DNA of 64,000 nt, taken from Methylohalomonas lacus. Its GTDB lineage: Bacteria > Pseudomonadota > Gammaproteobacteria > Methylohalomonadales > Methylohalomonadaceae. Positions 1-64,000 of this stretch are shown in pieces; the stretch's first letter is position 1, and the number at the start of each line of letters is the position of its first letter. Position numbers and translations under genes: made by a program. The stretch lies in NCBI RefSeq assembly GCF_024808875.1, contig NZ_JANUCT010000014.1:1-64000 (forward strand), in the 5' to 3' direction. The notes below the pieces were generated by a model that saw only the letters and a list, made by a program, of their open reading frames with translations, was not told the origin of the DNA and searched no databases.

Positions 1-95
1 CACTCTTTCCAGGGCATCGGAGGTCTCCCTCAAATGCCTTTATTGTGTAACCCATGTCTCCGGAATACGCTGTCACCTATGTATCGGGAAGCTCA
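1..95 (-). mobile_element. 5' end of an IS481-like insertion sequence (cut by window edge)
   Basis: On the minus strand a start codon at 15-17 follows a GGGAG ribosome site and opens a frame reading MPWKE before the window ends. Proteins that begin MPW are typical of IS481-family (integrase-core) transposases; this is from memory of the family, not a search. Upstream of the start are two direct copies of an 18-bp motif, TGTAACCCATGTCTCCGG at 46-63 and TGTCACCTATGTATCGGG at 71-88. That arrangement fits the subterminal transposase-binding sites of an IS end. The outer boundary near 95 is a guess. Only the first five codons are visible, so family assignment is tentative. Confidence 0.5.
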
Positions 96-310
96 ATATT
101 TTCCAGCATAAGCTATTTCGTTAAGTGATATTCTTTATAGGTTTCTCGTGAAGAAAATATCATTGACTTGCTGATGTGCTGCTTCTTTATTGGACATATT
201 TGTTAAGTAGTTTCCTGAAGTATTAATACTAACAATTCAACAAATATCCATGCTCTAAGGCTCTATAGTCCCTCCTGCAAGTGATACGCGATAAGTAGTG
301 TCACAATCAC
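96..310. other. AT-rich spacer with no gene seen
   Basis: This stretch is much richer in A and T than the rest of the window and has no convincing open frame, ribosome site or RNA structure on either strand. It lies between the IS end and a decayed DUF3775 fragment, so it probably belongs to an accessory, rearranged junction. Confidence 0.5.
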
Positions 311-427
311 GACTTGGCGGTTCTCGAGTTTCAGTTCGAGTACGCCAGGCGCATAGCGTCTTTCCATTTGTCGATCGAGTAGTCACCACGGCCAAGCCAG
401 ATGGGTGCAGCCAACTCGATGATCGTC
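311..427 (-). pseudogene. decayed 3' fragment of a DUF3775 gene
   Basis: Reading the minus strand from 427 gives VTIIELAAPIWLGRGDY, then SIDKWKDAMRLAYSN, a TGA at 331-333, and NSRTAKS before a second TGA at 308-310. It aligns without gaps to the core of the intact DUF3775 protein at 1149-1538 (ELVALIWLGRGDY, EWRDAIRDAH, WNSRTAEY); the first TGA falls exactly where the intact copy has Trp. The part encoding the N-terminal half is missing, and the fragment begins directly at the stop codon of the DUF2062 gene. It is best read as the remnant of a second, diverged copy, not as a live gene. Confidence 0.7.
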
Positions 428-989
428 ACGCTCCACCATTTACAGCACCGCTCGCGTTCAATTTCTTGTTGGCCCGTGCACTCCGCCGGGCTGCGCGCTT
501 GCGCTCCAGCTTCCGGCTCAGGTACGACCAGACGTGCAGTGTTATTGAATAGCCGGCGACTGCGGCCGGTGTCGCGATCAATAGACTCCCCAGCAGTCCA
601 AGTAATATCTCGCGGCCGGCATCGCCCAGCAAAGGGCTGAAGAACATGTCGGGTTTGAGCAGATAACCGAATATGAACTCACCGATAACATTAAACAGCC
701 AGTACAATGGCAGCATGGTGAAGGGATTGCTGATCCAGGAAATGGCGAACGCCGCGGGGAAATAACCGCGCAGCAGCATGCAGCCAACCAGCATGAATAC
801 GGTCTGAATGCCGACTGTGGGTGTCAGGCCGACGAACAGACCCACAGCGATGCCGCGGGCAACACTTTCGCGATCCCAGTGCAGGCATCCGCCCGCGTGA
901 AGCAGCCAGTTCAATCGCGGATGATTGCGTTGCCAGTTCTTGAATCGCTGCCGGTTGCGGTTCCTTTGGCGTCTTATGAATCCAGCCAT
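426..989 (-). CDS. DUF2062 membrane protein
   Basis: The 187-residue protein has a basic N-terminus, then the DUF2062 core: an HWDRESVARGIAVGLFVGLTP-type opening around residues 37-57, two or three hydrophobic segments, and the ISNPFTMLPLYW motif near residue 85. A hydrophobic segment near residues 130-150 and a highly basic tail (RKLERKRAARR) follow. The family is widespread in Proteobacteria and its biochemical role is unknown; an inner-membrane location is inferred. Its stop codon abuts the DUF3775 remnant, which suggests that the tail may have been altered by the rearrangement at that junction. No operon partner is evident. Confidence 0.8.
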   Translation of the reverse strand: MAGFIRRQRNRNRQRFKNWQRNHPRLNWLLHAGGCLHWDRESVARGIAVGLFVGLTPTVGIQTVFMLVGCMLLRGYFPAAFAISWISNPFTMLPLYWLFNVIGEFIFGYLLKPDMFFSPLLGDAGREILLGLLGSLLIATPAAVAGYSITLHVWSYLSRKLERKRAARRSARANKKLNASGAVNGGA

Positions 990-1148
990 GCAGGTTATGT
1001 TGCCATGTCTGTTAAATTAATCGGAAATCGAATGGCACATTATTATCGATGTTTTTGGCCGATATTATTGGCCGATGCTGTTGGTTGGGATAAACGCTCC
1101 GAGATGACGTGTTGTAGCTTGACCGATTCGGAGCATGTCGGCAATGTG

Positions 1149-1538
1149 TCAATCACCACATCCATACCCCAGACTCCACAACCCTTCCTGTAAATAATCT
1201 GCGACCTGAGGTGTTGCGACAACGTACTCGGCGGTCCTGGAATTCCAGCTGTCATGCGCGTCGCGAATGGCATCGCGCCACTCGCTGGCGTCGTAATCGC
1301 CGCGGCCGAGCCAGATCAGCGCGACCAGTTCCACCTGGTGGCTAGGATCGAGATCCTGGATGATGTACTTGAGTTCGGACAGGGTGGAATCGTCGGCGTG
1401 GTCGGCGAGCATCTGCATGGCCCAGTCGTCGCCGCCGTCCCATTCGTTTTCATGCGGAATCGAGACTTCCTCCTTGGCATGAAACTCCTGGCACTTCTCG
1501 ATAATGGCGCAGACGACTTCCGGGTTGATGTGCAACAT
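1149..1538 (-). CDS. DUF3775 domain protein
   Basis: The start at 1536-1538 gives a 129-residue protein opening MLHINPEVVCAIIEKCQEF; a start 16 codons further upstream is possible but gives an unconserved extension. The C-terminal half carries the family signature (VELVALIWLGRGDYDASEW, then TAEYVVATPQVADYLQEGL). It has no signal peptide or membrane segment, is acidic, and is probably cytoplasmic. DUF3775 proteins have no assigned function that I know of. A broken relative lies 0.8 kb away at 311-427. The gene stands alone between DUF2062 and the CPBP protease gene. Confidence 0.75.
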   Translation of the reverse strand: MLHINPEVVCAIIEKCQEFHAKEEVSIPHENEWDGGDDWAMQMLADHADDSTLSELKYIIQDLDPSHQVELVALIWLGRGDYDASEWRDAIRDAHDSWNSRTAEYVVATPQVADYLQEGLWSLGYGCGD

Positions 1539-1714
1539 GTTACCAGGCTCTGTATCAGCGGGGTGCTGATCTAAACATAGCACCAACAGCGCAAAGCGGA
1601 AGCGTTGGTCCGGATTAAGTACCGGAAATGGTTAACAGTAGTTTATGGGCGCTGGCAGCAGCGCTGAAAGCAGGCGGGTTGCCAGTTCCCGCCACAGGCC
1701 CATATGCCGGGCCG

Positions 1715-2593
1715 TCAGTTGGCCGGTTTCCGGTAACAATGCCAGCCGTAAACGGCGAGGATTACCAACAGCCAGACGGTGGTCAGCCAGCCGAGCCGGC
1801 TGCTGTAGACGTTGACGAGAAAGTCGTAATCCGTGCCGGTTGTCTTGTCGGCGATCTCGCTGTGCAGCTTGATGACCATGACAATGCCGGCATGCAGGCC
1901 GAACGCGCGCCAGACGTGGCCGTCGCGCCAGCGCAGCAGGCACAGTAGTACCCCGAGCAGAAACAGTGTCAGAAAATGGCTCAGTATGCCCGGTCGGAAC
2001 ATCTGCCCGACGGCCTCGGGGAACAGCGCCAGACCGGTGAGCCAGGTGATGTCACCGTCCGGGGACGGGTACTCGAGAAAATGCACGGCGGAATACAGCA
2101 GGCTGCTGAGCAGGATGGTCCAGAACAGGTTGGTACGCCTTTCCAGGCCACTGTACAGCGCACCGCGGAACAGCGTCTCCTCGATGATGCTGGCGCCGAA
2201 ACCGGCAACCAGGCCGATCAGCAGGGCCTGCAGGAAAAACGCCGGCGTGAAGGACGCATCCGGGTCGAGGTGGCTGAGCCCGAGCAGCGACAGCAGCAGT
2301 ACCGGCACCGCCATGACCAGCATGCCGAGGCCATAGGATTGCGCCAGCGCCGGCAGCAGACCGGTGGCCGGTCGCCGGTAGCCGATCGCGGCCAGGCTGA
2401 ACGGCATGGTCCAGCGCACATACAGCAGGCTGGCGACCAGACCGCAGAGCAGGCTGCTGCGTTCGGCGACGCTGCTGAATTCGACCATCGGCAGTAAAAG
2501 ATGGACTGGATAGGCCAGCAGCGCACCGGCGGCCAGCGCGGCGCCCACGAGTACGACAAAAAACACTATCTGGAAAAGCAGCCGTGCGCTCAT
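1715..2593 (-). CDS. CPBP-family intramembrane metalloprotease
   Basis: A 292-residue, very hydrophobic protein with about seven or eight predicted membrane segments. It carries the three conserved CPBP (CAAX protease and bacteriocin-processing, Abi) motifs: EETLFRG near residue 138, SAVHFLEY near residue 168, and the His of LHAGIV near residue 233. These Glu and His residues form the glutamic intramembrane protease site in the family. The substrate cannot be told from sequence. The gene runs in the same direction as the downstream DUF3775 gene but is separated from it by 176 bp, and no bacteriocin gene is nearby. Confidence 0.8.
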   Translation of the reverse strand: MSARLLFQIVFFVVLVGAALAAGALLAYPVHLLLPMVEFSSVAERSSLLCGLVASLLYVRWTMPFSLAAIGYRRPATGLLPALAQSYGLGMLVMAVPVLLLSLLGLSHLDPDASFTPAFFLQALLIGLVAGFGASIIEETLFRGALYSGLERRTNLFWTILLSSLLYSAVHFLEYPSPDGDITWLTGLALFPEAVGQMFRPGILSHFLTLFLLGVLLCLLRWRDGHVWRAFGLHAGIVMVIKLHSEIADKTTGTDYDFLVNVYSSRLGWLTTVWLLVILAVYGWHCYRKPAN

Positions 2594-2732
2594 GCGTGAC
2601 GAAATAACGGAAATAGGCGCGCTAGTGTAACGGTTCGTAATCGCTACGACAGCGATTAATCGTCACGTCGGGAAAGAATCCGATCATGGCCATGACCGGG
2701 TCAGCGGCGTCGGTCACGTTCTGTATCTGCCC

Positions 2733-4190
2733 CTATATCTGCAACTCACGCCTGAGCTCCAGTTCTTCCTGGTACTGGTTCAGACGGGCGTCGATGCGCT
2801 GTTGCTGGTAATAATTGATGCCCGGCTGGCGCTGGGTATGTTTCAGGCGCTCGATGGCGAGCGAGGTGTCGCCGATCAGATACAGGTACTCGGCCTGGGC
2901 GATGTCGCCCTCGATCTTGTTACCGGCCTGGGATTCGGCCTGCGACAGCAGTTCATAGTATTGATGATCGGTCGGATTGGAGCGCCCGTACTGGCGCAGT
3001 ACACCGCGTGCCTCGGCGGGTTGGCCGGCATCGAGCAGCGTATCCGCGCGCGCCAGTACCAGCGGCCGGTAGTCGGGATAAAGCTGCTGCATGCGTTCGT
3101 AGATGGCCAGTGCCTCGCCATAGTTCTGCTGCTCGGCCTGCAGGCGCGCCGCGGCCAGCAGGAAGGCCGGTTTTTCATCGTCGTGTTGCAGCAGTATGTC
3201 GATTTGTTGCTGCGCCTTGTCGAACTGGCGCGCATTGGTCAGGGCGACGGCGTAACCGTAACGTGCCGGTATGATTTGCTTATTTTCGGCGTCGTCGAGT
3301 ATTTCCTTGAGCCGGCTGACTGCTTCGCGTGCGTTTTTGCCGCTGTTGGCAAGTATCTTCATGCGGATCAGCTCGAATGACTCGGTTTCATCCGGCACGA
3401 TTGGCGGGTATTCCTCGGCGCGCGCGCGCGCCTCGGCAATGCGGTTACTGGTCAATGGATGGGTGCGCAGGAATTCCGGCGCGTTGCCCTTGTAGTAACG
3501 CGAGGAACGCTGCAGCCGTTCGAAGAAGCCGGCCATGCCGCCTGGATCGAAGTCCGAGCGCGCCAGGATCTTCATGCCGATGCGGTCGGCTTCCTGTTCG
3601 TTGGCGCGGGTGAAGTTGATACCGTACTGGGCCTGGGCCCCGGCCACCGCGGTAAGCGCGGCCTGGCCGGCGGCGGGATTGATGATGGTCAGCAGGATCG
3701 AGCCGATCATCGAGGCCAGCATCGGCATGCTCATGTTCTGTTGCACCTCGAACATGCGCGCCAGGTGGCGCTGGGTGATGTGCGCGATTTCGTGCGCGAC
3801 CACGCCGGCGAGTTCGCTTTCGGTCCGGGCATTGATGATAACGCCGCTGTTGATGCCGATGATGCCGCCGGGCGCGGCAAAGGCGTTGATCATCTCGTCC
3901 TTGACGACGAAGAACGTGTACGACTGCGAGGTGTCGTCGCTGTTGGAGACCAGCCGGTAGCCGAGCGACTGGATATACGCCTCGACTTCCGGGTCGTCGT
4001 AGATGGTGGCGTTCTTGCGCACGCTGCGCATGAACGCCTCGCCAATGCGCTGCTCCATCTGCGGCGATATGATGCTGCCCGCCGAGTCGCCGAAATCCGG
4101 CAGATCCAGGTTGCTGACGTCCGCGTAGGTCGGTGGCGGGCTGAGCAGCAGCGCCAGGCCAATGGCGGTGAGCAGACTGGAAATGCGCAT
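2733..4190 (-). CDS. bepA: BepA-like periplasmic M48 metalloprotease with TPR repeats
   Basis: The 485 residues match the usual BepA/YfgC length. A cleavable signal peptide (MRISSLLTAIGLALLLSPPPTYA) is followed by the peptidase M48 domain with the zinc motif HEIAH near residue 136 and the third ligand region NEQEADRIG near residue 196. The C-terminal half is helical and fits tetratricopeptide repeats. BepA acts in the periplasm on outer-membrane assembly, helping LptD maturation and degrading stalled BAM substrates. The gene is divergent from the PPi-PFK gene across 212 bp, so it probably has its own promoter. Confidence 0.85.
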   Translation of the reverse strand: MRISSLLTAIGLALLLSPPPTYADVSNLDLPDFGDSAGSIISPQMEQRIGEAFMRSVRKNATIYDDPEVEAYIQSLGYRLVSNSDDTSQSYTFFVVKDEMINAFAAPGGIIGINSGVIINARTESELAGVVAHEIAHITQRHLARMFEVQQNMSMPMLASMIGSILLTIINPAAGQAALTAVAGAQAQYGINFTRANEQEADRIGMKILARSDFDPGGMAGFFERLQRSSRYYKGNAPEFLRTHPLTSNRIAEARARAEEYPPIVPDETESFELIRMKILANSGKNAREAVSRLKEILDDAENKQIIPARYGYAVALTNARQFDKAQQQIDILLQHDDEKPAFLLAAARLQAEQQNYGEALAIYERMQQLYPDYRPLVLARADTLLDAGQPAEARGVLRQYGRSNPTDHQYYELLSQAESQAGNKIEGDIAQAEYLYLIGDTSLAIERLKHTQRQPGINYYQQQRIDARLNQYQEELELRRELQI

Positions 4191-4402
4191 GATGGTGTTG
4201 GAATCCGGAATTTAAGAAACGGGCCGGTATTTTGACCTGTACAGGCGGCCGAGTTCAGCCGCTGACCTGCTTGCGCGGGCCAAATCATGAATTCGCCGCC
4301 GTGGCTTATCATGGCCGTCCAGAGCTAGCATAATAATGTGACTGATGCAGATACCAGTATGAACGTTACATTAAAAGACTGAACGGGGATTACTCAGCAA
4401 CC

Positions 4403-5668
4403 ATGGCCAAACCGAAGAATGCCTTCTATGCCCAGTCCGGCGGGGTCACCGCCGTCATTAACGCTTCCGCCGCCGGCGTCATCGAGACCGCGCGCAAGCA
4501 CAAGGACCGGATCGGCCGCGTCTACGCCGGCCGCAATGGTATCATCGGCGCGCTCACCGAGGATCTTATCGATACCAGCCGTGAGTCGGCAAAGGCCGTT
4601 GCTGCGCTGCGGCACACGCCCGGCGGCGCCTTCGGCTCGTGTCGCTACAAGCTCAAGAGCCTGGAAGAGAACCGCGCCCAGTATGAGCGCCTGATCGAGG
4701 TCTTCCAGGCGCACGACATCGGCTACTTTTTCTATAATGGCGGCGGCGATTCGGCCGACACCTGCCACAAGGTGTCGCAGTTGTCGAAGAAAATGGGCTA
4801 CCCGGTACAGGCCATCCACGTGCCGAAGACCGTCGACAACGACCTGCCGCTGACCGACACCTGCCCCGGTTTCGGTTCGGTGGCGAAATACGTGGCCGTG
4901 TCCACCCGCGAGGCGGCGCTGGACGTGAAGTCGATGTCACGCACGTCAACCAAGGTATTCATCCTCGAGGTCATGGGCCGGCACGCCGGCTGGATCGCCG
5001 CCGCCGCCGGACTGGCCGGCGAGAATCCCGGCGATCCGCCGCACGTTATCTTGCTGCCGGAAGTCACCTTCGACCAGGAGGCATTCCTTAAGAAGGTCAG
5101 GCAGACGGTCGAGAAATACGACTACTGCGTGGTGGTTGTCTCCGAGGGTACGCGTAACCCGGACGGTTCGTTCCTCGCCGAGGCCGGCACGAAAGACGCC
5201 TTCGGCCATTCGCAGCTTGGCGGTGTCGGCCCGTTCATCGCCCAGATGGTCAAGGACAAGCTCGGTTACAAGTATCACTGGGCGGTAGCCGACTACCTGC
5301 AACGCTCGGCCCGGCATATCGCCTCGAAAACCGACGCCGATCAGGCCTATGCCGTCGGCAAGGCGGCGGTCGAGTATGCCATCAAGGGTGACAACGCGGT
5401 GATGGTGACGATCGAACGCAGCTCGGACAAGCCGTATCGCTGGAAGCTCGGCAAGGCCAATCTCAGTCGCGTTGCCAATCACGAGAAGACACTGCCGAAG
5501 CGGTTCATAACGCGCGACGGTTTCGGCATCACCGCCCAGGCGCGCCGCTATCTGGCACCGTTGATCAAGGGCGAGGACTATCCGCCTTATAAAAACGGCC
5601 TACCCGACTACGTCACATTGAAAAACGTGGCGGTGAAGAAGAAGCTCAAGACCGACTTCGATATCTGA
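4403..5668 (+). CDS. pfp: pyrophosphate-dependent 6-phosphofructokinase
   Basis: A 421-residue PfkA-superfamily protein that interconverts fructose 6-phosphate and fructose 1,6-bisphosphate using PPi. The phosphoryl-donor motif at residues 113-117 is GGGDS, in place of the GGDGS of ATP enzymes; the Asp replacing the second-position Gly is what excludes ATP in PPi enzymes. PKTVDND at 141-147 supplies the Lys and catalytic Asp typical of the PPi class. The H+-pyrophosphatase gene follows 287 bp downstream on the same strand. In Methylococcus and several sulfur-oxidising autotrophs these two are linked and thought to run a reversible, PPi-saving glycolysis/Calvin-cycle step. Start ATG lacks a strong Shine-Dalgarno. 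Confidence 0.87.
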   Translation: MAKPKNAFYAQSGGVTAVINASAAGVIETARKHKDRIGRVYAGRNGIIGALTEDLIDTSRESAKAVAALRHTPGGAFGSCRYKLKSLEENRAQYERLIEVFQAHDIGYFFYNGGGDSADTCHKVSQLSKKMGYPVQAIHVPKTVDNDLPLTDTCPGFGSVAKYVAVSTREAALDVKSMSRTSTKVFILEVMGRHAGWIAAAAGLAGENPGDPPHVILLPEVTFDQEAFLKKVRQTVEKYDYCVVVVSEGTRNPDGSFLAEAGTKDAFGHSQLGGVGPFIAQMVKDKLGYKYHWAVADYLQRSARHIASKTDADQAYAVGKAAVEYAIKGDNAVMVTIERSSDKPYRWKLGKANLSRVANHEKTLPKRFITRDGFGITAQARRYLAPLIKGEDYPPYKNGLPDYVTLKNVAVKKKLKTDFDI

Positions 5669-5955
5669 ACGCAGCGCAGCATCCAGACTGACGGCCGGGT
5701 AATGGTGGCATATTTTATTTGCCGGACTATTATTAGGGGAATGTTGTTGCCGGGTCGTCGCTAGAAGTGGCGGGCGCAACAACATCAATCAGCCATGGCC
5801 GCGTTTCAAGTCGTAGCCAGAATAACAATGAATCATGACGCGGCCGGCCGGCCTGTCCGGGCCGGTACAGAGCAATAACGCATGTCAGGGCCTGCCCCGG
5901 CCAGGGGCGGGTCTTGGTCATGAGTTCTAATAATAACGCCTGGGAGTGTTGCGTC
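5669..5955. other. pfp-hppA intergenic region
   Basis: 287 bp without a convincing gene; small frames here on the minus strand have no ribosome site and no recognisable sequence. I see no clear hairpin terminator after pfp, so read-through into hppA is possible, with an additional hppA promoter also possible. Confidence 0.4.
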
Positions 5956-7992
5956 ATGTTGACTGTCTTTACTGCTTTGGGTTTTGCCATTCTGTGCGGT
6001 GCATTGGCGATCGTTTACGGGGCCTGGTCGGTACGCTGGGTACTGGCCCAGCCGGAGGGTAACGATCGCATGCGCGAAATCGCCGCGGCCATTCAGCAGG
6101 GTGCAGCGGCGTATCTGAATCGTCAGTACACGACGGTTGCCATCGTCGGTGTCATTCTTTTCATTCTGCTCACTATCGTGCTCGGTTGGGCGACCGGTAT
6201 CGGTTTCCTGATCGGCGCGGTATTTTCCGCGCTTGCCGGCTATATCGGCATGCATATCTCGGTGCGCGCCAACGTGCGTACGGCGCAGGCGGCGAGTCAC
6301 GGCATCAATGCGGCCATGCAGGTCGCGTTCCGCGGCGGTGCCATCACCGGCATGCTGGTCGTCGGCCTCGGGCTGCTCGGCGTTGCCGGCTACTACGCCA
6401 TCATCCTGCCGATTATCGGTGAGGAGAAAGCGCTGCATGCGCTGGTCGGTCTGGCCTTCGGCGGTTCGCTGATTTCCATCTTCGCGCGATTGGGTGGCGG
6501 CATCTTTACCAAGGGCGCCGACGTCGGTGCCGACCTGGTCGGCAAGGTCGAGGCCGGCATTCCCGAGGACGACCCGCGCAACCCGGCGGTGATCGCCGAC
6601 AATGTCGGCGACAATGTCGGCGACTGCGCCGGCATGGCAGCCGACCTGTTCGAGACCTACGCCGTGACCGTGATCGCGACCATGCTGCTGGGCCATCTGA
6701 TGGTGAGCGAACTCGGTCCCAACGGCGTGCTCTACCCGCTGGCGCTTGGCGGCGCCTCGATTATTGCCTCAATCATCGGCACGTTCTTCGTCAAGACGAA
6801 GGAAGGCGGCAAGATCATGGGCGCGCTGTACAAGGGTGTGATCATATCCGGCGTTCTGGCGGCGATCGCGTTTTACCCGATCACCGTGATGATGATGGGT
6901 GCCGATGGCGTCAATCTGTTCTACTCGGCGCTGATTGGCCTGTTACTGACCGCGGCGATGGTCGTCATCACCGAGTATTACACCGCCACCGAGTTCGGTC
7001 CCGTGCGGCGCATCGCCGCGGCATCCGAGTTCGGCCATGCCACCAACATCATCGCCGGTCTCGGTGTGTCGATGAAATCGACGGCGCTGCCGGTCATCGC
7101 GGTATGCCTGTCGATCTACGGCGCCCACGAGCTGGCCGGTCTGTACGGCATCGCCATTGCCGCCACCGCCATGCTGTCGATGACCGGCATGATCGTCGCC
7201 CTCGACGCGTTCGGTCCGATCACCGACAACGCCGGCGGCATCGCCGAGATGGCGGAACTCGATTCGAGCATCCGCGATGTCACCGATCCGCTCGATGCGG
7301 TCGGCAACACGACCAAGGCGGTGACCAAGGGCTACGCCATCGGCTCGGCCGGCCTGGCCGCGCTGGTGCTGTTCGCCGACTACACCCACAACCTCAAGGC
7401 GGCCGGCAAGCTGGTCGAGTTCTCGCTTGACGACCCGGCCGTGATCATCGGCCTGTTCATCGGTGGCCTGGTACCGTATCTGTTCGGCGCATTGGCCATG
7501 GATGCCGTCGGTCGCGCCGCCGGTGCCGTGGTCGGCGAGGTGCGGCGCCAGTTCCGCGAGATCGGCGGCATCATGGAGCGTACGGCGAAACCGGACTATT
7601 CGCGTGCAGTCGATATGCTGACCAAGGCGGCAATCAAGGAAATGGTGATCCCGTCGCTGTTGCCGGTGCTGGTGCCTATCGTTCTGGTGGTGCTGATGAA
7701 CTGGCTGATGGGCGGCGATGCCGGCACGCGGGCGCTCGGTGGCCTATTAATCGGCACCATTGTTACCGGCCTGTTCGTCGCCATCTCGATGACCGCCGGC
7801 GGCGGTGCCTGGGACAATGCGAAAAAGTACATCGAGGACGGCAATCACGGCGGCAAGGGATCCGAGGCGCACAAGGCCGCGGTGACCGGCGATACGGTCG
7901 GCGATCCCTACAAGGACACTGCCGGCCCGGCAATCAACCCGCTGATCAAGATCATCAACATCATCGCGCTGTTGCTGGTGCCACTGCTTTGA
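5956..7992 (+). CDS. hppA: K+-independent proton-pumping membrane pyrophosphatase
   Basis: The 678-residue protein starting at the ATG at 5956 (preceded by GGGAGTG) is a V-type H+-PPase with about 16 membrane helices. The substrate motif [11 protein letters not shown] lies near residues 188-198, followed by the Asp-rich [19 protein letters not shown] loop, and a second site ([19 protein letters not shown]) near the C-terminus. Lys454 in [10 protein letters not shown] marks the K+-independent subclass; K+-dependent enzymes have Ala there. It hydrolyses PPi and pumps H+ or, working backwards, makes PPi. The frame could begin 14 codons earlier, but that extension looks unconserved. A terminator follows at 8018. 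Confidence 0.92.
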
Positions 7993-8017
7993 GTTGACGG
8001 CTTAGGGGAGCCGACTG

Positions 8018-8062
8018 CCGGCTGTTCGCCTTTGGCGGGTCAGGGCGGGCAGCCGGTTTTTT
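8018..8062 (+). terminator. rho-independent terminator of hppA
   Basis: CCGGCTG at 8018-8024 pairs with CAGCCGG at 8050-8056, with further inner pairing of CGCC and GGCG, and the hairpin is followed by TTTTTT. It lies 25 bp beyond the hppA stop. Confidence 0.75.
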
Positions 8063-8133
8063 ATTGCCGCGCGTGAATCTGTTGGCGGTTATCTGTTCTA
8101 ATGCATGGATGACCATTTGTACGGGAGTTGAAC

Positions 8134-8604
8134 ATGCAGAGCAGTGAACTCAAGGAACAGCTGGCGCAGCCGAGTTATAGGCTGTTTGTCGAAGAAGGCG
8201 CCGGTGTCGATCTGGCCCGCGAGGTTGGCCAAAGCATTGGCAGCCACGTATTTGCCAGCGAGGATCCCAATCAGGTGATCACCGGCATCATCAACATGGA
8301 AGCCTATTTCCACCACCTGCGCACGACGGCGCTGCAGGCATTAAAACGCCAGCTGGCCGCGGGCTACAGCGCACTTGCCGCCATAGAACACGACGCCGGG
8401 GCCGATATCGTCGTGCTTGACGATGGGACCTCGCTGACGGTACCCGGGCACACGGCGCCGGCATTGAATGAACTACTGCAGAAACTCGGCCCGGCGGAAG
8501 GTTATGATAATCCGCGGCTGTGCCTGGAACTGATCCAGCAGACCAGTCGCCTGATGCTGGTCATGGGTCTGCCGAGGCTGCTGCTGCGCAACAATAACGC
8601 CTGA
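8134..8604 (+). CDS. hypothetical protein, 156 residues
   Basis: The ATG at 8134 has a good ribosome site (GGGAG seven bases upstream), better than a TTG two codons earlier. The product is soluble-looking, acidic, has no signal peptide and no cysteine-rich motif; one Cys lies in LCLELIQQTSRLM near residue 129. The central segment GADIVVLDDGTSLTVPGHTA reads like a beta-hairpin, flanked by helical stretches. I do not recognise a family. It follows the hppA terminator and is followed 43 bp later by another unknown gene, so the two may be transcribed together. Confidence 0.65.
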   Translation: MQSSELKEQLAQPSYRLFVEEGAGVDLAREVGQSIGSHVFASEDPNQVITGIINMEAYFHHLRTTALQALKRQLAAGYSALAAIEHDAGADIVVLDDGTSLTVPGHTAPALNELLQKLGPAEGYDNPRLCLELIQQTSRLMLVMGLPRLLLRNNNA

Positions 8605-8647
8605 GCCCCGCGGCAGAAAGGCAGTGTCGTGCTAGACTTTAAGGAGC

Positions 8648-9043
8648 ATGAACTGCTATCGACAAGCTGTCGTGTTCGGTGCCCTGGGGCTGGCGATGGG
8701 CGCCGATTTGCCGGCCGTCGATTTCGAACAGCTCGATGAGGCGGCACGGGCATTTGCGCAACGCGATGACGTCCAGGCCCTGGTCGAGGACAACCGGCCG
8801 CAGCTGGCCAAAGCCTACCCGCTGGTTATTCGCGATTACTTTATCCGTTCGGCCAATACCGATCCCCTGCCCGAGCCGCGCCCGACCCAGGTGGCCAAGT
8901 GCGCACGCCATTACGAGATGACCTGGTTGCAGCGTCGCTATGTCTGGCCGGTTACCGAAGATGGCACACCCGACTGGCGCAGCATTTACATCCAGGCCCT
9001 GGATCACTATCTGGGCTTTTGTCTGCGCCAGTCGCAGCGCTAG
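8648..9043 (+). CDS. hypothetical protein, possibly exported
   Basis: The 131-residue frame has a strong ribosome site (AAGGAG six bases before ATG). The first 20 residues (MNCYRQAVVFGALGLAMGAD) resemble a weak signal peptide, with a Cys at position 3. The rest is soluble, with conserved-looking PTQVAKCARHYEMTWLQRRYVWP near residues 78-100 and a C-terminal IQALDHYLGFCLRQ. I do not recognise a family. Its close spacing to the gene at 8134 suggests a two-gene unit, and the Na+/Ca2+ exchanger gene follows on the same strand. Confidence 0.65.
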   Translation: MNCYRQAVVFGALGLAMGADLPAVDFEQLDEAARAFAQRDDVQALVEDNRPQLAKAYPLVIRDYFIRSANTDPLPEPRPTQVAKCARHYEMTWLQRRYVWPVTEDGTPDWRSIYIQALDHYLGFCLRQSQR

Positions 9044-9131
9044 TTCTCTAAAGCTGTATGGTTGCAGCTGATTATGTGCCGGCAGGTTCTTGTATCATGA
9101 TCCGCTCTATCTTTACTGGATGATTGTTTCC

Positions 9132-10211
9132 ATGAGCGCTTCGGTTCTGCTGTTTTTCGTGTTGGGTCTGTTGCTGCTGGTTGCCGGTGCCGAGGTGCTG
9201 GTGCGCGGCGCGTCGCGACTGGCTGCCAGCCTTGGTATTGCGCCGCTGGTGATCGGTTTGACGGTGGTGGCGTTTGGTACCAGCGCGCCGGAAATGGCGG
9301 TCAGCGTTCAGTCGGCACTCAGCGGCCAGGCCGGGGCGGATATTGCCATCGGTAACGTTGTCGGCAGTAACATTTTCAATGTGCTGTTCATTCTCGGTTT
9401 GGCGGCGATCATTGCTCCGCTGTTTGTTTCCCAGCAGCTTATTCGCATCGATGTGCCGATCATGATCGGTGTGTCGATACTGCTGCTGTTACTGGCACTG
9501 GATGGCAGCATCAGCCGCGCCAACGGCGTGTTGCTGTTTGCCGGTATCATTGCCTACACCGCATTCGCGATTATCAAGGGTCGCCGCGACGTGGCGATGG
9601 TCGAAGCCGAGTATGCTCAGGAGTACGGCCATCCGGCGAAAGGCATTGGTGCGCAACTTATCAATATCACGGCTATTATCATCGGTCTGGCGCTGCTGGT
9701 TCTGGGTGCCAACTGGCTGGTCGATGGCGCCATAACCCTCGCCCGTGCCTTTGGCATCAGCGAACTCGTCATCGGCCTGACGATCGTCGCCGCCGGTACT
9801 TCGCTGCCGGAAGTTGCGACCTCGGTGATCGCCAGTATCAAGGGCGAACGCGATATCGCCGTCGGCAATATCGTCGGCAGCAACATTTTCAATATCCTGG
9901 CGGTGCTCGGCCTGGCCGCGATCGTCGCCCCCGACGGCATCAATGTCTCGAGCGCCGCCCTGCAGTTCGATATTCCGGTCATGCTGGCGGTGGCGGTTGC
10001 CTGCCTGCCGATTTTCTTCTCCGGGCATCTTATAGCGCGCTGGGAAGGCGGCCTGTTCTTCGCCTACTACATCGCCTATACCGCCTATCTTATCATGACC
10101 GTAAGTGGCCACGGCTGGCTGCATGGCTTTGAAAACGCCATGCTGGCCTTCGTTATACCGCTAACGGTGATAACACTGGTGGTAACGGCCTGGCGGGCGA
10201 GAATGGAATAA
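9132..10211 (+). CDS. Na+/Ca2+ exchanger family (YrbG/CaCA) membrane protein
   Basis: A duplicated membrane antiporter of the CaCA superfamily. Both halves carry the alpha repeat: TVVAFGTSAPEMAVS with GNVVGSNIFN in the first half, and TIVAAGTSLPEVATS with GNIVGSNIFN in the second. The acidic residue in each GTS-PE motif binds the cation. About ten membrane helices are predicted. The start chosen here gives MSASVLLFFVLG, matching the usual compact N-terminus; in-frame ATGs at 9090 and 9120 are alternatives, and none has a strong ribosome site. The ion cannot be fixed from sequence; Ca2+/H+ or Ca2+/Na+ exchange is the family norm. Confidence 0.85.
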   Translation: MSASVLLFFVLGLLLLVAGAEVLVRGASRLAASLGIAPLVIGLTVVAFGTSAPEMAVSVQSALSGQAGADIAIGNVVGSNIFNVLFILGLAAIIAPLFVSQQLIRIDVPIMIGVSILLLLLALDGSISRANGVLLFAGIIAYTAFAIIKGRRDVAMVEAEYAQEYGHPAKGIGAQLINITAIIIGLALLVLGANWLVDGAITLARAFGISELVIGLTIVAAGTSLPEVATSVIASIKGERDIAVGNIVGSNIFNILAVLGLAAIVAPDGINVSSAALQFDIPVMLAVAVACLPIFFSGHLIARWEGGLFFAYYIAYTAYLIMTVSGHGWLHGFENAMLAFVIPLTVITLVVTAWRARME

Positions 10212-10220
10212 ATGATGGTC

Positions 10221-10504
10221 ACCGCGAATGAACGCGAATACGCGCAAATGACTTGCCATTCATGCTGCATGAAGAATTAATGTATGACGAAAAAGCGGAA
10301 CGGAGAACTGGATATGCATAAACCGGTGCGTGAATCGCAATAATTGTTCTCCCAATACTACATATTGACTGGTTGGCTATGGATTCCGGCTCTTCGGCCG
10401 GAATGACGACGACAACTATTCTTCTTAACGCCGATCATGAGCTTTCACATGTTGTTCCAGGCGTAATAAATAATGATTTGCGTTCATTCGCGTTTATTCG
10501 CGGT
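10221..10504. repeat. family A inverted-repeat intergenic element (CGCGAATGAA type), copy 1
   Basis: The left arm at 10221-10250 (ACCGCGAATGAACGCGAATA) is matched in inverse orientation by the right arm at 10478-10504 (CGTTCATTCGCGTTTATTCG). The arms are built of imperfect 9-10 bp units. The interior carries no gene but includes a small hairpin at 10381-10408. The right arm runs into the 3' end of maf and supplies its stop codon. A second pair with the same arms but an unrelated interior lies at 47895-48075. Confidence 0.75.
10381..10408. repeat. short palindromic hairpin in family A interior
   Basis: GGATTCCGGC-TCTTC-GGCCGGAATGACG folds into a stem of ATTCCGG with CCGGAAT. Its form resembles the small palindromic GGATTCC...GGAATGACG repeats found between genes in many Proteobacteria. 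No long U-tract follows, so it is not an obvious terminator. Confidence 0.5.
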
Positions 10505-11081
10505 CTATATGATTCGATAGAACATCGATGCCGGCCTGCTCCAGCAAGCGCGCCGTTTCGAACAGCGGCAAGCCCATTACCGCCGAGTAGCTGCCTTCGA
10601 GACGGTTGATGAACGCCGCCGCCCGGCCCTGGATGCCGTAGCCGCCAGCCTTGTCCAGCGATTCGCCGCTGGCAATAAAGGCCCGGCATTCGGTTTCCGT
10701 GAGTGGTCTGAAGCTGACCCGGCTGAGACTGAGTTCCACGGACTCTATATGCGTGAGCAATACCACCGCACAGTAGACGTCGTGCGTGCGTCCTGATAGC
10801 CGCATCAGCATGGCCAGTGCTTCGTCTTCATCAGTCGGTTTGCCGAGTGGCTGATCGTCAAGAAACACTTCCGTGTCGGCGGCGAGGATCGGTTTGTCGT
10901 TCACCTCGCCCAGCTGTTCGCGTGCGGCGCGCGCTTTCTTCAGGGCCAGTTCGGGAACGTGAATACGCGCCGGATCGCCCTGCCACGTTTCGTCCATATC
11001 GACGGACAGGGTTTCGTACGTCACGCCGATCTGATCGAGCAGTTCGCGCCGGCGCGGGGATTTGGAGGCAAGGTAAAGCAT
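10494..11081 (-). CDS. maf: Maf-family nucleoside triphosphate pyrophosphatase
   Basis: 195 residues with the Maf signature: LASKSPRRRELL at residues 4-15, AADTEVFLD near 67, and the KAGGYGIQGRAAAFINRLEGS loop near 143. These proteins hydrolyse dTTP/UTP and modified nucleotides to monophosphates and PPi; the subtype (YhdE-like dTTP/UTP) is inferred. The last residues (HIDRE) and the stop are encoded inside the family A repeat arm, so the natural C-terminus has probably been replaced. The start codon is directly preceded by a family B repeat, leaving no ordinary Shine-Dalgarno. It is the last gene of the minus-strand run that begins with leuS. Confidence 0.88.
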   Translation of the reverse strand: MLYLASKSPRRRELLDQIGVTYETLSVDMDETWQGDPARIHVPELALKKARAAREQLGEVNDKPILAADTEVFLDDQPLGKPTDEDEALAMLMRLSGRTHDVYCAVVLLTHIESVELSLSRVSFRPLTETECRAFIASGESLDKAGGYGIQGRAAAFINRLEGSYSAVMGLPLFETARLLEQAGIDVLSNHIDRE

Positions 11082-11162
11082 CGTATCTAGTCGCTCGTAT
11101 CTCGTATCTCGCGGATTACTCGTAAATAATAAATTATCGAGATACGCTTCACGAGATACGAT
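11082..11162. repeat. family B inverted-repeat element (CGAGATA type), copy 1
   Basis: The whole gap between maf and rlmH. The left arm (to about 11114) contains TCGTATCTCGTATCTCGCGG and the right arm (11138-11161) contains CGAGATACGCTTCACGAGATACG, so the gap is an imperfect inverted repeat made of CGAGATA units. It ends against the maf start codon on one side and the rlmH stop on the other. Confidence 0.75.
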
Positions 11163-11633
11163 TTACGCACGATGGTAAGGATGCCCTTCCAGCAGGCTGT
11201 TGGCGCGGTACAGTTGCTCTGCAACCATGATACGTGTCAGGCCGTGGGGCAATGTCAGCGCCGACAGTGACCAGCGCCAGTCGGCGCGTTGCAGGCAGCC
11301 GTCGGCCAGGCCGTCGGCGCCACCGATCATCAGTACCACGTCGCGACCGACCTGCAGCCAGTCGGCCAGCTTGCCGGACAATACACGTGTTGTGACGGAC
11401 TGACCGCGTTCGTCCAGGGCGATGACATAGGCGCCTTCCGGTATGGCTTTGAGCAGACGTTCGCCTTCTTCCTCCCTGACCTGCTCGGCGTCACGGCTCT
11501 TGCCACGGCGCGGCGCACTGATTTCCTGCAGTTTCAGAGTGAGATGCGGCGGGAAGCGGCGTTCGTATTCACGATAACCGTCATTCACCCATTCCGGCTG
11601 GCGATTGCCAACGGCGAGCAGCAACAGGCGCAT
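11163..11633 (-). CDS. rlmH: 23S rRNA pseudouridine-1915 N3-methyltransferase
   Basis: 156 residues, the standard RlmH length, with the SPOUT-class knotted fold. The family landmarks are MRLLLLAVGNRQPEWV at the N-terminus, YVIALDERGQ near residue 69, VLMIGGADGL near 100, the SLSALTLPHGLTR segment, and the terminal NSLLEGHPYHRA. It methylates the pseudouridine in helix 69 of 23S rRNA on assembled 70S ribosomes, using SAM. It lies 13 bp after rsfS, a conserved neighbour, and is likely co-transcribed. Confidence 0.95.
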   Translation of the reverse strand: MRLLLLAVGNRQPEWVNDGYREYERRFPPHLTLKLQEISAPRRGKSRDAEQVREEEGERLLKAIPEGAYVIALDERGQSVTTRVLSGKLADWLQVGRDVVLMIGGADGLADGCLQRADWRWSLSALTLPHGLTRIMVAEQLYRANSLLEGHPYHRA

Positions 11634-11646
11634 CGTCGCCGCGACT

Positions 11647-12012
11647 TCAGTGCCGGGCCGATTCCTGGATGCTGTCTTCGGGCATGCTCAAGTCACCGGA
11701 CCACAGTTTCTCGAGCTGGTAATAGGCCCGCGCGGTCGGATGCATGATATGCGCCACGGCATCACCCAGATCGACCAGGATCCATTCACTCGGTACACCC
11801 TCGACGCCGATGGGCTGAATGCCCTGTTCCTTCACCGCTGCAACCACACCATTGGCGAGCGCCTTGACCTGCACGTCGGAGCGGCCACTGGCGATGATCA
11901 TGGTGTCGGTGAAGGACGTGATTTCGCTGACATCCAGTACCTGGACATCGATCGCCTTCATATCATCCAGTGCTGTGACTATCGTGGAAGTAAGCATTTC
12001 ATTATGAGTCAT
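11647..12012 (-). CDS. rsfS: ribosome silencing factor
   Basis: 121 residues of the RsfS/Iojap family, which binds ribosomal protein L14 and blocks subunit joining when nutrients are low. Family features are the KAIDVQVLDV segment, FTDTMIIASGRSDVQVKALA near residue 34, GVEGVPSEWILVDLGDAVAHIM near 69, and YYQLEKLW near 97. The start codon overlaps the nadD stop by four bases (ATGA), which implies translational coupling. The nadD-rsfS-rlmH order is conserved in gammaproteobacteria. Confidence 0.95.
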   Translation of the reverse strand: MTHNEMLTSTIVTALDDMKAIDVQVLDVSEITSFTDTMIIASGRSDVQVKALANGVVAAVKEQGIQPIGVEGVPSEWILVDLGDAVAHIMHPTARAYYQLEKLWSGDLSMPEDSIQESARH

Positions 12013-12677
12013 GCGTTGCGGGTATAGAGTTGATGTTGATGGATGTAATCCAGTACCGCGTCGGGCACCAGAAAACGTATGGTTTGCTCGTGCTTCAGTG
12101 AATTGCGCAACTGTGTCGCACTGATGTCCAGTGTCGGTATGGACTGAAAAAGAACGCAGCCGGCACGCTGCTCATGCAGGGCTCCGGGTGAATCGACTGC
12201 GTGTTGCGACAGGAGAGTTTGAATCGTTGGACTGGTGCTGGCGGTCTGGAGGTCGGCTGTAGACGGGCTCATGTCCGGGCGATCCACCACCACGAGGTGA
12301 CAGTAATCAAGCAATTCCTGCCAGCGATGCCAGCCATCAAGCTGCCGGAATGCGTCCAGACCGAGAAACAGGCATAAGGGCGTTTCTTCAACCTCCGCAT
12401 GCAACGACGCCAATGTCTCTACAGTATAGGACACATTTGCACGTTGCAACTCGCGCGTGTCGACTTTGCACTGCGGCAAATCGGCCAGCGCCAGCCGCAG
12501 CATTTCGGCGCGCTGTTCCGGCGTGGCGACCGGCGTCTTGCCGAACGGGTGCGTATGTACCGGTATGAAACGGACCTCTGACAGTTCCAGGGCCGCCAGC
12601 AGTTCCAGCGCCATGCGCAGATGACCAATATGCACCGGGTCGAACGTACCACCGAGGATGCCGATGGGCTTGCTCAT
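12009..12677 (-). CDS. nadD: nicotinate-nucleotide adenylyltransferase
   Basis: 222 residues. GGTFDPVHIGH at residues 9-19 is the nucleotidyltransferase HIGH-type motif, and DISATQLRNS near residue 188 is the ISATxLR site. It makes deamido-NAD from nicotinate mononucleotide and ATP in NAD synthesis. It precedes rsfS with a 4-bp overlap. Immediately upstream of its ATG lies a family B repeat element, which separates it from proA and leaves no clear ribosome-binding site of the usual kind. Confidence 0.94.
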   Translation of the reverse strand: MSKPIGILGGTFDPVHIGHLRMALELLAALELSEVRFIPVHTHPFGKTPVATPEQRAEMLRLALADLPQCKVDTRELQRANVSYTVETLASLHAEVEETPLCLFLGLDAFRQLDGWHRWQELLDYCHLVVVDRPDMSPSTADLQTASTSPTIQTLLSQHAVDSPGALHEQRAGCVLFQSIPTLDISATQLRNSLKHEQTIRFLVPDAVLDYIHQHQLYTRNA

Positions 12678-12773
12678 GCGTATCTCGTCGCTCGTCGCTC
12701 GTATCTCGCGGAGTACGGGATTCTGCTATCGGCGGGTCGCATCGAGATACGAGATACGAACGACGAATAACGC
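12678..12773. repeat. family B inverted-repeat element (CGAGATA type), copy 2
   Basis: Fills the proA-nadD gap. The left arm reads GCGTATCTCGTCGCTCG and then CTCGTATCTCGCGGAGTAC, and the right arm from 12741 reads CATCGAGATACGAGATACGA. It is flush with the nadD start codon. The block CGTATCTCGCGGA is shared with copy 1 at 11082-11162. Confidence 0.75.
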
Positions 12774-12779
12774 GCACGT

Positions 12780-14036
12780 TTACGTGCGTACGTGTCCATC
12801 ACCGAGGACGATGTATTTCAGCGAGGTCAGGCCCTCGAGCCCGACCGGGCCGCGGGCGTGAAACTTGTCCGTGCTGATGCCGATCTCGGCGCCGAGACCG
12901 TACTCGAAACCGTCGGCAAAGCGCGTCGAGGCATTGACCATGACCGAACTGGAGTCGACCTCACGCAGGAAACGCCGTGCATGGCTGAAGTCCTCGGTAA
13001 CGATGGCATCGGTATGGTGTGAGCCGTGCGTCTCGATGTGCTCGATTGCCTCATCGAGGCCGGCGACGATCTTCAGCGACAGCACCGGGCCGAGGAATTC
13101 GGTGCGATAGTCCTCCTCGGTGGCGGCGGCGATGTCCGGCAGTATTTCGCGCGAACGCGCGCAGCCGCGTATCTCGATACCGGCGTCGCCGAGCAGCGGC
13201 GCGAGCTGCGGCAGCACCTGCGCGGCGATGCCGTCGGCGACCAGCAGCGACTCCATGGTGTTACAGGTACCCAGACGCTGGGTCTTGGCGTTGTGGGCGA
13301 TGCGGATCGCCTTGTCGATATCGGCACCATCGTCGATGTAGACGTGGCAGAGGCCATCGAGGTGCTTGATCACCGGCACGCGGGCGTCGGCGCTTATGCG
13401 CTCGATAAGCCCCTTGCCGCCGCGCGGCACGATGACGTCGATGTACTCGGGCATGGTGATCATGGCGCCGACCGCGGCGCGATCGGTGGTTTCCAGCACC
13501 TGCACCGCGTCGGCCGGCAGATCCGCGGCGGCCAGGCCCGCGCGGATACAGCGCGCGATCGCCTGGTTTGAATGAATCGCCTCGGAGCCGCCGCGCAATA
13601 CTGCAGCGTTGCCGGATTTCAGGCACAGCCCCGCCGCGTCGGCGGTCACGTTCGGCCGCGATTCGTAGATGATGCCGACGACGCCGAGCGGCACGCGCAT
13701 GTGGCCGACCTGGATGCCGCTGGGCTGGTAGTTCAGGTCGCTGATCTGGCCGATCGGGTCGGGCAGCGCGGCAACCTCGCGCAGGCCCCGGGCCATGGCG
13801 TCGATGCGCGCGGCGGTCAGTTCCAGCCGGTCGAGCAGCGCGGCGTCGAGGCCGGACTGGCGGCCGGCTTCCAGGTCCTGCTGGTTGGCGGCGATCAGCG
13901 CGTCGGCCCCGGTCTCGATCGCTGTGGCGATCGCTTCCAGGGCGTTGTTCTTGACGCCGGCCTCGGCGCGCGCCATCAGCCGCGCGGCGGCGCGGGCGCG
14001 GCGGCCGATGTCCTGCATGGTGCTGCTGATATCCAT
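12780..14036 (-). CDS. proA: gamma-glutamyl phosphate reductase
   Basis: Starting at 14036 the protein has 418 residues, the family's normal size. It opens [19 protein letters not shown]; the open frame extends 86 codons further upstream, but that part lies over holA and is not conserved. Landmarks are [17 protein letters not shown] near residue 108, [15 protein letters not shown] near 135, the catalytic Cys in [13 protein letters not shown] near 250, and [12 protein letters not shown] near the end. It makes glutamate semialdehyde, the second step of proline synthesis. No proB is nearby. It starts 13 bp after holA. Confidence 0.93.
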
Positions 14037-14049
14037 GGTGTCGGTCAAA

Positions 14050-15075
14050 TCATTGCATTGAAGGCAGCGAATCATACCCGGCCAGCCGGGCCAAAAGCCA
14101 GCCGAGCGACTGCCACGGGTCGCCGCCGGCGTAGCCCTTGAGCTGGGCGTCGATGCGGCCGCCGGCGTGCAGCAGGCGGTCGAGTTCGGTCGCCGAGTGG
14201 CGCCGGAAGATCTGCTTGAATGGGCCCTGCTGCTTGTCGAATATACGGTACTGCTTGAACAGCGCGGCCTCAGACTGGCCGCTGGTGCGGGCATGGGCGA
14301 GCGTGCAGGTGCGGCGCAGCTGCCACATCAGCGCGCCGTAGATGGCGATCGCCTCGATGCCCTCGGCGCGCAGGCCGTAGAGCATACGCAATGCACGTGG
14401 CAGGTCGCCGTTGTAGGCGCTGTTGATGAGGGCAAAGGCGTCGTAGCGGGCGCTGTCGGCGACCGCCGCGACCACCGCCTCGACGTCGACGCGGGCGTTG
14501 TCGTCGGTCAGCAGGCGCAGTTTCTCGATTTCCTGGGCGGCGGCGAGCAGGTTGCCCTCGACCTTCTGCGCGATCAGTTCGGCGGCGTCATTGTCGATGT
14601 TCAGGCCGCGGTCGCGGCAGCGCTGGCTGATCCAGCGCGGCAGCTGCGCCATGTCGACCGGCCAGACGCTGATCGTTACGCCGGCCTGGTCGATCGCCTT
14701 GAACCACTTGCTCTGCTGGCTGCGGTTGTCGATCCGGGCGCTGCTGACGAGCAGGATGGTGTCGGCCGGCGGCTGGCTGCAGTATTCGGCCAGCACCTTG
14801 CCGCCCTCGGTGCCCGGACCGCTGCCCATGCGCAGTTCGATCAGACGCTGCTCGGCGAACAGCGATAATGCCGCGGCTTCCTGCGCCAGGCTGTCCCAGT
14901 TGAAACCGCGTTCGACCTCAAGGACCTGGCGTTCGTTGAACCCCTGGGCGCGCGCGGCGGCGCGGATCGCGTCGCAGGTTTCCATGTGCTGCAGCGGCTC
15001 GTCGCCGCTGACGAGATAGACCGGGGCGAGCCCTTTCCTGAGATGGGCGCTGAGTTGTTCGGCCTTGAGGCGCAT
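14050..15075 (-). CDS. holA: DNA polymerase III delta subunit
   Basis: 341 residues, the clamp-loader subunit that opens the beta clamp. The start [28 protein letters not shown] is the family's typical opening, and [25 protein letters not shown] near residue 58 is the beta-clamp interaction region. The middle and C-terminal helices ([26 protein letters not shown]) also fit. It sits 11 bp after lptE and 13 bp before proA, within the leuS-lptE-holA order conserved in gammaproteobacteria. Confidence 0.92.
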
Positions 15076-15086
15076 GATCGCGCGGT

Positions 15087-18602
<3,516 letters not shown>

Positions 18603-19625
18603 ATGAAACGAACAATGATAGGTCTGTTGGTTGCCTTGCCGGTGGCAATGGTACTCAACGTCAACGCCGCCGAAGCCCGTGACACGATTCGCATCGTCGG
18701 TTCCAGCACGGTGTATCCGTTTGCCAGTTACGTGACCGAGGAATTCGGTGCAACCACCGATTACTCCACCCCGGTGATCGAATCGACCGGTTCGGGTGGC
18801 GGCCTGAAGCTGTTCTGTGCCGGTGACGGCATGGATACGCCGGACATCACCAACGCCTCGCGCCGCATCAAGCCCAGCGAGCTGAAAACCTGCATGGACA
18901 ACGGCGTCAAGAATATCACCGAGGCGATCATCGGTTATGACGGTATCGTCGTTGCCCATCACATCGACAACGAGCCACTGGCGCTGACGCGCGAAGAATT
19001 ATTCCTCGCGGTCGCCGAAAAGGTGCCGCAGAACGGCGAGCTGGTGCCGAATCCGTACAAGAAGTGGAGCGACATCAACAGCGAACTGCCGAACAAGGAA
19101 ATCATCATCCTCGGCCCGCCGGCCACCTCCGGTACCCGTGATGCATTCGAGGAACTGGTCATGGAAGCCGCCTCCGAGGATATGGAAGGCTACGACGGTG
19201 AAGCTTATACCAACGTGCGTCAGGATGGCCCCTGGGTCGATTCCGGCGAGAACGACAACCTGATCGTTCAGCGCATCACCCGCAACCGCGATGCCCTGGG
19301 CGTGTTCGGCTACAGCTTCCTGGAGGAAAATGCTGACAAACTGCAGGCCGCCACCATCGACGGTGTCGAGCCGACCCCGGAGAATATCTCCTCGGGTGAT
19401 TACCCGGTTGCGCGCAGCCTGTTCTTTTATATCAAGAACAGCCACGCCGACAAGGTGTCGGGCATGGACGAGTATGTCGAGATGTTCATGAGCGACAAGA
19501 TGATCGGCCAACGCGGCCTGCTCAAGCGTATCGGCCTGATTAATCTGCCGGAGAGCATGCTCGAGAAGGTCCAGAAGAGCGTCGCCGAGCGTGAAAAGCT
19601 GAAGATGAGCGATCTGGAATCCTGA
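18603..19625 (+). CDS. pstS: phosphate ABC transporter substrate-binding protein
   Basis: 340 residues with a signal peptide (MKRTMIGLLVALPVAMVLNVNAAEA). The mature protein opens RDTIRIVGSSTVYPFASYV and contains STGSGGGLKLFCAG, ASRRIKPSE and the phosphate-loop segment PPATSGTRDAFEEL near residue 172. It binds orthophosphate in the periplasm and passes it to PstCA. The gene has a strong ribosome site and a hairpin terminator after it, upstream of pstC, which would make pstS mRNA the most abundant of the operon. A Pho-box-like array lies upstream. Confidence 0.95.
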   Translation: MKRTMIGLLVALPVAMVLNVNAAEARDTIRIVGSSTVYPFASYVTEEFGATTDYSTPVIESTGSGGGLKLFCAGDGMDTPDITNASRRIKPSELKTCMDNGVKNITEAIIGYDGIVVAHHIDNEPLALTREELFLAVAEKVPQNGELVPNPYKKWSDINSELPNKEIIILGPPATSGTRDAFEELVMEAASEDMEGYDGEAYTNVRQDGPWVDSGENDNLIVQRITRNRDALGVFGYSFLEENADKLQAATIDGVEPTPENISSGDYPVARSLFFYIKNSHADKVSGMDEYVEMFMSDKMIGQRGLLKRIGLINLPESMLEKVQKSVAEREKLKMSDLES

Positions 19626-19668
19626 GCAGACTGCTGACAGGATAAGTTGTTTGTATAATCAGGAACCG

Positions 19669-19712
19669 AACCATGGCCGGTCACATGCAGAGACGGCCGG
19701 CCATGGTTTTTA
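19669..19712 (+). terminator. terminator/attenuator between pstS and pstC
   Basis: AACCATGGCCGG at 19669-19680 and CCGGCCATGGTT at 19697-19708 form a perfect 12-bp stem with a 16-base loop, followed by TTTT-A-TTT. It would end most transcripts after pstS and let a fraction continue into pstCAB, or protect the pstS 3' end. Confidence 0.85.
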
Positions 19713-19847
19713 TTTGCAGGATCATGAAGAATTCAAGGTCGGGCAGGTGATGTAAATGCCGCCTGCCGGGCACTACAAGGCAGTGCGCTGTCCAGTTGAC
19801 TGGCGCACGCCGACACAAGACTTCAAACCGGAAAGATACTGAGCAGT

Positions 19848-21083
19848 ATGGACACAGGGCAGACGATACTGAGCATTGCCGCCGGGCTCTCACTGCTGGC
19901 AATGATTGCTTTCTGGGTCGCACGCAAACAGGCGCTGGCCACCGAGTCCGGTGGCGTGCGCATGCACTCCCGGCCCGGCCAGTATGGCTGGTATGCCGCG
20001 CTGATGGCCATTCTGCCGGGTCTGGCCGTGGGCGCAATCGCTACATTCATGCACCTGTTCAACCTGGCTGCACCGGCACAGGGTGACATCGTTATTGCCG
20101 GCCTGCTGACGGCCGCCGCCGGTGCCTGGTATGGCATGCGCTCGATCAGCCCGGCGCTGCGCGCGCGCAATATCATCGATCGCGCCATTCGCTGGTTCCT
20201 GCTGGCCGCCGCGTTGGTGTCGATCGCCACCACCATCGGTATCGTGCTGTCGGTGCTGTTCGAGTCGATTCGCTTCTTCCAGCAGATCAGTATCTGGGAG
20301 TTTCTAACCGGCACCAACTGGAGTCCGACCGCCGATTTCAGTGTCGGTGAGGCTACGGGCGAATCGCGTTCCAAGTTCGGCGCGCTGCCGCTATTTACCG
20401 GTACGCTGGTGATCGCAACGATTGCCATGCTGGTGGCGCTGCCGATTGGCTTGCTGTCAGCCATCTATATGGCCGAATATGCGCCGCCGAAGATACGCGC
20501 CGTTGCCAAGCCGGTGCTCGAGGTGCTGGCCGGCATTCCGACGGTCGTCTACGGTTTCTTCGCCGCCTTGACCGTGAGTCCTCTCGTCATCGAGGTGGGT
20601 CAGGCCATGGGCCTGAACCCGTCGTTTACCAACGCATTGGCGCCCGGTTTGGTCATGGGCATCATGATCGTGCCGTTCATTTCCTCGCTGACGGACGACG
20701 TCCTCAACTCGGTGCCGGACAAGCTGCGCCAGGGCTCCTATGCGTTGGGCATGACCCGCGCCGAGACCGTCAAGAACGTCGTGATACCGTCCGCCGCCCC
20801 GGGTATTGTCGCGGCTTTTCTGCTGGGCGTGTCCCGGGCCCTAGGTGAGACCATGATCGTCACCATGGCGGCGGGCCAGAGTCCGAATATGAGCTGGAAT
20901 CCGCTTGAGGGCATGACCACGATCACCGTCCAGATCGCGGCGACACTGACCGGCGACCTGGCCTTCGATACCCCGGCCACGCAGTCAGCCTTTGCCCTGG
21001 GACTGATGCTGTTCATCATCACCCTGACCTTCAATTACATTTCCTCGGTCATGATTCGCCGCATGCGCGCGCGTTACGTGTAG
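19848..21083 (+). CDS. pstC: phosphate ABC transporter permease PstC
   Basis: 411 residues, the longer form of PstC with extra N-terminal membrane helices before the conserved permease domain. The binding-protein-dependent permease loop (EAA motif) reads YALGMTRAETVKNVVIPSAAPGIVAA near residues 298-323; LGETMIVTMAAG follows. With PstA it forms the inner-membrane channel for phosphate. It starts about 135 bp after the pstS terminator and is followed by pstA after 20 bp. Confidence 0.93.
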   Translation: MDTGQTILSIAAGLSLLAMIAFWVARKQALATESGGVRMHSRPGQYGWYAALMAILPGLAVGAIATFMHLFNLAAPAQGDIVIAGLLTAAAGAWYGMRSISPALRARNIIDRAIRWFLLAAALVSIATTIGIVLSVLFESIRFFQQISIWEFLTGTNWSPTADFSVGEATGESRSKFGALPLFTGTLVIATIAMLVALPIGLLSAIYMAEYAPPKIRAVAKPVLEVLAGIPTVVYGFFAALTVSPLVIEVGQAMGLNPSFTNALAPGLVMGIMIVPFISSLTDDVLNSVPDKLRQGSYALGMTRAETVKNVVIPSAAPGIVAAFLLGVSRALGETMIVTMAAGQSPNMSWNPLEGMTTITVQIAATLTGDLAFDTPATQSAFALGLMLFIITLTFNYISSVMIRRMRARYV

Positions 21084-21103
21084 CCTGGATTCGCGAGTTC
21101 ATC

Positions 21104-22267
21104 ATGGAATTTGATTCAGCCTTCGAAGCACGAATGAAGAAACGCTACCGTGCTGAGCGCCGGTTCAAGGGGTATTGCATCACGGGTCTGGCAACGGCCC
21201 TGGTTTTTCTGCTCGTGTTTTTTACGGATATCATCGTCAAGGCCCTGCCGGCGTTGCAGCAGGCCGAGGTCCGCATCACGTATGTATACAATGAGGAGTC
21301 GGCGGATTTTCCCAGTGCCGGTATCCAGGAAGACTATTACGAACTGGTCAGTCGCGGCTGGCTGCGCATCGTGCCCAAGCGCATGCGCGACAATCCGGAA
21401 CTCATGGGTACCACTGAACAAACCTGGGCCCTGGCCACGGATGGCGTCGATCAGTACCTCAAGGGGCAATACAACAAACTGAGCGAGGAAGAACAGGCGC
21501 TGGCGGATCGGATGGTGGCGGCAGGCAATCTGCGGCTCGCCTTCAACACCGGCTTCTTTACCACCGGCGATTCCAAGCTGCCGGAAATGGCCGGCCTCTG
21601 GGCGAGCCTGGTGGGTTCCATCTACGTCATGATCCTGACCTTCCTGTTCGCTTTTCCGCTCGGCGTGATGACGGCGGTGTATCTCGAGGAATTCGCGCCT
21701 GAGAACAAGCTGACGCAGTTGATCGAGGTGAATATCAATAACCTGGCCGCAGTGCCGTCGATCATCTTCGGTCTGCTGGGTCTGGCAGTGTTCATCAATT
21801 TCTTCGGTGTGCCACGGTCGACCGTGCTGGCCGGCGGCCTGACCATGGGCATCATGACCCTGCCACTCATCATCATCAGTGCGCGCGCGGCGTTACGCGC
21901 GGTACCCGACTCGATTCGCCAGGGCGCACTAGCCATGGGCGCCTCGCGCTGGCAGATGGTCAAGGATCATGTCCTGCCGCTGGCCATGCCCGGCGTCCTG
22001 ACCGGCACAATCATCGGCATGGCGGTGGCCATCGGCGAAACCGCGCCGTTGCTGATCATCGGCATGGTCGCCTATATTCCGAATGCGCCGGAGACCTTCA
22101 CCGATGCCGCAACCGTGCTGCCGGCCCAGATCTATACCTGGGCGGGCGAGCCGGAACGCTCCTACGTATCGCGTACTGCGCTCGGCATCATGGTCCTGTT
22201 GACCGCGATGATTACCATGAACGCGACAGCGGTCTACTTGCGCAACCGCTTTACCCGGCGCTGGTGA
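21104..22267 (+). CDS. pstA: phosphate ABC transporter permease PstA
   Basis: 387 residues. One N-terminal membrane helix (residues about 25-47) is followed by a roughly 120-residue periplasmic insertion, then the permease domain with LGLAVFINFFGVPRSTVLAGG and the EAA loop GALAMGASRWQMVKDHVLPLAMPGV. The large insertion between helix 1 and the core is a feature of the long PstA form that accompanies long PstC. It pairs with PstC and docks the PstB ATPase. pstB follows after 82 bp. Confidence 0.93.
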   Translation: MEFDSAFEARMKKRYRAERRFKGYCITGLATALVFLLVFFTDIIVKALPALQQAEVRITYVYNEESADFPSAGIQEDYYELVSRGWLRIVPKRMRDNPELMGTTEQTWALATDGVDQYLKGQYNKLSEEEQALADRMVAAGNLRLAFNTGFFTTGDSKLPEMAGLWASLVGSIYVMILTFLFAFPLGVMTAVYLEEFAPENKLTQLIEVNINNLAAVPSIIFGLLGLAVFINFFGVPRSTVLAGGLTMGIMTLPLIIISARAALRAVPDSIRQGALAMGASRWQMVKDHVLPLAMPGVLTGTIIGMAVAIGETAPLLIIGMVAYIPNAPETFTDAATVLPAQIYTWAGEPERSYVSRTALGIMVLLTAMITMNATAVYLRNRFTRRW

Positions 22268-22349
22268 GGGATGTAACGGGCGATATGAAACCGAATCGAA
22301 TCTACCGCTACGCAATGTACCCGCAAGTTGACATAGGGTAACCTAGAAC

Positions 22350-23225
22350 ATGAACGCACAGACATCAGAAAGCCGGACCATTGAGGCCGAACCAGGGCTA
22401 AAACCAGGCATGCTCCAGACACAGACGACCGCCAAGACCGAGGAACAGCTGCAGGCAGACAAGGCCCAGCCCATCAAGGCCCGTACGCGAGGGCTAAAGC
22501 TCTGGTACGGTGATACCCAGGTACTGTTCGATGTCGACATCGACATTCTGCAAAACCGCGTTACGGCCTTCATCGGGCCCTCGGGCTGCGGCAAGTCAAC
22601 GCTGTTGCGTTGCTTCAACCGCATGAACGACCTGGTGGATAACGTGCGCATCGAAGGCGGCGTCGAGGTGGACGGCCAGGATATCAACGACCCGTCCCTG
22701 GATGTCGTGTTGCTGCGTTCGCGCATCGGCATGGTCTTCCAGCATCCGAACCCGTTCCCGAAGAGTATTTACGAGAACATCGCCTACGCGCCGCGCATTC
22801 ACGGTCTGGTCAATGGTCGTCGCGAGATGGACGACCTGGTCGAGCGCTCCCTGCGCCGCGCCGGCCTCTGGGACGAGGTTGCCGACCGCCTGGATACGCC
22901 TGGCACCGCCCTGTCCGGTGGCCAGCAGCAGCGCCTGTGTATCGCCCGGGCGATAGCCGTGGGCCCGGAACTGATCCTCATGGATGAGCCGGCTTCGGCG
23001 CTGGATCCGATCGCCACCGCCAAGATCGAGGATCTGATCACCGAGTTGCGCGATAACTATACTATCGCCATCGTCACGCATAATCTGCAGCAGGCCGCGC
23101 GCGTGGCCGACTATACGGCGTTCATGTACATGGGTGAACTGGTCGAATACAACGACACCAATACCCTGTTTACCAACCCGCGTGAAAAACGTACCGAGGA
23201 CTACGCCACCGGCCGTTACGGCTGA
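22350..23225 (+). CDS. pstB: phosphate ABC transporter ATP-binding protein
   Basis: 291 residues. Walker A is GPSGCGKST near residue 74, the ABC signature is LSGGQQQR near 188, and Walker B is [13 protein letters not shown] near 208; PSCGKST-to-signature spacing is standard for PstB. A 40-residue N-terminal extension rich in Glu, Gln and Lys precedes the domain. It powers PstCA. It is the last gene of the operon and, unlike in E. coli, phoU does not follow; phoU lies 4.5 kb away after phoR. Confidence 0.95.
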
Positions 23226-23315
23226 GTGGCACTCCGTTCTGCCCCACATGATCAGGCCAGCCGTCCTACGCTACACGTCCGGTTTCCTGATTCGTTAAAA
23301 GTCCTGCCGCGGCAA

Positions 23316-23340
23316 ACAAAAAGGCCGCCCGCAGGCGGCC
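23316..23340 (-). terminator. terminator of the ComEA-like gene
   Basis: On the minus strand GGCCGCC and GGCGGCC (23323-23340) form a 7-bp stem with a 4-base loop, followed by TTTTTGTTT. It lies between the convergent pstB and ComEA-like genes; the U-tract is on the minus strand only. Confidence 0.8.
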
Positions 23341-23377
23341 AATGAACAAACGGGACTTGCCCGCTCAGGTGTGAACC

Positions 23378-23641
23378 CTATTCACCGGCAGTGAGCAGGT
23401 CACGATTCTTTTCCAGCGTCGCATCGCCGATGCCGCTGACCTCGGTGAGTTCCTCGACCGAGGTAAACTTCCCTTTCTCATCACGGTATTCGATGATGGC
23501 CGCGGCCCGGGCTTCGCCGACGCCGTTCATCTGCGCCAGCTCTTCCGCGCTGGCGGTGTTGATATTGATGCTGTCGGCAGCCATGGCCAGCAGGGGCAGG
23601 GCCAGCAGGCCGACGAGGCAGGAACGCAGTAGAGTCTTCAT
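23378..23641 (-). CDS. ComEA-like helix-hairpin-helix protein
   Basis: The ATG at 23639-23641 follows a strong GGAGGTG site, giving an 87-residue protein; an upstream ATG would add 11 unconserved residues. A signal peptide (MKTLLRSCLVGLLALPLLAMA) is followed by ININTASAEELAQMNGVGEARAAAI and FTSVEELTEVSGIGD, the two helix-hairpin-helix motifs of the ComEA DNA-binding domain. These small exported proteins bind double-stranded DNA in the periplasm and are linked with competence, though the role of solitary proteobacterial copies is often unproven. Confidence 0.88.
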   Translation of the reverse strand: MKTLLRSCLVGLLALPLLAMAADSININTASAEELAQMNGVGEARAAAIIEYRDEKGKFTSVEELTEVSGIGDATLEKNRDLLTAGE

Positions 23642-23781
23642 TAGACACCTCCATGTTGATGTTGACGGGTTCATTCATGAACCTCTGGAACCGCTGAGCA
23701 TAACGTGTCAGTTCACAAGGAACATCCTCTGAATGGTGTATTTTTCAGTACCCTGTTTGTGGGAGATAGATAAGTGAGACG

Positions 23782-23808
23782 AAAAAAAACCCCGCCGGAG
23801 CGGGGTTT
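23782..23808 (-). terminator. terminator of the phosphate porin gene
   Basis: CCCCGC at 23790-23795 pairs with GCGGGG at 23800-23805 around CGGA, and on the minus strand the stem is followed by TTTTTTTT. It lies 40 bp after the porin stop codon. Confidence 0.85.
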
Positions 23809-23847
23809 CAAGAGGGGAGGAAACAATAACTTCTTTAAATAACCGTT

Positions 23848-25173
23848 TTACCAGAAGACCTGGGCACGAGCCTGGAAAGCGGCCGGTTCGGCACCGTCAA
23901 AGGCACCGCCCTTGAGATCCAGGACCTGGTTGTAGTTGGCCATGAAACGGATGTTCTTGGTCGCATACCAGTTCAGGCCGACCGTTAACAGGTCCTGCTT
24001 GCCACCATTCAAGGCACCGTCATTCAGGTCCAGGCTGCTGTAACGCGCAGCAACTTCCCAGGCACCGATGCCACCCTTGCCGACCGTGGTGCTCGGCGAG
24101 ACCTTGTCGAAGTCACCCGGCCCGAAGTCGTAGGGACGATGGTCGTCGGTCAGGAAGAACGAGCCGGTCAGGTAAAAGCCATCGAAATCAGCGTCTTCAA
24201 AGCCATTGTCGCGATTGACGTCGGCCATGATGTATTCACCCTGCAGCGATAAGCGGTCCCAGACACCGGCGGCTTCCAGGCCGTAACGCGTGACATCATC
24301 GGTGTTCGTCAAGTCAGCGGTATCGACTAGGCGGGTGCCCGACACGTGGGTCTCGAAACGGTCACGGAAGCGCACCGTATTGTTCGAATTGGTATTGCGC
24401 TGGGATACAGCGGCGCCCAGATGGACAACCCGGCCTGCTTCGTGGATCGGCGAGAATGTGACACGGCCGGTCACACCATAACTGGTGCCGTCGTCGCCGC
24501 TGCCGCTTTCAATACCATCACCGAATACGCCGCCGGAAAGTGTCACCTGGTCGGCGAAACTGGTGTAGCCGGCGATACCCAGATTACGGCTGGGTGCAAA
24601 TGCATTGACCGGCGTGGAGCGTTGCATGAAGGTGATGTACTTGGAACTGGTCAGCTCTTCCAGGCTGAACGGTTCCTTGAAGTTGCCGACCTTGACCTTG
24701 AAGTTTTCAAAGCCGCTGTAGTCAATGTAGGCGTCCTTGATTTCAGCACCGCCGGCAAAATCGACCTGCAGCTTCATGCCCCAGACATCATAGAACTTGC
24801 CGCTCATGTTCAGACGGGCACGGCGAAGCTCATGGCCATCGCTGAGACCGGGCACTTCCATGCCGGAGCTGTCCGTATCGTTATCATAGATGGCGTAGTC
24901 GGCCATGATACGACCACCGATACCCCACTCCCAGTTACCATCGGCTGATTTGACAGCAAATTTTTCCTTGGTGGTGATTTTGACTTTTTCGCTATCCGCT
25001 TTCTCGGACTTGGCTTTCAGTTCCTCGTATTTCTCCTGACTGATGTCCCCCTTGGAACGCAGAATCTCGAGGATCTCCATGGTTGCTTCATCAGCATGAG
25101 CCGGCACGGTGAGTAGAGACAGTCCGCCCAGCAGTGCCGATCCGCACAGTACATTCAATTTGGTACGGGTCAC
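23848..25173 (-). CDS. OprO/OprP-type phosphate-selective porin
   Basis: 441 residues: a signal peptide (MTRTKLNVLCGSALLGGLSLLTVPAHA), a short coiled-coil region (residues about 28-70, as in trimeric OprP-like porins), then a beta-barrel ending in the outer-membrane terminal residues RAQVFW. The motifs GGRIMADYAIYDND, ELRRARLNMSGKFYDVWGMKLQVDF and VKVGNFKEPFSLEEL are those of the OprO/OprP family. It likely admits phosphate or polyphosphate across the outer membrane. It is divergent from phoBR, and a strong 11-bp-phased Pho-box array lies in between, so PhoB control is expected. Confidence 0.88.
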   Translation of the reverse strand: MTRTKLNVLCGSALLGGLSLLTVPAHADEATMEILEILRSKGDISQEKYEELKAKSEKADSEKVKITTKEKFAVKSADGNWEWGIGGRIMADYAIYDNDTDSSGMEVPGLSDGHELRRARLNMSGKFYDVWGMKLQVDFAGGAEIKDAYIDYSGFENFKVKVGNFKEPFSLEELTSSKYITFMQRSTPVNAFAPSRNLGIAGYTSFADQVTLSGGVFGDGIESGSGDDGTSYGVTGRVTFSPIHEAGRVVHLGAAVSQRNTNSNNTVRFRDRFETHVSGTRLVDTADLTNTDDVTRYGLEAAGVWDRLSLQGEYIMADVNRDNGFEDADFDGFYLTGSFFLTDDHRPYDFGPGDFDKVSPSTTVGKGGIGAWEVAARYSSLDLNDGALNGGKQDLLTVGLNWYATKNIRFMANYNQVLDLKGGAFDGAEPAAFQARAQVFW

Positions 25174-25311
25174 GATGTATCTCCTAACATGTTAGTGGTG
25201 AAACTTGCGTGGCCTACGTGGCCCTCCCCATCTGTAAGGACCCGCAAGCGTGTTGCGACTTAACAACGCTGTCGCAATTTAATCAGCGACTGTTTCACAC
25301 CAATGAAAGCC

Positions 25312-25354
25312 TCGTGACGGCTGGGTTAAGAAAATATGACGATTCCGTGACACT
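25312..25354 (-). promoter_or_regulatory. Pho box between the porin gene and phoB
   Basis: On the minus strand GTCA cores occur at 25351-25348, 25340-25337 and 25318-25315, that is at spacings of 11 and 22 bp, and the intervening phased position carries TTAA. The heptamers GTGTCAC, TCGTCAT and CCGTCAC each match the PhoB half-site CTGTCAT at five positions. The orientation favours the porin gene, whose start is about 140 bp away; phoB starts about 100 bp away on the other side and may also be affected. Confidence 0.65.
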
Positions 25355-25468
25355 CTGCGGGAGCCGGTTTTCCGGGGTCTGCAGGAGAGCTGGCTTATCA
25401 TGACCGTCATATAGTTGTAATATGGACGTTGTTAAATAGCGCCCATGCTGGAAGCAAACAACGACACC

Positions 25469-26155
25469 ATGAAGTCGAAAATCCTCATCATCGAGGACGA
25501 ATCCGCTATTCGCGAGATGCTGGGCTACACCCTGGTCAAGGAGGGGTTCAGCTTTGATGAGGCCGCGGATGTGGACGAGGCCCGTTCATTGATGGGCAGA
25601 AACAAGCCGGACCTTATCCTGCTCGACTGGATGCTGCCCGGCGTCAGTGGTATCGACTACGCTCGGCGTATCCGCAACGACCCGGATACCCGCGATATCC
25701 CGATTATCATGCTGACGGCGCGTGGCGGCGAGGGCGACAAGATCAAGGGGCTGGATACCGGCGCCGATGACTATGTCACCAAGCCGTTTTCCACCAAGGA
25801 GCTGCTGTCGCGTATCAAGGCGGTGCTCAGGCGCACGACCCAGGCCGGTGACGAAGGCTCTATCGAGGTCAACGGCCTGATGCTGGACCCGGAGACCTAC
25901 CGGGTGACCGCGAATGGTCAGCCGATCGAGATCAGTCCGACCGAGTTTCGCCTGCTGCAGTTTTTCATCACTCACCCGGAACGGGTCTACAGCCGAACCC
26001 AACTGCTCGACCAGGTCTGGGGCCAGAATATCTATGTCGAGGAGCGGACTGTGGACGTGCATATCCGCCGTTTGCGCAAGACCCTGGCGCCTTACCAGTT
26101 TGACAATTATATCCAGACGGTCCGCAGTGTCGGTTACCGCTTCTCACCCCAATAA
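25469..26155 (+). CDS. phoB: phosphate regulon response regulator PhoB
   Basis: From the ATG at 25469 the protein has 228 residues and opens MKSKILIIEDESAIREM, like PhoB; an in-frame ATG at 25445 would add eight residues, and neither has a good ribosome site. The receiver domain has the acidic pair after LIIED, phospho-acceptor Asp53 (LLDWMLPG) and the Lys of VTKPFSTKELL. The OmpR-type winged helix follows (FRLLQFFITHPERVYSRTQLLDQVWG, RTVDVHIRRLRK). It binds Pho boxes when phosphorylated. phoR follows after 8 bp. Confidence 0.95.
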   Translation: MKSKILIIEDESAIREMLGYTLVKEGFSFDEAADVDEARSLMGRNKPDLILLDWMLPGVSGIDYARRIRNDPDTRDIPIIMLTARGGEGDKIKGLDTGADDYVTKPFSTKELLSRIKAVLRRTTQAGDEGSIEVNGLMLDPETYRVTANGQPIEISPTEFRLLQFFITHPERVYSRTQLLDQVWGQNIYVEERTVDVHIRRLRKTLAPYQFDNYIQTVRSVGYRFSPQ

Positions 26156-26163
26156 TCTGTCCT

Positions 26164-27480
26164 ATGGAAGAGGATATATGGCGTCTCGCCGGGTTGATTG
26201 CCGCCGGGATACTGATTGGTTTAGTGTTCGGACATCCGGCGCTGGGGCTGGCCACCGGCTTGGCGATCTACTGTTACCTGCTGGTACGCAATAATCGCAG
26301 ATTGTTTGAATGGCTGCATCGTCACAGTGACGAGCCCGCACCGCAGCTGACCGGTTATCCTGACAGGATACTCGCCGAGATCGAGTCGCTGCGCCGTCAC
26401 CATCGTCAGCGCGAGGACAAACTCGGCCAGTTCCTCAAGCGCTTTCAGGAAGCCACCTCGGCATTGCCCGATGCCATCATGATCCTGAACCAGGACGATC
26501 AGATCGAGTGGGCCAACCAGGCCGCAGTCAACTATCTTGGTATCCACTGGCCACAGGACAGTGGTCAGCGACTTGCCAACCTGATTCGTCATCCGAAGCT
26601 CATAAAGTACCTCAAGGAACAGGGGCAAAGCGGGGATACGAGTGGTGTCACATTGCCTTCCCCGGAAGATGACAAGCTGCAAATCGAGTACCGCGTGATA
26701 CCGTATGGTGACAACCTGCGTCTGCTGGTTGCCCGCGATGTTACCCAGATTCAGCAAATCAACCAGATGCGCCGCGATTTTATCGCCAATGCATCGCATG
26801 AATTGCGCACTCCATTAACCGTCATTGCCGGTTACCTGGAATCACTGGAAGGCGATTTGGACTCCAGCGCGGCCGATCTACAACCTCAGATCAGGCAAAT
26901 GCGGCAACAGACCAGCCGTATGCAGACCCTGATTGAAGATCTGTTGATGCTGTCGACACTGGAAAGCCGCAGCAATAAGCAACCGCAGGAACCCGTGGCA
27001 GTCGCCGATATATTGACAAGTATCTACAAGGAGGCAACGGCGCTGAGCGGTGAAAAGAATCACATGTTTGCCCTTGATATCGATCACGAATTGCTTGTTC
27101 GCGGTAGTCACAAGGAACTCTATAGTGCATTCTCCAACCTGGTTGTTAATGCTGTTTTGTATACGCCTGCCAAGGGCATTATCCGGATTCGCTGGTATGA
27201 GGATGACAAGGGTGCACACATGAAAGTCAGCGATACCGGCGACGGCATCGCGCCGGAGCATATACCGCGGCTGACCGAACGTTTTTATCGTGTGGACAGA
27301 GGCCGCTCGCGCGAAAGCGGCGGAACGGGCCTGGGTCTGGCTATTGTGAAACATATCATGCAGCGCCATCATGGCCTGCTGAACATTGAAAGTGAACTGG
27401 GCAAAGGGAGCATATTCCGGTGTGATTTTCCGCCGGACCTGCTAGTGCGCAAATCCGACGACACGGCAACCAGTCAGTGA
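26164..27480 (+). CDS. phoR: phosphate regulon sensor kinase PhoR
   Basis: 438 residues: two N-terminal membrane helices (residues about 8-45) with almost no periplasmic part, a PAS domain (about 90-190), the dimerisation/phospho-acceptor site FIANASHELRTPL with His212, and an ATPase domain with the N box (SNLVVNAVLYTP), G1 (DTGDGIAPEH) and G2 (GGTGLGLAIVKHIM). It phosphorylates PhoB when phosphate is scarce, with its state read from the Pst transporter through PhoU. It is co-transcribed with phoB. Confidence 0.95.
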   Translation: MEEDIWRLAGLIAAGILIGLVFGHPALGLATGLAIYCYLLVRNNRRLFEWLHRHSDEPAPQLTGYPDRILAEIESLRRHHRQREDKLGQFLKRFQEATSALPDAIMILNQDDQIEWANQAAVNYLGIHWPQDSGQRLANLIRHPKLIKYLKEQGQSGDTSGVTLPSPEDDKLQIEYRVIPYGDNLRLLVARDVTQIQQINQMRRDFIANASHELRTPLTVIAGYLESLEGDLDSSAADLQPQIRQMRQQTSRMQTLIEDLLMLSTLESRSNKQPQEPVAVADILTSIYKEATALSGEKNHMFALDIDHELLVRGSHKELYSAFSNLVVNAVLYTPAKGIIRIRWYEDDKGAHMKVSDTGDGIAPEHIPRLTERFYRVDRGRSRESGGTGLGLAIVKHIMQRHHGLLNIESELGKGSIFRCDFPPDLLVRKSDDTATSQ

Positions 27481-27517
27481 TTGCCGGTACAGGTTGACAG
27501 CCGGATCGTCCCGGATG

Positions 27518-27546
27518 ACGTAACCCGTGTGTCATAAAGGTTCAAT
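27518..27546 (+). promoter_or_regulatory. candidate Pho box upstream of phoU
   Basis: Heptamers ACGTAAC (27518), GTGTCAT (27529) and GTTCAAT (27540) are spaced 11 bp apart. The second matches the PhoB half-site at 6 of 7 positions, and the first shares GTAAC with the first half-site of the pstS box. It lies about 185 bp before the phoU start in the 248-bp phoR-phoU gap. Confidence 0.4.
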
Positions 27547-27728
27547 ACACTGGCGCGGACGATAGTCGAATGCAGTATGGCTGCTGCAGGATATGGCATA
27601 TATACGGGCTTGTGGTCAGCATGGACTTGCCCGTTCCGTAAAGCCCCAACTGATCTATAATGAATATGTGGTCGGACAGGCTTAATCGGCCACCGGCTGC
27701 CGTAAACAATTTCGAGAGATTCAATCAT

Positions 27729-28454
27729 ATGAGTAACAACAGCGTGACGCCGCATATCTCCAAGGCTTTTGACAAGGATCTGGAAAATATACGTACACGT
27801 GTGCTGGAAATGGGTGGTTTGGTTGAACAGCAGCTTCTCAATGCATTGAAATCTCTGGTAGATAGCGATCTGGAACTTGCAGAAGGTGTGCTCGAGACTG
27901 AATACCGCATCAATTCCATGGAAGTATCGATTGATGAGGACTGCACCAAGATCCTTGCGCGTCGGCAGCCGGCGGCGGGCGACCTGCGGCTGGTTCTGGC
28001 GGTTAGCAAAACTATTACTGATCTGGAACGCGTTGGCGATGAGGCGCAAAAGATTGCCAAGATGGCAATTGATCTGTCGCAGAAACAAGGACCAAAGTCC
28101 TACTATATCGGCATTAATTCGATGGGTAATCACGTCTGCAAGATGCTGCGCGGTGCGCTGGATGCGTTTGCCCGCATGGATTCAAGAGCCGCGCTGGAAG
28201 TCGCCGGACGTGAACCGGAATCCGATGATCAATATGCTGCCCTACTGCGCCAGATGATTACCTATATGATCGAGGACCCGCGCAGCATAACCTCGGTCAT
28301 TGATGCCATCTGGTGTGCACGCTCGCTGGAAAGAGTCGGCGACCATGCCCGTAATATTTGCGAGTACGTGATTTATTTTGTTGAGGGCAAGGATGTTCGT
28401 CATATCAGTCTGGAAGAGATGGCCCGCGAGGTAAATTCCGATTCAAAGTCCTGA
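27729..28454 (+). CDS. phoU: phosphate transport regulator PhoU
   Basis: The ATG at 27729 gives MSNNSVTPHISKAFDKDLENIRTRVLEMGGLVEQQL, the standard PhoU opening; 23 extra upstream codons in the frame look unconserved. The 241-residue protein consists of two three-helix bundles, each with the metal-binding E/DxxxD signature: TDLERVGDEAQKIAKM near residue 96 and RSLERVGDHARNICEYVIYF near residue 199. It links Pst to PhoR and restrains the Pho response. Here it is detached from pstSCAB and leads toward ppk, 53 bp downstream. Confidence 0.94.
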   Translation: MSNNSVTPHISKAFDKDLENIRTRVLEMGGLVEQQLLNALKSLVDSDLELAEGVLETEYRINSMEVSIDEDCTKILARRQPAAGDLRLVLAVSKTITDLERVGDEAQKIAKMAIDLSQKQGPKSYYIGINSMGNHVCKMLRGALDAFARMDSRAALEVAGREPESDDQYAALLRQMITYMIEDPRSITSVIDAIWCARSLERVGDHARNICEYVIYFVEGKDVRHISLEEMAREVNSDSKS

Positions 28455-28507
28455 TGGCAGACTGTACCATGTCATGACTATATTCGACTCGTAACAAGTG
28501 ATTGTTG

Positions 28508-30577
28508 ATGGAAGCAGTTAATCTCAAGCAGCCCGAACTCTATATCAACCGCGAGTTGAGCCTGCTCGAATTCAATCGGCGAGTGCTCGAACAAGCCAAG
28601 GACGAGTCGGTGCCATTGCTGGAGCGTCTACGCTTTCTCTGCATCTCCAGTACGAATCTCGATGAATTCTTCGAGATTCGCGCCGCGGGGGTACACCAAC
28701 AGGTCAAATACGGATCGGTACAGGCCGGTCCTGACAACATGACGCCCCACGAAATCCTCAAGCGTATCAGCCAGACGGCCCATGAGCTGGTTGATGAGCA
28801 GTATCAGGTATTGAATGACACGCTTATTCCTGCATTGAAGGAAGAGCAAATCCGGTTGCTGCGCCGTAGTGAATGGAATGCAGCCATGTCGCGTTGGATA
28901 CGACGCTACTTTCGCCAGGAAGTGCTGCCGGTTCTGAGCCCTATCGGCCTCGATCCTGCGCATCCGTTTCCGCGGGTCCTGAACAAGAATCTCTATTTCA
29001 TTGTATCGCTGGAAGGCAAGGATGCCTTTGGCCGTGAAAGCGGTCTGGCCATCGTTCAGGCGCCGCGTTCGCTGCCGCGACTGGTACACGCACCTTCGGA
29101 GCATAGTGGCGGCCCACATGACTTCATACTGTTGTCGTCGATCATTCATGCCAACGTCGCTGATCTTTTTCCCGGCATGAAACCGACAGGCTGTTACCAG
29201 TTTCGTGTAACACGTAACAGCGACCTGTTCGTTGACGAGGAAGAAGTCGACAATCTGCTGCGGGCGCTGGAGGGTGAGCTGCCGTCACGCCGATTCAGCG
29301 ATGCGGTGCGTCTGGAAGTGGCCGACAACTGTCCGACGGATGTCAGTCAGTTTTTACTCCAGCAGTTCCACCTGGGCGAGGACGATCTGTATCAGGTGAA
29401 CGGCCCGGTTAATCTCAGTCGTTTGCTGCAGATACCGGAGCTGGTGGATCGCGCCGACCTTATATATCCCAGCTTCACCCCGGAGCTGCCGCCACGGTTG
29501 TCCAAAAGCAGCAATATTTTTGATACCTTGCGCAATGGCGATATCCTGCTGCATCATCCATTTCAATCGTTCGCGCCAATTATCGATTTCGTTCGTCAGG
29601 CTGCAGCGGATACCAATGTATTGTCCATCAAGCAGACACTCTATAGAACAGGCGATGATTCTGCGTTGGTAGAGGCACTCAAGGATGCCGCGCGCGCCGG
29701 CAAGGAAGTGACCGTTGTTATCGAGCTGCGGGCCCGCTTCGATGAGCAGGCGAATATAGAACTGGCCAGTGACCTGCAGGAAGTCGGTGCGCATGTGGTT
29801 TATGGTGTGGTCGGGTACAAGACCCACGCCAAGATGATCCTGGTAATCAGGCGCGAGGGGCGCAAGTTACGGCGCTATGTGCACCTGGGTACCGGCAATT
29901 ATCACGCCCGTACCGCCAGAATTTACAGTGACTACGGTTTGCTCAGCTGCGACCAGGTGATTGGCGAGGATGTGAACAAGCTGTTCCATCAGCTCACCGG
30001 GCTCGGACGCGCCAGCAAGTTGAAGAAACTGTTGCAGTCGCCTTTCACCCTGCACAAGCAAATGCTTGAATTGATCAAGCGCGAGGCCCAGGAAGCCGAG
30101 GCCGGTCGTGAGGCACGCGTTATAGCGAAGATGAACGCGCTGACCGACCAGCAGATTATTCAGGCCCTTTACGAGGCCTCAATGGCTGGTGTCAAGATCG
30201 ATTTGATCATTCGCGGCATCTGCTGTCTGCGTCCCGGTGTGCCCGGCGTTTCGGAAAACATACACGTGCGTTCCATTGTCGGCCGTTTCCTGGAACATAC
30301 GCGGGTGTTTTATTTCTATCATGCCGGTGATGAACTGTTGTACTGCTCCAGTGCCGACTGGATGGAGCGCAACCTGTTTCGCCGGGTGGAAACCTGTTTC
30401 CCGATCGAGGAAAAGCGCCCGCGCGATCAGATCATCAATTTCAGTCTCCATGCCTATCTGTCTGACAATATCAATGCTTGGATTCTGCAGTCTGACGGGA
30501 GTTACAGGCGTGTCCGCCAGGGCAACCAGAAGCCGCGTTCGGCCCAGCAGACACTGCTGGATCATTACTGTGGTTGA
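28508..30577 (+). CDS. ppk: polyphosphate kinase 1
   Basis: 689 residues from the ATG at 28508; TTG codons just before it are also in frame. The N-terminal domain begins YINRELSLLEFNRRVLEQA, typical of PPK1. The catalytic His440 lies in GYKTHAKMILVIRREG, at the place of the phosphorylated His435 of the E. coli enzyme, and RYVHLGTGNYHARTARIYSD and IRGICCLRPGVPG follow. It polymerises the gamma phosphate of ATP into polyphosphate. Its stop codon is inside a family C repeat arm. ppx lies beyond, convergent. Confidence 0.96.
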   Translation: MEAVNLKQPELYINRELSLLEFNRRVLEQAKDESVPLLERLRFLCISSTNLDEFFEIRAAGVHQQVKYGSVQAGPDNMTPHEILKRISQTAHELVDEQYQVLNDTLIPALKEEQIRLLRRSEWNAAMSRWIRRYFRQEVLPVLSPIGLDPAHPFPRVLNKNLYFIVSLEGKDAFGRESGLAIVQAPRSLPRLVHAPSEHSGGPHDFILLSSIIHANVADLFPGMKPTGCYQFRVTRNSDLFVDEEEVDNLLRALEGELPSRRFSDAVRLEVADNCPTDVSQFLLQQFHLGEDDLYQVNGPVNLSRLLQIPELVDRADLIYPSFTPELPPRLSKSSNIFDTLRNGDILLHHPFQSFAPIIDFVRQAAADTNVLSIKQTLYRTGDDSALVEALKDAARAGKEVTVVIELRARFDEQANIELASDLQEVGAHVVYGVVGYKTHAKMILVIRREGRKLRRYVHLGTGNYHARTARIYSDYGLLSCDQVIGEDVNKLFHQLTGLGRASKLKKLLQSPFTLHKQMLELIKREAQEAEAGREARVIAKMNALTDQQIIQALYEASMAGVKIDLIIRGICCLRPGVPGVSENIHVRSIVGRFLEHTRVFYFYHAGDELLYCSSADWMERNLFRRVETCFPIEEKRPRDQIINFSLHAYLSDNINAWILQSDGSYRRVRQGNQKPRSAQQTLLDHYCG

Positions 30578-30826
30578 TTGGTGACTGGTGATTAGTGATT
30601 GGCAAGATCAGGTTTTCGTGCGAGCGCATCAACCAATAGCGCGAAGCGAACTTTGTACCTTCCCCATCAAGGGGATATAGAATGTAGGAGCGGCGACTCC
30701 GCCGCGAAGTAAAGGTTTAGATATCACGGCATAATCGGTTTTCTATTCGGCCCGAGGTCGGGCCTCCTACGGATGTGGTTCACTGGTTAAAACGATGGCG
30801 GTGACACTTTTTCAATCACCAATCAC
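30574..30826. repeat. family C inverted-repeat element (GTGATTGG type) between ppk and ppx
   Basis: The left arm 30574-30602 (TGATTGGTGACTGGTGATTA) and the right arm 30811-30826 (TTCAATCACCAATCACC) are inverted copies of a GTGATTGG unit. The left arm contains the ppk stop codon and the right arm, read on the minus strand, contains the ppx stop codon. A small CCCC-ATCAA-GGGG hairpin and a REP-like pair lie inside. A solitary copy of the unit is at 62686-62722. Confidence 0.75.
30683..30773. repeat. REP-like palindrome pair (GTAGGAG type)
   Basis: Two palindromic units face each other: GTAGGAGCGGCGACTCCGCC at 30684-30703, and, on the opposite strand, GTAGGAGGCCCGACCTCGGG near 30752-30771. Each has the GTAGGAG head followed by a hairpin, the form of proteobacterial REP sequences, and the head-to-head arrangement resembles a BIME. 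No REP-associated transposase gene is in the window. Confidence 0.65.
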
Positions 30827-32325
30827 CTAAAGGTCAGCGCATAGCCTGCCGCCTGCAGGTAACCGGCCTCAGTCTCCAGGTCGGCACCGGTCAGCGGGTG
30901 AGCTTCCAGCCAGCCGTCGGGAAAGACAATTTCGATGTTCCTGTCATTGACCGTCAGCTGAAAGGACGGCAATTCGGCAGAGGTGCGGCTGCGATTCAGT
31001 ACGATGGCTAGACGCAACAGGATGCATAAAAGCAGGATGCGGTCGGTGCCATTATCGGGCAGGTTATCGAAATCCGAGCTGCTGATTTTGCGCCGGTGAT
31101 TGCGGATCAGCGTGGCGACGTAATGCTGCTCCTGGCGTGAGAAGCCGGGTAGATCGGAGTTGTGAACGAGATAGGCGCCGTGTTTCTGGTAGCCGCTATG
31201 GGCGATGGCCTGACCTATCTCATGGAGACGTGCGGCCCACGATAGCAGGGATTGTTCATGGTGGTCAGCACTGTCACTGCTGGACTCGTTGATTTTCTCG
31301 AGACAATAGCGGGCGGTTTGTTCAATACGTGTAGCATGTTCGATATCAACGCTGTAACGCTGCTGTAGATCAGCGACTGTTTGTTCACGCACATCCCGCT
31401 GCTGATCGCGGCCGATCAATTCATGCAACAGTCCCTCGCGCAGGGCCCCATCGGACACCGCCATCTCGCCGATACCGAGTGCCTCGAACAGGGCGCTCAA
31501 CACGGCAACGCCGCCGGCGAACACGGGTTTGCGGTTGCTCGACAGGCCATCAAGCTTGATATTGTCAATTTCCCCGGCCCTGACGAGTACCTCGCGCAAT
31601 TGCTCCAGTCCCGCCGGCGTGATGCCGCCCTGGGTCCAGCCCTGGGCATTGAGAACCTTGTTGATACTGAGGATTGTCCCGGAAGCACCGATCGCCGATT
31701 CCCAGCCAGTACGTCGATAGGGTGTCTCTATGGCTTCCAGTTCCTGGCGTGCAAACAGGATCGCCTTGCGCATGCGTTTGGCGTTAATCTTGCCATCTGC
31801 AAAAAACTGGTGGGTCATGCTGACACAGCCCATGTACAGGCTTTCGGTCAGTTGCGGCTGGAAGTCACGGCCAATGATGACTTCGGTACTGCCGCCGCCG
31901 ATGTCCACCACCAGTCGTTGCTCACCTTCCTTGAAGACCGTATGGGCAACCCCCAGATAGATTAAGCGCGCCTCTTCGCGGCCGGCAATGATTTCGATAC
32001 GATGACCAAGCGCATGCCGTGCCCGGCTGAGAAAAGCGGCGCTGTTGCGCGCCTGGCGCAGGGTGTTGGTACCGACCGCGCGTACGTGACGGCTCGGCAT
32101 TTCGCTGATGCGCTGGCCGAAACGTTCCAGGCAGGCGATGGTACGCTCGACTGTCGCGTCATCGAGGTTACGCTGTTCGTCGAGGCCGTCAGCAAGGCGC
32201 ACCATTTCCTTCATGCGGTCGACGATCTGGACACGTCCGTCTGCATACTTGGCGACGACCATATGAAAGCTGTTCGAGCCCAGATCGACGGCGGCAAAAA
32301 ACGGCGATTCGCTGTTGCTTGTCAT
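30823..32325 (-). CDS. ppx: exopolyphosphatase / guanosine pentaphosphatase family
   Basis: 500 residues. The ASKHA-fold N-terminal half has AAVDLGSNSFHMVVAKY near residue 12, the adenosine/phosphate loop VVDIGGGSTEVIIG near 139, and GASGTILSI near 209. The C-terminal half is an HD-type helical domain (HHEQSLLSWAARLHEIG near residue 353). It removes terminal phosphates from polyphosphate and, in the GppA branch, from pppGpp; the pairing with ppk favours Ppx. The last coding residues are followed directly by a family C repeat that carries the stop. Confidence 0.9.
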   Translation of the reverse strand: MTSNSESPFFAAVDLGSNSFHMVVAKYADGRVQIVDRMKEMVRLADGLDEQRNLDDATVERTIACLERFGQRISEMPSRHVRAVGTNTLRQARNSAAFLSRARHALGHRIEIIAGREEARLIYLGVAHTVFKEGEQRLVVDIGGGSTEVIIGRDFQPQLTESLYMGCVSMTHQFFADGKINAKRMRKAILFARQELEAIETPYRRTGWESAIGASGTILSINKVLNAQGWTQGGITPAGLEQLREVLVRAGEIDNIKLDGLSSNRKPVFAGGVAVLSALFEALGIGEMAVSDGALREGLLHELIGRDQQRDVREQTVADLQQRYSVDIEHATRIEQTARYCLEKINESSSDSADHHEQSLLSWAARLHEIGQAIAHSGYQKHGAYLVHNSDLPGFSRQEQHYVATLIRNHRRKISSSDFDNLPDNGTDRILLLCILLRLAIVLNRSRTSAELPSFQLTVNDRNIEIVFPDGWLEAHPLTGADLETEAGYLQAAGYALTFR

Positions 32326-32411
32326 AGTTATCGGCTGGTTGCAGGCGACGACGAGATTACGTGGAAACAGCTACGGAGTAAACTGCGATCCACACTGTTG
32401 GGGATATACTG

Positions 32412-32930
32412 ATGACCGCACATACGAAAACACTGATTATTATGCGCCATGGCAAGTCCGACTGGAACAGCGGTGTCTCCAGGGACTTTGATCGGCCGCT
32501 GAACGATCGTGGCAGCAAGGATGTTCCGCGTATGGCGAAGTGGTTGCATACTCAGAAGCTGTTACCGCAACGCTTGATCAGCTCGCCGGCCAGACGCGCG
32601 GCAGACACCGCGAAGCTGATTGCTGAAAACAGCGGTTTGGGTCAGGAAGCCATTGTCCATGACGAGGCGATTTATGAGGCCGGCCGCGAAGATCTGTGCG
32701 CCGTCCTTGCGCGACATGCGGGCGACTCGAGCTGCCTGTTGCTGGTTGGGCATAATCCGGCGCTGGATGATTTGCTGGAGTATCTGGTCAGCGGTCGCCT
32801 GCCACTGACCGCTGGCGGCAAACTGATGACCACGGCGGCAGTCGCCGTGCTTGAGTGTGCTGACTGGCAGCTGCCCCGGGGCAGCTGCCAGTTGCGACAT
32901 TTGCAAAGACCCAGGGATCTCGAGGACTGA
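32412..32930 (+). CDS. sixA: SixA-like histidine phosphatase
   Basis: 172 residues of the histidine phosphatase superfamily: the catalytic RHG motif is IMRHGKSDWN near residues 10-19, the arginine region is SSPARRAADTAKL near 58, and the second His is in LLVGHNPALDDLLEYL near 110. SixA-type enzymes dephosphorylate phosphohistidine on carrier or phosphorelay proteins; the true substrate here is unknown. It is divergent from ppx by 86 bp and nearly touches the convergent methyltransferase gene. A 30-bp perfect palindrome lies in its 3' end. Confidence 0.82.
   Translation: MTAHTKTLIIMRHGKSDWNSGVSRDFDRPLNDRGSKDVPRMAKWLHTQKLLPQRLISSPARRAADTAKLIAENSGLGQEAIVHDEAIYEAGREDLCAVLARHAGDSSCLLLVGHNPALDDLLEYLVSGRLPLTAGGKLMTTAAVAVLECADWQLPRGSCQLRHLQRPRDLED
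32863..32892. repeat. 30-bp perfect palindrome in the 3' end of sixA
   Basis: The 15-base arm ACTGGCAGCTGCCCC is followed without a loop by its exact reverse complement, centred between 32877 and 32878. It encodes WQLPRGSCQ in SixA and lies 38 bp before the sixA stop and 45 bp beyond the stop of the convergent methyltransferase gene. Its position suggests a shared transcription barrier for two convergent genes that are only 6 bp apart; there is no U-tract. Confidence 0.8.
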
Positions 32931-32936
32931 AGGCGG

Positions 32937-33779
32937 TTACTTCTCCGCGACGATATAGGCCAGCCAGCCAGCGTCAGCGTCACCTTCCTCGGCCGGGTAA
33001 AACTCGCCGTCGCCTTCCTCGGTTTCCTCGTCCTCGCCCTGCCAGTAGACGGTCGCCTTGCTGAAACCGGCCTCGAGAAGTAGCTCGCGGATCTCCGGCA
33101 GGCTCCACAGCCGCCATTCGTAGCTGAAAGCCTTCTCCAGTTTCGAGCCGTCTTTCATCTTGAAATGAATATGACAGCGCATGTGGTTATTGATCGGATT
33201 GAAGTAGGCCTGTTCCCAGATATAGGTATGATTCTTGAACTTGGTGCGCTCCTTGAGGACCCGCGGTGCCTCGTAGCCACCAAAGGCGTCGAGAAACAGG
33301 ATGCCGTCATCGGCGAGTGTGGCCCGGACGCGCTCGAAATAGTTGCGCAATACAGGGCGATCCTCGAACAGCCAGTAGCTGAAGTTCATCGCCAGGACGA
33401 TGTCCATGACGCCCGTCTCGACCTCGAGCACGTCCTCATTGCGTAGCTCGATGCGCTTGGCCTGGGCCGGCTTCAGTTCGCCGACCTTGTGCTTACGGCC
33501 CCATTCCAGCACCTCGGTGTCGAGATCGACACCGACGGCATGGTTGGTATTCCTTCGGCGCACCCACTCACAGGAGGTGTTGGCGGTACCGCAGAAGTCC
33601 TCGCGCAGCTGTTTGGCGGTACGGCCGCGTAACTCGGTAAAGGTTGCATCGACAAAATCGATCTCGGCCTCGACGCATTGTACGGATTCTTCGTACAGTA
33701 CGTGGCGATCGGCCTGTTCCGCCATTGTGGGCTTGTTCTGCTTTTTATTCTTGCTCTTGTCTTTGTTCTTGGACGACAT
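32937..33779 (-). CDS. class I SAM-dependent methyltransferase
   Basis: 280 residues. A lysine-rich, disordered N-terminus (residues 1-18) precedes a Rossmann-fold methyltransferase domain: KQLREDFCGTANTSCEWVRR near residue 59 (motif I region), AVGVDLDTEVLEWGRKH near 80 (acidic end of beta-2), MDIVLAMNFSYWLFEDR near 124, and FLDAFGGYEAPRVL near 155. An acidic loop (GEDEETEEGDGEF) lies near the C-terminus. The substrate cannot be told. The gene is convergent with sixA and has its own upstream region shared with the S51 peptidase gene. Confidence 0.75.
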   Translation of the reverse strand: MSSKNKDKSKNKKQNKPTMAEQADRHVLYEESVQCVEAEIDFVDATFTELRGRTAKQLREDFCGTANTSCEWVRRRNTNHAVGVDLDTEVLEWGRKHKVGELKPAQAKRIELRNEDVLEVETGVMDIVLAMNFSYWLFEDRPVLRNYFERVRATLADDGILFLDAFGGYEAPRVLKERTKFKNHTYIWEQAYFNPINNHMRCHIHFKMKDGSKLEKAFSYEWRLWSLPEIRELLLEAGFSKATVYWQGEDEETEEGDGEFYPAEEGDADAGWLAYIVAEK

Positions 33780-33920
33780 TCACCGGACTCCTTGCGGCTG
33801 CTAGTATAGCTTGGCATTAGAATGGGTTTGTGAGTATCGACGGATTATACCCTGTTCAGCAGCGGAAGGCTTTTCTGGTCTGCGTTCTGTAACAATCGGG
33901 TAACAGGCCATTGAACAAAG

Positions 33921-34700
33921 ATGACAGGATCGAATGTGAATAGACGAATCATATCCATCGGTGGTGGCCGGCTACGCGCCAGCGGCCGGCAGCGAGCGCA
34001 GACGACAGCGATCGATGAAGCCGTCGTCCGGGCTACCGGCAAGCGCCGGCCGCGCGCCCTGTTTATACCCACCGCCAGTCTCGATGACAGCGATTACTGC
34101 GAGGCTTTTCGCCGGCAGTACGGTGATGAACTGGGCTGCCGGATCGATATGCTATTGCTCTACCAGGACCGCCCGGCCAGGAAGCGTATACGGGAGAAAA
34201 TCCTCGACGCGGATATCATCTATGTCGGCGGCGGCAACACGCTGCGCATGATGAAGCTGTGGCGCAGCCTCGGCGTTGACCGTTATCTCGACCAGGCACG
34301 CCGGCGCGGTGCTATACAGGCGGGCTTGAGTGCCGGTGCCATCTGCTGGTTTCGGTATGGCAACAGTGACTCGCGCTTTTACAGCAACCCCGATGAAGCC
34401 GCGTTGATTCGCGTGCAAGGCCTGCACTTCGTCAACGCCCTGTGCTGTCCGCATTACGATGCCGAGGCCAATCGCGCGCCCGCGCTCAAGATGATGATGC
34501 GGCGTACCCCGGGTGTCGCCGTGGCGCTGGATAACTGTGCGGCGATCGAGATCGATAATGACCGTTACCGCGCACTGACCAGCAAGCGCGGTGCACATGC
34601 CTATCGCATCTGCTGGTCGGCAGGTCACTACTACAAGGAAAAACTGAGCCGGGACTGGCAGCCGCTGACAACTTTTCTGGACAAGCGGCAGCGGCTATAA
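33921..34700 (+). CDS. peptidase S51-like protein (dipeptidase E family)
   Basis: 259 residues in the class-I-glutamine-amidotransferase-like fold. The nucleophile elbow is AGLSAGAICWF near residue 138 (Ser140), the glycine-rich strand is ADIIYVGGGNTLRM near residue 97, and ALCCPHYDAEANR near 174 contributes the likely His. Such enzymes cleave Asp-X dipeptides or related peptides; specificity is not visible. A GTG or the ATG at 33921 may start it; the ATG is kept. A bidirectional terminator separates it from groEL. Confidence 0.78.
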   Translation: MTGSNVNRRIISIGGGRLRASGRQRAQTTAIDEAVVRATGKRRPRALFIPTASLDDSDYCEAFRRQYGDELGCRIDMLLLYQDRPARKRIREKILDADIIYVGGGNTLRMMKLWRSLGVDRYLDQARRRGAIQAGLSAGAICWFRYGNSDSRFYSNPDEAALIRVQGLHFVNALCCPHYDAEANRAPALKMMMRRTPGVAVALDNCAAIEIDNDRYRALTSKRGAHAYRICWSAGHYYKEKLSRDWQPLTTFLDKRQRL

Positions 34701-34738
34701 GGCATTGACTGTTCGAGTGACGAGAAACGTAAAATAAA

Positions 34739-34766
34739 AAAAGCCCCGCACGGAGGCGGGGCTTTT
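34739..34766. terminator. bidirectional terminator between the S51 gene and groEL
   Basis: AAAAGCCCCGC (34739-34749) and GCGGGGCTTTT (34756-34766) form an 11-bp stem with a 6-base loop. U-tracts follow on both strands, longer on the minus strand, so it can end both convergent transcripts. Confidence 0.9.
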
Positions 34767-34805
34767 GCTTGCAGCCTGAAGGCTGAACGGGCGTCAGGCC
34801 GGCAT

Positions 34806-36464
<1,659 letters not shown>

Positions 36465-36502
36465 TTAACTCCTGATTTCTATATGTCGCGGTTTCGTGTT
36501 GT

Positions 36503-36793
36503 TCAGTCTTCGATGATGGCCATGACGTCTTCTTCGCGCAGCACCAGGTAGTCGTCCGCGCCGACCTTGACCTCGGTACCGGAATACTTGCCGAACAGCA
36601 CCTTGTCGCCCTTCTTGACGTCGAGGGCGCGGGTTTCGCCATTGTCGAGCACCTTGCCATTGCCCACGGCGATGACTTCACCCTTGATGGGCTTCTCGGC
36701 GGCACTGTCCGGGATCACGATACCGCCGGCACTGGTGCGTTCTTCTTCGAAGCGTTTGATGATAATGCGGTCATGAAGTGGACGTATATTCAT
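36503..36793 (-). CDS. groS: 10-kDa co-chaperonin GroES
   Basis: The ATG at 36791-36793 gives 96 residues opening [24 protein letters not shown]; 23 further upstream codons in the frame overlap the regulatory region and are not part of the gene. The mobile loop ([14 protein letters not shown]) and [19 protein letters not shown] are typical. It caps the GroEL ring. The start is about 63 bp downstream of the CIRCE operator. Confidence 0.97.
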
Positions 36794-36855
36794 GAAAAAT
36801 CTCCCATTTTTGTCCGTAGTTTGGATGACGCCGGGGGCGCCGATTCTGAAATTTG

Positions 36856-36882
36856 TTAGCACTCAGTGCTTTTGAGTGCTAA
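36856..36882 (-). promoter_or_regulatory. CIRCE operator of groESL
   Basis: TTAGCACTC (36856-36864) and GAGTGCTAA (36874-36882) are a perfect 9-bp inverted repeat with a 9-base spacer, exactly the CIRCE consensus bound by HrcA. It lies upstream of groES on the minus strand and overlaps the fxsA stop codon (TAG, 36879-36881). HrcA itself is not in the window. Control of groESL by HrcA in place of, or beside, sigma-32 is inferred. Confidence 0.95.
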
Positions 36883-37370
36883 TTATAGTTTTCCCTGTCG
36901 CGGCCTTTCAACCCGGGATATTCATTGCCCTGGCCGCTGCCAGCGTCGGTATCAACCACCTCACCGTTGATGATGACGGTGGTGCGGCTGTTGCCGCCGC
37001 GGCGGTGGCGGCGGGCCAGGTGATACAGCAGGCGGACCGCCAGCGGCCGGCGCAGCGCTGGCACCAGCAGCAGGAACCCGGCGGCATCGGTGAAAAAGCC
37101 CGGCGTCAGCAGCAGCACGGCGGCCACCAGCAGCATCAGGCCCTCGACCATGTCGGTGGCCGGGATCTCGTCACGGTTCAGCTTGTCACGGATTCGGGTC
37201 AGGGTCGTGACACCCTGCAGGCGGATCAGGGTGACGCCGATGACGGCGGTCAGAATGATCAGGCCGATGGTCGGCAGCGCGCCGATAACACCGCCGATCT
37301 GGATGAACAGACCGATTTCCACCAGCGGGACAACGATGAAAATCAGTAGCAGGAGGACGGACGGGTGCAT
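36879..37370 (-). CDS. fxsA: FxsA family membrane protein
   Basis: 163 residues: LLLLIFIVVPLVEIGLFIQIGGVIG at the N-terminus, a second membrane segment, then LMLLVAAVLLLTPGFFTDAAGFLLLVPALRR, the FxsA signature TPGFxTD; a soluble C-terminal tail follows. E. coli FxsA was named for suppressing phage T7 exclusion when overproduced; its normal role is unclear. As in E. coli it is next to groES, and its stop codon lies inside the CIRCE element, so groESL regulation overlaps its 3' end. Confidence 0.9.
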   Translation of the reverse strand: MHPSVLLLLIFIVVPLVEIGLFIQIGGVIGALPTIGLIILTAVIGVTLIRLQGVTTLTRIRDKLNRDEIPATDMVEGLMLLVAAVLLLTPGFFTDAAGFLLLVPALRRPLAVRLLYHLARRHRRGGNSRTTVIINGEVVDTDAGSGQGNEYPGLKGRDRENYN

Positions 37371-37540
37371 CTATTCGCTCCGGAAGTGGTCACAAGGGCG
37401 TAAATTTTGGAATGAATGGCGCGGGATTGTACGAAAACAACCACAAGCTTATGTCTTGAACATTGATATGCGGGTTAAAATATCGTTTTCAAGGCCGGTC
37501 AGGGACGATCGTGTAATATTCATTGTAGCAAGAGAGTTCT

Positions 37541-37891
37541 ATGACCCAGCTAACGACCGAGAATTCAGACTACTTACTGGTAATGACAACCACGCCTGGC
37601 AGTATCACGGCCAAAAAGGTCGCCAATGAGCTCGTTGAAAAGGGCGTCGCCTCGTGCGTGCAGGTGTTGCCACAGATGTATTCGGTCTTCCGCTGGAAAG
37701 GCCGCGTCGAACATGAGGATGAACACCTGCTCCTGATCAAGACCGCTGCCGCCAGCTACTCGGCGGTGGAAGCCATCATCAAGGAGCAGCACCCCTACGA
37801 AGTGCCCGAGATCGTCGCCGTGCCCATCGTCGGTGGCCTGACCGAGTATCTCGGCTGGATCAGCCAGACCGCCGTCAGCAGCGACAAGTAG
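37541..37891 (+). CDS. cutA: divalent-cation tolerance protein CutA
   Basis: 116 residues of the trimeric CutA1 family: LLVMTTTPGSITAKKVANELVEKGVASCVQVLP, YSVFRWKGRVEHEDEHLLLIKT, HPYEVPEIVAVPI and YLGWI are all family landmarks. Named from copper tolerance in E. coli, though its biochemical action remains uncertain. It is followed by dsbD after 6 bp, the same order as in E. coli, and is divergent from fxsA across 170 bp. Confidence 0.94.
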   Translation: MTQLTTENSDYLLVMTTTPGSITAKKVANELVEKGVASCVQVLPQMYSVFRWKGRVEHEDEHLLLIKTAAASYSAVEAIIKEQHPYEVPEIVAVPIVGGLTEYLGWISQTAVSSDK

Positions 37892-37897
37892 CCGCGC

Positions 37898-39805
37898 ATG
37901 AAGCCTTTATTCAGTCACTTGTTATGGCTGGCGCTGCTGGTCGCGCCGCTGGCCGGGGCCGGCGAGAATTCGCTGGCCGAGCGGGTCGGCGGACTGTTCA
38001 GCGGCGCCGGCGGCGGCGATGATATCCTCGACCCGGACGACGCCTTCCGCCTCAGTGTTGACGAGAGCAACCCGGCGCGGCTGGAACTGAGCTGGGAAAT
38101 CGCCGACGGTTACTATCTCTACCACGACAAGTTCGCCGTCACGGCAGCGACTGACGCGATCAGTGTCGGTGAGCTGCGGATTCCGGACGGGCAGATCGAG
38201 TCCGACCCGACATTCGGCGACGTCGAGGTTCACTACGACGCGGTGACGATCAGCGCCGCACTTACGCGCGCCGCCGCCGACCCCGGCCAGTTCGACCTCG
38301 AAGTACGCTACCAGGGCTGCAAGAAAGACTCGGTGTGTTACCCGCCACAGACCAAAAATGTGCCGCTGGCGCTGGCGGCCGTGGCCAGCCCGGACGTAGC
38401 GGATTCAGCAGTGGACGATGCTGAGCCGACGGCGGAGGACGGCGCAGACCGCGCACCCGCGTCAGCCCAGGATACGATCACTGAGCGCCTGACCAGCGGT
38501 GGTCTGCTGGCCAGCATTGTCGCATTCTTCGGTTTCGGCCTGCTGCTGTCGCTGACTCCGTGCGTGTTCCCGATGATCCCGATCCTGTCCGGCCTGATCG
38601 TTGGCCAAGCCGGTCACGGGGGTCATGGCGGCAGGTCGATCAGCGCCGGCAGCGGCCTGCTGCTGTCGCTGGCTTACGTGCTGGCCATGGCCCTGACCTA
38701 TGCCGTGCTCGGTGTCATCGCCGGGTCGTTCCATTTCAACCTGCAGGCGGCGTCGCAGAATCCCGCGGTGCTGCTGGCTTTTGCCGGCGTGTTCGTGCTG
38801 CTGGCGTTGTCGATGTTCGGCTTCTACGAACTGCAGCTGCCAGCAGCCTGGCAATCGCGGCTGCACTCCGTCGGCAGCCGCCGCGGCGGCAGTCTGCTCG
38901 GTGCCGCCGGCATGGGCGCGGTCTCCGCGATCATCGTCGGTCCCTGTGTGGCACCGCCGCTGGCCGGTGCGCTGCTTTACATCAGCCAGACCGGCGACGC
39001 GCTGCTCGGTGGCATGGCGCTGTTTGCCATGGGGCTCGGCTTTGGCGTGCCGTTGCTGGTCATCGGCACTTCGGCCGGCAGCCTGCTGCCGGCGGCCGGC
39101 GCCTGGATGGAAACCATCAAAAGGATCTTCGGTGTCGTCATGCTGGGCGTGGCCGTCTGGTTCCTGGAGCGCATCCTGCCGGGCGGTGTCAGCCTGATGC
39201 TGTGGGCCGGATTGCTGATCGTGACCGCGGTCTACATGGGTGCGCTCGACAGTCTCGGCGCCGATGCCCGCTGGCGCCGGTTATGGAAGGGACTCGGCCT
39301 GGTCTTACTGTTCTACGGCCTGATCCTTATCATCGGGGCCGTCAGCGGTGGTAAGGACCCGCTGCGGCCGCTGGCCGACTCGCGACTGTTGAGCCAGTCG
39401 GCGCCGGCGTCAGCGACAGACACCGCCGCGGCCGGCGGCGAATTGCCGTTCACAATGGTCAAGACGGTTGCCGATGTGCGCAGCGAACTGCGCGATGCTG
39501 CGCTCGAGGGTCGGCCGGTGATGCTGGATTTCTATGCCGACTGGTGCGTGGTCTGCCAGGAGCTGGAGGAATACACCTTCCGCGACCCGGCTGTGCACCG
39601 GGCGCTGGCGGACTTCGTCGTGCTCAAGGCGGACGTCACCGCCAACGACGCGGCGGACCGCGAACTGCTGCAGCACTACGAGCTGTTCGGGCCGCCGGCT
39701 ATGCTGTTTTTCAGTGACGGCGAGGAGGTGCGGCCGCTACGGCTGGTCGGTTTCATCGACGCCGAGGACTTTGTCGAACATATCGGTAGAATGCCCCAAT
39801 CATGA
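37898..39805 (+). CDS. dsbD: thiol:disulfide interchange protein DsbD
   Basis: 635 residues in three parts. After a signal peptide, the periplasmic alpha domain (residues about 30-150) has the CKKDSVCYPPQ cysteine pair. The eight-helix membrane domain (about 205-480) has its redox Cys in SLTPCVFPMIPIL and VGPCVAPPLAGAL. The C-terminal thioredoxin-like gamma domain has YADWCVVCQELEEYTF near residue 548. It carries electrons from cytoplasmic thioredoxin to the periplasm for disulfide isomerisation and cytochrome c assembly. The next gene overlaps by 4 bp. Confidence 0.95.
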   Translation: MKPLFSHLLWLALLVAPLAGAGENSLAERVGGLFSGAGGGDDILDPDDAFRLSVDESNPARLELSWEIADGYYLYHDKFAVTAATDAISVGELRIPDGQIESDPTFGDVEVHYDAVTISAALTRAAADPGQFDLEVRYQGCKKDSVCYPPQTKNVPLALAAVASPDVADSAVDDAEPTAEDGADRAPASAQDTITERLTSGGLLASIVAFFGFGLLLSLTPCVFPMIPILSGLIVGQAGHGGHGGRSISAGSGLLLSLAYVLAMALTYAVLGVIAGSFHFNLQAASQNPAVLLAFAGVFVLLALSMFGFYELQLPAAWQSRLHSVGSRRGGSLLGAAGMGAVSAIIVGPCVAPPLAGALLYISQTGDALLGGMALFAMGLGFGVPLLVIGTSAGSLLPAAGAWMETIKRIFGVVMLGVAVWFLERILPGGVSLMLWAGLLIVTAVYMGALDSLGADARWRRLWKGLGLVLLFYGLILIIGAVSGGKDPLRPLADSRLLSQSAPASATDTAAAGGELPFTMVKTVADVRSELRDAALEGRPVMLDFYADWCVVCQELEEYTFRDPAVHRALADFVVLKADVTANDAADRELLQHYELFGPPAMLFFSDGEEVRPLRLVGFIDAEDFVEHIGRMPQS

Positions 39806-40386
39806 ATAATCTGTTATTGACCCTGTTGGCCGTTATTATCACGGCCAGCGCTGCCGCTGGCGGTTACTGGCTACAGCAGACTAGTGACGGCACGGCTGAC
39901 GACCCCGCGCCGGCGTCGCAGTCGGCGGACGCGGCACCGGATCACGAAAGCATCATCGGTCAACGGCGGCCGACATTCTCGCTGCCCGGCATGGCCGGCG
40001 AACAACGCGCGATCAGCGACTGGGACGGCGACATCCTGGCGATTAACTTCTGGGCGACCTGGTGCCAGCCGTGCAAGGAGGAGGTGCCGGAGTTCGTCGA
40101 ACTGCAGGAAAAATACCGCGATCAGGGCGTCACGTTTATTGGCGTTGCCATCGACGAACAGGCGCCGGTAAGCGAGTTCATGGCGCGCTACGATATGAAC
40201 TATCCGGTATTGATCGGCGAACAGGCAGCCATCGACGCCGCCAAGGCCTACGGCAACCGCATCGGCGCGCTGCCGTATACCGCCTTCGTCGACCGCGACG
40301 GCAAGGTTGTCCACGTCCACCGCGGCCGCCTGCCCCTGGAGGAAGCCGACACTGTTATTAGTAAGCTGGTGGGTGCCTCGGGATGA
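39802..40386 (+). CDS. TlpA-like membrane-anchored thioredoxin
   Basis: 194 residues: an uncleaved N-terminal membrane anchor (MNNLLLTLLAVIITASAAAGG), an acidic linker, and a TlpA/ResA-type thioredoxin domain with the active site FWATWCQPCKEEVPEF near residue 85 and the cis-Pro region GALPYTAFVDRDGKV near 156. It likely reduces periplasmic cysteine pairs, for example in cytochrome c maturation. Its start overlaps dsbD by four bases, so DsbD is its probable electron donor. Confidence 0.9.
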   Translation: MNNLLLTLLAVIITASAAAGGYWLQQTSDGTADDPAPASQSADAAPDHESIIGQRRPTFSLPGMAGEQRAISDWDGDILAINFWATWCQPCKEEVPEFVELQEKYRDQGVTFIGVAIDEQAPVSEFMARYDMNYPVLIGEQAAIDAAKAYGNRIGALPYTAFVDRDGKVVHVHRGRLPLEEADTVISKLVGASG

Positions 40387-40529
40387 ATATGCCCCGTCGA
40401 ACCTGTTGATAAAGTCTGCTAACATGCCGGCACTTGTGGGCAACCATCAATAAATGACAAGTACTGGCGACTCCAGGGGCTGCTGAACGCTGCCCCGGGC
40501 GGTACCAGACGGCACAACGACGCACAAAT

Positions 40530-40979
40530 ATGGCACGCATCCTCGTCCTGCACGGACCCAATCTAAACATGCTCGGCGAACGCGAGCCGGAGGTCTACGG
40601 CCACGATACGCTGGATGACATCAATCGCCGTCTGCGTCAGGCGGCCACGGACAGTGGCCATACACTGGACTGTTTTCAGAGCAACGCCGAAAGTGATCTG
40701 ATCGATCACATCCAGGCCGCGCGCAAGGAAGGCGTCGGCTTCATTCTCTTTAATCCCGGCGCCTTCACGCATACCAGCATCGCGCTGCGCGATGCACTGC
40801 TCGCGGTCGCGATTCCGTTCATCGAGGTACACTTGTCGAATGTCTTTGCCCGCGAGGCGTTTCGCCGCCACTCCTACCTGTCGGATATCGCCGTGGCCGT
40901 GGTCAGCGGATTGGGCGCGCAGGGGTATGAACTGGCTCTGACAGCAGCCATCCAGCGGCTCGAAGATACCAGCGGGTAG
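40530..40979 (+). CDS. aroQ: 3-dehydroquinate dehydratase, type II
   Basis: 149 residues. [24 protein letters not shown] at the N-terminus carries the catalytic Tyr and Arg of the flexible loop; [16 protein letters not shown] near residue 77 and [23 protein letters not shown] near 101 complete the active site with the catalytic His. It makes 3-dehydroshikimate in the shikimate pathway. It precedes accB after 57 bp, the common gammaproteobacterial order aroQ-accB-accC. Confidence 0.96.
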
Positions 40980-41036
40980 TGTCAGCCGGGCTGCCGAAAA
41001 ACGATTACAACAACAGAACATAATCCGGGTAAGGCT

Positions 41037-41501
41037 ATGGATATACGCAAGGTCAAAAAACTGATCGAATTGCTGGAAGAATCGGGGATCGCTGAAATCG
41101 AGATCCACGAGGGCGAGGAGAGCGTGCGCATCAGTCGCCAGGGCAGCAGTCAGCCGGCGCCGGTGGGCTACTACCACGCGCCGGCACAGCAGGAGGCGCC
41201 GGCGGCACCAGCAGCACCCGCGGCAGCGGAGACCGAATCCGCCGCGCCGGTCGAGGAAGGCCACATTATAAACGCGCCGATGGTCGGCACGTTTTATAGC
41301 AGCCCGTCGCCGGGCAGTCCCGCCTTTGTCGATGTCGGCCAGCCGGTCGCCGCCGGTGAAGTGATCTGTATCATCGAGGCGATGAAGATTATGAACCAGA
41401 TCGAGTGCGAGATTAACGGCACCGTGTCGAAGGTTCTGGTCGAGAACGGCGAGCCGGTTGAGTACGGTCAGCCGATGTTCGTCATCAAGCCGGCCAGCTA
41501 A
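41037..41501 (+). CDS. accB: biotin carboxyl carrier protein of acetyl-CoA carboxylase
   Basis: 154 residues. The N-terminal [23 protein letters not shown] region is followed by an Ala/Pro-rich linker (residues about 48-75) and the biotinyl domain, with the biotinylated Lys117 in EAMKIMNQ. It carries CO2 on biotin between biotin carboxylase and carboxyltransferase in fatty acid synthesis. accC follows after 63 bp. Confidence 0.97.
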
Positions 41502-41564
41502 CTTAAACATGAGCGAACGGCGGGCAGTCTCCGGGCCCGGCCGTTAACAAACCTGAATCTGACT

Positions 41565-42908
41565 ATGTTCGATAAAGTTGTGATTGCCAACCGCGGCGAA
41601 ATTGCCCTGCGCATACTGCGCAGCTGCCGCGAACTGGGCATTAGGACCGTGGCGGTTTATTCACAGGCGGATCGCGATCAGAAGCATGTGCTGCTGGCGG
41701 ATGAGTCGGTGTGTATTGGCCCGGCGTCATCAACCGAAAGTTACCTGAGTATTCCGGCAGTGATCAGCGCCGCCGAAGTAACCGACGCGGTCGCCATCCA
41801 TCCGGGCTACGGCTTCCTGTCGGAAAATGCCGACTTTGCCGAGCGCGTCGAGGAAAGCGGTTTTGTCTTTATTGGCCCGCGTGCCGAAACGATCCGGCTG
41901 ATGGGCGACAAGGTCTCGGCCATCAAGGCGATGAAAGAGGCGGGCGTGCCCTGTGTGCCGGGCTCGGATGGGCCGTTGGGCGAGGATCCCGACGAGAATA
42001 TCCGCATTGCCCGTGAGATCGGTTACCCGGTCATGATCAAGGCTTCCGGCGGCGGTGGCGGTCGCGGCATGCGCGTCATTCATGCCGAGGCCAGCCTGCT
42101 GAACGCGATTTCGCTGACCAAGAACGAGGCGCAACAGGCGTTCGGCAACAGCGCCGTGTACATGGAGAAGTATCTCGAACACCCGCGTCACATCGAGATC
42201 CAGGTGCTGGCCGATACTCACGGCAACATCATTCATCTCGGCGAGCGTGACTGCTCTATGCAGCGCCGCAACCAGAAGGTGATCGAGGAATGTCCGGCGC
42301 CCGGCCTGACTGACAAGGAACGCAAGAAGATCGGCGAACGCTGTATCGAGGCCTGCAAGCGCATCAACTATCGCGGTGCCGGCACCTTCGAGTTCCTGTA
42401 TGAAAACGGCGAGTTCTTCTTCATCGAGATGAATACCCGCGTTCAGGTCGAGCATCCGGTCACCGAGATGGTCAGCGGCGTCGATATCGTCAAGGAACAG
42501 CTGCGTATTGCCGCTGGCGAGAAGCTGACCTACAAGCAGAGCGATATCGTCATGCGCGGTCACGCGATCGAATGCCGCCTGAATGCCGAGGACCCGGAAA
42601 CGTTCGCGCCCTGCCCGGGTACGATCAAGCATTATCATCCGGCCGGCGGCCCCGGTATTCGTATCGATACGCACATCTATCAGGGCTACACCGTGCCGCC
42701 GTACTATGACTCGATGATCGGCAAGCTCATCGCCTGTGCCGAGACGCGTGAGCTGGCCCTGGCACGCTTGCGCCAGGCGCTGGCCGAAGTGGTGATCGAC
42801 GGCATCAAGACCAACATCCCGCTGCACCAGAAGCTGGTCGAAGACGCCGCGTTCATCCGTGGCGGTACCGATATTCATTACCTGGAACACAAATTCGGTC
42901 TACGCTGA
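41565..42908 (+). CDS. accC: acetyl-CoA carboxylase biotin carboxylase subunit
   Basis: 447 residues, normal length. The ATP-grasp domain shows [15 protein letters not shown] near residue 157, [19 protein letters not shown] near 226, and [18 protein letters not shown] near 286 with the bicarbonate-binding Glu/Arg residues. It carboxylates biotin on AccB using ATP and bicarbonate. It is co-transcribed with accB, and prmA follows after 15 bp. Confidence 0.98.
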
Positions 42909-42923
42909 TCGTGTGATGACATC

Positions 42924-43781
42924 ATGAGCGCGACACCCGACGTTGCCTGGCAGCAACTGACCCTGGATTGTGGCCTTGACGCCGCCGAACAGGTGGCCGC
43001 ATTGCTCGATTTGGCCGAACCGGCCAGCGTCAGCTTCCCCGAGCCGCCGCCCGGGCGGCAACTGCTGCAGGCACTGTTCCCGGCCGGGCAAACGCTGGAT
43101 CATCTAACCACTCTGCTGGCGTCGGTGGGCGATTGCCACTGGCAGCTGGAGCAAGTCGCCGATGAGGACTGGCTGGCGGTCAGCCGGGCCAGCTGGTCGC
43201 CACAGGATCTCGGCCATGGTGTCTGGATCGGTCCCGGCTGGTGCGAACCGCCGACCGAAGTGCGCCTGTACCTGCGCATCGATCCGGGCCAGGCGTTTGG
43301 TACCGGCCAGCACCCGACCACGCGACTCTGCCTCGGCTGGTTGATCGACCACGCCGACGAACTGCCGACCAGCGTTATCGACTATGGCTGTGGCACCGGC
43401 GTGCTGGCGATTGCCGCTGCCCGCCTCGGCGCCGGCCGTATTGTCGCCACCGACATCGACCCGTTGTCGCTGACCGCCACCGGCGACAATGCCATGGAGA
43501 ACGGTGTGCCGGACCAGGTGATTCTGGTCTCGCCGGCCGAGCTGACCCGGCAGCGGGCCGAACTCGTGCTCGCCAATATCCTGCTGCGGCCATTGCTGGC
43601 GCTGGCGCCACGGCTCGCCGATCTGGTTGAGCCGGGTGGCCGCATTGTCCTGTCGGGCATCATGCACGACCAGGTCGAGCGTTGTCGCGATGCCTACGCC
43701 GGCTGGTTCGAGTTCGAAACGCCCCGCCTTGAGGGCGACTGGGCCCTACTGGTGGGCCGGCGGCACCACGATGCCGACTGA
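42924..43781 (+). CDS. prmA: ribosomal protein L11 methyltransferase
   Basis: 285 residues. The N-terminal substrate-recognition domain (WQQLTLDCGLDAAEQVAALL) is followed by the catalytic domain with FGTGQHPTTRLCLGWL near residue 128, the SAM motif VIDYGCGTGVLAIAAARLGAG near 151, and VLANILLRPLLALAPRLADL near 212. It trimethylates ribosomal protein L11. The accC-prmA order is conserved in gammaproteobacteria. Confidence 0.95.
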   Translation: MSATPDVAWQQLTLDCGLDAAEQVAALLDLAEPASVSFPEPPPGRQLLQALFPAGQTLDHLTTLLASVGDCHWQLEQVADEDWLAVSRASWSPQDLGHGVWIGPGWCEPPTEVRLYLRIDPGQAFGTGQHPTTRLCLGWLIDHADELPTSVIDYGCGTGVLAIAAARLGAGRIVATDIDPLSLTATGDNAMENGVPDQVILVSPAELTRQRAELVLANILLRPLLALAPRLADLVEPGGRIVLSGIMHDQVERCRDAYAGWFEFETPRLEGDWALLVGRRHHDAD

Positions 43782-43802
43782 AGCGGGTATGACGGCGCGC
43801 TG

Positions 43803-44597
43803 ATGTATACTCGCTGCCCCACCTGCCAGACCCAGTTCCGCGTGCGCGCCACGCAGCTTAGTGCCGCTGCCGGCCGGGTTCGCTGCGGTGCCTGCGGCGA
43901 GGCGTTCGATGCAGTCAGCCGGTTGACCGATACGCCGCAACCGGCGCCGCTGCGTTCAGAGGAAGCCGCCGGCGTTACTGCACAGGCGGCCGGCGAACCG
44001 CTGCGCGGTGATGCGGCGCGGGCACAGGACAGCGACCCTGGCCGGCCGGCTGCGGATTTCGATAACCAGACGCCGCTGCGCGAAGTGCAACCGGACTGGC
44101 TGGAAGAGGAGGTCACGCACCGGCCACGGCATCGCGGGCGCTGGCTGGTTATTGCCGTGCTGCTGGTCGCCGTTGCCCTGGCGCAGGCGGCATGGTTTTA
44201 CCGCGATATGCTTTATGAACGTTTTCCGCAGTTGTTGCCATGGGCGCAGGAACTCTGCGCGCGCATCGATTGCCAGGTCTATCGCCAGCGCCTGTTGTCG
44301 GAATTCGAATTGCTCAATCGCGATGTGCGCGTGCATCCGGTCTACCAAGATGCGTTGCTGGTCAACGCCACCATCGCCCACCACGCCGGTCGGCGCCAGC
44401 CCTACCCGCGTCTGCAGCTGGCACTGTTCGACACCGAGGGTCAACCGCTGGCCTATCGCGAGTTCGCGCCCGAGGATTATCTCGACAGCAGCCTGCCGGT
44501 CAGTACCGGTATGCCCTCAAACACGCCGGTTCACCTGGTGCTGGAACTCAGTGGCCCGGCCGCGGGTGCGGTCAGTTTCGAGTTCGGTTTCCTTTAG
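43803..44597 (+). CDS. zinc-ribbon membrane protein (MJ0042 / DUF3426)
   Basis: 264 residues. The N-terminal zinc ribbon has two CxxC pairs, TRCPTCQTQFRV and VRCGACGEAFDA, the MJ0042 motif. A low-complexity acidic linker, a single membrane helix (RWLVIAVLLVAVALAQAAWFY, near residues 114-134) and a C-terminal DUF3426 domain (LLNRDVRVHPVYQDALLVNATI) follow. Its function is unknown; the domain layout suggests a cytoplasmic metal-binding head and a periplasmic domain. It commonly lies between prmA and dusB, as here. Confidence 0.85.
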   Translation: MYTRCPTCQTQFRVRATQLSAAAGRVRCGACGEAFDAVSRLTDTPQPAPLRSEEAAGVTAQAAGEPLRGDAARAQDSDPGRPAADFDNQTPLREVQPDWLEEEVTHRPRHRGRWLVIAVLLVAVALAQAAWFYRDMLYERFPQLLPWAQELCARIDCQVYRQRLLSEFELLNRDVRVHPVYQDALLVNATIAHHAGRRQPYPRLQLALFDTEGQPLAYREFAPEDYLDSSLPVSTGMPSNTPVHLVLELSGPAAGAVSFEFGFL

Positions 44598-44928
44598 TCG
44601 CTGAGGGCGGCTGTCACCGCTGCCTTTAACAATCTGCTCAGGTTTGTGAACTAAGCGTCGGTATTCACATGTGAATTATCTTGACCCACGGTCAATGCCT
44701 GCATCATGTGACTGAATTCCGCCTGCATCGGCTTTCATCGACGCCTGATCCCCGGTATGATTTTCAGCCCTTCCCGAACGGGTCCCGGATTGCCTGCAAG
44801 GCGACCCGGCCATTGAGTCGATCGCTGTCGGGACGAACTGTCGCGGCGCTTTTTGGGGAGCCGCAGCCGACTGCGGAGCGGTGATAACAACAACACCGCG
44901 GTCGGACTTCAATCATTCTTGAAAACCA
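44598..44928. other. dusB-fis upstream region
   Basis: 331 bp with no gene. It contains two adjacent palindromes at 44663-44695 and GC-rich sequence beyond them. As dusB and fis are co-transcribed in gammaproteobacteria from a strongly regulated promoter, this stretch probably contains that promoter, but I cannot place the -35 and -10 with confidence. Confidence 0.4.
44663..44695. promoter_or_regulatory. two adjacent palindromes upstream of dusB-fis
   Basis: ATTCACATGTGAAT (44663-44676) is a perfect 14-bp palindrome and TTGACC-CAC-GGTCAA (44681-44695) is a perfect 6-bp inverted repeat. Only four bases separate them. They look like operator sites for dimeric regulators; the regulators are unknown. 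Confidence 0.4.
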
Positions 44929-45975
44929 GTGACCACAGCAACGATGCATGGCGAACCTGTCAGTCTGCGAATTGGTTCGATCCGGCTGCCGAATAATCTG
45001 ATTCTGGCGCCGATGGCGGGCGTGACGGATCGGCCGTTCCGGCAGCTGTGTCGCGAGCTCGGTGCCGGCATGGCGGTTTCGGAAATGGTCAGTGCCGACC
45101 CGCGCTTGCGCGATACCCGCAAGAGCCGGCTGCGTCGCGATCATACTGGTGAACCCGGTCCGCGTGCGGTACAGATCGCCGGTGCCGATCCGGCCATGCT
45201 CGCTGACAGTGCGCGCTTCAATGTTGATAACGGCGCCGAGATCATCGACATCAACATGGGCTGTCCGGCCAAGAAGGTCTGCAATGTCATGGCCGGTTCC
45301 GCGCTGCTGCGCGACGAGGCGCTGGTGGGGCGCATACTCGAGGCAGTGGTCCGTGCCGTCAGCGTGCCGGTGACGCTGAAAATCCGTACCGGCTGGGACA
45401 AGCACAGCATCAACGCGGTCACCGTCGCACGCATGGCCGAGGCCAGTGGCATCCAGGCATTGACCGTACACGGGCGTACCCGTGCCTGCGGTTACAGGGG
45501 CACGGCCGAATACGTTACCGTGGGCGCGGTCAAGGCAGCGGTCACGATACCCGTGATTGCCAATGGCGATATCGACGCGCCGGCGCGGGCCGCACAGGTA
45601 CTCGCTGACACTGGCGTCGATGGCCTGATGATCGGCCGCGGTGCGCAGGGCAATCCGTGGCTGTTCCGCGCGATCCGCGAGTACCTCGCCACCGGCAAGC
45701 AGGCAGCGGGCCCCACTGACGACGAAGTGGCCCGTGTTTTGCTGTGGCACCTGGACAATCTTTACGAATTTTACGGCGAGTACACGGGCGTGCGTGTGGC
45801 GCGCAAGCATGTCGCCTGGTACTGCCAGAGCCACGCCGGCGACGCCGCGATGGCGTTACGCGCCGGCGTCAACCAGGCCGAAAGCGCCGCCGTCCAGCGG
45901 CGGCTGGTGGCCGATTACTTTGCCGCAGACGTTGCGGCCCATTCATCAGGCAACGAACGGAGACAGGCGGCATGA
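44929..45975 (+). CDS. dusB: tRNA-dihydrouridine synthase B
   Basis: 348 residues from a GTG at 44929; an ATG at 44944 is an equally likely start. The TIM-barrel FMN domain shows LILAPMAGVTDRPFRQLCRELGAG, the catalytic Cys in INMGCPAKKVCNVMAGSALLRD near residue 110, LTVHGRTRACGYRG near 180, and MIGRGAQGNPWLF near 230. It reduces uridine in the tRNA D-loop. The fis start overlaps its stop by four bases, the classic dusB-fis operon. Confidence 0.95.
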   Translation: MTTATMHGEPVSLRIGSIRLPNNLILAPMAGVTDRPFRQLCRELGAGMAVSEMVSADPRLRDTRKSRLRRDHTGEPGPRAVQIAGADPAMLADSARFNVDNGAEIIDINMGCPAKKVCNVMAGSALLRDEALVGRILEAVVRAVSVPVTLKIRTGWDKHSINAVTVARMAEASGIQALTVHGRTRACGYRGTAEYVTVGAVKAAVTIPVIANGDIDAPARAAQVLADTGVDGLMIGRGAQGNPWLFRAIREYLATGKQAAGPTDDEVARVLLWHLDNLYEFYGEYTGVRVARKHVAWYCQSHAGDAAMALRAGVNQAESAAVQRRLVADYFAADVAAHSSGNERRQAA

Positions 45976-46253
45976 GCCAGGCACGGCAATCCAAGCAATT
46001 GACGACAACCGAACATGCCGAGGATGTAACCTGCCTGAGCGAATCGGTGCGCCGGTCGCTGGATGCCTACTTCGCCGACCTGGATGGCCACGATGCCAGT
46101 GACCTTTACGAGCTGGTGATTTCGCAGGTGGAAAAACCGCTGTTCGAGGCGGTCATGCAGCACACGCGCGGCAATATCACCAAGGCCGCCGAACTGCTCG
46201 GCATGAACCGCGGTACGCTGCGCAGCCGCCTGAAAAAATACGATCTGGAATAA
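45972..46253 (+). CDS. fis: DNA-binding protein Fis
   Basis: The ATG at 45972 overlaps dusB (ATGA) and gives 93 residues. The C-terminal half is the Fis helix-turn-helix, PLFEAVMQHTRGNITKAAELLGMNRGTLRSRLKKYDL, preceded by the dimerisation helix; the N-terminus is divergent. Fis bends DNA and regulates rRNA and growth-phase genes. Its levels are set from the dusB upstream promoter in related bacteria. Confidence 0.95.
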   Translation: MSQARQSKQLTTTEHAEDVTCLSESVRRSLDAYFADLDGHDASDLYELVISQVEKPLFEAVMQHTRGNITKAAELLGMNRGTLRSRLKKYDLE

Positions 46254-46316
46254 CGGCTCGCCCATGCGCGTCAGCGCATTCACGCCAGACCAGCAAACAA
46301 CCCGGGAGAACAGTGA

Positions 46317-47885
<1,569 letters not shown>

Positions 47886-47894
47886 TTGTGTTGG

Positions 47895-48075
47895 ACCGCG
47901 AATGAACGCCAATAAACGCGAATACTGACGGTTTAAGGCTGGATTCTCTTGGAGATCAAGAAATTTCGCTATTGGTTGGTTCAGTAAAGTCACAAGTATT
48001 TTGTTTTTCATATAAAAGGTGACTTAATAACGCTTGTATCTTTTTGTTTGCGTTAATTCGCGTTCATTTGCGGTT
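47895..48075. repeat. family A inverted-repeat intergenic element, copy 2
   Basis: The left arm 47895-47924 (ACCGCGAATGAACGCCAATA) is answered by the inverted right arm 48049-48075 (CGTTAATTCGCGTTCATTTG). The arms match those at 10221-10504, but the AT-rich interior is unrelated. It fills nearly all of the purH-purD gap. Confidence 0.75.
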
Positions 48076-48116
48076 TAAGGGTTTCAGGCATTGATCTCAT
48101 TTGCGGACGATATTGA

Positions 48117-49403
48117 ATGAAAGTATTGATCATCGGCGGCGGCGGCCGTGAACACGCGCTGGCCTGGAAGGCGGCGCAATCCGCGTACGTCGACCAGGTC
48201 TACGTGGCACCGGGCAACGCCGGCACCGCGGGCGAGGCGCGCGTGCAGAATCTGCCGCTGGCGGCGACCAATATCGACGGCCTGCTGGCGTTTGCACGCA
48301 GCGAAGCGATCGATCTGACCATCGTCGGGCCGGAAGCACCGCTGGTCGCCGGCATTGTCGATACCTTTGAGAAGGCAGGTCTGGCCTGCTTCGGTCCGAC
48401 ACAGGCCGCCGCGCAGCTTGAGGGTTCGAAAGCCTTCGCCAAGGCATTCCTGCAACGTCACGGCATTCCCACCGCCGTCTATAAAACTTTCACCGATCTC
48501 GAGCCGGCGCTGGACTACCTAAATAGCCACGCCATGCCGGTAGTGATCAAGGCCGACGGTCTGGCCTCGGGCAAGGGCGTCATCATCGCCGAGGATCACA
48601 CCCAGGCCGAAGCGGCGGTACGCGATATGCTGGCCGCTAACAAGTACGGCGACGCCGGCCACCGTGTTGTCATCGAGGAATTCCTGCAGGGCGAGGAAGC
48701 CAGCTTTATTGTTATTGCCAACGGCGAGCAGTGCGTGCCGCTGGCCAGTTCCCAGGATCACAAGGCGCGCGACGACGGCGACACCGGACCGAACACCGGC
48801 GGCATGGGGGCGTATTCGCCGGCGCCGGTGGTAACCGGCGCGACACACGATCGCATTCTCGACGAGGTCATCCGGCCGACGCTGAGTGGCCTGGCCGCCG
48901 AGGGCATTCATTATCGCGGTTTTCTCTACGCCGGCGTGATGATCCTCGCCGACGGCACGCCCAAGGTGCTGGAGTTCAACTGCCGCTTCGGTGATCCGGA
49001 AACCCAGCCGATCCTCATGCGCCTGCAATCCGACCTGGTCGACCTGTGTCAGCAGGCGTGTGCCGGCGATCTGCCCGGCGCGGAACTGGTGTGGGATCCA
49101 CGCCCGGCACTGGGTGTGGTGCTGGCGGCCGGCGGCTATCCCGGCGACGTGGCCAAGGGCGATATTATCAGCGGTCTGGATAATGATTTCGGCGCGGACG
49201 TGAAGGTCTTTCACGCCGGCACCGCATTGCAGGACGATACGGTCGTCACTGCCGGCGGTCGCGTGCTTTGCGTGACCGCCCTCGGCGAGGATATTGCCGC
49301 TGCCCGGCAGCGAGCCTACGCCGCGGTCGAGCAGATCAGCTGGAACGGCGTGTTCTGTCGGCATGATATCGGTCATCGCGCCATCGGCCGCGAACCGGAT
49401 TGA
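48117..49403 (+). CDS. purD: phosphoribosylamine-glycine ligase
   Basis: 428 residues, ATP-grasp enzyme. It opens MKVLIIGGGGREHALAWKAA and shows VIKADGLASGKGVIIAED near residue 141, the EEFLQGEEASFIVIA segment, DHKARDDGDTGPNTGGMGAYSPAP near 219, and LEFNCRFGDPETQPIL near 285. It joins phosphoribosylamine and glycine in purine synthesis. Paired with purH in gammaproteobacteria, though a repeat element intervenes here. Confidence 0.97.
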   Translation: MKVLIIGGGGREHALAWKAAQSAYVDQVYVAPGNAGTAGEARVQNLPLAATNIDGLLAFARSEAIDLTIVGPEAPLVAGIVDTFEKAGLACFGPTQAAAQLEGSKAFAKAFLQRHGIPTAVYKTFTDLEPALDYLNSHAMPVVIKADGLASGKGVIIAEDHTQAEAAVRDMLAANKYGDAGHRVVIEEFLQGEEASFIVIANGEQCVPLASSQDHKARDDGDTGPNTGGMGAYSPAPVVTGATHDRILDEVIRPTLSGLAAEGIHYRGFLYAGVMILADGTPKVLEFNCRFGDPETQPILMRLQSDLVDLCQQACAGDLPGAELVWDPRPALGVVLAAGGYPGDVAKGDIISGLDNDFGADVKVFHAGTALQDDTVVTAGGRVLCVTALGEDIAAARQRAYAAVEQISWNGVFCRHDIGHRAIGREPD

Positions 49404-49446
49404 ACAGCAGCTGTCGGCTGATGCAGGTTTTCATCCAGGCGATATA

Positions 49447-51060
49447 ATGTCCACCGAACAAGCCGAAATCCAACGTCTGAAGCAGATCGTCAAAGCGCTG
49501 CAGCAAGCCGACTGTTTTTCCCATGCCGTGCAACATTTCGAGGTTATCGAAACGCACATCTCGATCCTCCTGCTGACCGGCGACTACGCCTACAAATTCA
49601 AGAAGCCGGTCGATCTGGGCTTTGTCGATTTCACCTCGCTGGACAAGCGTCAGCATTATTGCACTGAGGAGATACGCCTGAACCGGCGGCTCGCGCCGGA
49701 GTTGTATCTCGATGTCGTGGCCGTTGGCGGCAGTGTCGATGCGCCGGTACTGAATGAGACACCGGCGATCGAGTACTGCGTGCAGATGCGCCAGTTCCCG
49801 CGCAGCGCGGAACTGGAGAATGCACTGGCCGAGGACCGCGTCGACGCGCAGGCATTCCGGCAACTGGCGACCAGCGTGGCCGCGTTCCACGACCGTGCCG
49901 ATGCCGTTTCGGCGGCTGACGCTTACGGTCGTTTCGACCAGGTACGGCAGCAGTGCCTGGATAATTTCGATGTGCTCAACGAACCGCTGCCAGATCTGGA
50001 TCTGACCGCCGAACTCAAGCCGCTGGAATCCTGGACCCGGGCACAGCTCGAACAGCAGCGCGATACGATCGAGGCACGGCGCGAGGCCGGCCGGGTACGT
50101 GAATGCCATGGCGACATGCACGTGACCAACATGATCTGGCTGGACGGATCGATACAGGTGTTCGACTGTATCGAGTTCAATCCCGAGCTGCGCTGGATCG
50201 ACGTGCAGAGTGAAATCGCATTTCTGCTCATGGATCTGGACATGCGCGGTCACCACGCCAGCGCGCGGGTGTTTCTCAATGCTTACCTGGAAGCCGGTGG
50301 CGACTACGCCGGTTTGCGGCTGTTGCCGCTGTTTCAGGTCTATAGATCACTGGTGCGTGCCAAGATCGCTTATCTGCGACTGCGTGATGGCGCTGGCGAT
50401 ACCGCGCTGGCACAGCGCATTCATGATCACGTGCAACTGGCCCAGCGTTACGGCGGCCAGGACAGCAATGCGCCTGCCCGACCACCGCTCGTTATTACCC
50501 ATGGTCTGTCCGGTTCCGGCAAGACGACGATTAGCGACGCGCTGATTCCACTGGCCGGTGCGCTGCGGGTCCGTTCCGACGTCGAGCGCAAGCGGTTGCA
50601 GGGGCTGGCTGCCGACGCGCATACGGACAGCGGCATTGGCCAGGGCGTGTACGATCCGGCCAGCACCGCACGGACCTATGCGCGCCTGGCCGATTGCGCG
50701 CGGGCGATCATCGCTTCCGGTCGGGCGGCGATCGTCGATGCCACGTTCCTGCAACGTGACCAACGGCAGCAATTCCAGGCGCTGGCGGCGGAGCTCAATG
50801 TGCCGTTTCGCATACTCGATTGTCAGGCGCCGGCGGCGGTTTTGCGCCAGCGTGTGCAGGCGCGTGCCGAACAGGACAGCGATGCCTCGGAAGCCGATCT
50901 TGCCGTGCTCGAGCAACAACTCTCGAACCGCCAGCCTTTCAGCGATTCGGAAACCACCCATGTCGTGGCGCTGGATACGTGTGCGCGCCTCGATTCGAAG
51001 GCGCTAGGCGAACGTCTGGGGCTGACTGACGGGGCGGGGACCCGTGGCGGCGGCCATTGA
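49447..51060 (+). CDS. bifunctional APH-like / P-loop kinase protein
   Basis: From the ATG at 49447 the protein has 537 residues; an in-frame extension overlaps purD and is not conserved. The N-terminal half resembles aminoglycoside-phosphotransferase-like kinases, with the catalytic ECHGDMHVTNMIW near residue 219 and FDCIEFNPELRWIDV near 239. The C-terminal half is an AAA/gluconate-kinase-like P-loop domain, GLSGSGKTTISDAL near residue 351 and DVERKRLQGL. This fusion is seen widely in Proteobacteria with unknown substrate; aminoglycoside resistance should not be inferred. It follows purD by 43 bp. Confidence 0.8.
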   Translation: MSTEQAEIQRLKQIVKALQQADCFSHAVQHFEVIETHISILLLTGDYAYKFKKPVDLGFVDFTSLDKRQHYCTEEIRLNRRLAPELYLDVVAVGGSVDAPVLNETPAIEYCVQMRQFPRSAELENALAEDRVDAQAFRQLATSVAAFHDRADAVSAADAYGRFDQVRQQCLDNFDVLNEPLPDLDLTAELKPLESWTRAQLEQQRDTIEARREAGRVRECHGDMHVTNMIWLDGSIQVFDCIEFNPELRWIDVQSEIAFLLMDLDMRGHHASARVFLNAYLEAGGDYAGLRLLPLFQVYRSLVRAKIAYLRLRDGAGDTALAQRIHDHVQLAQRYGGQDSNAPARPPLVITHGLSGSGKTTISDALIPLAGALRVRSDVERKRLQGLAADAHTDSGIGQGVYDPASTARTYARLADCARAIIASGRAAIVDATFLQRDQRQQFQALAAELNVPFRILDCQAPAAVLRQRVQARAEQDSDASEADLAVLEQQLSNRQPFSDSETTHVVALDTCARLDSKALGERLGLTDGAGTRGGGH

Positions 51061-51107
51061 CCGATTCTGTTAGTCTGGCCGAATACTAATAAAGCACGGG
51101 AGTCGCA

Positions 51108-52079
51108 GTGAGCCCAAGAATATTTATCGAAAACCCGCCGCCTTTCAAGAAAGTACAGCGTCGTATCCCCGACCAGGAACCACAAATCGTGGACGGCCAT
51201 ATCGAGGATGGCCTCGATGTTGTGCGCTACTATCGGGAGCAGGAACTGCCGATCGTCGGCTTTCATCATTCCGACATCGATCCGTACGAATCACGCAGTC
51301 TGCGCGGCAACGTGCCGCTGCAGCGCTTCGGCACGTTCGAATACAGCCGCTTCCTGAAACAGCAGCTGACGGATTTTGAAGGCTTTCTGGTTCCGCATCG
51401 CGTCGGTGTTTATCAGCCGCCACATGAACAGGCGCCGACGTTCCAGTCGCTACAGGCGGACGGCATTCACGACGTGGTCATCGTCGGCAAGCCGAGCAGC
51501 AACCCGGGCGCCGGCATCACCTACCAGGCCAGTGTGCCCGACCTGCTCGCCTATCTCAGCGGTCCGGACAGTGGCTGTGATTTCACGCTTGGGGTTATCG
51601 GTATCCACCTGCGTGCAAACGAACCGGACATTATCGCGCGCAAGTTCCAGGCAGCCGGTGGCCGTCTGCGAGTCATGGGGCAGTTCCTGGACGAGTGCGA
51701 TCAAATGGTCGACTTCATCGGCCGTCTGGCACGGACCTTTGAGGCGCAGGGACTCGACCTCGGCCAACTGGAATACAACGTCGGAGTGGCCATCTTCGGC
51801 CTCAAGAACCAGCAGTTTTATGCCGGTCTGCTGCGCAAGGATAGCCTTGATTGCGCGTCGCGGTTCCAGGGTCTGGAAAAGCAGCGTCAGCGTCTGGCCG
51901 AATCGGTGGACATGAACCTGGAGTTCGCCGAGCGCATTCTCGAGGCCGGCCGGCGGCACGGCGTCGATATCGGTTTCAGCGTACAGCCGCTGATCGAGCA
52001 CAAGACCAACGGCGATCTGCACCCGGCGGTCAAAACCGCGGCGGAGCTGGCGCAGAAGCTGTCCCGGTTGCAAGCGTGA
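51108..52079 (+). CDS. methylenetetrahydrofolate reductase-like protein
   Basis: 323 residues from a GTG with GGGAG upstream. The pattern of a TIM barrel with VVIVGKPSSNPGAG near residue 123, LGVIGIHLRANEPDIIARKFQAAGG near 160-187 and MGQFLDECDQMVDFIGRL after it resembles the strand order of MTHFR enzymes, especially the short type known in mycobacteria. I do not see the classical MTHFR start, so the call is tentative; it could be another flavin- or folate-linked barrel. It stands between the two-domain kinase gene and a DUF427 gene, with no folate genes nearby. Confidence 0.45.
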   Translation: MSPRIFIENPPPFKKVQRRIPDQEPQIVDGHIEDGLDVVRYYREQELPIVGFHHSDIDPYESRSLRGNVPLQRFGTFEYSRFLKQQLTDFEGFLVPHRVGVYQPPHEQAPTFQSLQADGIHDVVIVGKPSSNPGAGITYQASVPDLLAYLSGPDSGCDFTLGVIGIHLRANEPDIIARKFQAAGGRLRVMGQFLDECDQMVDFIGRLARTFEAQGLDLGQLEYNVGVAIFGLKNQQFYAGLLRKDSLDCASRFQGLEKQRQRLAESVDMNLEFAERILEAGRRHGVDIGFSVQPLIEHKTNGDLHPAVKTAAELAQKLSRLQA

Positions 52080-52117
52080 GCTGACAGCGGCAGCTTCGAT
52101 TGCATTGAGGCGGACCG

Positions 52118-52468
52118 ATGGGTGACGAACATATCCGCCTGCATGCGATCAGCGCCCGCATACAGGTACTTGCCGGTGACACGATCGTGGCGGACACGTG
52201 CAACGTGCTGGAACTGCGGGAAAGCGGTTATCCGCCGCGTTACTACATCGCCCGTGCCGATGTCGCCATGGATCGGCTGTGCCGTTCGACGACCCGCACG
52301 CACTGCCCGTACAAGGGCGACGCCAGCTACTATGCCCTGACGCTGGATGGCAAGTGTATCGAGGATGTCGCCTGGAGCTACGAACAGCCGCTGCCTGCCG
52401 TGGCGAAGATCCGGAATCGACTGGCGTTTGATCCGCAACGGGTTGAACTGCGGATCACTGAACGCTGA
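52118..52468 (+). CDS. DUF427 domain protein
   Basis: 116 residues with the DUF427 pattern: VLELRESGYPPRYYIARADVAMDRL near residue 30, THCPYKGDASYYAL near 61, and the end PAVAKIRNRLAFDPQRVEL. The family is widespread and its action unknown; the conserved Cys-Pro-Tyr-Lys-Gly motif is present. It is convergent with hisH, with 18 bp between the stops. Confidence 0.85.
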   Translation: MGDEHIRLHAISARIQVLAGDTIVADTCNVLELRESGYPPRYYIARADVAMDRLCRSTTRTHCPYKGDASYYALTLDGKCIEDVAWSYEQPLPAVAKIRNRLAFDPQRVELRITER

Positions 52469-52486
52469 GTTGCACTGACGGTTTGT

Positions 52487-53119
52487 TCAGTCGTTCCAGT
52501 CGAGGAAGTTCTGCAGCAGTCGCAGACCGTCCTTCTGGCTCTTCTCCGGGTGAAACTGCGTGGCGAAGAGGTTGTTCCAGGCGACCGCGGCGGCGAATTC
52601 GGTAATGTAGTCGCAGCTGCCGGCAATGGTGTCGGCATCATCGGGCATGACGTAGTAGCTGTGGACGAAATAGAACCGCGCGCCGTCGTCGATGCCGTCC
52701 CAGAGCGGATGCGCCTGCTGCTGCCGAACCCGGTTCCAGCCCATGTGCGGGATTTTCATGTGACTGCCGGCCGGCGCTGCCGGGAAGTGCCGGACGTGAC
52801 CGGGGATCAGGCCGAGACCCTGCTGGCCGCCGTCTTCCTCGCTGTCGCTCAGCAGGCTCTGCAGGCCGAGGCAGATACCGAGGAACGGCTTGGTGCCGAG
52901 CATCTCGCGCACGATATCGTCGAGGCCGGTCTCGCGCAGGCGCTGCATGCACTGGCCGATGGCGCCCTGGCCGGGAAATACCAGCCGTTCGGCACGGCGA
53001 ATCGCCTGCGCGTCATCGGTGACGACGATGCGTCTGTTTTTCCCGGCGACATGTTCCAGCGCCTTTGCCACGGAGCGCAGGTTGCTGGTGCCGTAATCGA
53101 GGACTGCGACGGTAGACAT
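52487..53119 (-). CDS. hisH: imidazole glycerol phosphate synthase glutaminase subunit
   Basis: The ATG at 53117-53119 gives 210 residues opening MSTVAVLDYGTSNLRSVAKAL; a longer frame upstream is unconserved. The class I glutaminase triad is Cys83 (FLGICLGLQSLL), His190 and Glu192 (TQFHPEKS). It supplies ammonia to HisF in histidine and AICAR synthesis. It follows hisB by 114 bp, but hisA and hisF, which usually come next, are not present; a convergent DUF427 gene is there. Confidence 0.93.
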   Translation of the reverse strand: MSTVAVLDYGTSNLRSVAKALEHVAGKNRRIVVTDDAQAIRRAERLVFPGQGAIGQCMQRLRETGLDDIVREMLGTKPFLGICLGLQSLLSDSEEDGGQQGLGLIPGHVRHFPAAPAGSHMKIPHMGWNRVRQQQAHPLWDGIDDGARFYFVHSYYVMPDDADTIAGSCDYITEFAAAVAWNNLFATQFHPEKSQKDGLRLLQNFLDWND

Positions 53120-53233
53120 GCTGTTTGCTGATGATGGTTGCGGTTTATCAGGATGTCGGTAATCGATCACGGCGTCCGGACGCACGGCCAGGCACCCGCA
53201 CAGATGCCCGGACCGCGATCAGATCCCGCGCCG

Positions 53234-53827
53234 TTAGAGACTGCCCTTAGTCGACGGCATTTCGCCGGCCATGCGCGGATCCACTTCCACCGCTGAGCGC
53301 AGCGCGCGGCCGAAAGCCTTGAAGATCGTCTCGCTGATGTGGTGCGCATTGCGGCCGCGTATGTTGTCGATATGCAGCGTCAGCAGGGCGTGATTGACCA
53401 GGCCCTGGAAGAATTCGCGAATCAGATCGACGTCGAAGTCACCGATACGCGCGCGCGGATATTCAGCGTGGTACTCGAGTCCCGGCCGGCCTGAGCAGTC
53501 GACCACGACGCGCGACAGCGCCTCGTCCAGCGGCACGTAGGCGTGGCCGTAGCGGCGGATACCCTTCTTGTCGCCGAGCGCCTTGGTGATCGCCTGGCCG
53601 AGCGTGATGCCGACGTCCTCGACCGTGTGGTGGGCATCGATCTCGAGGTCGCCGACCGCCTTGATGTCGATATCGATCAGGCCATGGCGGGCGATCTGGT
53701 CGAGCATGTGATCGAGGAACGGTACGCCGGTATCGAGTTGCGATTGCCCGCCGCCGTCCAGGTCGATGCTGACCCGAATCTGGGTTTCCTTCGTGTTCCG
53801 CTCCAGTGTGACTTGCCGGTTTGCCAT
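53234..53827 (-). CDS. hisB: imidazoleglycerol-phosphate dehydratase
   Basis: 197 residues, the monofunctional form without the phosphatase domain. Landmarks are [31 protein letters not shown] near residue 36, the metal-binding [14 protein letters not shown] near 65 and the second His cluster [19 protein letters not shown] near 159. It dehydrates IGP in histidine synthesis. It is the first gene of the short hisB-hisH unit and is divergent from hemF. Confidence 0.95.
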
Positions 53828-53925
53828 GAGATCCCGTAATGGTTCAGTGCCAGTTTTTCCTGTTTCAGGGACCGCGCGGGCGGCATAATACGACCGTCGC
53901 CACTGAAACAGGCGCTATAGCATAA

Positions 53926-54900
<975 letters not shown>

Positions 54901-54921
54901 CGTGAGCGCAGGCGCTTCGCG

Positions 54922-55021
<100 letters not shown>

Positions 55022-55027
55022 AAACGT

Positions 55028-55477
55028 TCACGTCTGCAGCCAGAACGTCACCGGGCCGTCATTGACCAGGCTGACCTGCATGTCGGCGCCGAAGCGGCCG
55101 GCGGCGACTTCGGTGCCGTAGGCATCGGCTTTGTGCCGGGCGTGGTCGAGCAGGTGATTGAACAGGCGTTCGCCCTCGGCCGGTGTCGCCGCGGTGGAAA
55201 AGCCCGGCCGGGTACCGCTGCGGGTGTCGGCGGCAAGGGTGAATTGCGGTACCAGCAGCAGATCGCCGCCGGTGTCGTTGAGGCTGCGGTTCATGCGGCC
55301 GGCGCTGTCGCTGAATACGCGGTAGCTGTAGAGGCGTTCCAGCAGCCGTTCGGCATGGCGTTCGCTGTCGTCCGGCTCGATGCCGATGAATACCAGCAGG
55401 CCGTTACCGATGGCGGCGATGATCGTGTCATCGACCGTGACGCTGGCCCGGCTGACGCGTTGCAGCAGGCCGATCAT
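55028..55477 (-). CDS. dtd: D-aminoacyl-tRNA deacylase
   Basis: The ATG at 55475-55477 gives 149 residues opening MIGLLQRVSRASVTVDD. The deacylase motifs are present: LLVPQFTLAADTRSGTRPGFS near residue 76 (SQxT-type Thr site) and the Gly-Pro dipeptide of NDGPVTFWLQT at the C-terminus. It removes D-amino acids, and glycine mischarged on tRNA-Ala. A small membrane-protein gene lies 19 bp upstream in the same direction. Confidence 0.94.
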   Translation of the reverse strand: MIGLLQRVSRASVTVDDTIIAAIGNGLLVFIGIEPDDSERHAERLLERLYSYRVFSDSAGRMNRSLNDTGGDLLLVPQFTLAADTRSGTRPGFSTAATPAEGERLFNHLLDHARHKADAYGTEVAAGRFGADMQVSLVNDGPVTFWLQT

Positions 55478-55496
55478 CGTCTTGCGGTTACCGGGA

Positions 55497-55652
55497 CTAG
55501 AGAATGGCCTCGCCGGCAACCGCCGAGAAGACACAGAGGACGGCGACATACATCAGCCAGGGCATGTCGTGGCGTTCCAGCCAGCCGGTGAAATGCAGAA
55601 TCAGGACGCCCAGTGCGCCCCCGTACAGCGTGTAAAAAAGCCAATCTGGCAT
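55497..55652 (-). CDS. small membrane protein of unknown function, 51 residues
   Basis: The ATG at 55650-55652 has a strong ribosome site (GGGGGAG, six bases upstream) and opens MPDWLFYTLYGGALGVLILHF. Two membrane helices (about 5-20 and 31-49) flank a short loop (TGWLERHDMP). It is too short for confident family assignment; I do not recognise it. It lies 19 bp upstream of dtd and may be co-transcribed. Confidence 0.6.
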   Translation of the reverse strand: MPDWLFYTLYGGALGVLILHFTGWLERHDMPWLMYVAVLCVFSAVAGEAIL

Positions 55653-55813
55653 GACTTCTCCCCCGAAGCAGAATCTGTGTGACTGAGCCCAACAGCTAAA
55701 CCATGCAGGTTTCATGCCCCGCTGTGCCTAATCGGCGCTAACCTGACTTGCGTTTATTTTTTATTGATAAAACGTAATCTTACAGAAACCGGCTAACATC
55801 TATCCAGTACATT

Positions 55814-56467
55814 TTACAGCGTTCGCGCGCCGTTGCTGTCGGCGACCAGCAACACATCGGCCGGCCGGGCCGCAAACAGGCCGTTGCAAACCACCCCGGC
55901 AATCGCGTTCAGCTGTTGTTCCAGCGCGATCGGATCCGGAATGGGCAGATTGCGAATGTCGATAATGATATTGCCGTTGTCGGTCTTGAAACCATCGCGC
56001 AGAACCGGCTGACCCCCGAGCTTGACGATCTGCCGGCCGACGTAGCTCTGGGCCATGGGAATGACCTCGACGGGAACGGGGAACCCACCCAGCGTGCCAA
56101 CGAGCTTGGACTCATCGATGATGCAAACGAATTGCTCGCTGGCGGCCGCGACGATTTTCTCGCGCGTCAGGGCACCGCCGCCGCCCTTGGTCAGGTGGCG
56201 GTGTTCGGTGGCCTCGTCGGCGCCATCGATGTAGATCGGCAAACCGGCGACGCTGTTCAGATCCACCACCGGAATATTGTGGCTGCGCAGACGCTCCTCG
56301 GTCGCCTGTGAACTGGCGACGGCACCCTCAACCAGGTGGCGGATGCCGGCCAGTGCGTCGATGAACAGGTTGACGGTGCTGCCGGTGCCGACGCCGACAA
56401 TTGAACCTTCCTCGATATATTTCAGAGCGGCCTCGGCGGCGGCGCGTTTTTGCTGTTCCTGCGACAT
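55814..56467 (-). CDS. rpiA: ribose-5-phosphate isomerase A
   Basis: The ATG at 56465-56467 gives 217 residues (E. coli RpiA has 219); a longer frame overlaps ilv[17 protein letters not shown] near residue 24, [29 protein letters not shown] near 79-107 and [26 protein letters not shown] near the end are family landmarks. It interconverts ribose 5-phosphate and ribulose 5-phosphate (also used in the Calvin cycle). It is divergent from ilvA with 39 bp between starts. Confidence 0.96.
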
Positions 56468-56506
56468 GCTGTGAAGCTCAGATGCGTGGCTTATTAATGT
56501 TATCTT

Positions 56507-58033
56507 ATGCGGATGTTCGACGAATACAAAGCCCTGATTGAGGAAGCGCGCGGCCGCGTTTACGACGTCGCCCGCGAGACCGCGCTGGATTATGCCCCGG
56601 CGCTGTCCAAGCGACTCGCCAACCATGTCTGGCTGAAGCGCGAGGATCAGCAACCGGTTTTCTCCTATAAGCTGCGCGGTGCCTACAACCTCATCGCCTC
56701 GCTGTCGCTGGCTGAACGCGAGCGTGGCGTGATCGCGGCCTCGGCCGGCAATCATGCCCAGGGTGTGGCGCTGGCGTCACAGCGGCTTGGCATCGACGCG
56801 GTGATCGTCATGCCGAAGACCACGCCGGATATCAAGATCGAGGCGGTGCGGCGGCTCGGCGGCAACGCCCTGCTGCACGGCAATAACTACGACGAAGCGT
56901 TTGAACACGCCATGGAGCTCGCGAACAAGGAAGGCCGCAGCTACATTCCGCCGTATGATCATCCGCTGACCATCGCCGGCCAGGCCACCGTCGGTGTCGA
57001 GATCCTCAACCAGCACCACAGCCGGCCCGACGTGATATTCGTACCGGTCGGCGGTGGCGGCCTGATCGCCGGCATCGCCGCGCATGTCAAGGCGACGCGG
57101 CCGGAGGTGCGTATCGTCGGCGTCGAGCCGGACGAGGCACCCAGCATGCATGCGGCACTGCAGGCTGGCGAGCGTGTGCGCCTGGACCGCATCGGCATCT
57201 TCGCTGATGGTGCCGCCGTGCGCCAGGCCGGCGAGGAGCCGTTCCGTATTGCGCGCGAACTGGTCGACGACATCCTGCTGGTCGATACCGACGAGATTTG
57301 TGCGGCGGTGAAGGATATATTCGAGGACACGCGCTCGATCGCCGAGCCTGCCGGTGCACTGGCGCTGGCCGGCCTGAAGCAGTACGTCGAACGCGAGGAC
57401 GCGCATAACCAGGAGCTGGTCGCCGTGTTTTCCGGCGCCAACGTCAATTTCGATCGCCTGCGCCACATCGCCGAGCTGGCGGAACTCGGCGAGCATCGCG
57501 AGGCGCTGATCGCGACTACGATCCCGGAACGACCGGGCAGCTTCCTGCAGTTCTGCCAGGCGATCGGGGCGCGCCAGATCACCGAATTCAACTACCGCTA
57601 CGCCGATCACCAGCAGGCACATGTCTTTGCCGGCATCCAGCTGCGCCATGGCGTCGCCGAGAAAGACAAGCTGGTCGCCGCCCTGAGCGAAAAAGGCTTT
57701 GCCGTCCAGGATCTGAGTCGCAATGAACTGGCCAAGATGCACGTCCGCCACATGGTCGGCGGCCATGCGCCGCAGGCCGAAAACGAGCTGCTCTACCGGT
57801 TCGAGTTTCCCGAGCGCTCCGGAGCGCTGCTGCATTTCCTGTCGCAGATGAACGAGGGCTGGAACATCAGCCTGTTCCACTACCGCAATCACGGTGCCGC
57901 CTACGCGCGTGTGCTGGTCGGTGTCCAGGTACCGCCGCACGAACGCGACCAGTTCCAGGCGTTCGTCGACCGGCTCGATATCCTCTACTGGGACGAAACC
58001 GATAACCCGGCCTACCGGATGTTTCTGGCCTGA
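56507..58033 (+). CDS. ilvA: biosynthetic threonine ammonia-lyase
   Basis: 508 residues, the long biosynthetic form. The PLP domain has the Schiff-base Lys in [10 protein letters not shown] near residue 55, [16 protein letters not shown] near 82, and the phosphate-binding loop [14 protein letters not shown] near 182. Two ACT-like regulatory domains follow (residues about 330-508), where isoleucine and valine bind in relatives. It makes 2-oxobutanoate, the first step to isoleucine. Confidence 0.96.
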
Positions 58034-58126
58034 TTGCGTCAGCAGCGCCGTGCCCCGATAGGCCGGCGTTGCGTACCTTTAGCCGGCACGAGGCAGTCGC
58101 CCGGCGACATGTTTGGATGCCCTTGT

Positions 58127-58144
58127 TATACTGGTACGGGTATA
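58127..58144. promoter_or_regulatory. predicted CsoR-family operator at the regulator promoter
   Basis: TATACTGGTACGGGTATA is an imperfect palindrome (TATAC-NN-GTAC-NN-GTATA). Read on the minus strand it gives TACCC-N6-GTATA, the same outline as the site at 59365. It overlaps a likely extended -10 element (TGT-TATACT, 58124-58132), 20 bp before the regulator start codon, where a bound repressor would block its own transcription. Confidence 0.5.
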
Positions 58145-58163
58145 GCAATCACGGGTACGGGTT

Positions 58164-58478
58164 ATGGCTACGGCGAAAGACAATCTCTCCAGTCCCGAGG
58201 ACTGGGACGCCGATTGGGAAAAGAACAAGGCAGCCCTGCTGGCGCGTCTGAAGCGGACCGAAGGGCAGATTCGCGGTATCCAGGCGATGATCGAGACCGA
58301 TGCCGAGTGCGAGAAAGTCGCCCAGCAGATGGCGGCGGCGCGCAAGGCGCTGGACCGGGCGTTCTACAATATGCTGTCCTGCGTGATGGAACGCGAACTC
58401 GCCTGTCAGCACCTGGATGCGGCAACCGCCCGCGAACGCCTTAACTACGCGACCCAGTTGTTATCCAAGTACGGCTGA
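58164..58478 (+). CDS. CsoR/RcnR/CstR-family repressor, atypical ligand set
   Basis: 104 residues of the all-helical CsoR (DUF156) family: LLARLKRTEGQIRGIQAMIETDAEC, then VAQQMAAARKALDRAFYNMLSC. Cys49 is at the conserved first-ligand place, but 25 residues later, where CsoR and FrmR have His, is Val74; a Cys at 73 and another at 81 are nearby. So a canonical copper site is missing, and a dithiol (persulfide) sensor like CstR is possible. The gene sits beside sulfide and persulfide genes, and an operator-like site overlaps its promoter. An extra 20-residue N-terminal extension is present. Confidence 0.85.
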   Translation: MATAKDNLSSPEDWDADWEKNKAALLARLKRTEGQIRGIQAMIETDAECEKVAQQMAAARKALDRAFYNMLSCVMERELACQHLDAATARERLNYATQLLSKYG

Positions 58479-58482
58479 ACGT

Positions 58483-58899
58483 TCAGTGTCGTGCGCCCAA
58501 GCGGTCGGCCACGAGGCCGCCGGCGGCCACGGCAGCCAGGAACGGCAGTCCTTCCTGCCAGTGAATGCCGAGCGCCGCCAGCGCTGGTCCCGGACAGTAA
58601 CCGCCGATACCCCAGCCGATACCGAACAACGCCGCGCCGGTGATCAGGCGCGCATCCAGATCGGTTGTCCGTGGCAGATAAAAGCGCGTCGCCAGCAGCG
58701 GCTGGTGTCGTTTCAGGACCAGCGCAAACGCCGGCAGCGTCACGGCCACTGCGCCGAGCATGACCAGCGCCAGGCTCGGGTCCCAGGCCGCACTGACATC
58801 GAGAAACGCCAGTACCTTGAGCGGGTAGACCATGCCCGACAGCGCCAGGCCGATGCCGAAAACGACGCCTGCCAGCAGGGCGCTCAGATTGCGCAGCAT
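58483..58899 (-). CDS. YeeE/YedE-type transporter, second half (DUF6691)
   Basis: 138 residues with four predicted membrane helices. The YeeE/YedE signature GGYCPGPALAALG with its conserved Cys lies near residue 100, and FGIGLALSGMVYPLKVLAFLD near residue 15 matches the first motif. Together with the next gene it makes a split version of the YeeE/YedE transporter, linked in other bacteria to thiosulfate or sulfur uptake. It overlaps its partner by one base and is convergent with the CsoR-family gene, 4 bp apart. Confidence 0.85.
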   Translation of the reverse strand: MLRNLSALLAGVVFGIGLALSGMVYPLKVLAFLDVSAAWDPSLALVMLGAVAVTLPAFALVLKRHQPLLATRFYLPRTTDLDARLITGAALFGIGWGIGGYCPGPALAALGIHWQEGLPFLAAVAAGGLVADRLGARH

Positions 58900-59321
58900 C
58901 AGTACAGTCCCAGCCAGTGACGGCTGACGGCCGTCGCCAGCACTGCCGTGACCATAAAAATGGCCGTGGCGACCACAGAGCGCGCGGAGCGGCGGCCGAT
59001 ACCGCAGACGCCATGGCCGCTGGTGCAGCCGCTGCCGAGACGGGTGCCCAGGCCGACCAGGAATCCGGCGCCGAGCAAGGCAACCAGGGGAAAGTCGGCC
59101 CGTTGCGGGATGTCGCTGCCGAACAGGTGGTGGAAGCTGCCGGCGCCGACTACCAGCCCGGCGAGGAACAGTATCTGCCAGGGCTGCCGATCGCGGTGCA
59201 GCAGGCCATGAAACAGGCCACTGATGCCGGCGATGCGGCCGTTGAACAGCAGCAGTGCGGTTGCCGCCAGGCCGATCAGCAAACCGCCGGCGACTGCGGA
59301 CAGGGGTGTGAATTCCGTCAT
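58899..59321 (-). CDS. YeeE/YedE-type transporter, first half
   Basis: 140 residues, about four membrane helices. The signature LVGLGTRLGSGCTSGHGVCGIGRRSARS near residues 88-115 contains the three conserved Cys of the GCTSGHGVCG motif, which form the sulfur-relay site in YeeE-type transporters. LFNGRIAGISGLFHGLL near residue 25 also fits. It is the promoter-proximal gene of the pair and is divergent from sqr, with an operator-like site in between. Its substrate is probably thiosulfate or another sulfane-sulfur compound (inferred). Confidence 0.86.
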   Translation of the reverse strand: MTEFTPLSAVAGGLLIGLAATALLLFNGRIAGISGLFHGLLHRDRQPWQILFLAGLVVGAGSFHHLFGSDIPQRADFPLVALLGAGFLVGLGTRLGSGCTSGHGVCGIGRRSARSVVATAIFMVTAVLATAVSRHWLGLY

Positions 59322-59364
59322 AATCGCTTAATCCACTTGCATTCCAGTCACGTGTTTAATACGG

Positions 59365-59378
59365 TACCCCATAGGGTA
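59365..59378. promoter_or_regulatory. predicted CsoR-family operator in the divergent yeeE/sqr promoter
   Basis: TACCC-CATA-GGGTA is a perfect 5-bp inverted repeat of the C-tract/G-tract form bound by CsoR-family repressors, and continues as GTATATAA. It lies 27 bp before the sqr start and about 45 bp before the yeeE-type start, so one site could control both directions. A similar site overlaps the regulator promoter at 58127. Confidence 0.6.
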
Positions 59379-59404
59379 TATAAAAACGAGGTGAAAAACC
59401 AGAC

Positions 59405-60628
59405 ATGCAACACCAGATCGTCATTATCGGCGGTGGTGCCGCGGGCATTACCGTCGCTGCCAGTCTTGCACGTAAACGTCCCGCGCTCGATATTGTTATT
59501 GTCGAGCCCGCCGACAGTCACTATTACCAGCCGGCTTTCACCCTGGTCGGGGGCGGCGCCTACGATGTAAACAAGACGCGCCGCCCTGAAAGGGATTGCA
59601 TACCGCCCGGGGTAACCTGGATTCAGACAGCCGCCCGTGAAATCGAACCTGCCCGCAACCGAGTGCTGCTGGCGGATGGCCGCCAGCTGGGCTATGAGCA
59701 CCTGGTCGTGTGCCCGGGCCTGCAGCTGGACTGGCACAACATCGACGGACTGGAACAGACGCTGGGGCACAACGGCGTCTGCAGCAATTATCTGTCGGAG
59801 TACGCAGCCTATACCTGGGAGTGCCTGCAGCAGTTCAGCGGCGGTACGGCCCTGTTTACGCAGCCGGCGATGCCAATCAAGTGTGCCGGTGCACCGCAGA
59901 AAATAATGTACCTCGCCTGTGATCACTGGCGCCAACGCGGCATGCTTGAAAACGCGGCCGTCCATTTCTGCCTGCAGGGTGCCGCCCTGTTTGGCGTGCC
60001 CGAGTTTGTGCCGCCGTTGCAGCGGGTTGTCGACCGTTATGGCATACAGGTCGACTATGGCAATGACCTGGTCGCCGTCGACGGGCCGAACAAGCAGGCC
60101 ACATTCGCAGTCAAGGACGGTGACGGCAATACGACGCACGTCACACGCGCGTTTGACATGTTGCATGTCACGCCACCGCAGAGCGCGCCGGATTTCATCA
60201 AAACCAGCCCGCTCGCCAATGAGGCCGGCTGGGTTGATGTCGATCAGGCGACCCTGCGGCACAACCACTACGAAAACATCTACGGCCTGGGCGACGTCGC
60301 CGGTACGCCGAACTCGAAAACGGCGGCTGCGGTGCGCAAGCAGGCGCCGGTGGTGGTCAATAATCTCATCGCCGCCATAGATGGCCCTGATCGCCACTGC
60401 GTCTACGACGGCTACAGTTCCTGTCCCCTGGTGACCAGCTATCGGTCGGTCATTCTGGCCGAGTTTCGCTACGGTGGTGAAGTCACACCGAGTTTTCCCG
60501 TGGACCCGTATCGCGAGCGCTACAGCATGTGGCTGTTGAAACGCTACGGTCTGCCGCCGCTGTACTGGGACTACATGCTGAAGGGCTATGAAATGGATAT
60601 ACCCCATAAGGCCAGACAGCCGGAATGA
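59405..60628 (+). CDS. sqr: sulfide:quinone oxidoreductase, type II
   Basis: 407 residues. The FAD-binding motif is IVIIGGGAAGITVAASLA at residues 5-22; HYYQPAFTLVGGG near 39 is characteristic of type II SQR, the mitochondrial-like branch. The redox cysteines are Cys160 (PIKCAGAPQKIMYL) and Cys340 (YDGYSSCPLVTSY). It oxidises sulfide to a persulfide on a thiol acceptor and reduces quinone at the membrane surface. The TSUP gene overlaps by four bases and the persulfide dioxygenase gene follows, so the product can be passed on directly. Confidence 0.92.
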   Translation: MQHQIVIIGGGAAGITVAASLARKRPALDIVIVEPADSHYYQPAFTLVGGGAYDVNKTRRPERDCIPPGVTWIQTAAREIEPARNRVLLADGRQLGYEHLVVCPGLQLDWHNIDGLEQTLGHNGVCSNYLSEYAAYTWECLQQFSGGTALFTQPAMPIKCAGAPQKIMYLACDHWRQRGMLENAAVHFCLQGAALFGVPEFVPPLQRVVDRYGIQVDYGNDLVAVDGPNKQATFAVKDGDGNTTHVTRAFDMLHVTPPQSAPDFIKTSPLANEAGWVDVDQATLRHNHYENIYGLGDVAGTPNSKTAAAVRKQAPVVVNNLIAAIDGPDRHCVYDGYSSCPLVTSYRSVILAEFRYGGEVTPSFPVDPYRERYSMWLLKRYGLPPLYWDYMLKGYEMDIPHKARQPE

Positions 60629-61473
60629 TGGCGATACTGCTGGGCATCATCGTCGGACTGGCGCTGGGGTTGACCGGCGGCGGCGGCTCGATCCTGGCAG
60701 TACCGTTACTGATCTACGGCCTGGATGTGGCGCCGAAAAGTGCAATTACGCTATCGCTCGCGGTGGTGGCGTTGACAGCGCTGTTCGGTGCATTGATGGC
60801 CTGGCGCCATCGACTGCTGGAGTTGCGTGCGGCGATGATATTTTCGGCGGCCGGCATAGTGGCGGCGCCGGCCGGCATTTTACTCGGTGATCAGGTGTCG
60901 GATCGGTGGCTGCTGATCGGATTTGCCGTACTGATGATGATCGTGGCACTGCGCATGCTGGCTAACGCCCTGCGTCATCCCGAACAAGCCAGCGTCGTGC
61001 GTGCCGATTTCGAGCATGTGGGGCTGAATGATACCGGCACTGTGTGCCATTACAGTCATGACGGCCGGCTACGACTGACAGCACCCTGCGGACTGGTGCT
61101 GGCGTTGATGGGAGTGCTGGCCGGTCTGTTGTCGGGCCTGTTCGGGGTTGGTGGCGGTTTTGTCATCGTACCGGCGCTGATGCTGGTTACCGAGATGAGT
61201 ATACATCGGGCCGTGGCGACATCCTTGCTTGTCATCACCCTGGTAGGCCTAAGCGGCACGGCGTCGGCGCTGGCTGGCGATCGGCCGCTGGACTGGTTTG
61301 TTGGCGGCCTGTTTCTCATTGGCGGCCTGATTGGCATGGGACTCGGCCGCGCTGTTGCGCACCGACTCGCCGGTCCGCGTCTGCAACAGTTGTTCGCGCT
61401 GGTGATGATCGCGGTAGCGACTTATCTATTGATGCAACAGTGGGCGGTAATGCCCACGGGAGTGATGACATGA
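60625..61473 (+). CDS. TSUP family (TauE/SafE) sulfur-compound exporter
   Basis: 282 residues in two repeats of about four membrane helices. The repeat signatures are GLALGLTGGGGSILAVPLLIYG near residue 10 and AGLLSGLFGVGGGFVIVPALM near 166. A hydrophilic loop (residues about 117-150), with Cys and His residues (DTGTVCHYSHDGR), separates the halves. TSUP proteins export or import sulfite, thiosulfate and organosulfonates; sulfite export fits best, since the next gene makes sulfite. It overlaps both neighbours by four bases, which implies a tightly coupled operon. Confidence 0.88.
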   Translation: MMAILLGIIVGLALGLTGGGGSILAVPLLIYGLDVAPKSAITLSLAVVALTALFGALMAWRHRLLELRAAMIFSAAGIVAAPAGILLGDQVSDRWLLIGFAVLMMIVALRMLANALRHPEQASVVRADFEHVGLNDTGTVCHYSHDGRLRLTAPCGLVLALMGVLAGLLSGLFGVGGGFVIVPALMLVTEMSIHRAVATSLLVITLVGLSGTASALAGDRPLDWFVGGLFLIGGLIGMGLGRAVAHRLAGPRLQQLFALVMIAVATYLLMQQWAVMPTGVMT

Positions 61474-62177
61474 TTTTCAGACAGGTTTATGACCATACCT
61501 CGAGTACCTATACCTACATTATGGCCTCGGGACATGGGCGCGAGGGCCTGATCATCGATCCGGTCAAGGAGCTTGCCGACACCTATCTGACCATAATCGA
61601 GCAACTGGATCTGAAGCTGGTGCGCGCGATTGATACGCACACTCACGCCGATCATGTGACTGCGCTGGGCGATCTGCGCGAGCAGACCGGCTGCCAGACC
61701 TACATGGGCAAATACAGCAAGGCAGATTGTGTATCGGTATACGTGGACGAGGACGAGATTATCGATGCGGACGGCATCAAGCTGCGCGCGATCTATACAC
61801 CGGGGCATACCAATGAGTCATTCAGCTTTTTGATCGAAGACGGCGGCCCGACCATGGTATTTACCGGCGATGTATTGCTGATTCGTGGCAGCGGCAGAAC
61901 CGACTTCCAGGGCGGCGATCCGCACAAGTCATATGATTCGATTGTGAACAAGCTCTTCACGCTGAACGACGAGACACTGGTGTATCCGGCGCATGACTAC
62001 AAGGGCTGGACGGCCTCGAGTATCGGTGAGGAGAAACGCTTCAATACGCGCCTGGCGGGCAAGAGTGAAGCCGAGTATGTGGACATCATGAACAAGCTGA
62101 ATCTGCCGGATCCTAAACTCATGGATGAGGCCATCCCGGCCAATCTCGCGTGCGGCAACATCAGGCAGGCATCATAA
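61470..62177 (+). CDS. ETHE1-like persulfide dioxygenase (metallo-beta-lactamase fold)
   Basis: The ATG at 61470 overlaps the TSUP stop and gives 235 residues. Metal-site residues are His57, His59, Asp61 and His62 (THTHADHVT), His113, Asp134 and His175. GRTDFQGGD at 142-150 and YPAHDYKG near 172 separate ETHE1-type dioxygenases from glyoxalase II. It would oxidise glutathione or other persulfide to sulfite with O2, using one Fe(II). There is no rhodanese fusion, unlike staphylococcal CstB. It is the last gene of the sqr-TSUP-dioxygenase operon. Confidence 0.9.
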   Translation: MIFRQVYDHTSSTYTYIMASGHGREGLIIDPVKELADTYLTIIEQLDLKLVRAIDTHTHADHVTALGDLREQTGCQTYMGKYSKADCVSVYVDEDEIIDADGIKLRAIYTPGHTNESFSFLIEDGGPTMVFTGDVLLIRGSGRTDFQGGDPHKSYDSIVNKLFTLNDETLVYPAHDYKGWTASSIGEEKRFNTRLAGKSEAEYVDIMNKLNLPDPKLMDEAIPANLACGNIRQAS

Positions 62178-62223
62178 CGGCCTAAGGCTGACTGTATACC
62201 TTGTCTGGCGGGTAACGGCCTGT

Positions 62224-62682
62224 TTATTCGAGGGCGAGGATGTAATCCCACTGCTGTTTGGTAACCGGCATGATCGACAGGCGGTTGCCCTTTTGCACCA
62301 GTTTCATGTCGGCGAGTGCCTGATGTTCCTTGAGCTCCTGCAGGGTAATCGTACGCTTGAACGTGCGCTTGAACTTGACGTCGACCAAAAACCAGCGCGG
62401 CTTGTCCGGGTCGCTTTTCGGATCGTAGTGGCTGTCTTCCGGATCGAACGCGGTCGGATCGGGATAGGCTTCGGAAGCGACGGTCGCTATTCCGACGATG
62501 CCGGGCTCGGCACAGTTGGAATGATAGAAAAACACCAGGTCGCCCTTGCGCATGTCATCGCGCATGAAATTGCGCGCCTGGTAGTTACGCACGCCATCCC
62601 ACGGTTCGGTCTTGTTCGGCCGCGATTTCAGATCATCGATACTGAAAGTCGACGGTTCGGATTTCATCAGCCAGTAGTTCAT
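62224..62682 (-). CDS. EVE domain protein
   Basis: 152 residues: MNYWLMKSEPSTFSIDDLKSR at the N-terminus, WDGVRNYQARNFMRDDMRKGDLVFFYHSN near 28-56, PGIVGIATVASEAYPD near 61, and RWFLVDVKFKRTF near 95 are the EVE (thymocyte nuclear protein 1) landmarks. EVE domains bind modified bases in DNA or RNA. A family C repeat ends four bases upstream of the start. It is convergent with the dioxygenase gene and lies after 6S RNA on the same strand. Confidence 0.9.
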   Translation of the reverse strand: MNYWLMKSEPSTFSIDDLKSRPNKTEPWDGVRNYQARNFMRDDMRKGDLVFFYHSNCAEPGIVGIATVASEAYPDPTAFDPEDSHYDPKSDPDKPRWFLVDVKFKRTFKRTITLQELKEHQALADMKLVQKGNRLSIMPVTKQQWDYILALE

Positions 62683-62685
62683 GGT

Positions 62686-62722
62686 GAGTTAACTGGTTAA
62701 TTGGTGATTAGTGACTGGTAAA
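62686..62722. repeat. solitary family C repeat (GTGATTGG type)
   Basis: AACTGGTTAATTGGTGATTAGTGACTGGT is close to the ppk/ppx arm TTGATTGGTGACTGGTGATTA. No inverted partner is seen nearby. It ends four bases from the EVE start codon and separates that gene from 6S RNA. Confidence 0.65.
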
Positions 62723-62824
62723 AGAAAAACAAAATTAAAGTTGCTGGCACGGCTGAACTTGGCGCTTTGATCAGCCGGTGGTGTTCTGTTCAGGGACGAT
62801 TGATGCGTTACAGGAAAAATTAGG

Positions 62825-63016
62825 GAGGGTATCAACCGCAATGCCGCTGCGGGCCGGTGCCTTGAACCGAAGGTTCAAGTGGGAACAGCGGGTGGGGTAT
62901 CAGGCTTTCCACTCGAAGGTGGACATGCTCAACAACCCCACGGTTAGTTCCCGGCATAGTACAGCATAGGCTCAAGCTTCTCTAGCCCAGATAACGTACA
63001 CCGCAGAAGATACCCA
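62825..63016 (-). ncRNA. ssrS: 6S RNA
   Basis: On the minus strand the order of conserved 6S elements is seen: CTTGAGCC (near 62970), GGTTGTTGAGCATG (near 62942), and then the stem CTTGAACC-TTC-GGTTCAAG (near 62867), as in E. coli 6S. The ends close in a long stem: GGGTATC..CTGCGGTGT at the 5' end pairs with GCATTGCGG..GATACCC at the 3' end around a UU/UU internal loop. The length of about 190 nt is typical. 6S RNA binds and inhibits sigma-70 RNA polymerase in stationary phase. It follows zapA, its usual neighbour, with a weak -35 (ATGACA, 63044-63039). Confidence 0.88.
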
Positions 63017-63067
63017 TAATTAAATCGTTTTGCCGCCTTGTCATTTCGCTGCGAATGGCTGTCTGCT

Positions 63068-63370
63068 TCAGGCCGGCGCGCGGTTCAGCGCTTCTTCAAT
63101 TTTCTGGCGCAGGCGCCGCACATCGTCATCCACCTTTGAAGTATAGTCCTTATTCCGATTCTCGTGGTCGATTAATTCGTGCGCCATGTGTAAGGCAGCC
63201 ATGACCGCGATTCGTTCCGTACCGATAACGCTGCCGCTGTTACGCACCTCGGTGCATTTCTGGTTCAGCATCTTGACGGCCGCATGCAACTGTTCCTTCT
63301 CGCCTTCCTCGCAGGCAATCAGGTATTCCTTGTCCATGATGGTGACACTGACGGGCTTGGCTTCACTCAT
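63068..63370 (-). CDS. zapA: cell division protein ZapA
   Basis: 100 residues: VSVTIMDKEYLIACEEGEKEQLHAAVKMLNQK and IGTERIAVMAALHMAHELI, followed by a C-terminal coiled coil, match ZapA. It bundles FtsZ protofilaments at the division ring. Its start overlaps the upstream coiled-coil gene by four bases. 6S RNA follows, as in many gammaproteobacteria. Confidence 0.92.
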   Translation of the reverse strand: MSEAKPVSVTIMDKEYLIACEEGEKEQLHAAVKMLNQKCTEVRNSGSVIGTERIAVMAALHMAHELIDHENRNKDYTSKVDDDVRRLRQKIEEALNRAPA

Positions 63371-63591
63371 GAGCGGGACTCCATGGCACGCAAGCGGGCG
63401 ATCATCGATTCAATCCGGGTGCGGGCCTGTTCGGTTTTTTCTATCAGTGCGGCCCGTTCCGACATCAGCGATTCCTGCTGGTTACGCAACGCCGAATTTT
63501 CAGTCTGCAGTTCATTGACTGTGCTGATCAGCTTGTCGACCTGCGCCTCAAGGCTGGCCAGGTCCATTTGATTGCCGTTGTTATTATCCAT
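63367..63591 (-). CDS. ZapB-like coiled-coil protein (TIGR02449 type)
   Basis: 74 residues, almost entirely a coiled coil (LASLEAQVDKLISTVNELQTENSALRNQ). This small family precedes zapA in many gammaproteobacteria and resembles ZapB, which bridges ZapA and the division ring. It overlaps zapA by four bases, supporting a two-gene unit. Confidence 0.82.
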   Translation of the reverse strand: MDNNNGNQMDLASLEAQVDKLISTVNELQTENSALRNQQESLMSERAALIEKTEQARTRIESMIARLRAMESRS

Positions 63592-63847
63592 GGTACAGGT
63601 TCGCGCGGCTCATCAATCGTTGCATTGGGCGGTTGTTTGCCACCATCAATCATGACCGCCAGCAAGCACGGTTTCGTCAATATAGAATGGTGGCAATATG
63701 CGGTCAACAGCAGGCCGATCCAGGCTACGCCGGCAGCGGTGTTACCGACAAGCATAATGCGCTAGCATTGCATCAGCATGACCTGTCCCGACAATACCCG
63801 CGCGCGCCTGACTTGGCCGCCATCAGAGCCTTTAATTAATATAAACC

Positions 63848-64000
63848 ATGACATCAACCAGCAAGAATTACGCTGAGCTCGAGGACCTGCTGAACCGGCT
63901 GGGTGCGCCGATTGGCCCGTCCGAGTGCCATGGCTTCATCTGCGCCCAGCTGTGCACCAGCGCCGAACCGGACAGTCGCAGTTGGCGCGAGTGTCTGGGT
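63848..64000 (+). CDS. UPF0149 (YgfB-like) protein, 3' part beyond the window
   Basis: The first 51 codons are present: MTSTSKNYAELEDLLNRL, then GAPIGPSECHGFICAQLC. The YELxxLLxxxGxxxSPSExHGxLxG-like pattern is that of UPF0149/YgfB proteins, of unknown function (YgfB affects beta-lactamase expression in Pseudomonas). Divergent from the zapA operon, where this family usually lies in gammaproteobacteria. Incomplete at the right edge. Confidence 0.85.
   Translation, partial: MTSTSKNYAELEDLLNRLGAPIGPSECHGFICAQLCTSAEPDSRSWRECLG

Follow-up and report, generated by a model that had tools for sequence, protein, structure and literature searches.

The window, the whole 64-kb stretch of Methylohalomonas lacus DNA analyzed here, contains a gene for a small repressor-family protein set beside five genes that resemble sulfur transport and sulfide oxidation genes (Table 1). 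The protein matched the Pfam family PF02583 (Trns_repr_metal, DUF156, CsoR/RcnR) with 71.2 bits against a curated cut-off of 22.8 (E 1e-19), and no second DUF156 gene was found in the 2.76-Mb genome. The sqr, tauE, and pdo-like genes overlap one another and are divergent from the yeeE/DUF6691 pair. The start of the pdo-like gene was inferred from its overlap with tauE, and its top NCBIfam match, the sulfur transferase/dioxygenase Blh, fell under the cut-off. Since the matches of both the SQR-like and the dioxygenase-like proteins lie below curated cut-offs, the substrates of these enzymes are predicted rather than fixed exactly. Judged from these matches, the gene set looks like a kit for carrying sulfur species across the membrane, converting sulfide to persulfide and persulfide to sulfite, and exporting the sulfite. 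Elsewhere in the window, at approximately 54880-54960, the frame following a coproporphyrinogen-oxidase-like gene contains EIRDTRYEIRDTK, a direct repeat that is short and in phase; the DNA here is probably non-coding.

Table 1. Features at the regulator locus, with positions counted from the first nucleotide of the window
Feature	Position	Strand	Details
Sigma-70-like csoR promoter, GCGACA-17-TATACT	58104..58132	+	Putative; consensus match alone
Predicted operator O1, TATACTGGTACGGGTATAGC	58127..58146	+	Overlaps csoR -10; top matrix site, score 22.0
CsoR/DUF156-family repressor, 104 aa	58164..58478	+	C49 (X), C73 (Y-1), V74 (Y), E78 (Z), C81
DUF6691 half of YeeE/YedE-type sulfur transporter	58483..58899	-	Pfam PF20398, 130 bits
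YeeE/YedE (Sulf_transp) half	58899..59321	-	Pfam PF04143 just above cut-off; weak TsuA similarity
Predicted operator O2, TATACCCTATGGGGTACCGT	59361..59380	-	Between divergent yeeE and sqr; second matrix site, score 18.1
Sulfide:quinone oxidoreductase (SQR)-like flavoprotein, nearest type III SQR	59405..60628	+	Pyr_redox_2; NCBIfam SQR_III_seleno E 2.5e-62, under curated cut-off
TauE/SafE exporter family	60625..61473	+	Pfam PF01925, 166 bits
ETHE1/Blh-type persulfide dioxygenase (PDO)-like, metallo-beta-lactamase fold	61470..62177	+	Pfam PF00753

Predicted operators and gene context

Sites resembling TATACY-N5-GGGTA were found upstream of the regulator gene in several relatives. When the window was scanned with a matrix derived from eight sites in relatives, none of them from the window, O1 and O2 ranked first and second of approximately 128,000 positions, and the scores in eight shuffled windows reached at most 13.9, compared to 22.0 and 18.1 for the two sites. 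A 16-base consensus written from the two window sites, TATACYNNNNNGGGTA, has exactly two matches in the 2.76-Mb genome, O1 and O2 (the reversed control has none); this form is therefore absent from all other loci of the genome. The predicted regulon thus comprises csoR itself and the sulfur genes on either side of O2. A strict regular expression for the operator matched upstream of the regulator in 4 of 54 relatives, where 0.2 matches were expected, indicating that a large part of the clade either has not conserved the operator or has it in another form. Both predicted window operators resemble the ATACC-N6-GGTAT operator of ScCsoR from Streptomyces coelicolor (PMC7533328).

Relatives were sampled from 80 loci in named genomes and from further genomes reached by profile search. 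A sulfur gene lies within 5 kb in 35 of the 54 loci encoding both Cys49 and Cys73, compared to none of the 35 loci with Cys49 but without Cys73, a contrast that is suggestive and not a tally of independent events, since the Cys49-only group is mostly one lineage. With the query set used, no sulfur gene was detected within 5 kb of the remaining 19 loci. In Comamonadaceae relatives a PDO-rhodanese fusion gene stands beside the regulator, mostly directly downstream, and other neighbors encode rhodanese, YeeE/DUF6691, SQR- or flavocytochrome-like proteins, and YgaP-like rhodanese. One relative (L152) has a gene set nearly identical to that of the window, and another (L156) has PDO, TauE, and rhodanese genes beside the regulator. 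A gene that we take, by eye from its sequence, to be SoxB-like (thiosulfohydrolase; L153:5328-7367) directly abuts a further relative with both cysteines, hinting that thiosulfate oxidation is also controlled.

Several other arrangements were observed among the relatives. Two Ottowia-type relatives that have lost both cysteines (P49/T73) still adjoin a PDO-rhodanese or rhodanese gene. The mostly Oxalobacteraceae loci L061-L066 and L069-L095 encode Cys49 without Cys73 and have no sulfur genes nearby; many share a CDP-alcohol phosphatidyltransferase gene and other unrelated genes as context, and the sensed signal has probably changed in this lineage. The Hydrogenophaga loci L046-L058, which encode both cysteines, have conserved NAD-epimerase-like, GST-like, and CCA-adding-enzyme-like genes and no sulfur genes within 5 kb.

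Residue register and cysteine conservation

The protein aligned with M. tuberculosis CsoR ungapped through helix 2, with a shared motif of C49, Q55, A58, L63, D64-R65-A66, and M70-L71. This register puts Cys49 at position X, Val74 at position Y (that of the CsoR and FrmR histidine), Glu78 at position Z (that of the second cysteine of CsoR and CstR), and Cys73 at Y-1. A one-residue helix deletion between residues 71 and 73, which would shift Cys73 into Y, is conceivable but less parsimonious, because the motif is gap-free against CsoR as far as M70-L71. The earlier note had likewise put Cys49 at the first ligand position and Val74 where CsoR and FrmR have histidine, with Cys73 one residue off, and the same alignment, which revealed neither His nor Cys in the standard register at Y or Z, bears out its claim that a canonical copper or formaldehyde site is missing.

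The protein has the fold of CsoR (Cu), RcnR/InrS (Ni/Co), and FrmR (formaldehyde), and, like them, has the X cysteine where helix 2 begins, but differs in lacking the Y histidine, a Cys or His at Z, and Pro2. The Cu(I) CsoR signature of Cys at X, His at Y, and Cys at Z is consequently absent, as is the pair of His residues at Y and Z that marks RcnR (29 bits to the RcnR model compared to a cut-off of 138). FrmR-like chemistry was dismissed because the N-terminus reads MATAKD, without the Pro2 characteristic of FrmR, and Y is not His; the score to the FrmR equivalog model was 36 bits compared to a cut-off of 133. A metal site was dismissed because the Y and Z ligands are missing throughout the clade. 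CstR is defined by cysteines at X and Z, 29 residues apart, by linkage to sulfide or persulfide genes, and by persulfide- or polysulfide-driven release from DNA; the window protein has the linkage and may be released in this way, but carries Glu78 at Z and its second conserved cysteine at Y-1. It is a CsoR/RcnR family member that departs from CstR in the defining cysteines, and it probably works like CstR.

The spacing of Cys49 and Cys73 (C-X23-C) recurs at 54 loci and is carried by a proteobacterial clade. When 14 diverse members were aligned, both cysteines proved invariant, as did the family core residues. Residue 74 is M, V, S, L, A, T, E, or F and residue 78 is G, A, E, D, N, or T, with His at the former and Cys or His at the latter in none of the 54 loci. 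Cys81 is rare among relatives and not conserved, and it was dismissed as part of the sensor. Conservation thus goes beyond chance for Cys73 and not for Cys81. Of the earlier proposal that the off-register cysteines form a new dithiol, the part involving Cys81 falls away. A new thiol arrangement of Cys49 and Cys73 is credible, given that the canonical residues for metal and formaldehyde sensing are missing, that the spacing is unlike the C-X28-C of CstR, and that the clade is often found beside sulfide oxidation genes. No description of the C-X23-C arrangement was found in the literature searched; its novelty is provisional because the search did not cover the main study of sequence clusters, Fakhoury 2021, which is reportedly the key CstR paper containing CsoR-family clusters.

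A tree computed after removal of both cysteine columns separated 54 rows of the wider clade from 34 metal- or formaldehyde-type rows with support of 94/72, which is not strong. Cys73 needs five changes on this tree, a number that a single gain plus four losses could explain. Oxalobacteraceae have kept Cys49, with mostly Ser, Ala, Asn, or Gly at residue 73, and an Ottowia-type lineage (L059, L067, L068) has lost both cysteines, with Pro at 49 and Thr or Asp at 73. An apparent Cys73 in three other sequences (L109, L113, L119) was an alignment artefact of dropped insert columns; the real reading is KDHAACC with a Y histidine, and the rows were recoded for the tree. These three adjoin genes that, recognized by eye, are presumably multicopper-oxidase-like.

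Structure and known sulfur sensors

An AlphaFold2 monomer prediction from 33 sequences gave a CsoR-type three-helix fold with a mean pLDDT of 84 (helices 11-44, 49-80, and 86-103). In the model Cys49 is the first residue of helix 2, Cys73 lies within that helix, and Cys81 lies just past its end. Foldseek matched the model to CstR, InrS, CsoR, and FrmR, and the best PDB match by both fold and sequence was S. pneumoniae CstR (7mq1/7mq3). By analogy with these proteins, the window protein would be a DNA-binding tetramer. In known sites X' adjoins Y and Z of the partner subunit, as in FrmR, where the site consists of Cys35, His60, and His64 (PMC5016687) and His60 lies 3.2 A from Cys35' (PMC5146963). 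An idealized helix model constrained by the X'-Y and X'-Z distances of the canonical site provides a rough estimate of the distance from Cbeta of Y-1 to Cbeta of X', with a median of 11.0 A, a 5th percentile of 9.3 A, and a minimum of 7.4 A. At a separation of roughly 9-11 A, a direct Cys49-Cys73' disulfide is unlikely without movement. Cys73 would therefore be no simple substitute for the Z cysteine; either the end of helix 2 must move or unwind, or Cys73 has a different role.

The persulfide sensors of the CsoR fold described in the cited papers have their cysteines at X and Z (PMC9774590, PMC7533328, PMC10318464). CstR from S. aureus, S. pneumoniae, and E. faecalis and YrkD share with the window protein the CsoR fold, the conserved X cysteine, and neighbors that handle sulfide or persulfide. 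However, S. aureus CstR has its second thiol at Z (Cys31/Cys60, 29 apart, C-X28-C; PMC9774590), while the window protein has Glu78 there and its second thiol at Y-1, with Cys49 and Cys73 only 24 apart. One paper gives Cys31 and Cys62 for E. faecalis CstR, a slightly different spacing (PMC9405070), and B. licheniformis YrkD, which represses sqr/pdo and senses sulfane sulfur, is described with the two conserved cysteines of CstR (PMC9918477). ScCsoR (SCO0620) of S. coelicolor senses sulfane sulfur, represses pdo, tauE, and rhodanese genes, and needs both Cys37 and Cys66 (PMC7533328). It resembles the window protein as a CsoR-like repressor of pdo/tauE-type sulfur genes with a similar operator, but its cysteines are 29 apart (X and Z) and its circuit is described without a YeeE or SQR gene (PMC7533328). 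TTHA1953 of Thermus thermophilus, a two-cysteine CsoR-family repressor of sulfur oxidation genes, differs in having Cys39 and Cys68 29 apart (X and Z), in controlling distant sox genes, and in that no response to NaHS was seen (PMC10318464). The second cysteine thus sits elsewhere than in the sulfur sensors of the family described in these papers, at a place common to many related proteobacteria. In proteobacteria, BigR and SqrR regulate an equivalent sulfide oxidation gene set (PMC5823870, PMC9995734); they belong to another protein family and fold (ArsR), and here a CsoR-fold protein appears to take their role.

Proposed mechanism and alternative explanations

The analyses establish the fold and family, the lack of metal and formaldehyde residues, the conserved Cys49/Cys73 pair, the sulfur operon, and operator-like sites that occur in this genome only at this locus; we infer that the protein binds DNA, what induces the genes, and how and with which residue Cys73 reacts. 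The repressor, tetrameric by analogy, would sit on O1 at its own promoter and on O2 in the divergent region between yeeE-DUF6691 and sqr-tauE-pdo, keeping the sulfide oxidation genes off. When persulfide or polysulfide rises in the cell, Cys49, where helix 2 begins, would be persulfidated as the primary reactive thiol. The second thiol would be Cys73, which lies close to where this helix ends and would probably come from the partner subunit, and a polysulfide bridge between the two or a double persulfide would lower the affinity for DNA and induce the genes. The strongest evidence for this function is provided by the sulfur operon together with the predicted operators, neither of which the earlier note mentions, and it is most likely that the gene switches on the neighboring sulfide-oxidizing genes when reactive sulfur appears. 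A CstR-like repressor of the local sulfide oxidation genes that responds to persulfide or polysulfide, with Cys73 as its functional second thiol, is the reading toward which we lean, while an actual Cys49-Cys73' polysulfide link is a more tentative proposal. Counting against this reading are the distance in the idealized helix model, the 19 loci with both cysteines but no sulfur gene detected within 5 kb, the two P49/T73 relatives that still adjoin such genes, and the predominance of one lineage among the 35 Cys49-only loci. Leaving aside the role of Cys73, it is highly probable that the protein is a persulfide-responsive repressor of the operon, because an explanation in which Cys49 acts alone shares the same biology.

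In that explanation Cys49 alone senses persulfide, with Cys73 serving as a helper or structural residue or forming a Cys73-Cys73' link, and X and Y-1 would not make up a new dithiol. The separation of approximately 11 A between Cys49' and Cys73 in the idealized geometry is in its favor, as are the retention of Cys49 in Oxalobacteraceae where Cys73 has been lost and the behavior of the EcFrmR C35A variant, which still makes intermolecular disulfides and must do so via another cysteine (PMC5146963). However, the invariance of Cys73 in the diverse alignment, the lack of sulfur neighbors in the lineage without it, and the need of ScCsoR for both of its cysteines (PMC7533328) argue against this explanation, which is rather unlikely. 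It is less probable still that the protein is a redox or electrophile sensor for peroxide, quinone, or aldehyde whose control of sulfur genes is incidental. Oxidation abolished DNA binding by the sox gene regulator TTHA1953, another CsoR-family protein, which showed no NaHS response in vitro (PMC10318464), and OsmC or CMD-family genes adjoin several loci encoding both cysteines; but the regulon predicted in the window contains no functions beyond sulfide oxidation and transport, and sulfane sulfur is what close functional analogues sense (PMC9918477, PMC7533328). The dominance of metal sensors in the family and the presence of three cysteines could also suggest a metal sensor whose site has been altered to consist of Cys49, Cys73, Cys81, and an acidic or His residue. 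This is very improbable, as His is missing from Y, and both Cys and His from Z, across the clade, Cys81 is not conserved, and the neighbors are sulfur genes instead of metal efflux genes.

The CsoR-fold repressors serve as a model for the way in which a small number of residues near a single cysteine can adapt the same scaffold to copper, nickel, formaldehyde, or persulfide. A clade whose second thiol lies elsewhere on the helix would provide a test of whether persulfide sensing hinges on the exact X/Z geometry. For the sulfide oxidation gene sets of proteobacteria, ArsR-type sensors are the usual expectation. It is possible, as a broader and more tentative reading, that a proteobacterial CsoR-fold subfamily senses persulfide via an inter-subunit X/(Y-1) cysteine link, with a movement of helix 2 unlike that in CstR, and replaces the ArsR-type BigR/SqrR over sulfide oxidation operons. 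The protein described here may thus represent a candidate regulator for such gene sets in Hydrogenophaga, Limnohabitans, other Comamonadaceae, and various gammaproteobacteria.
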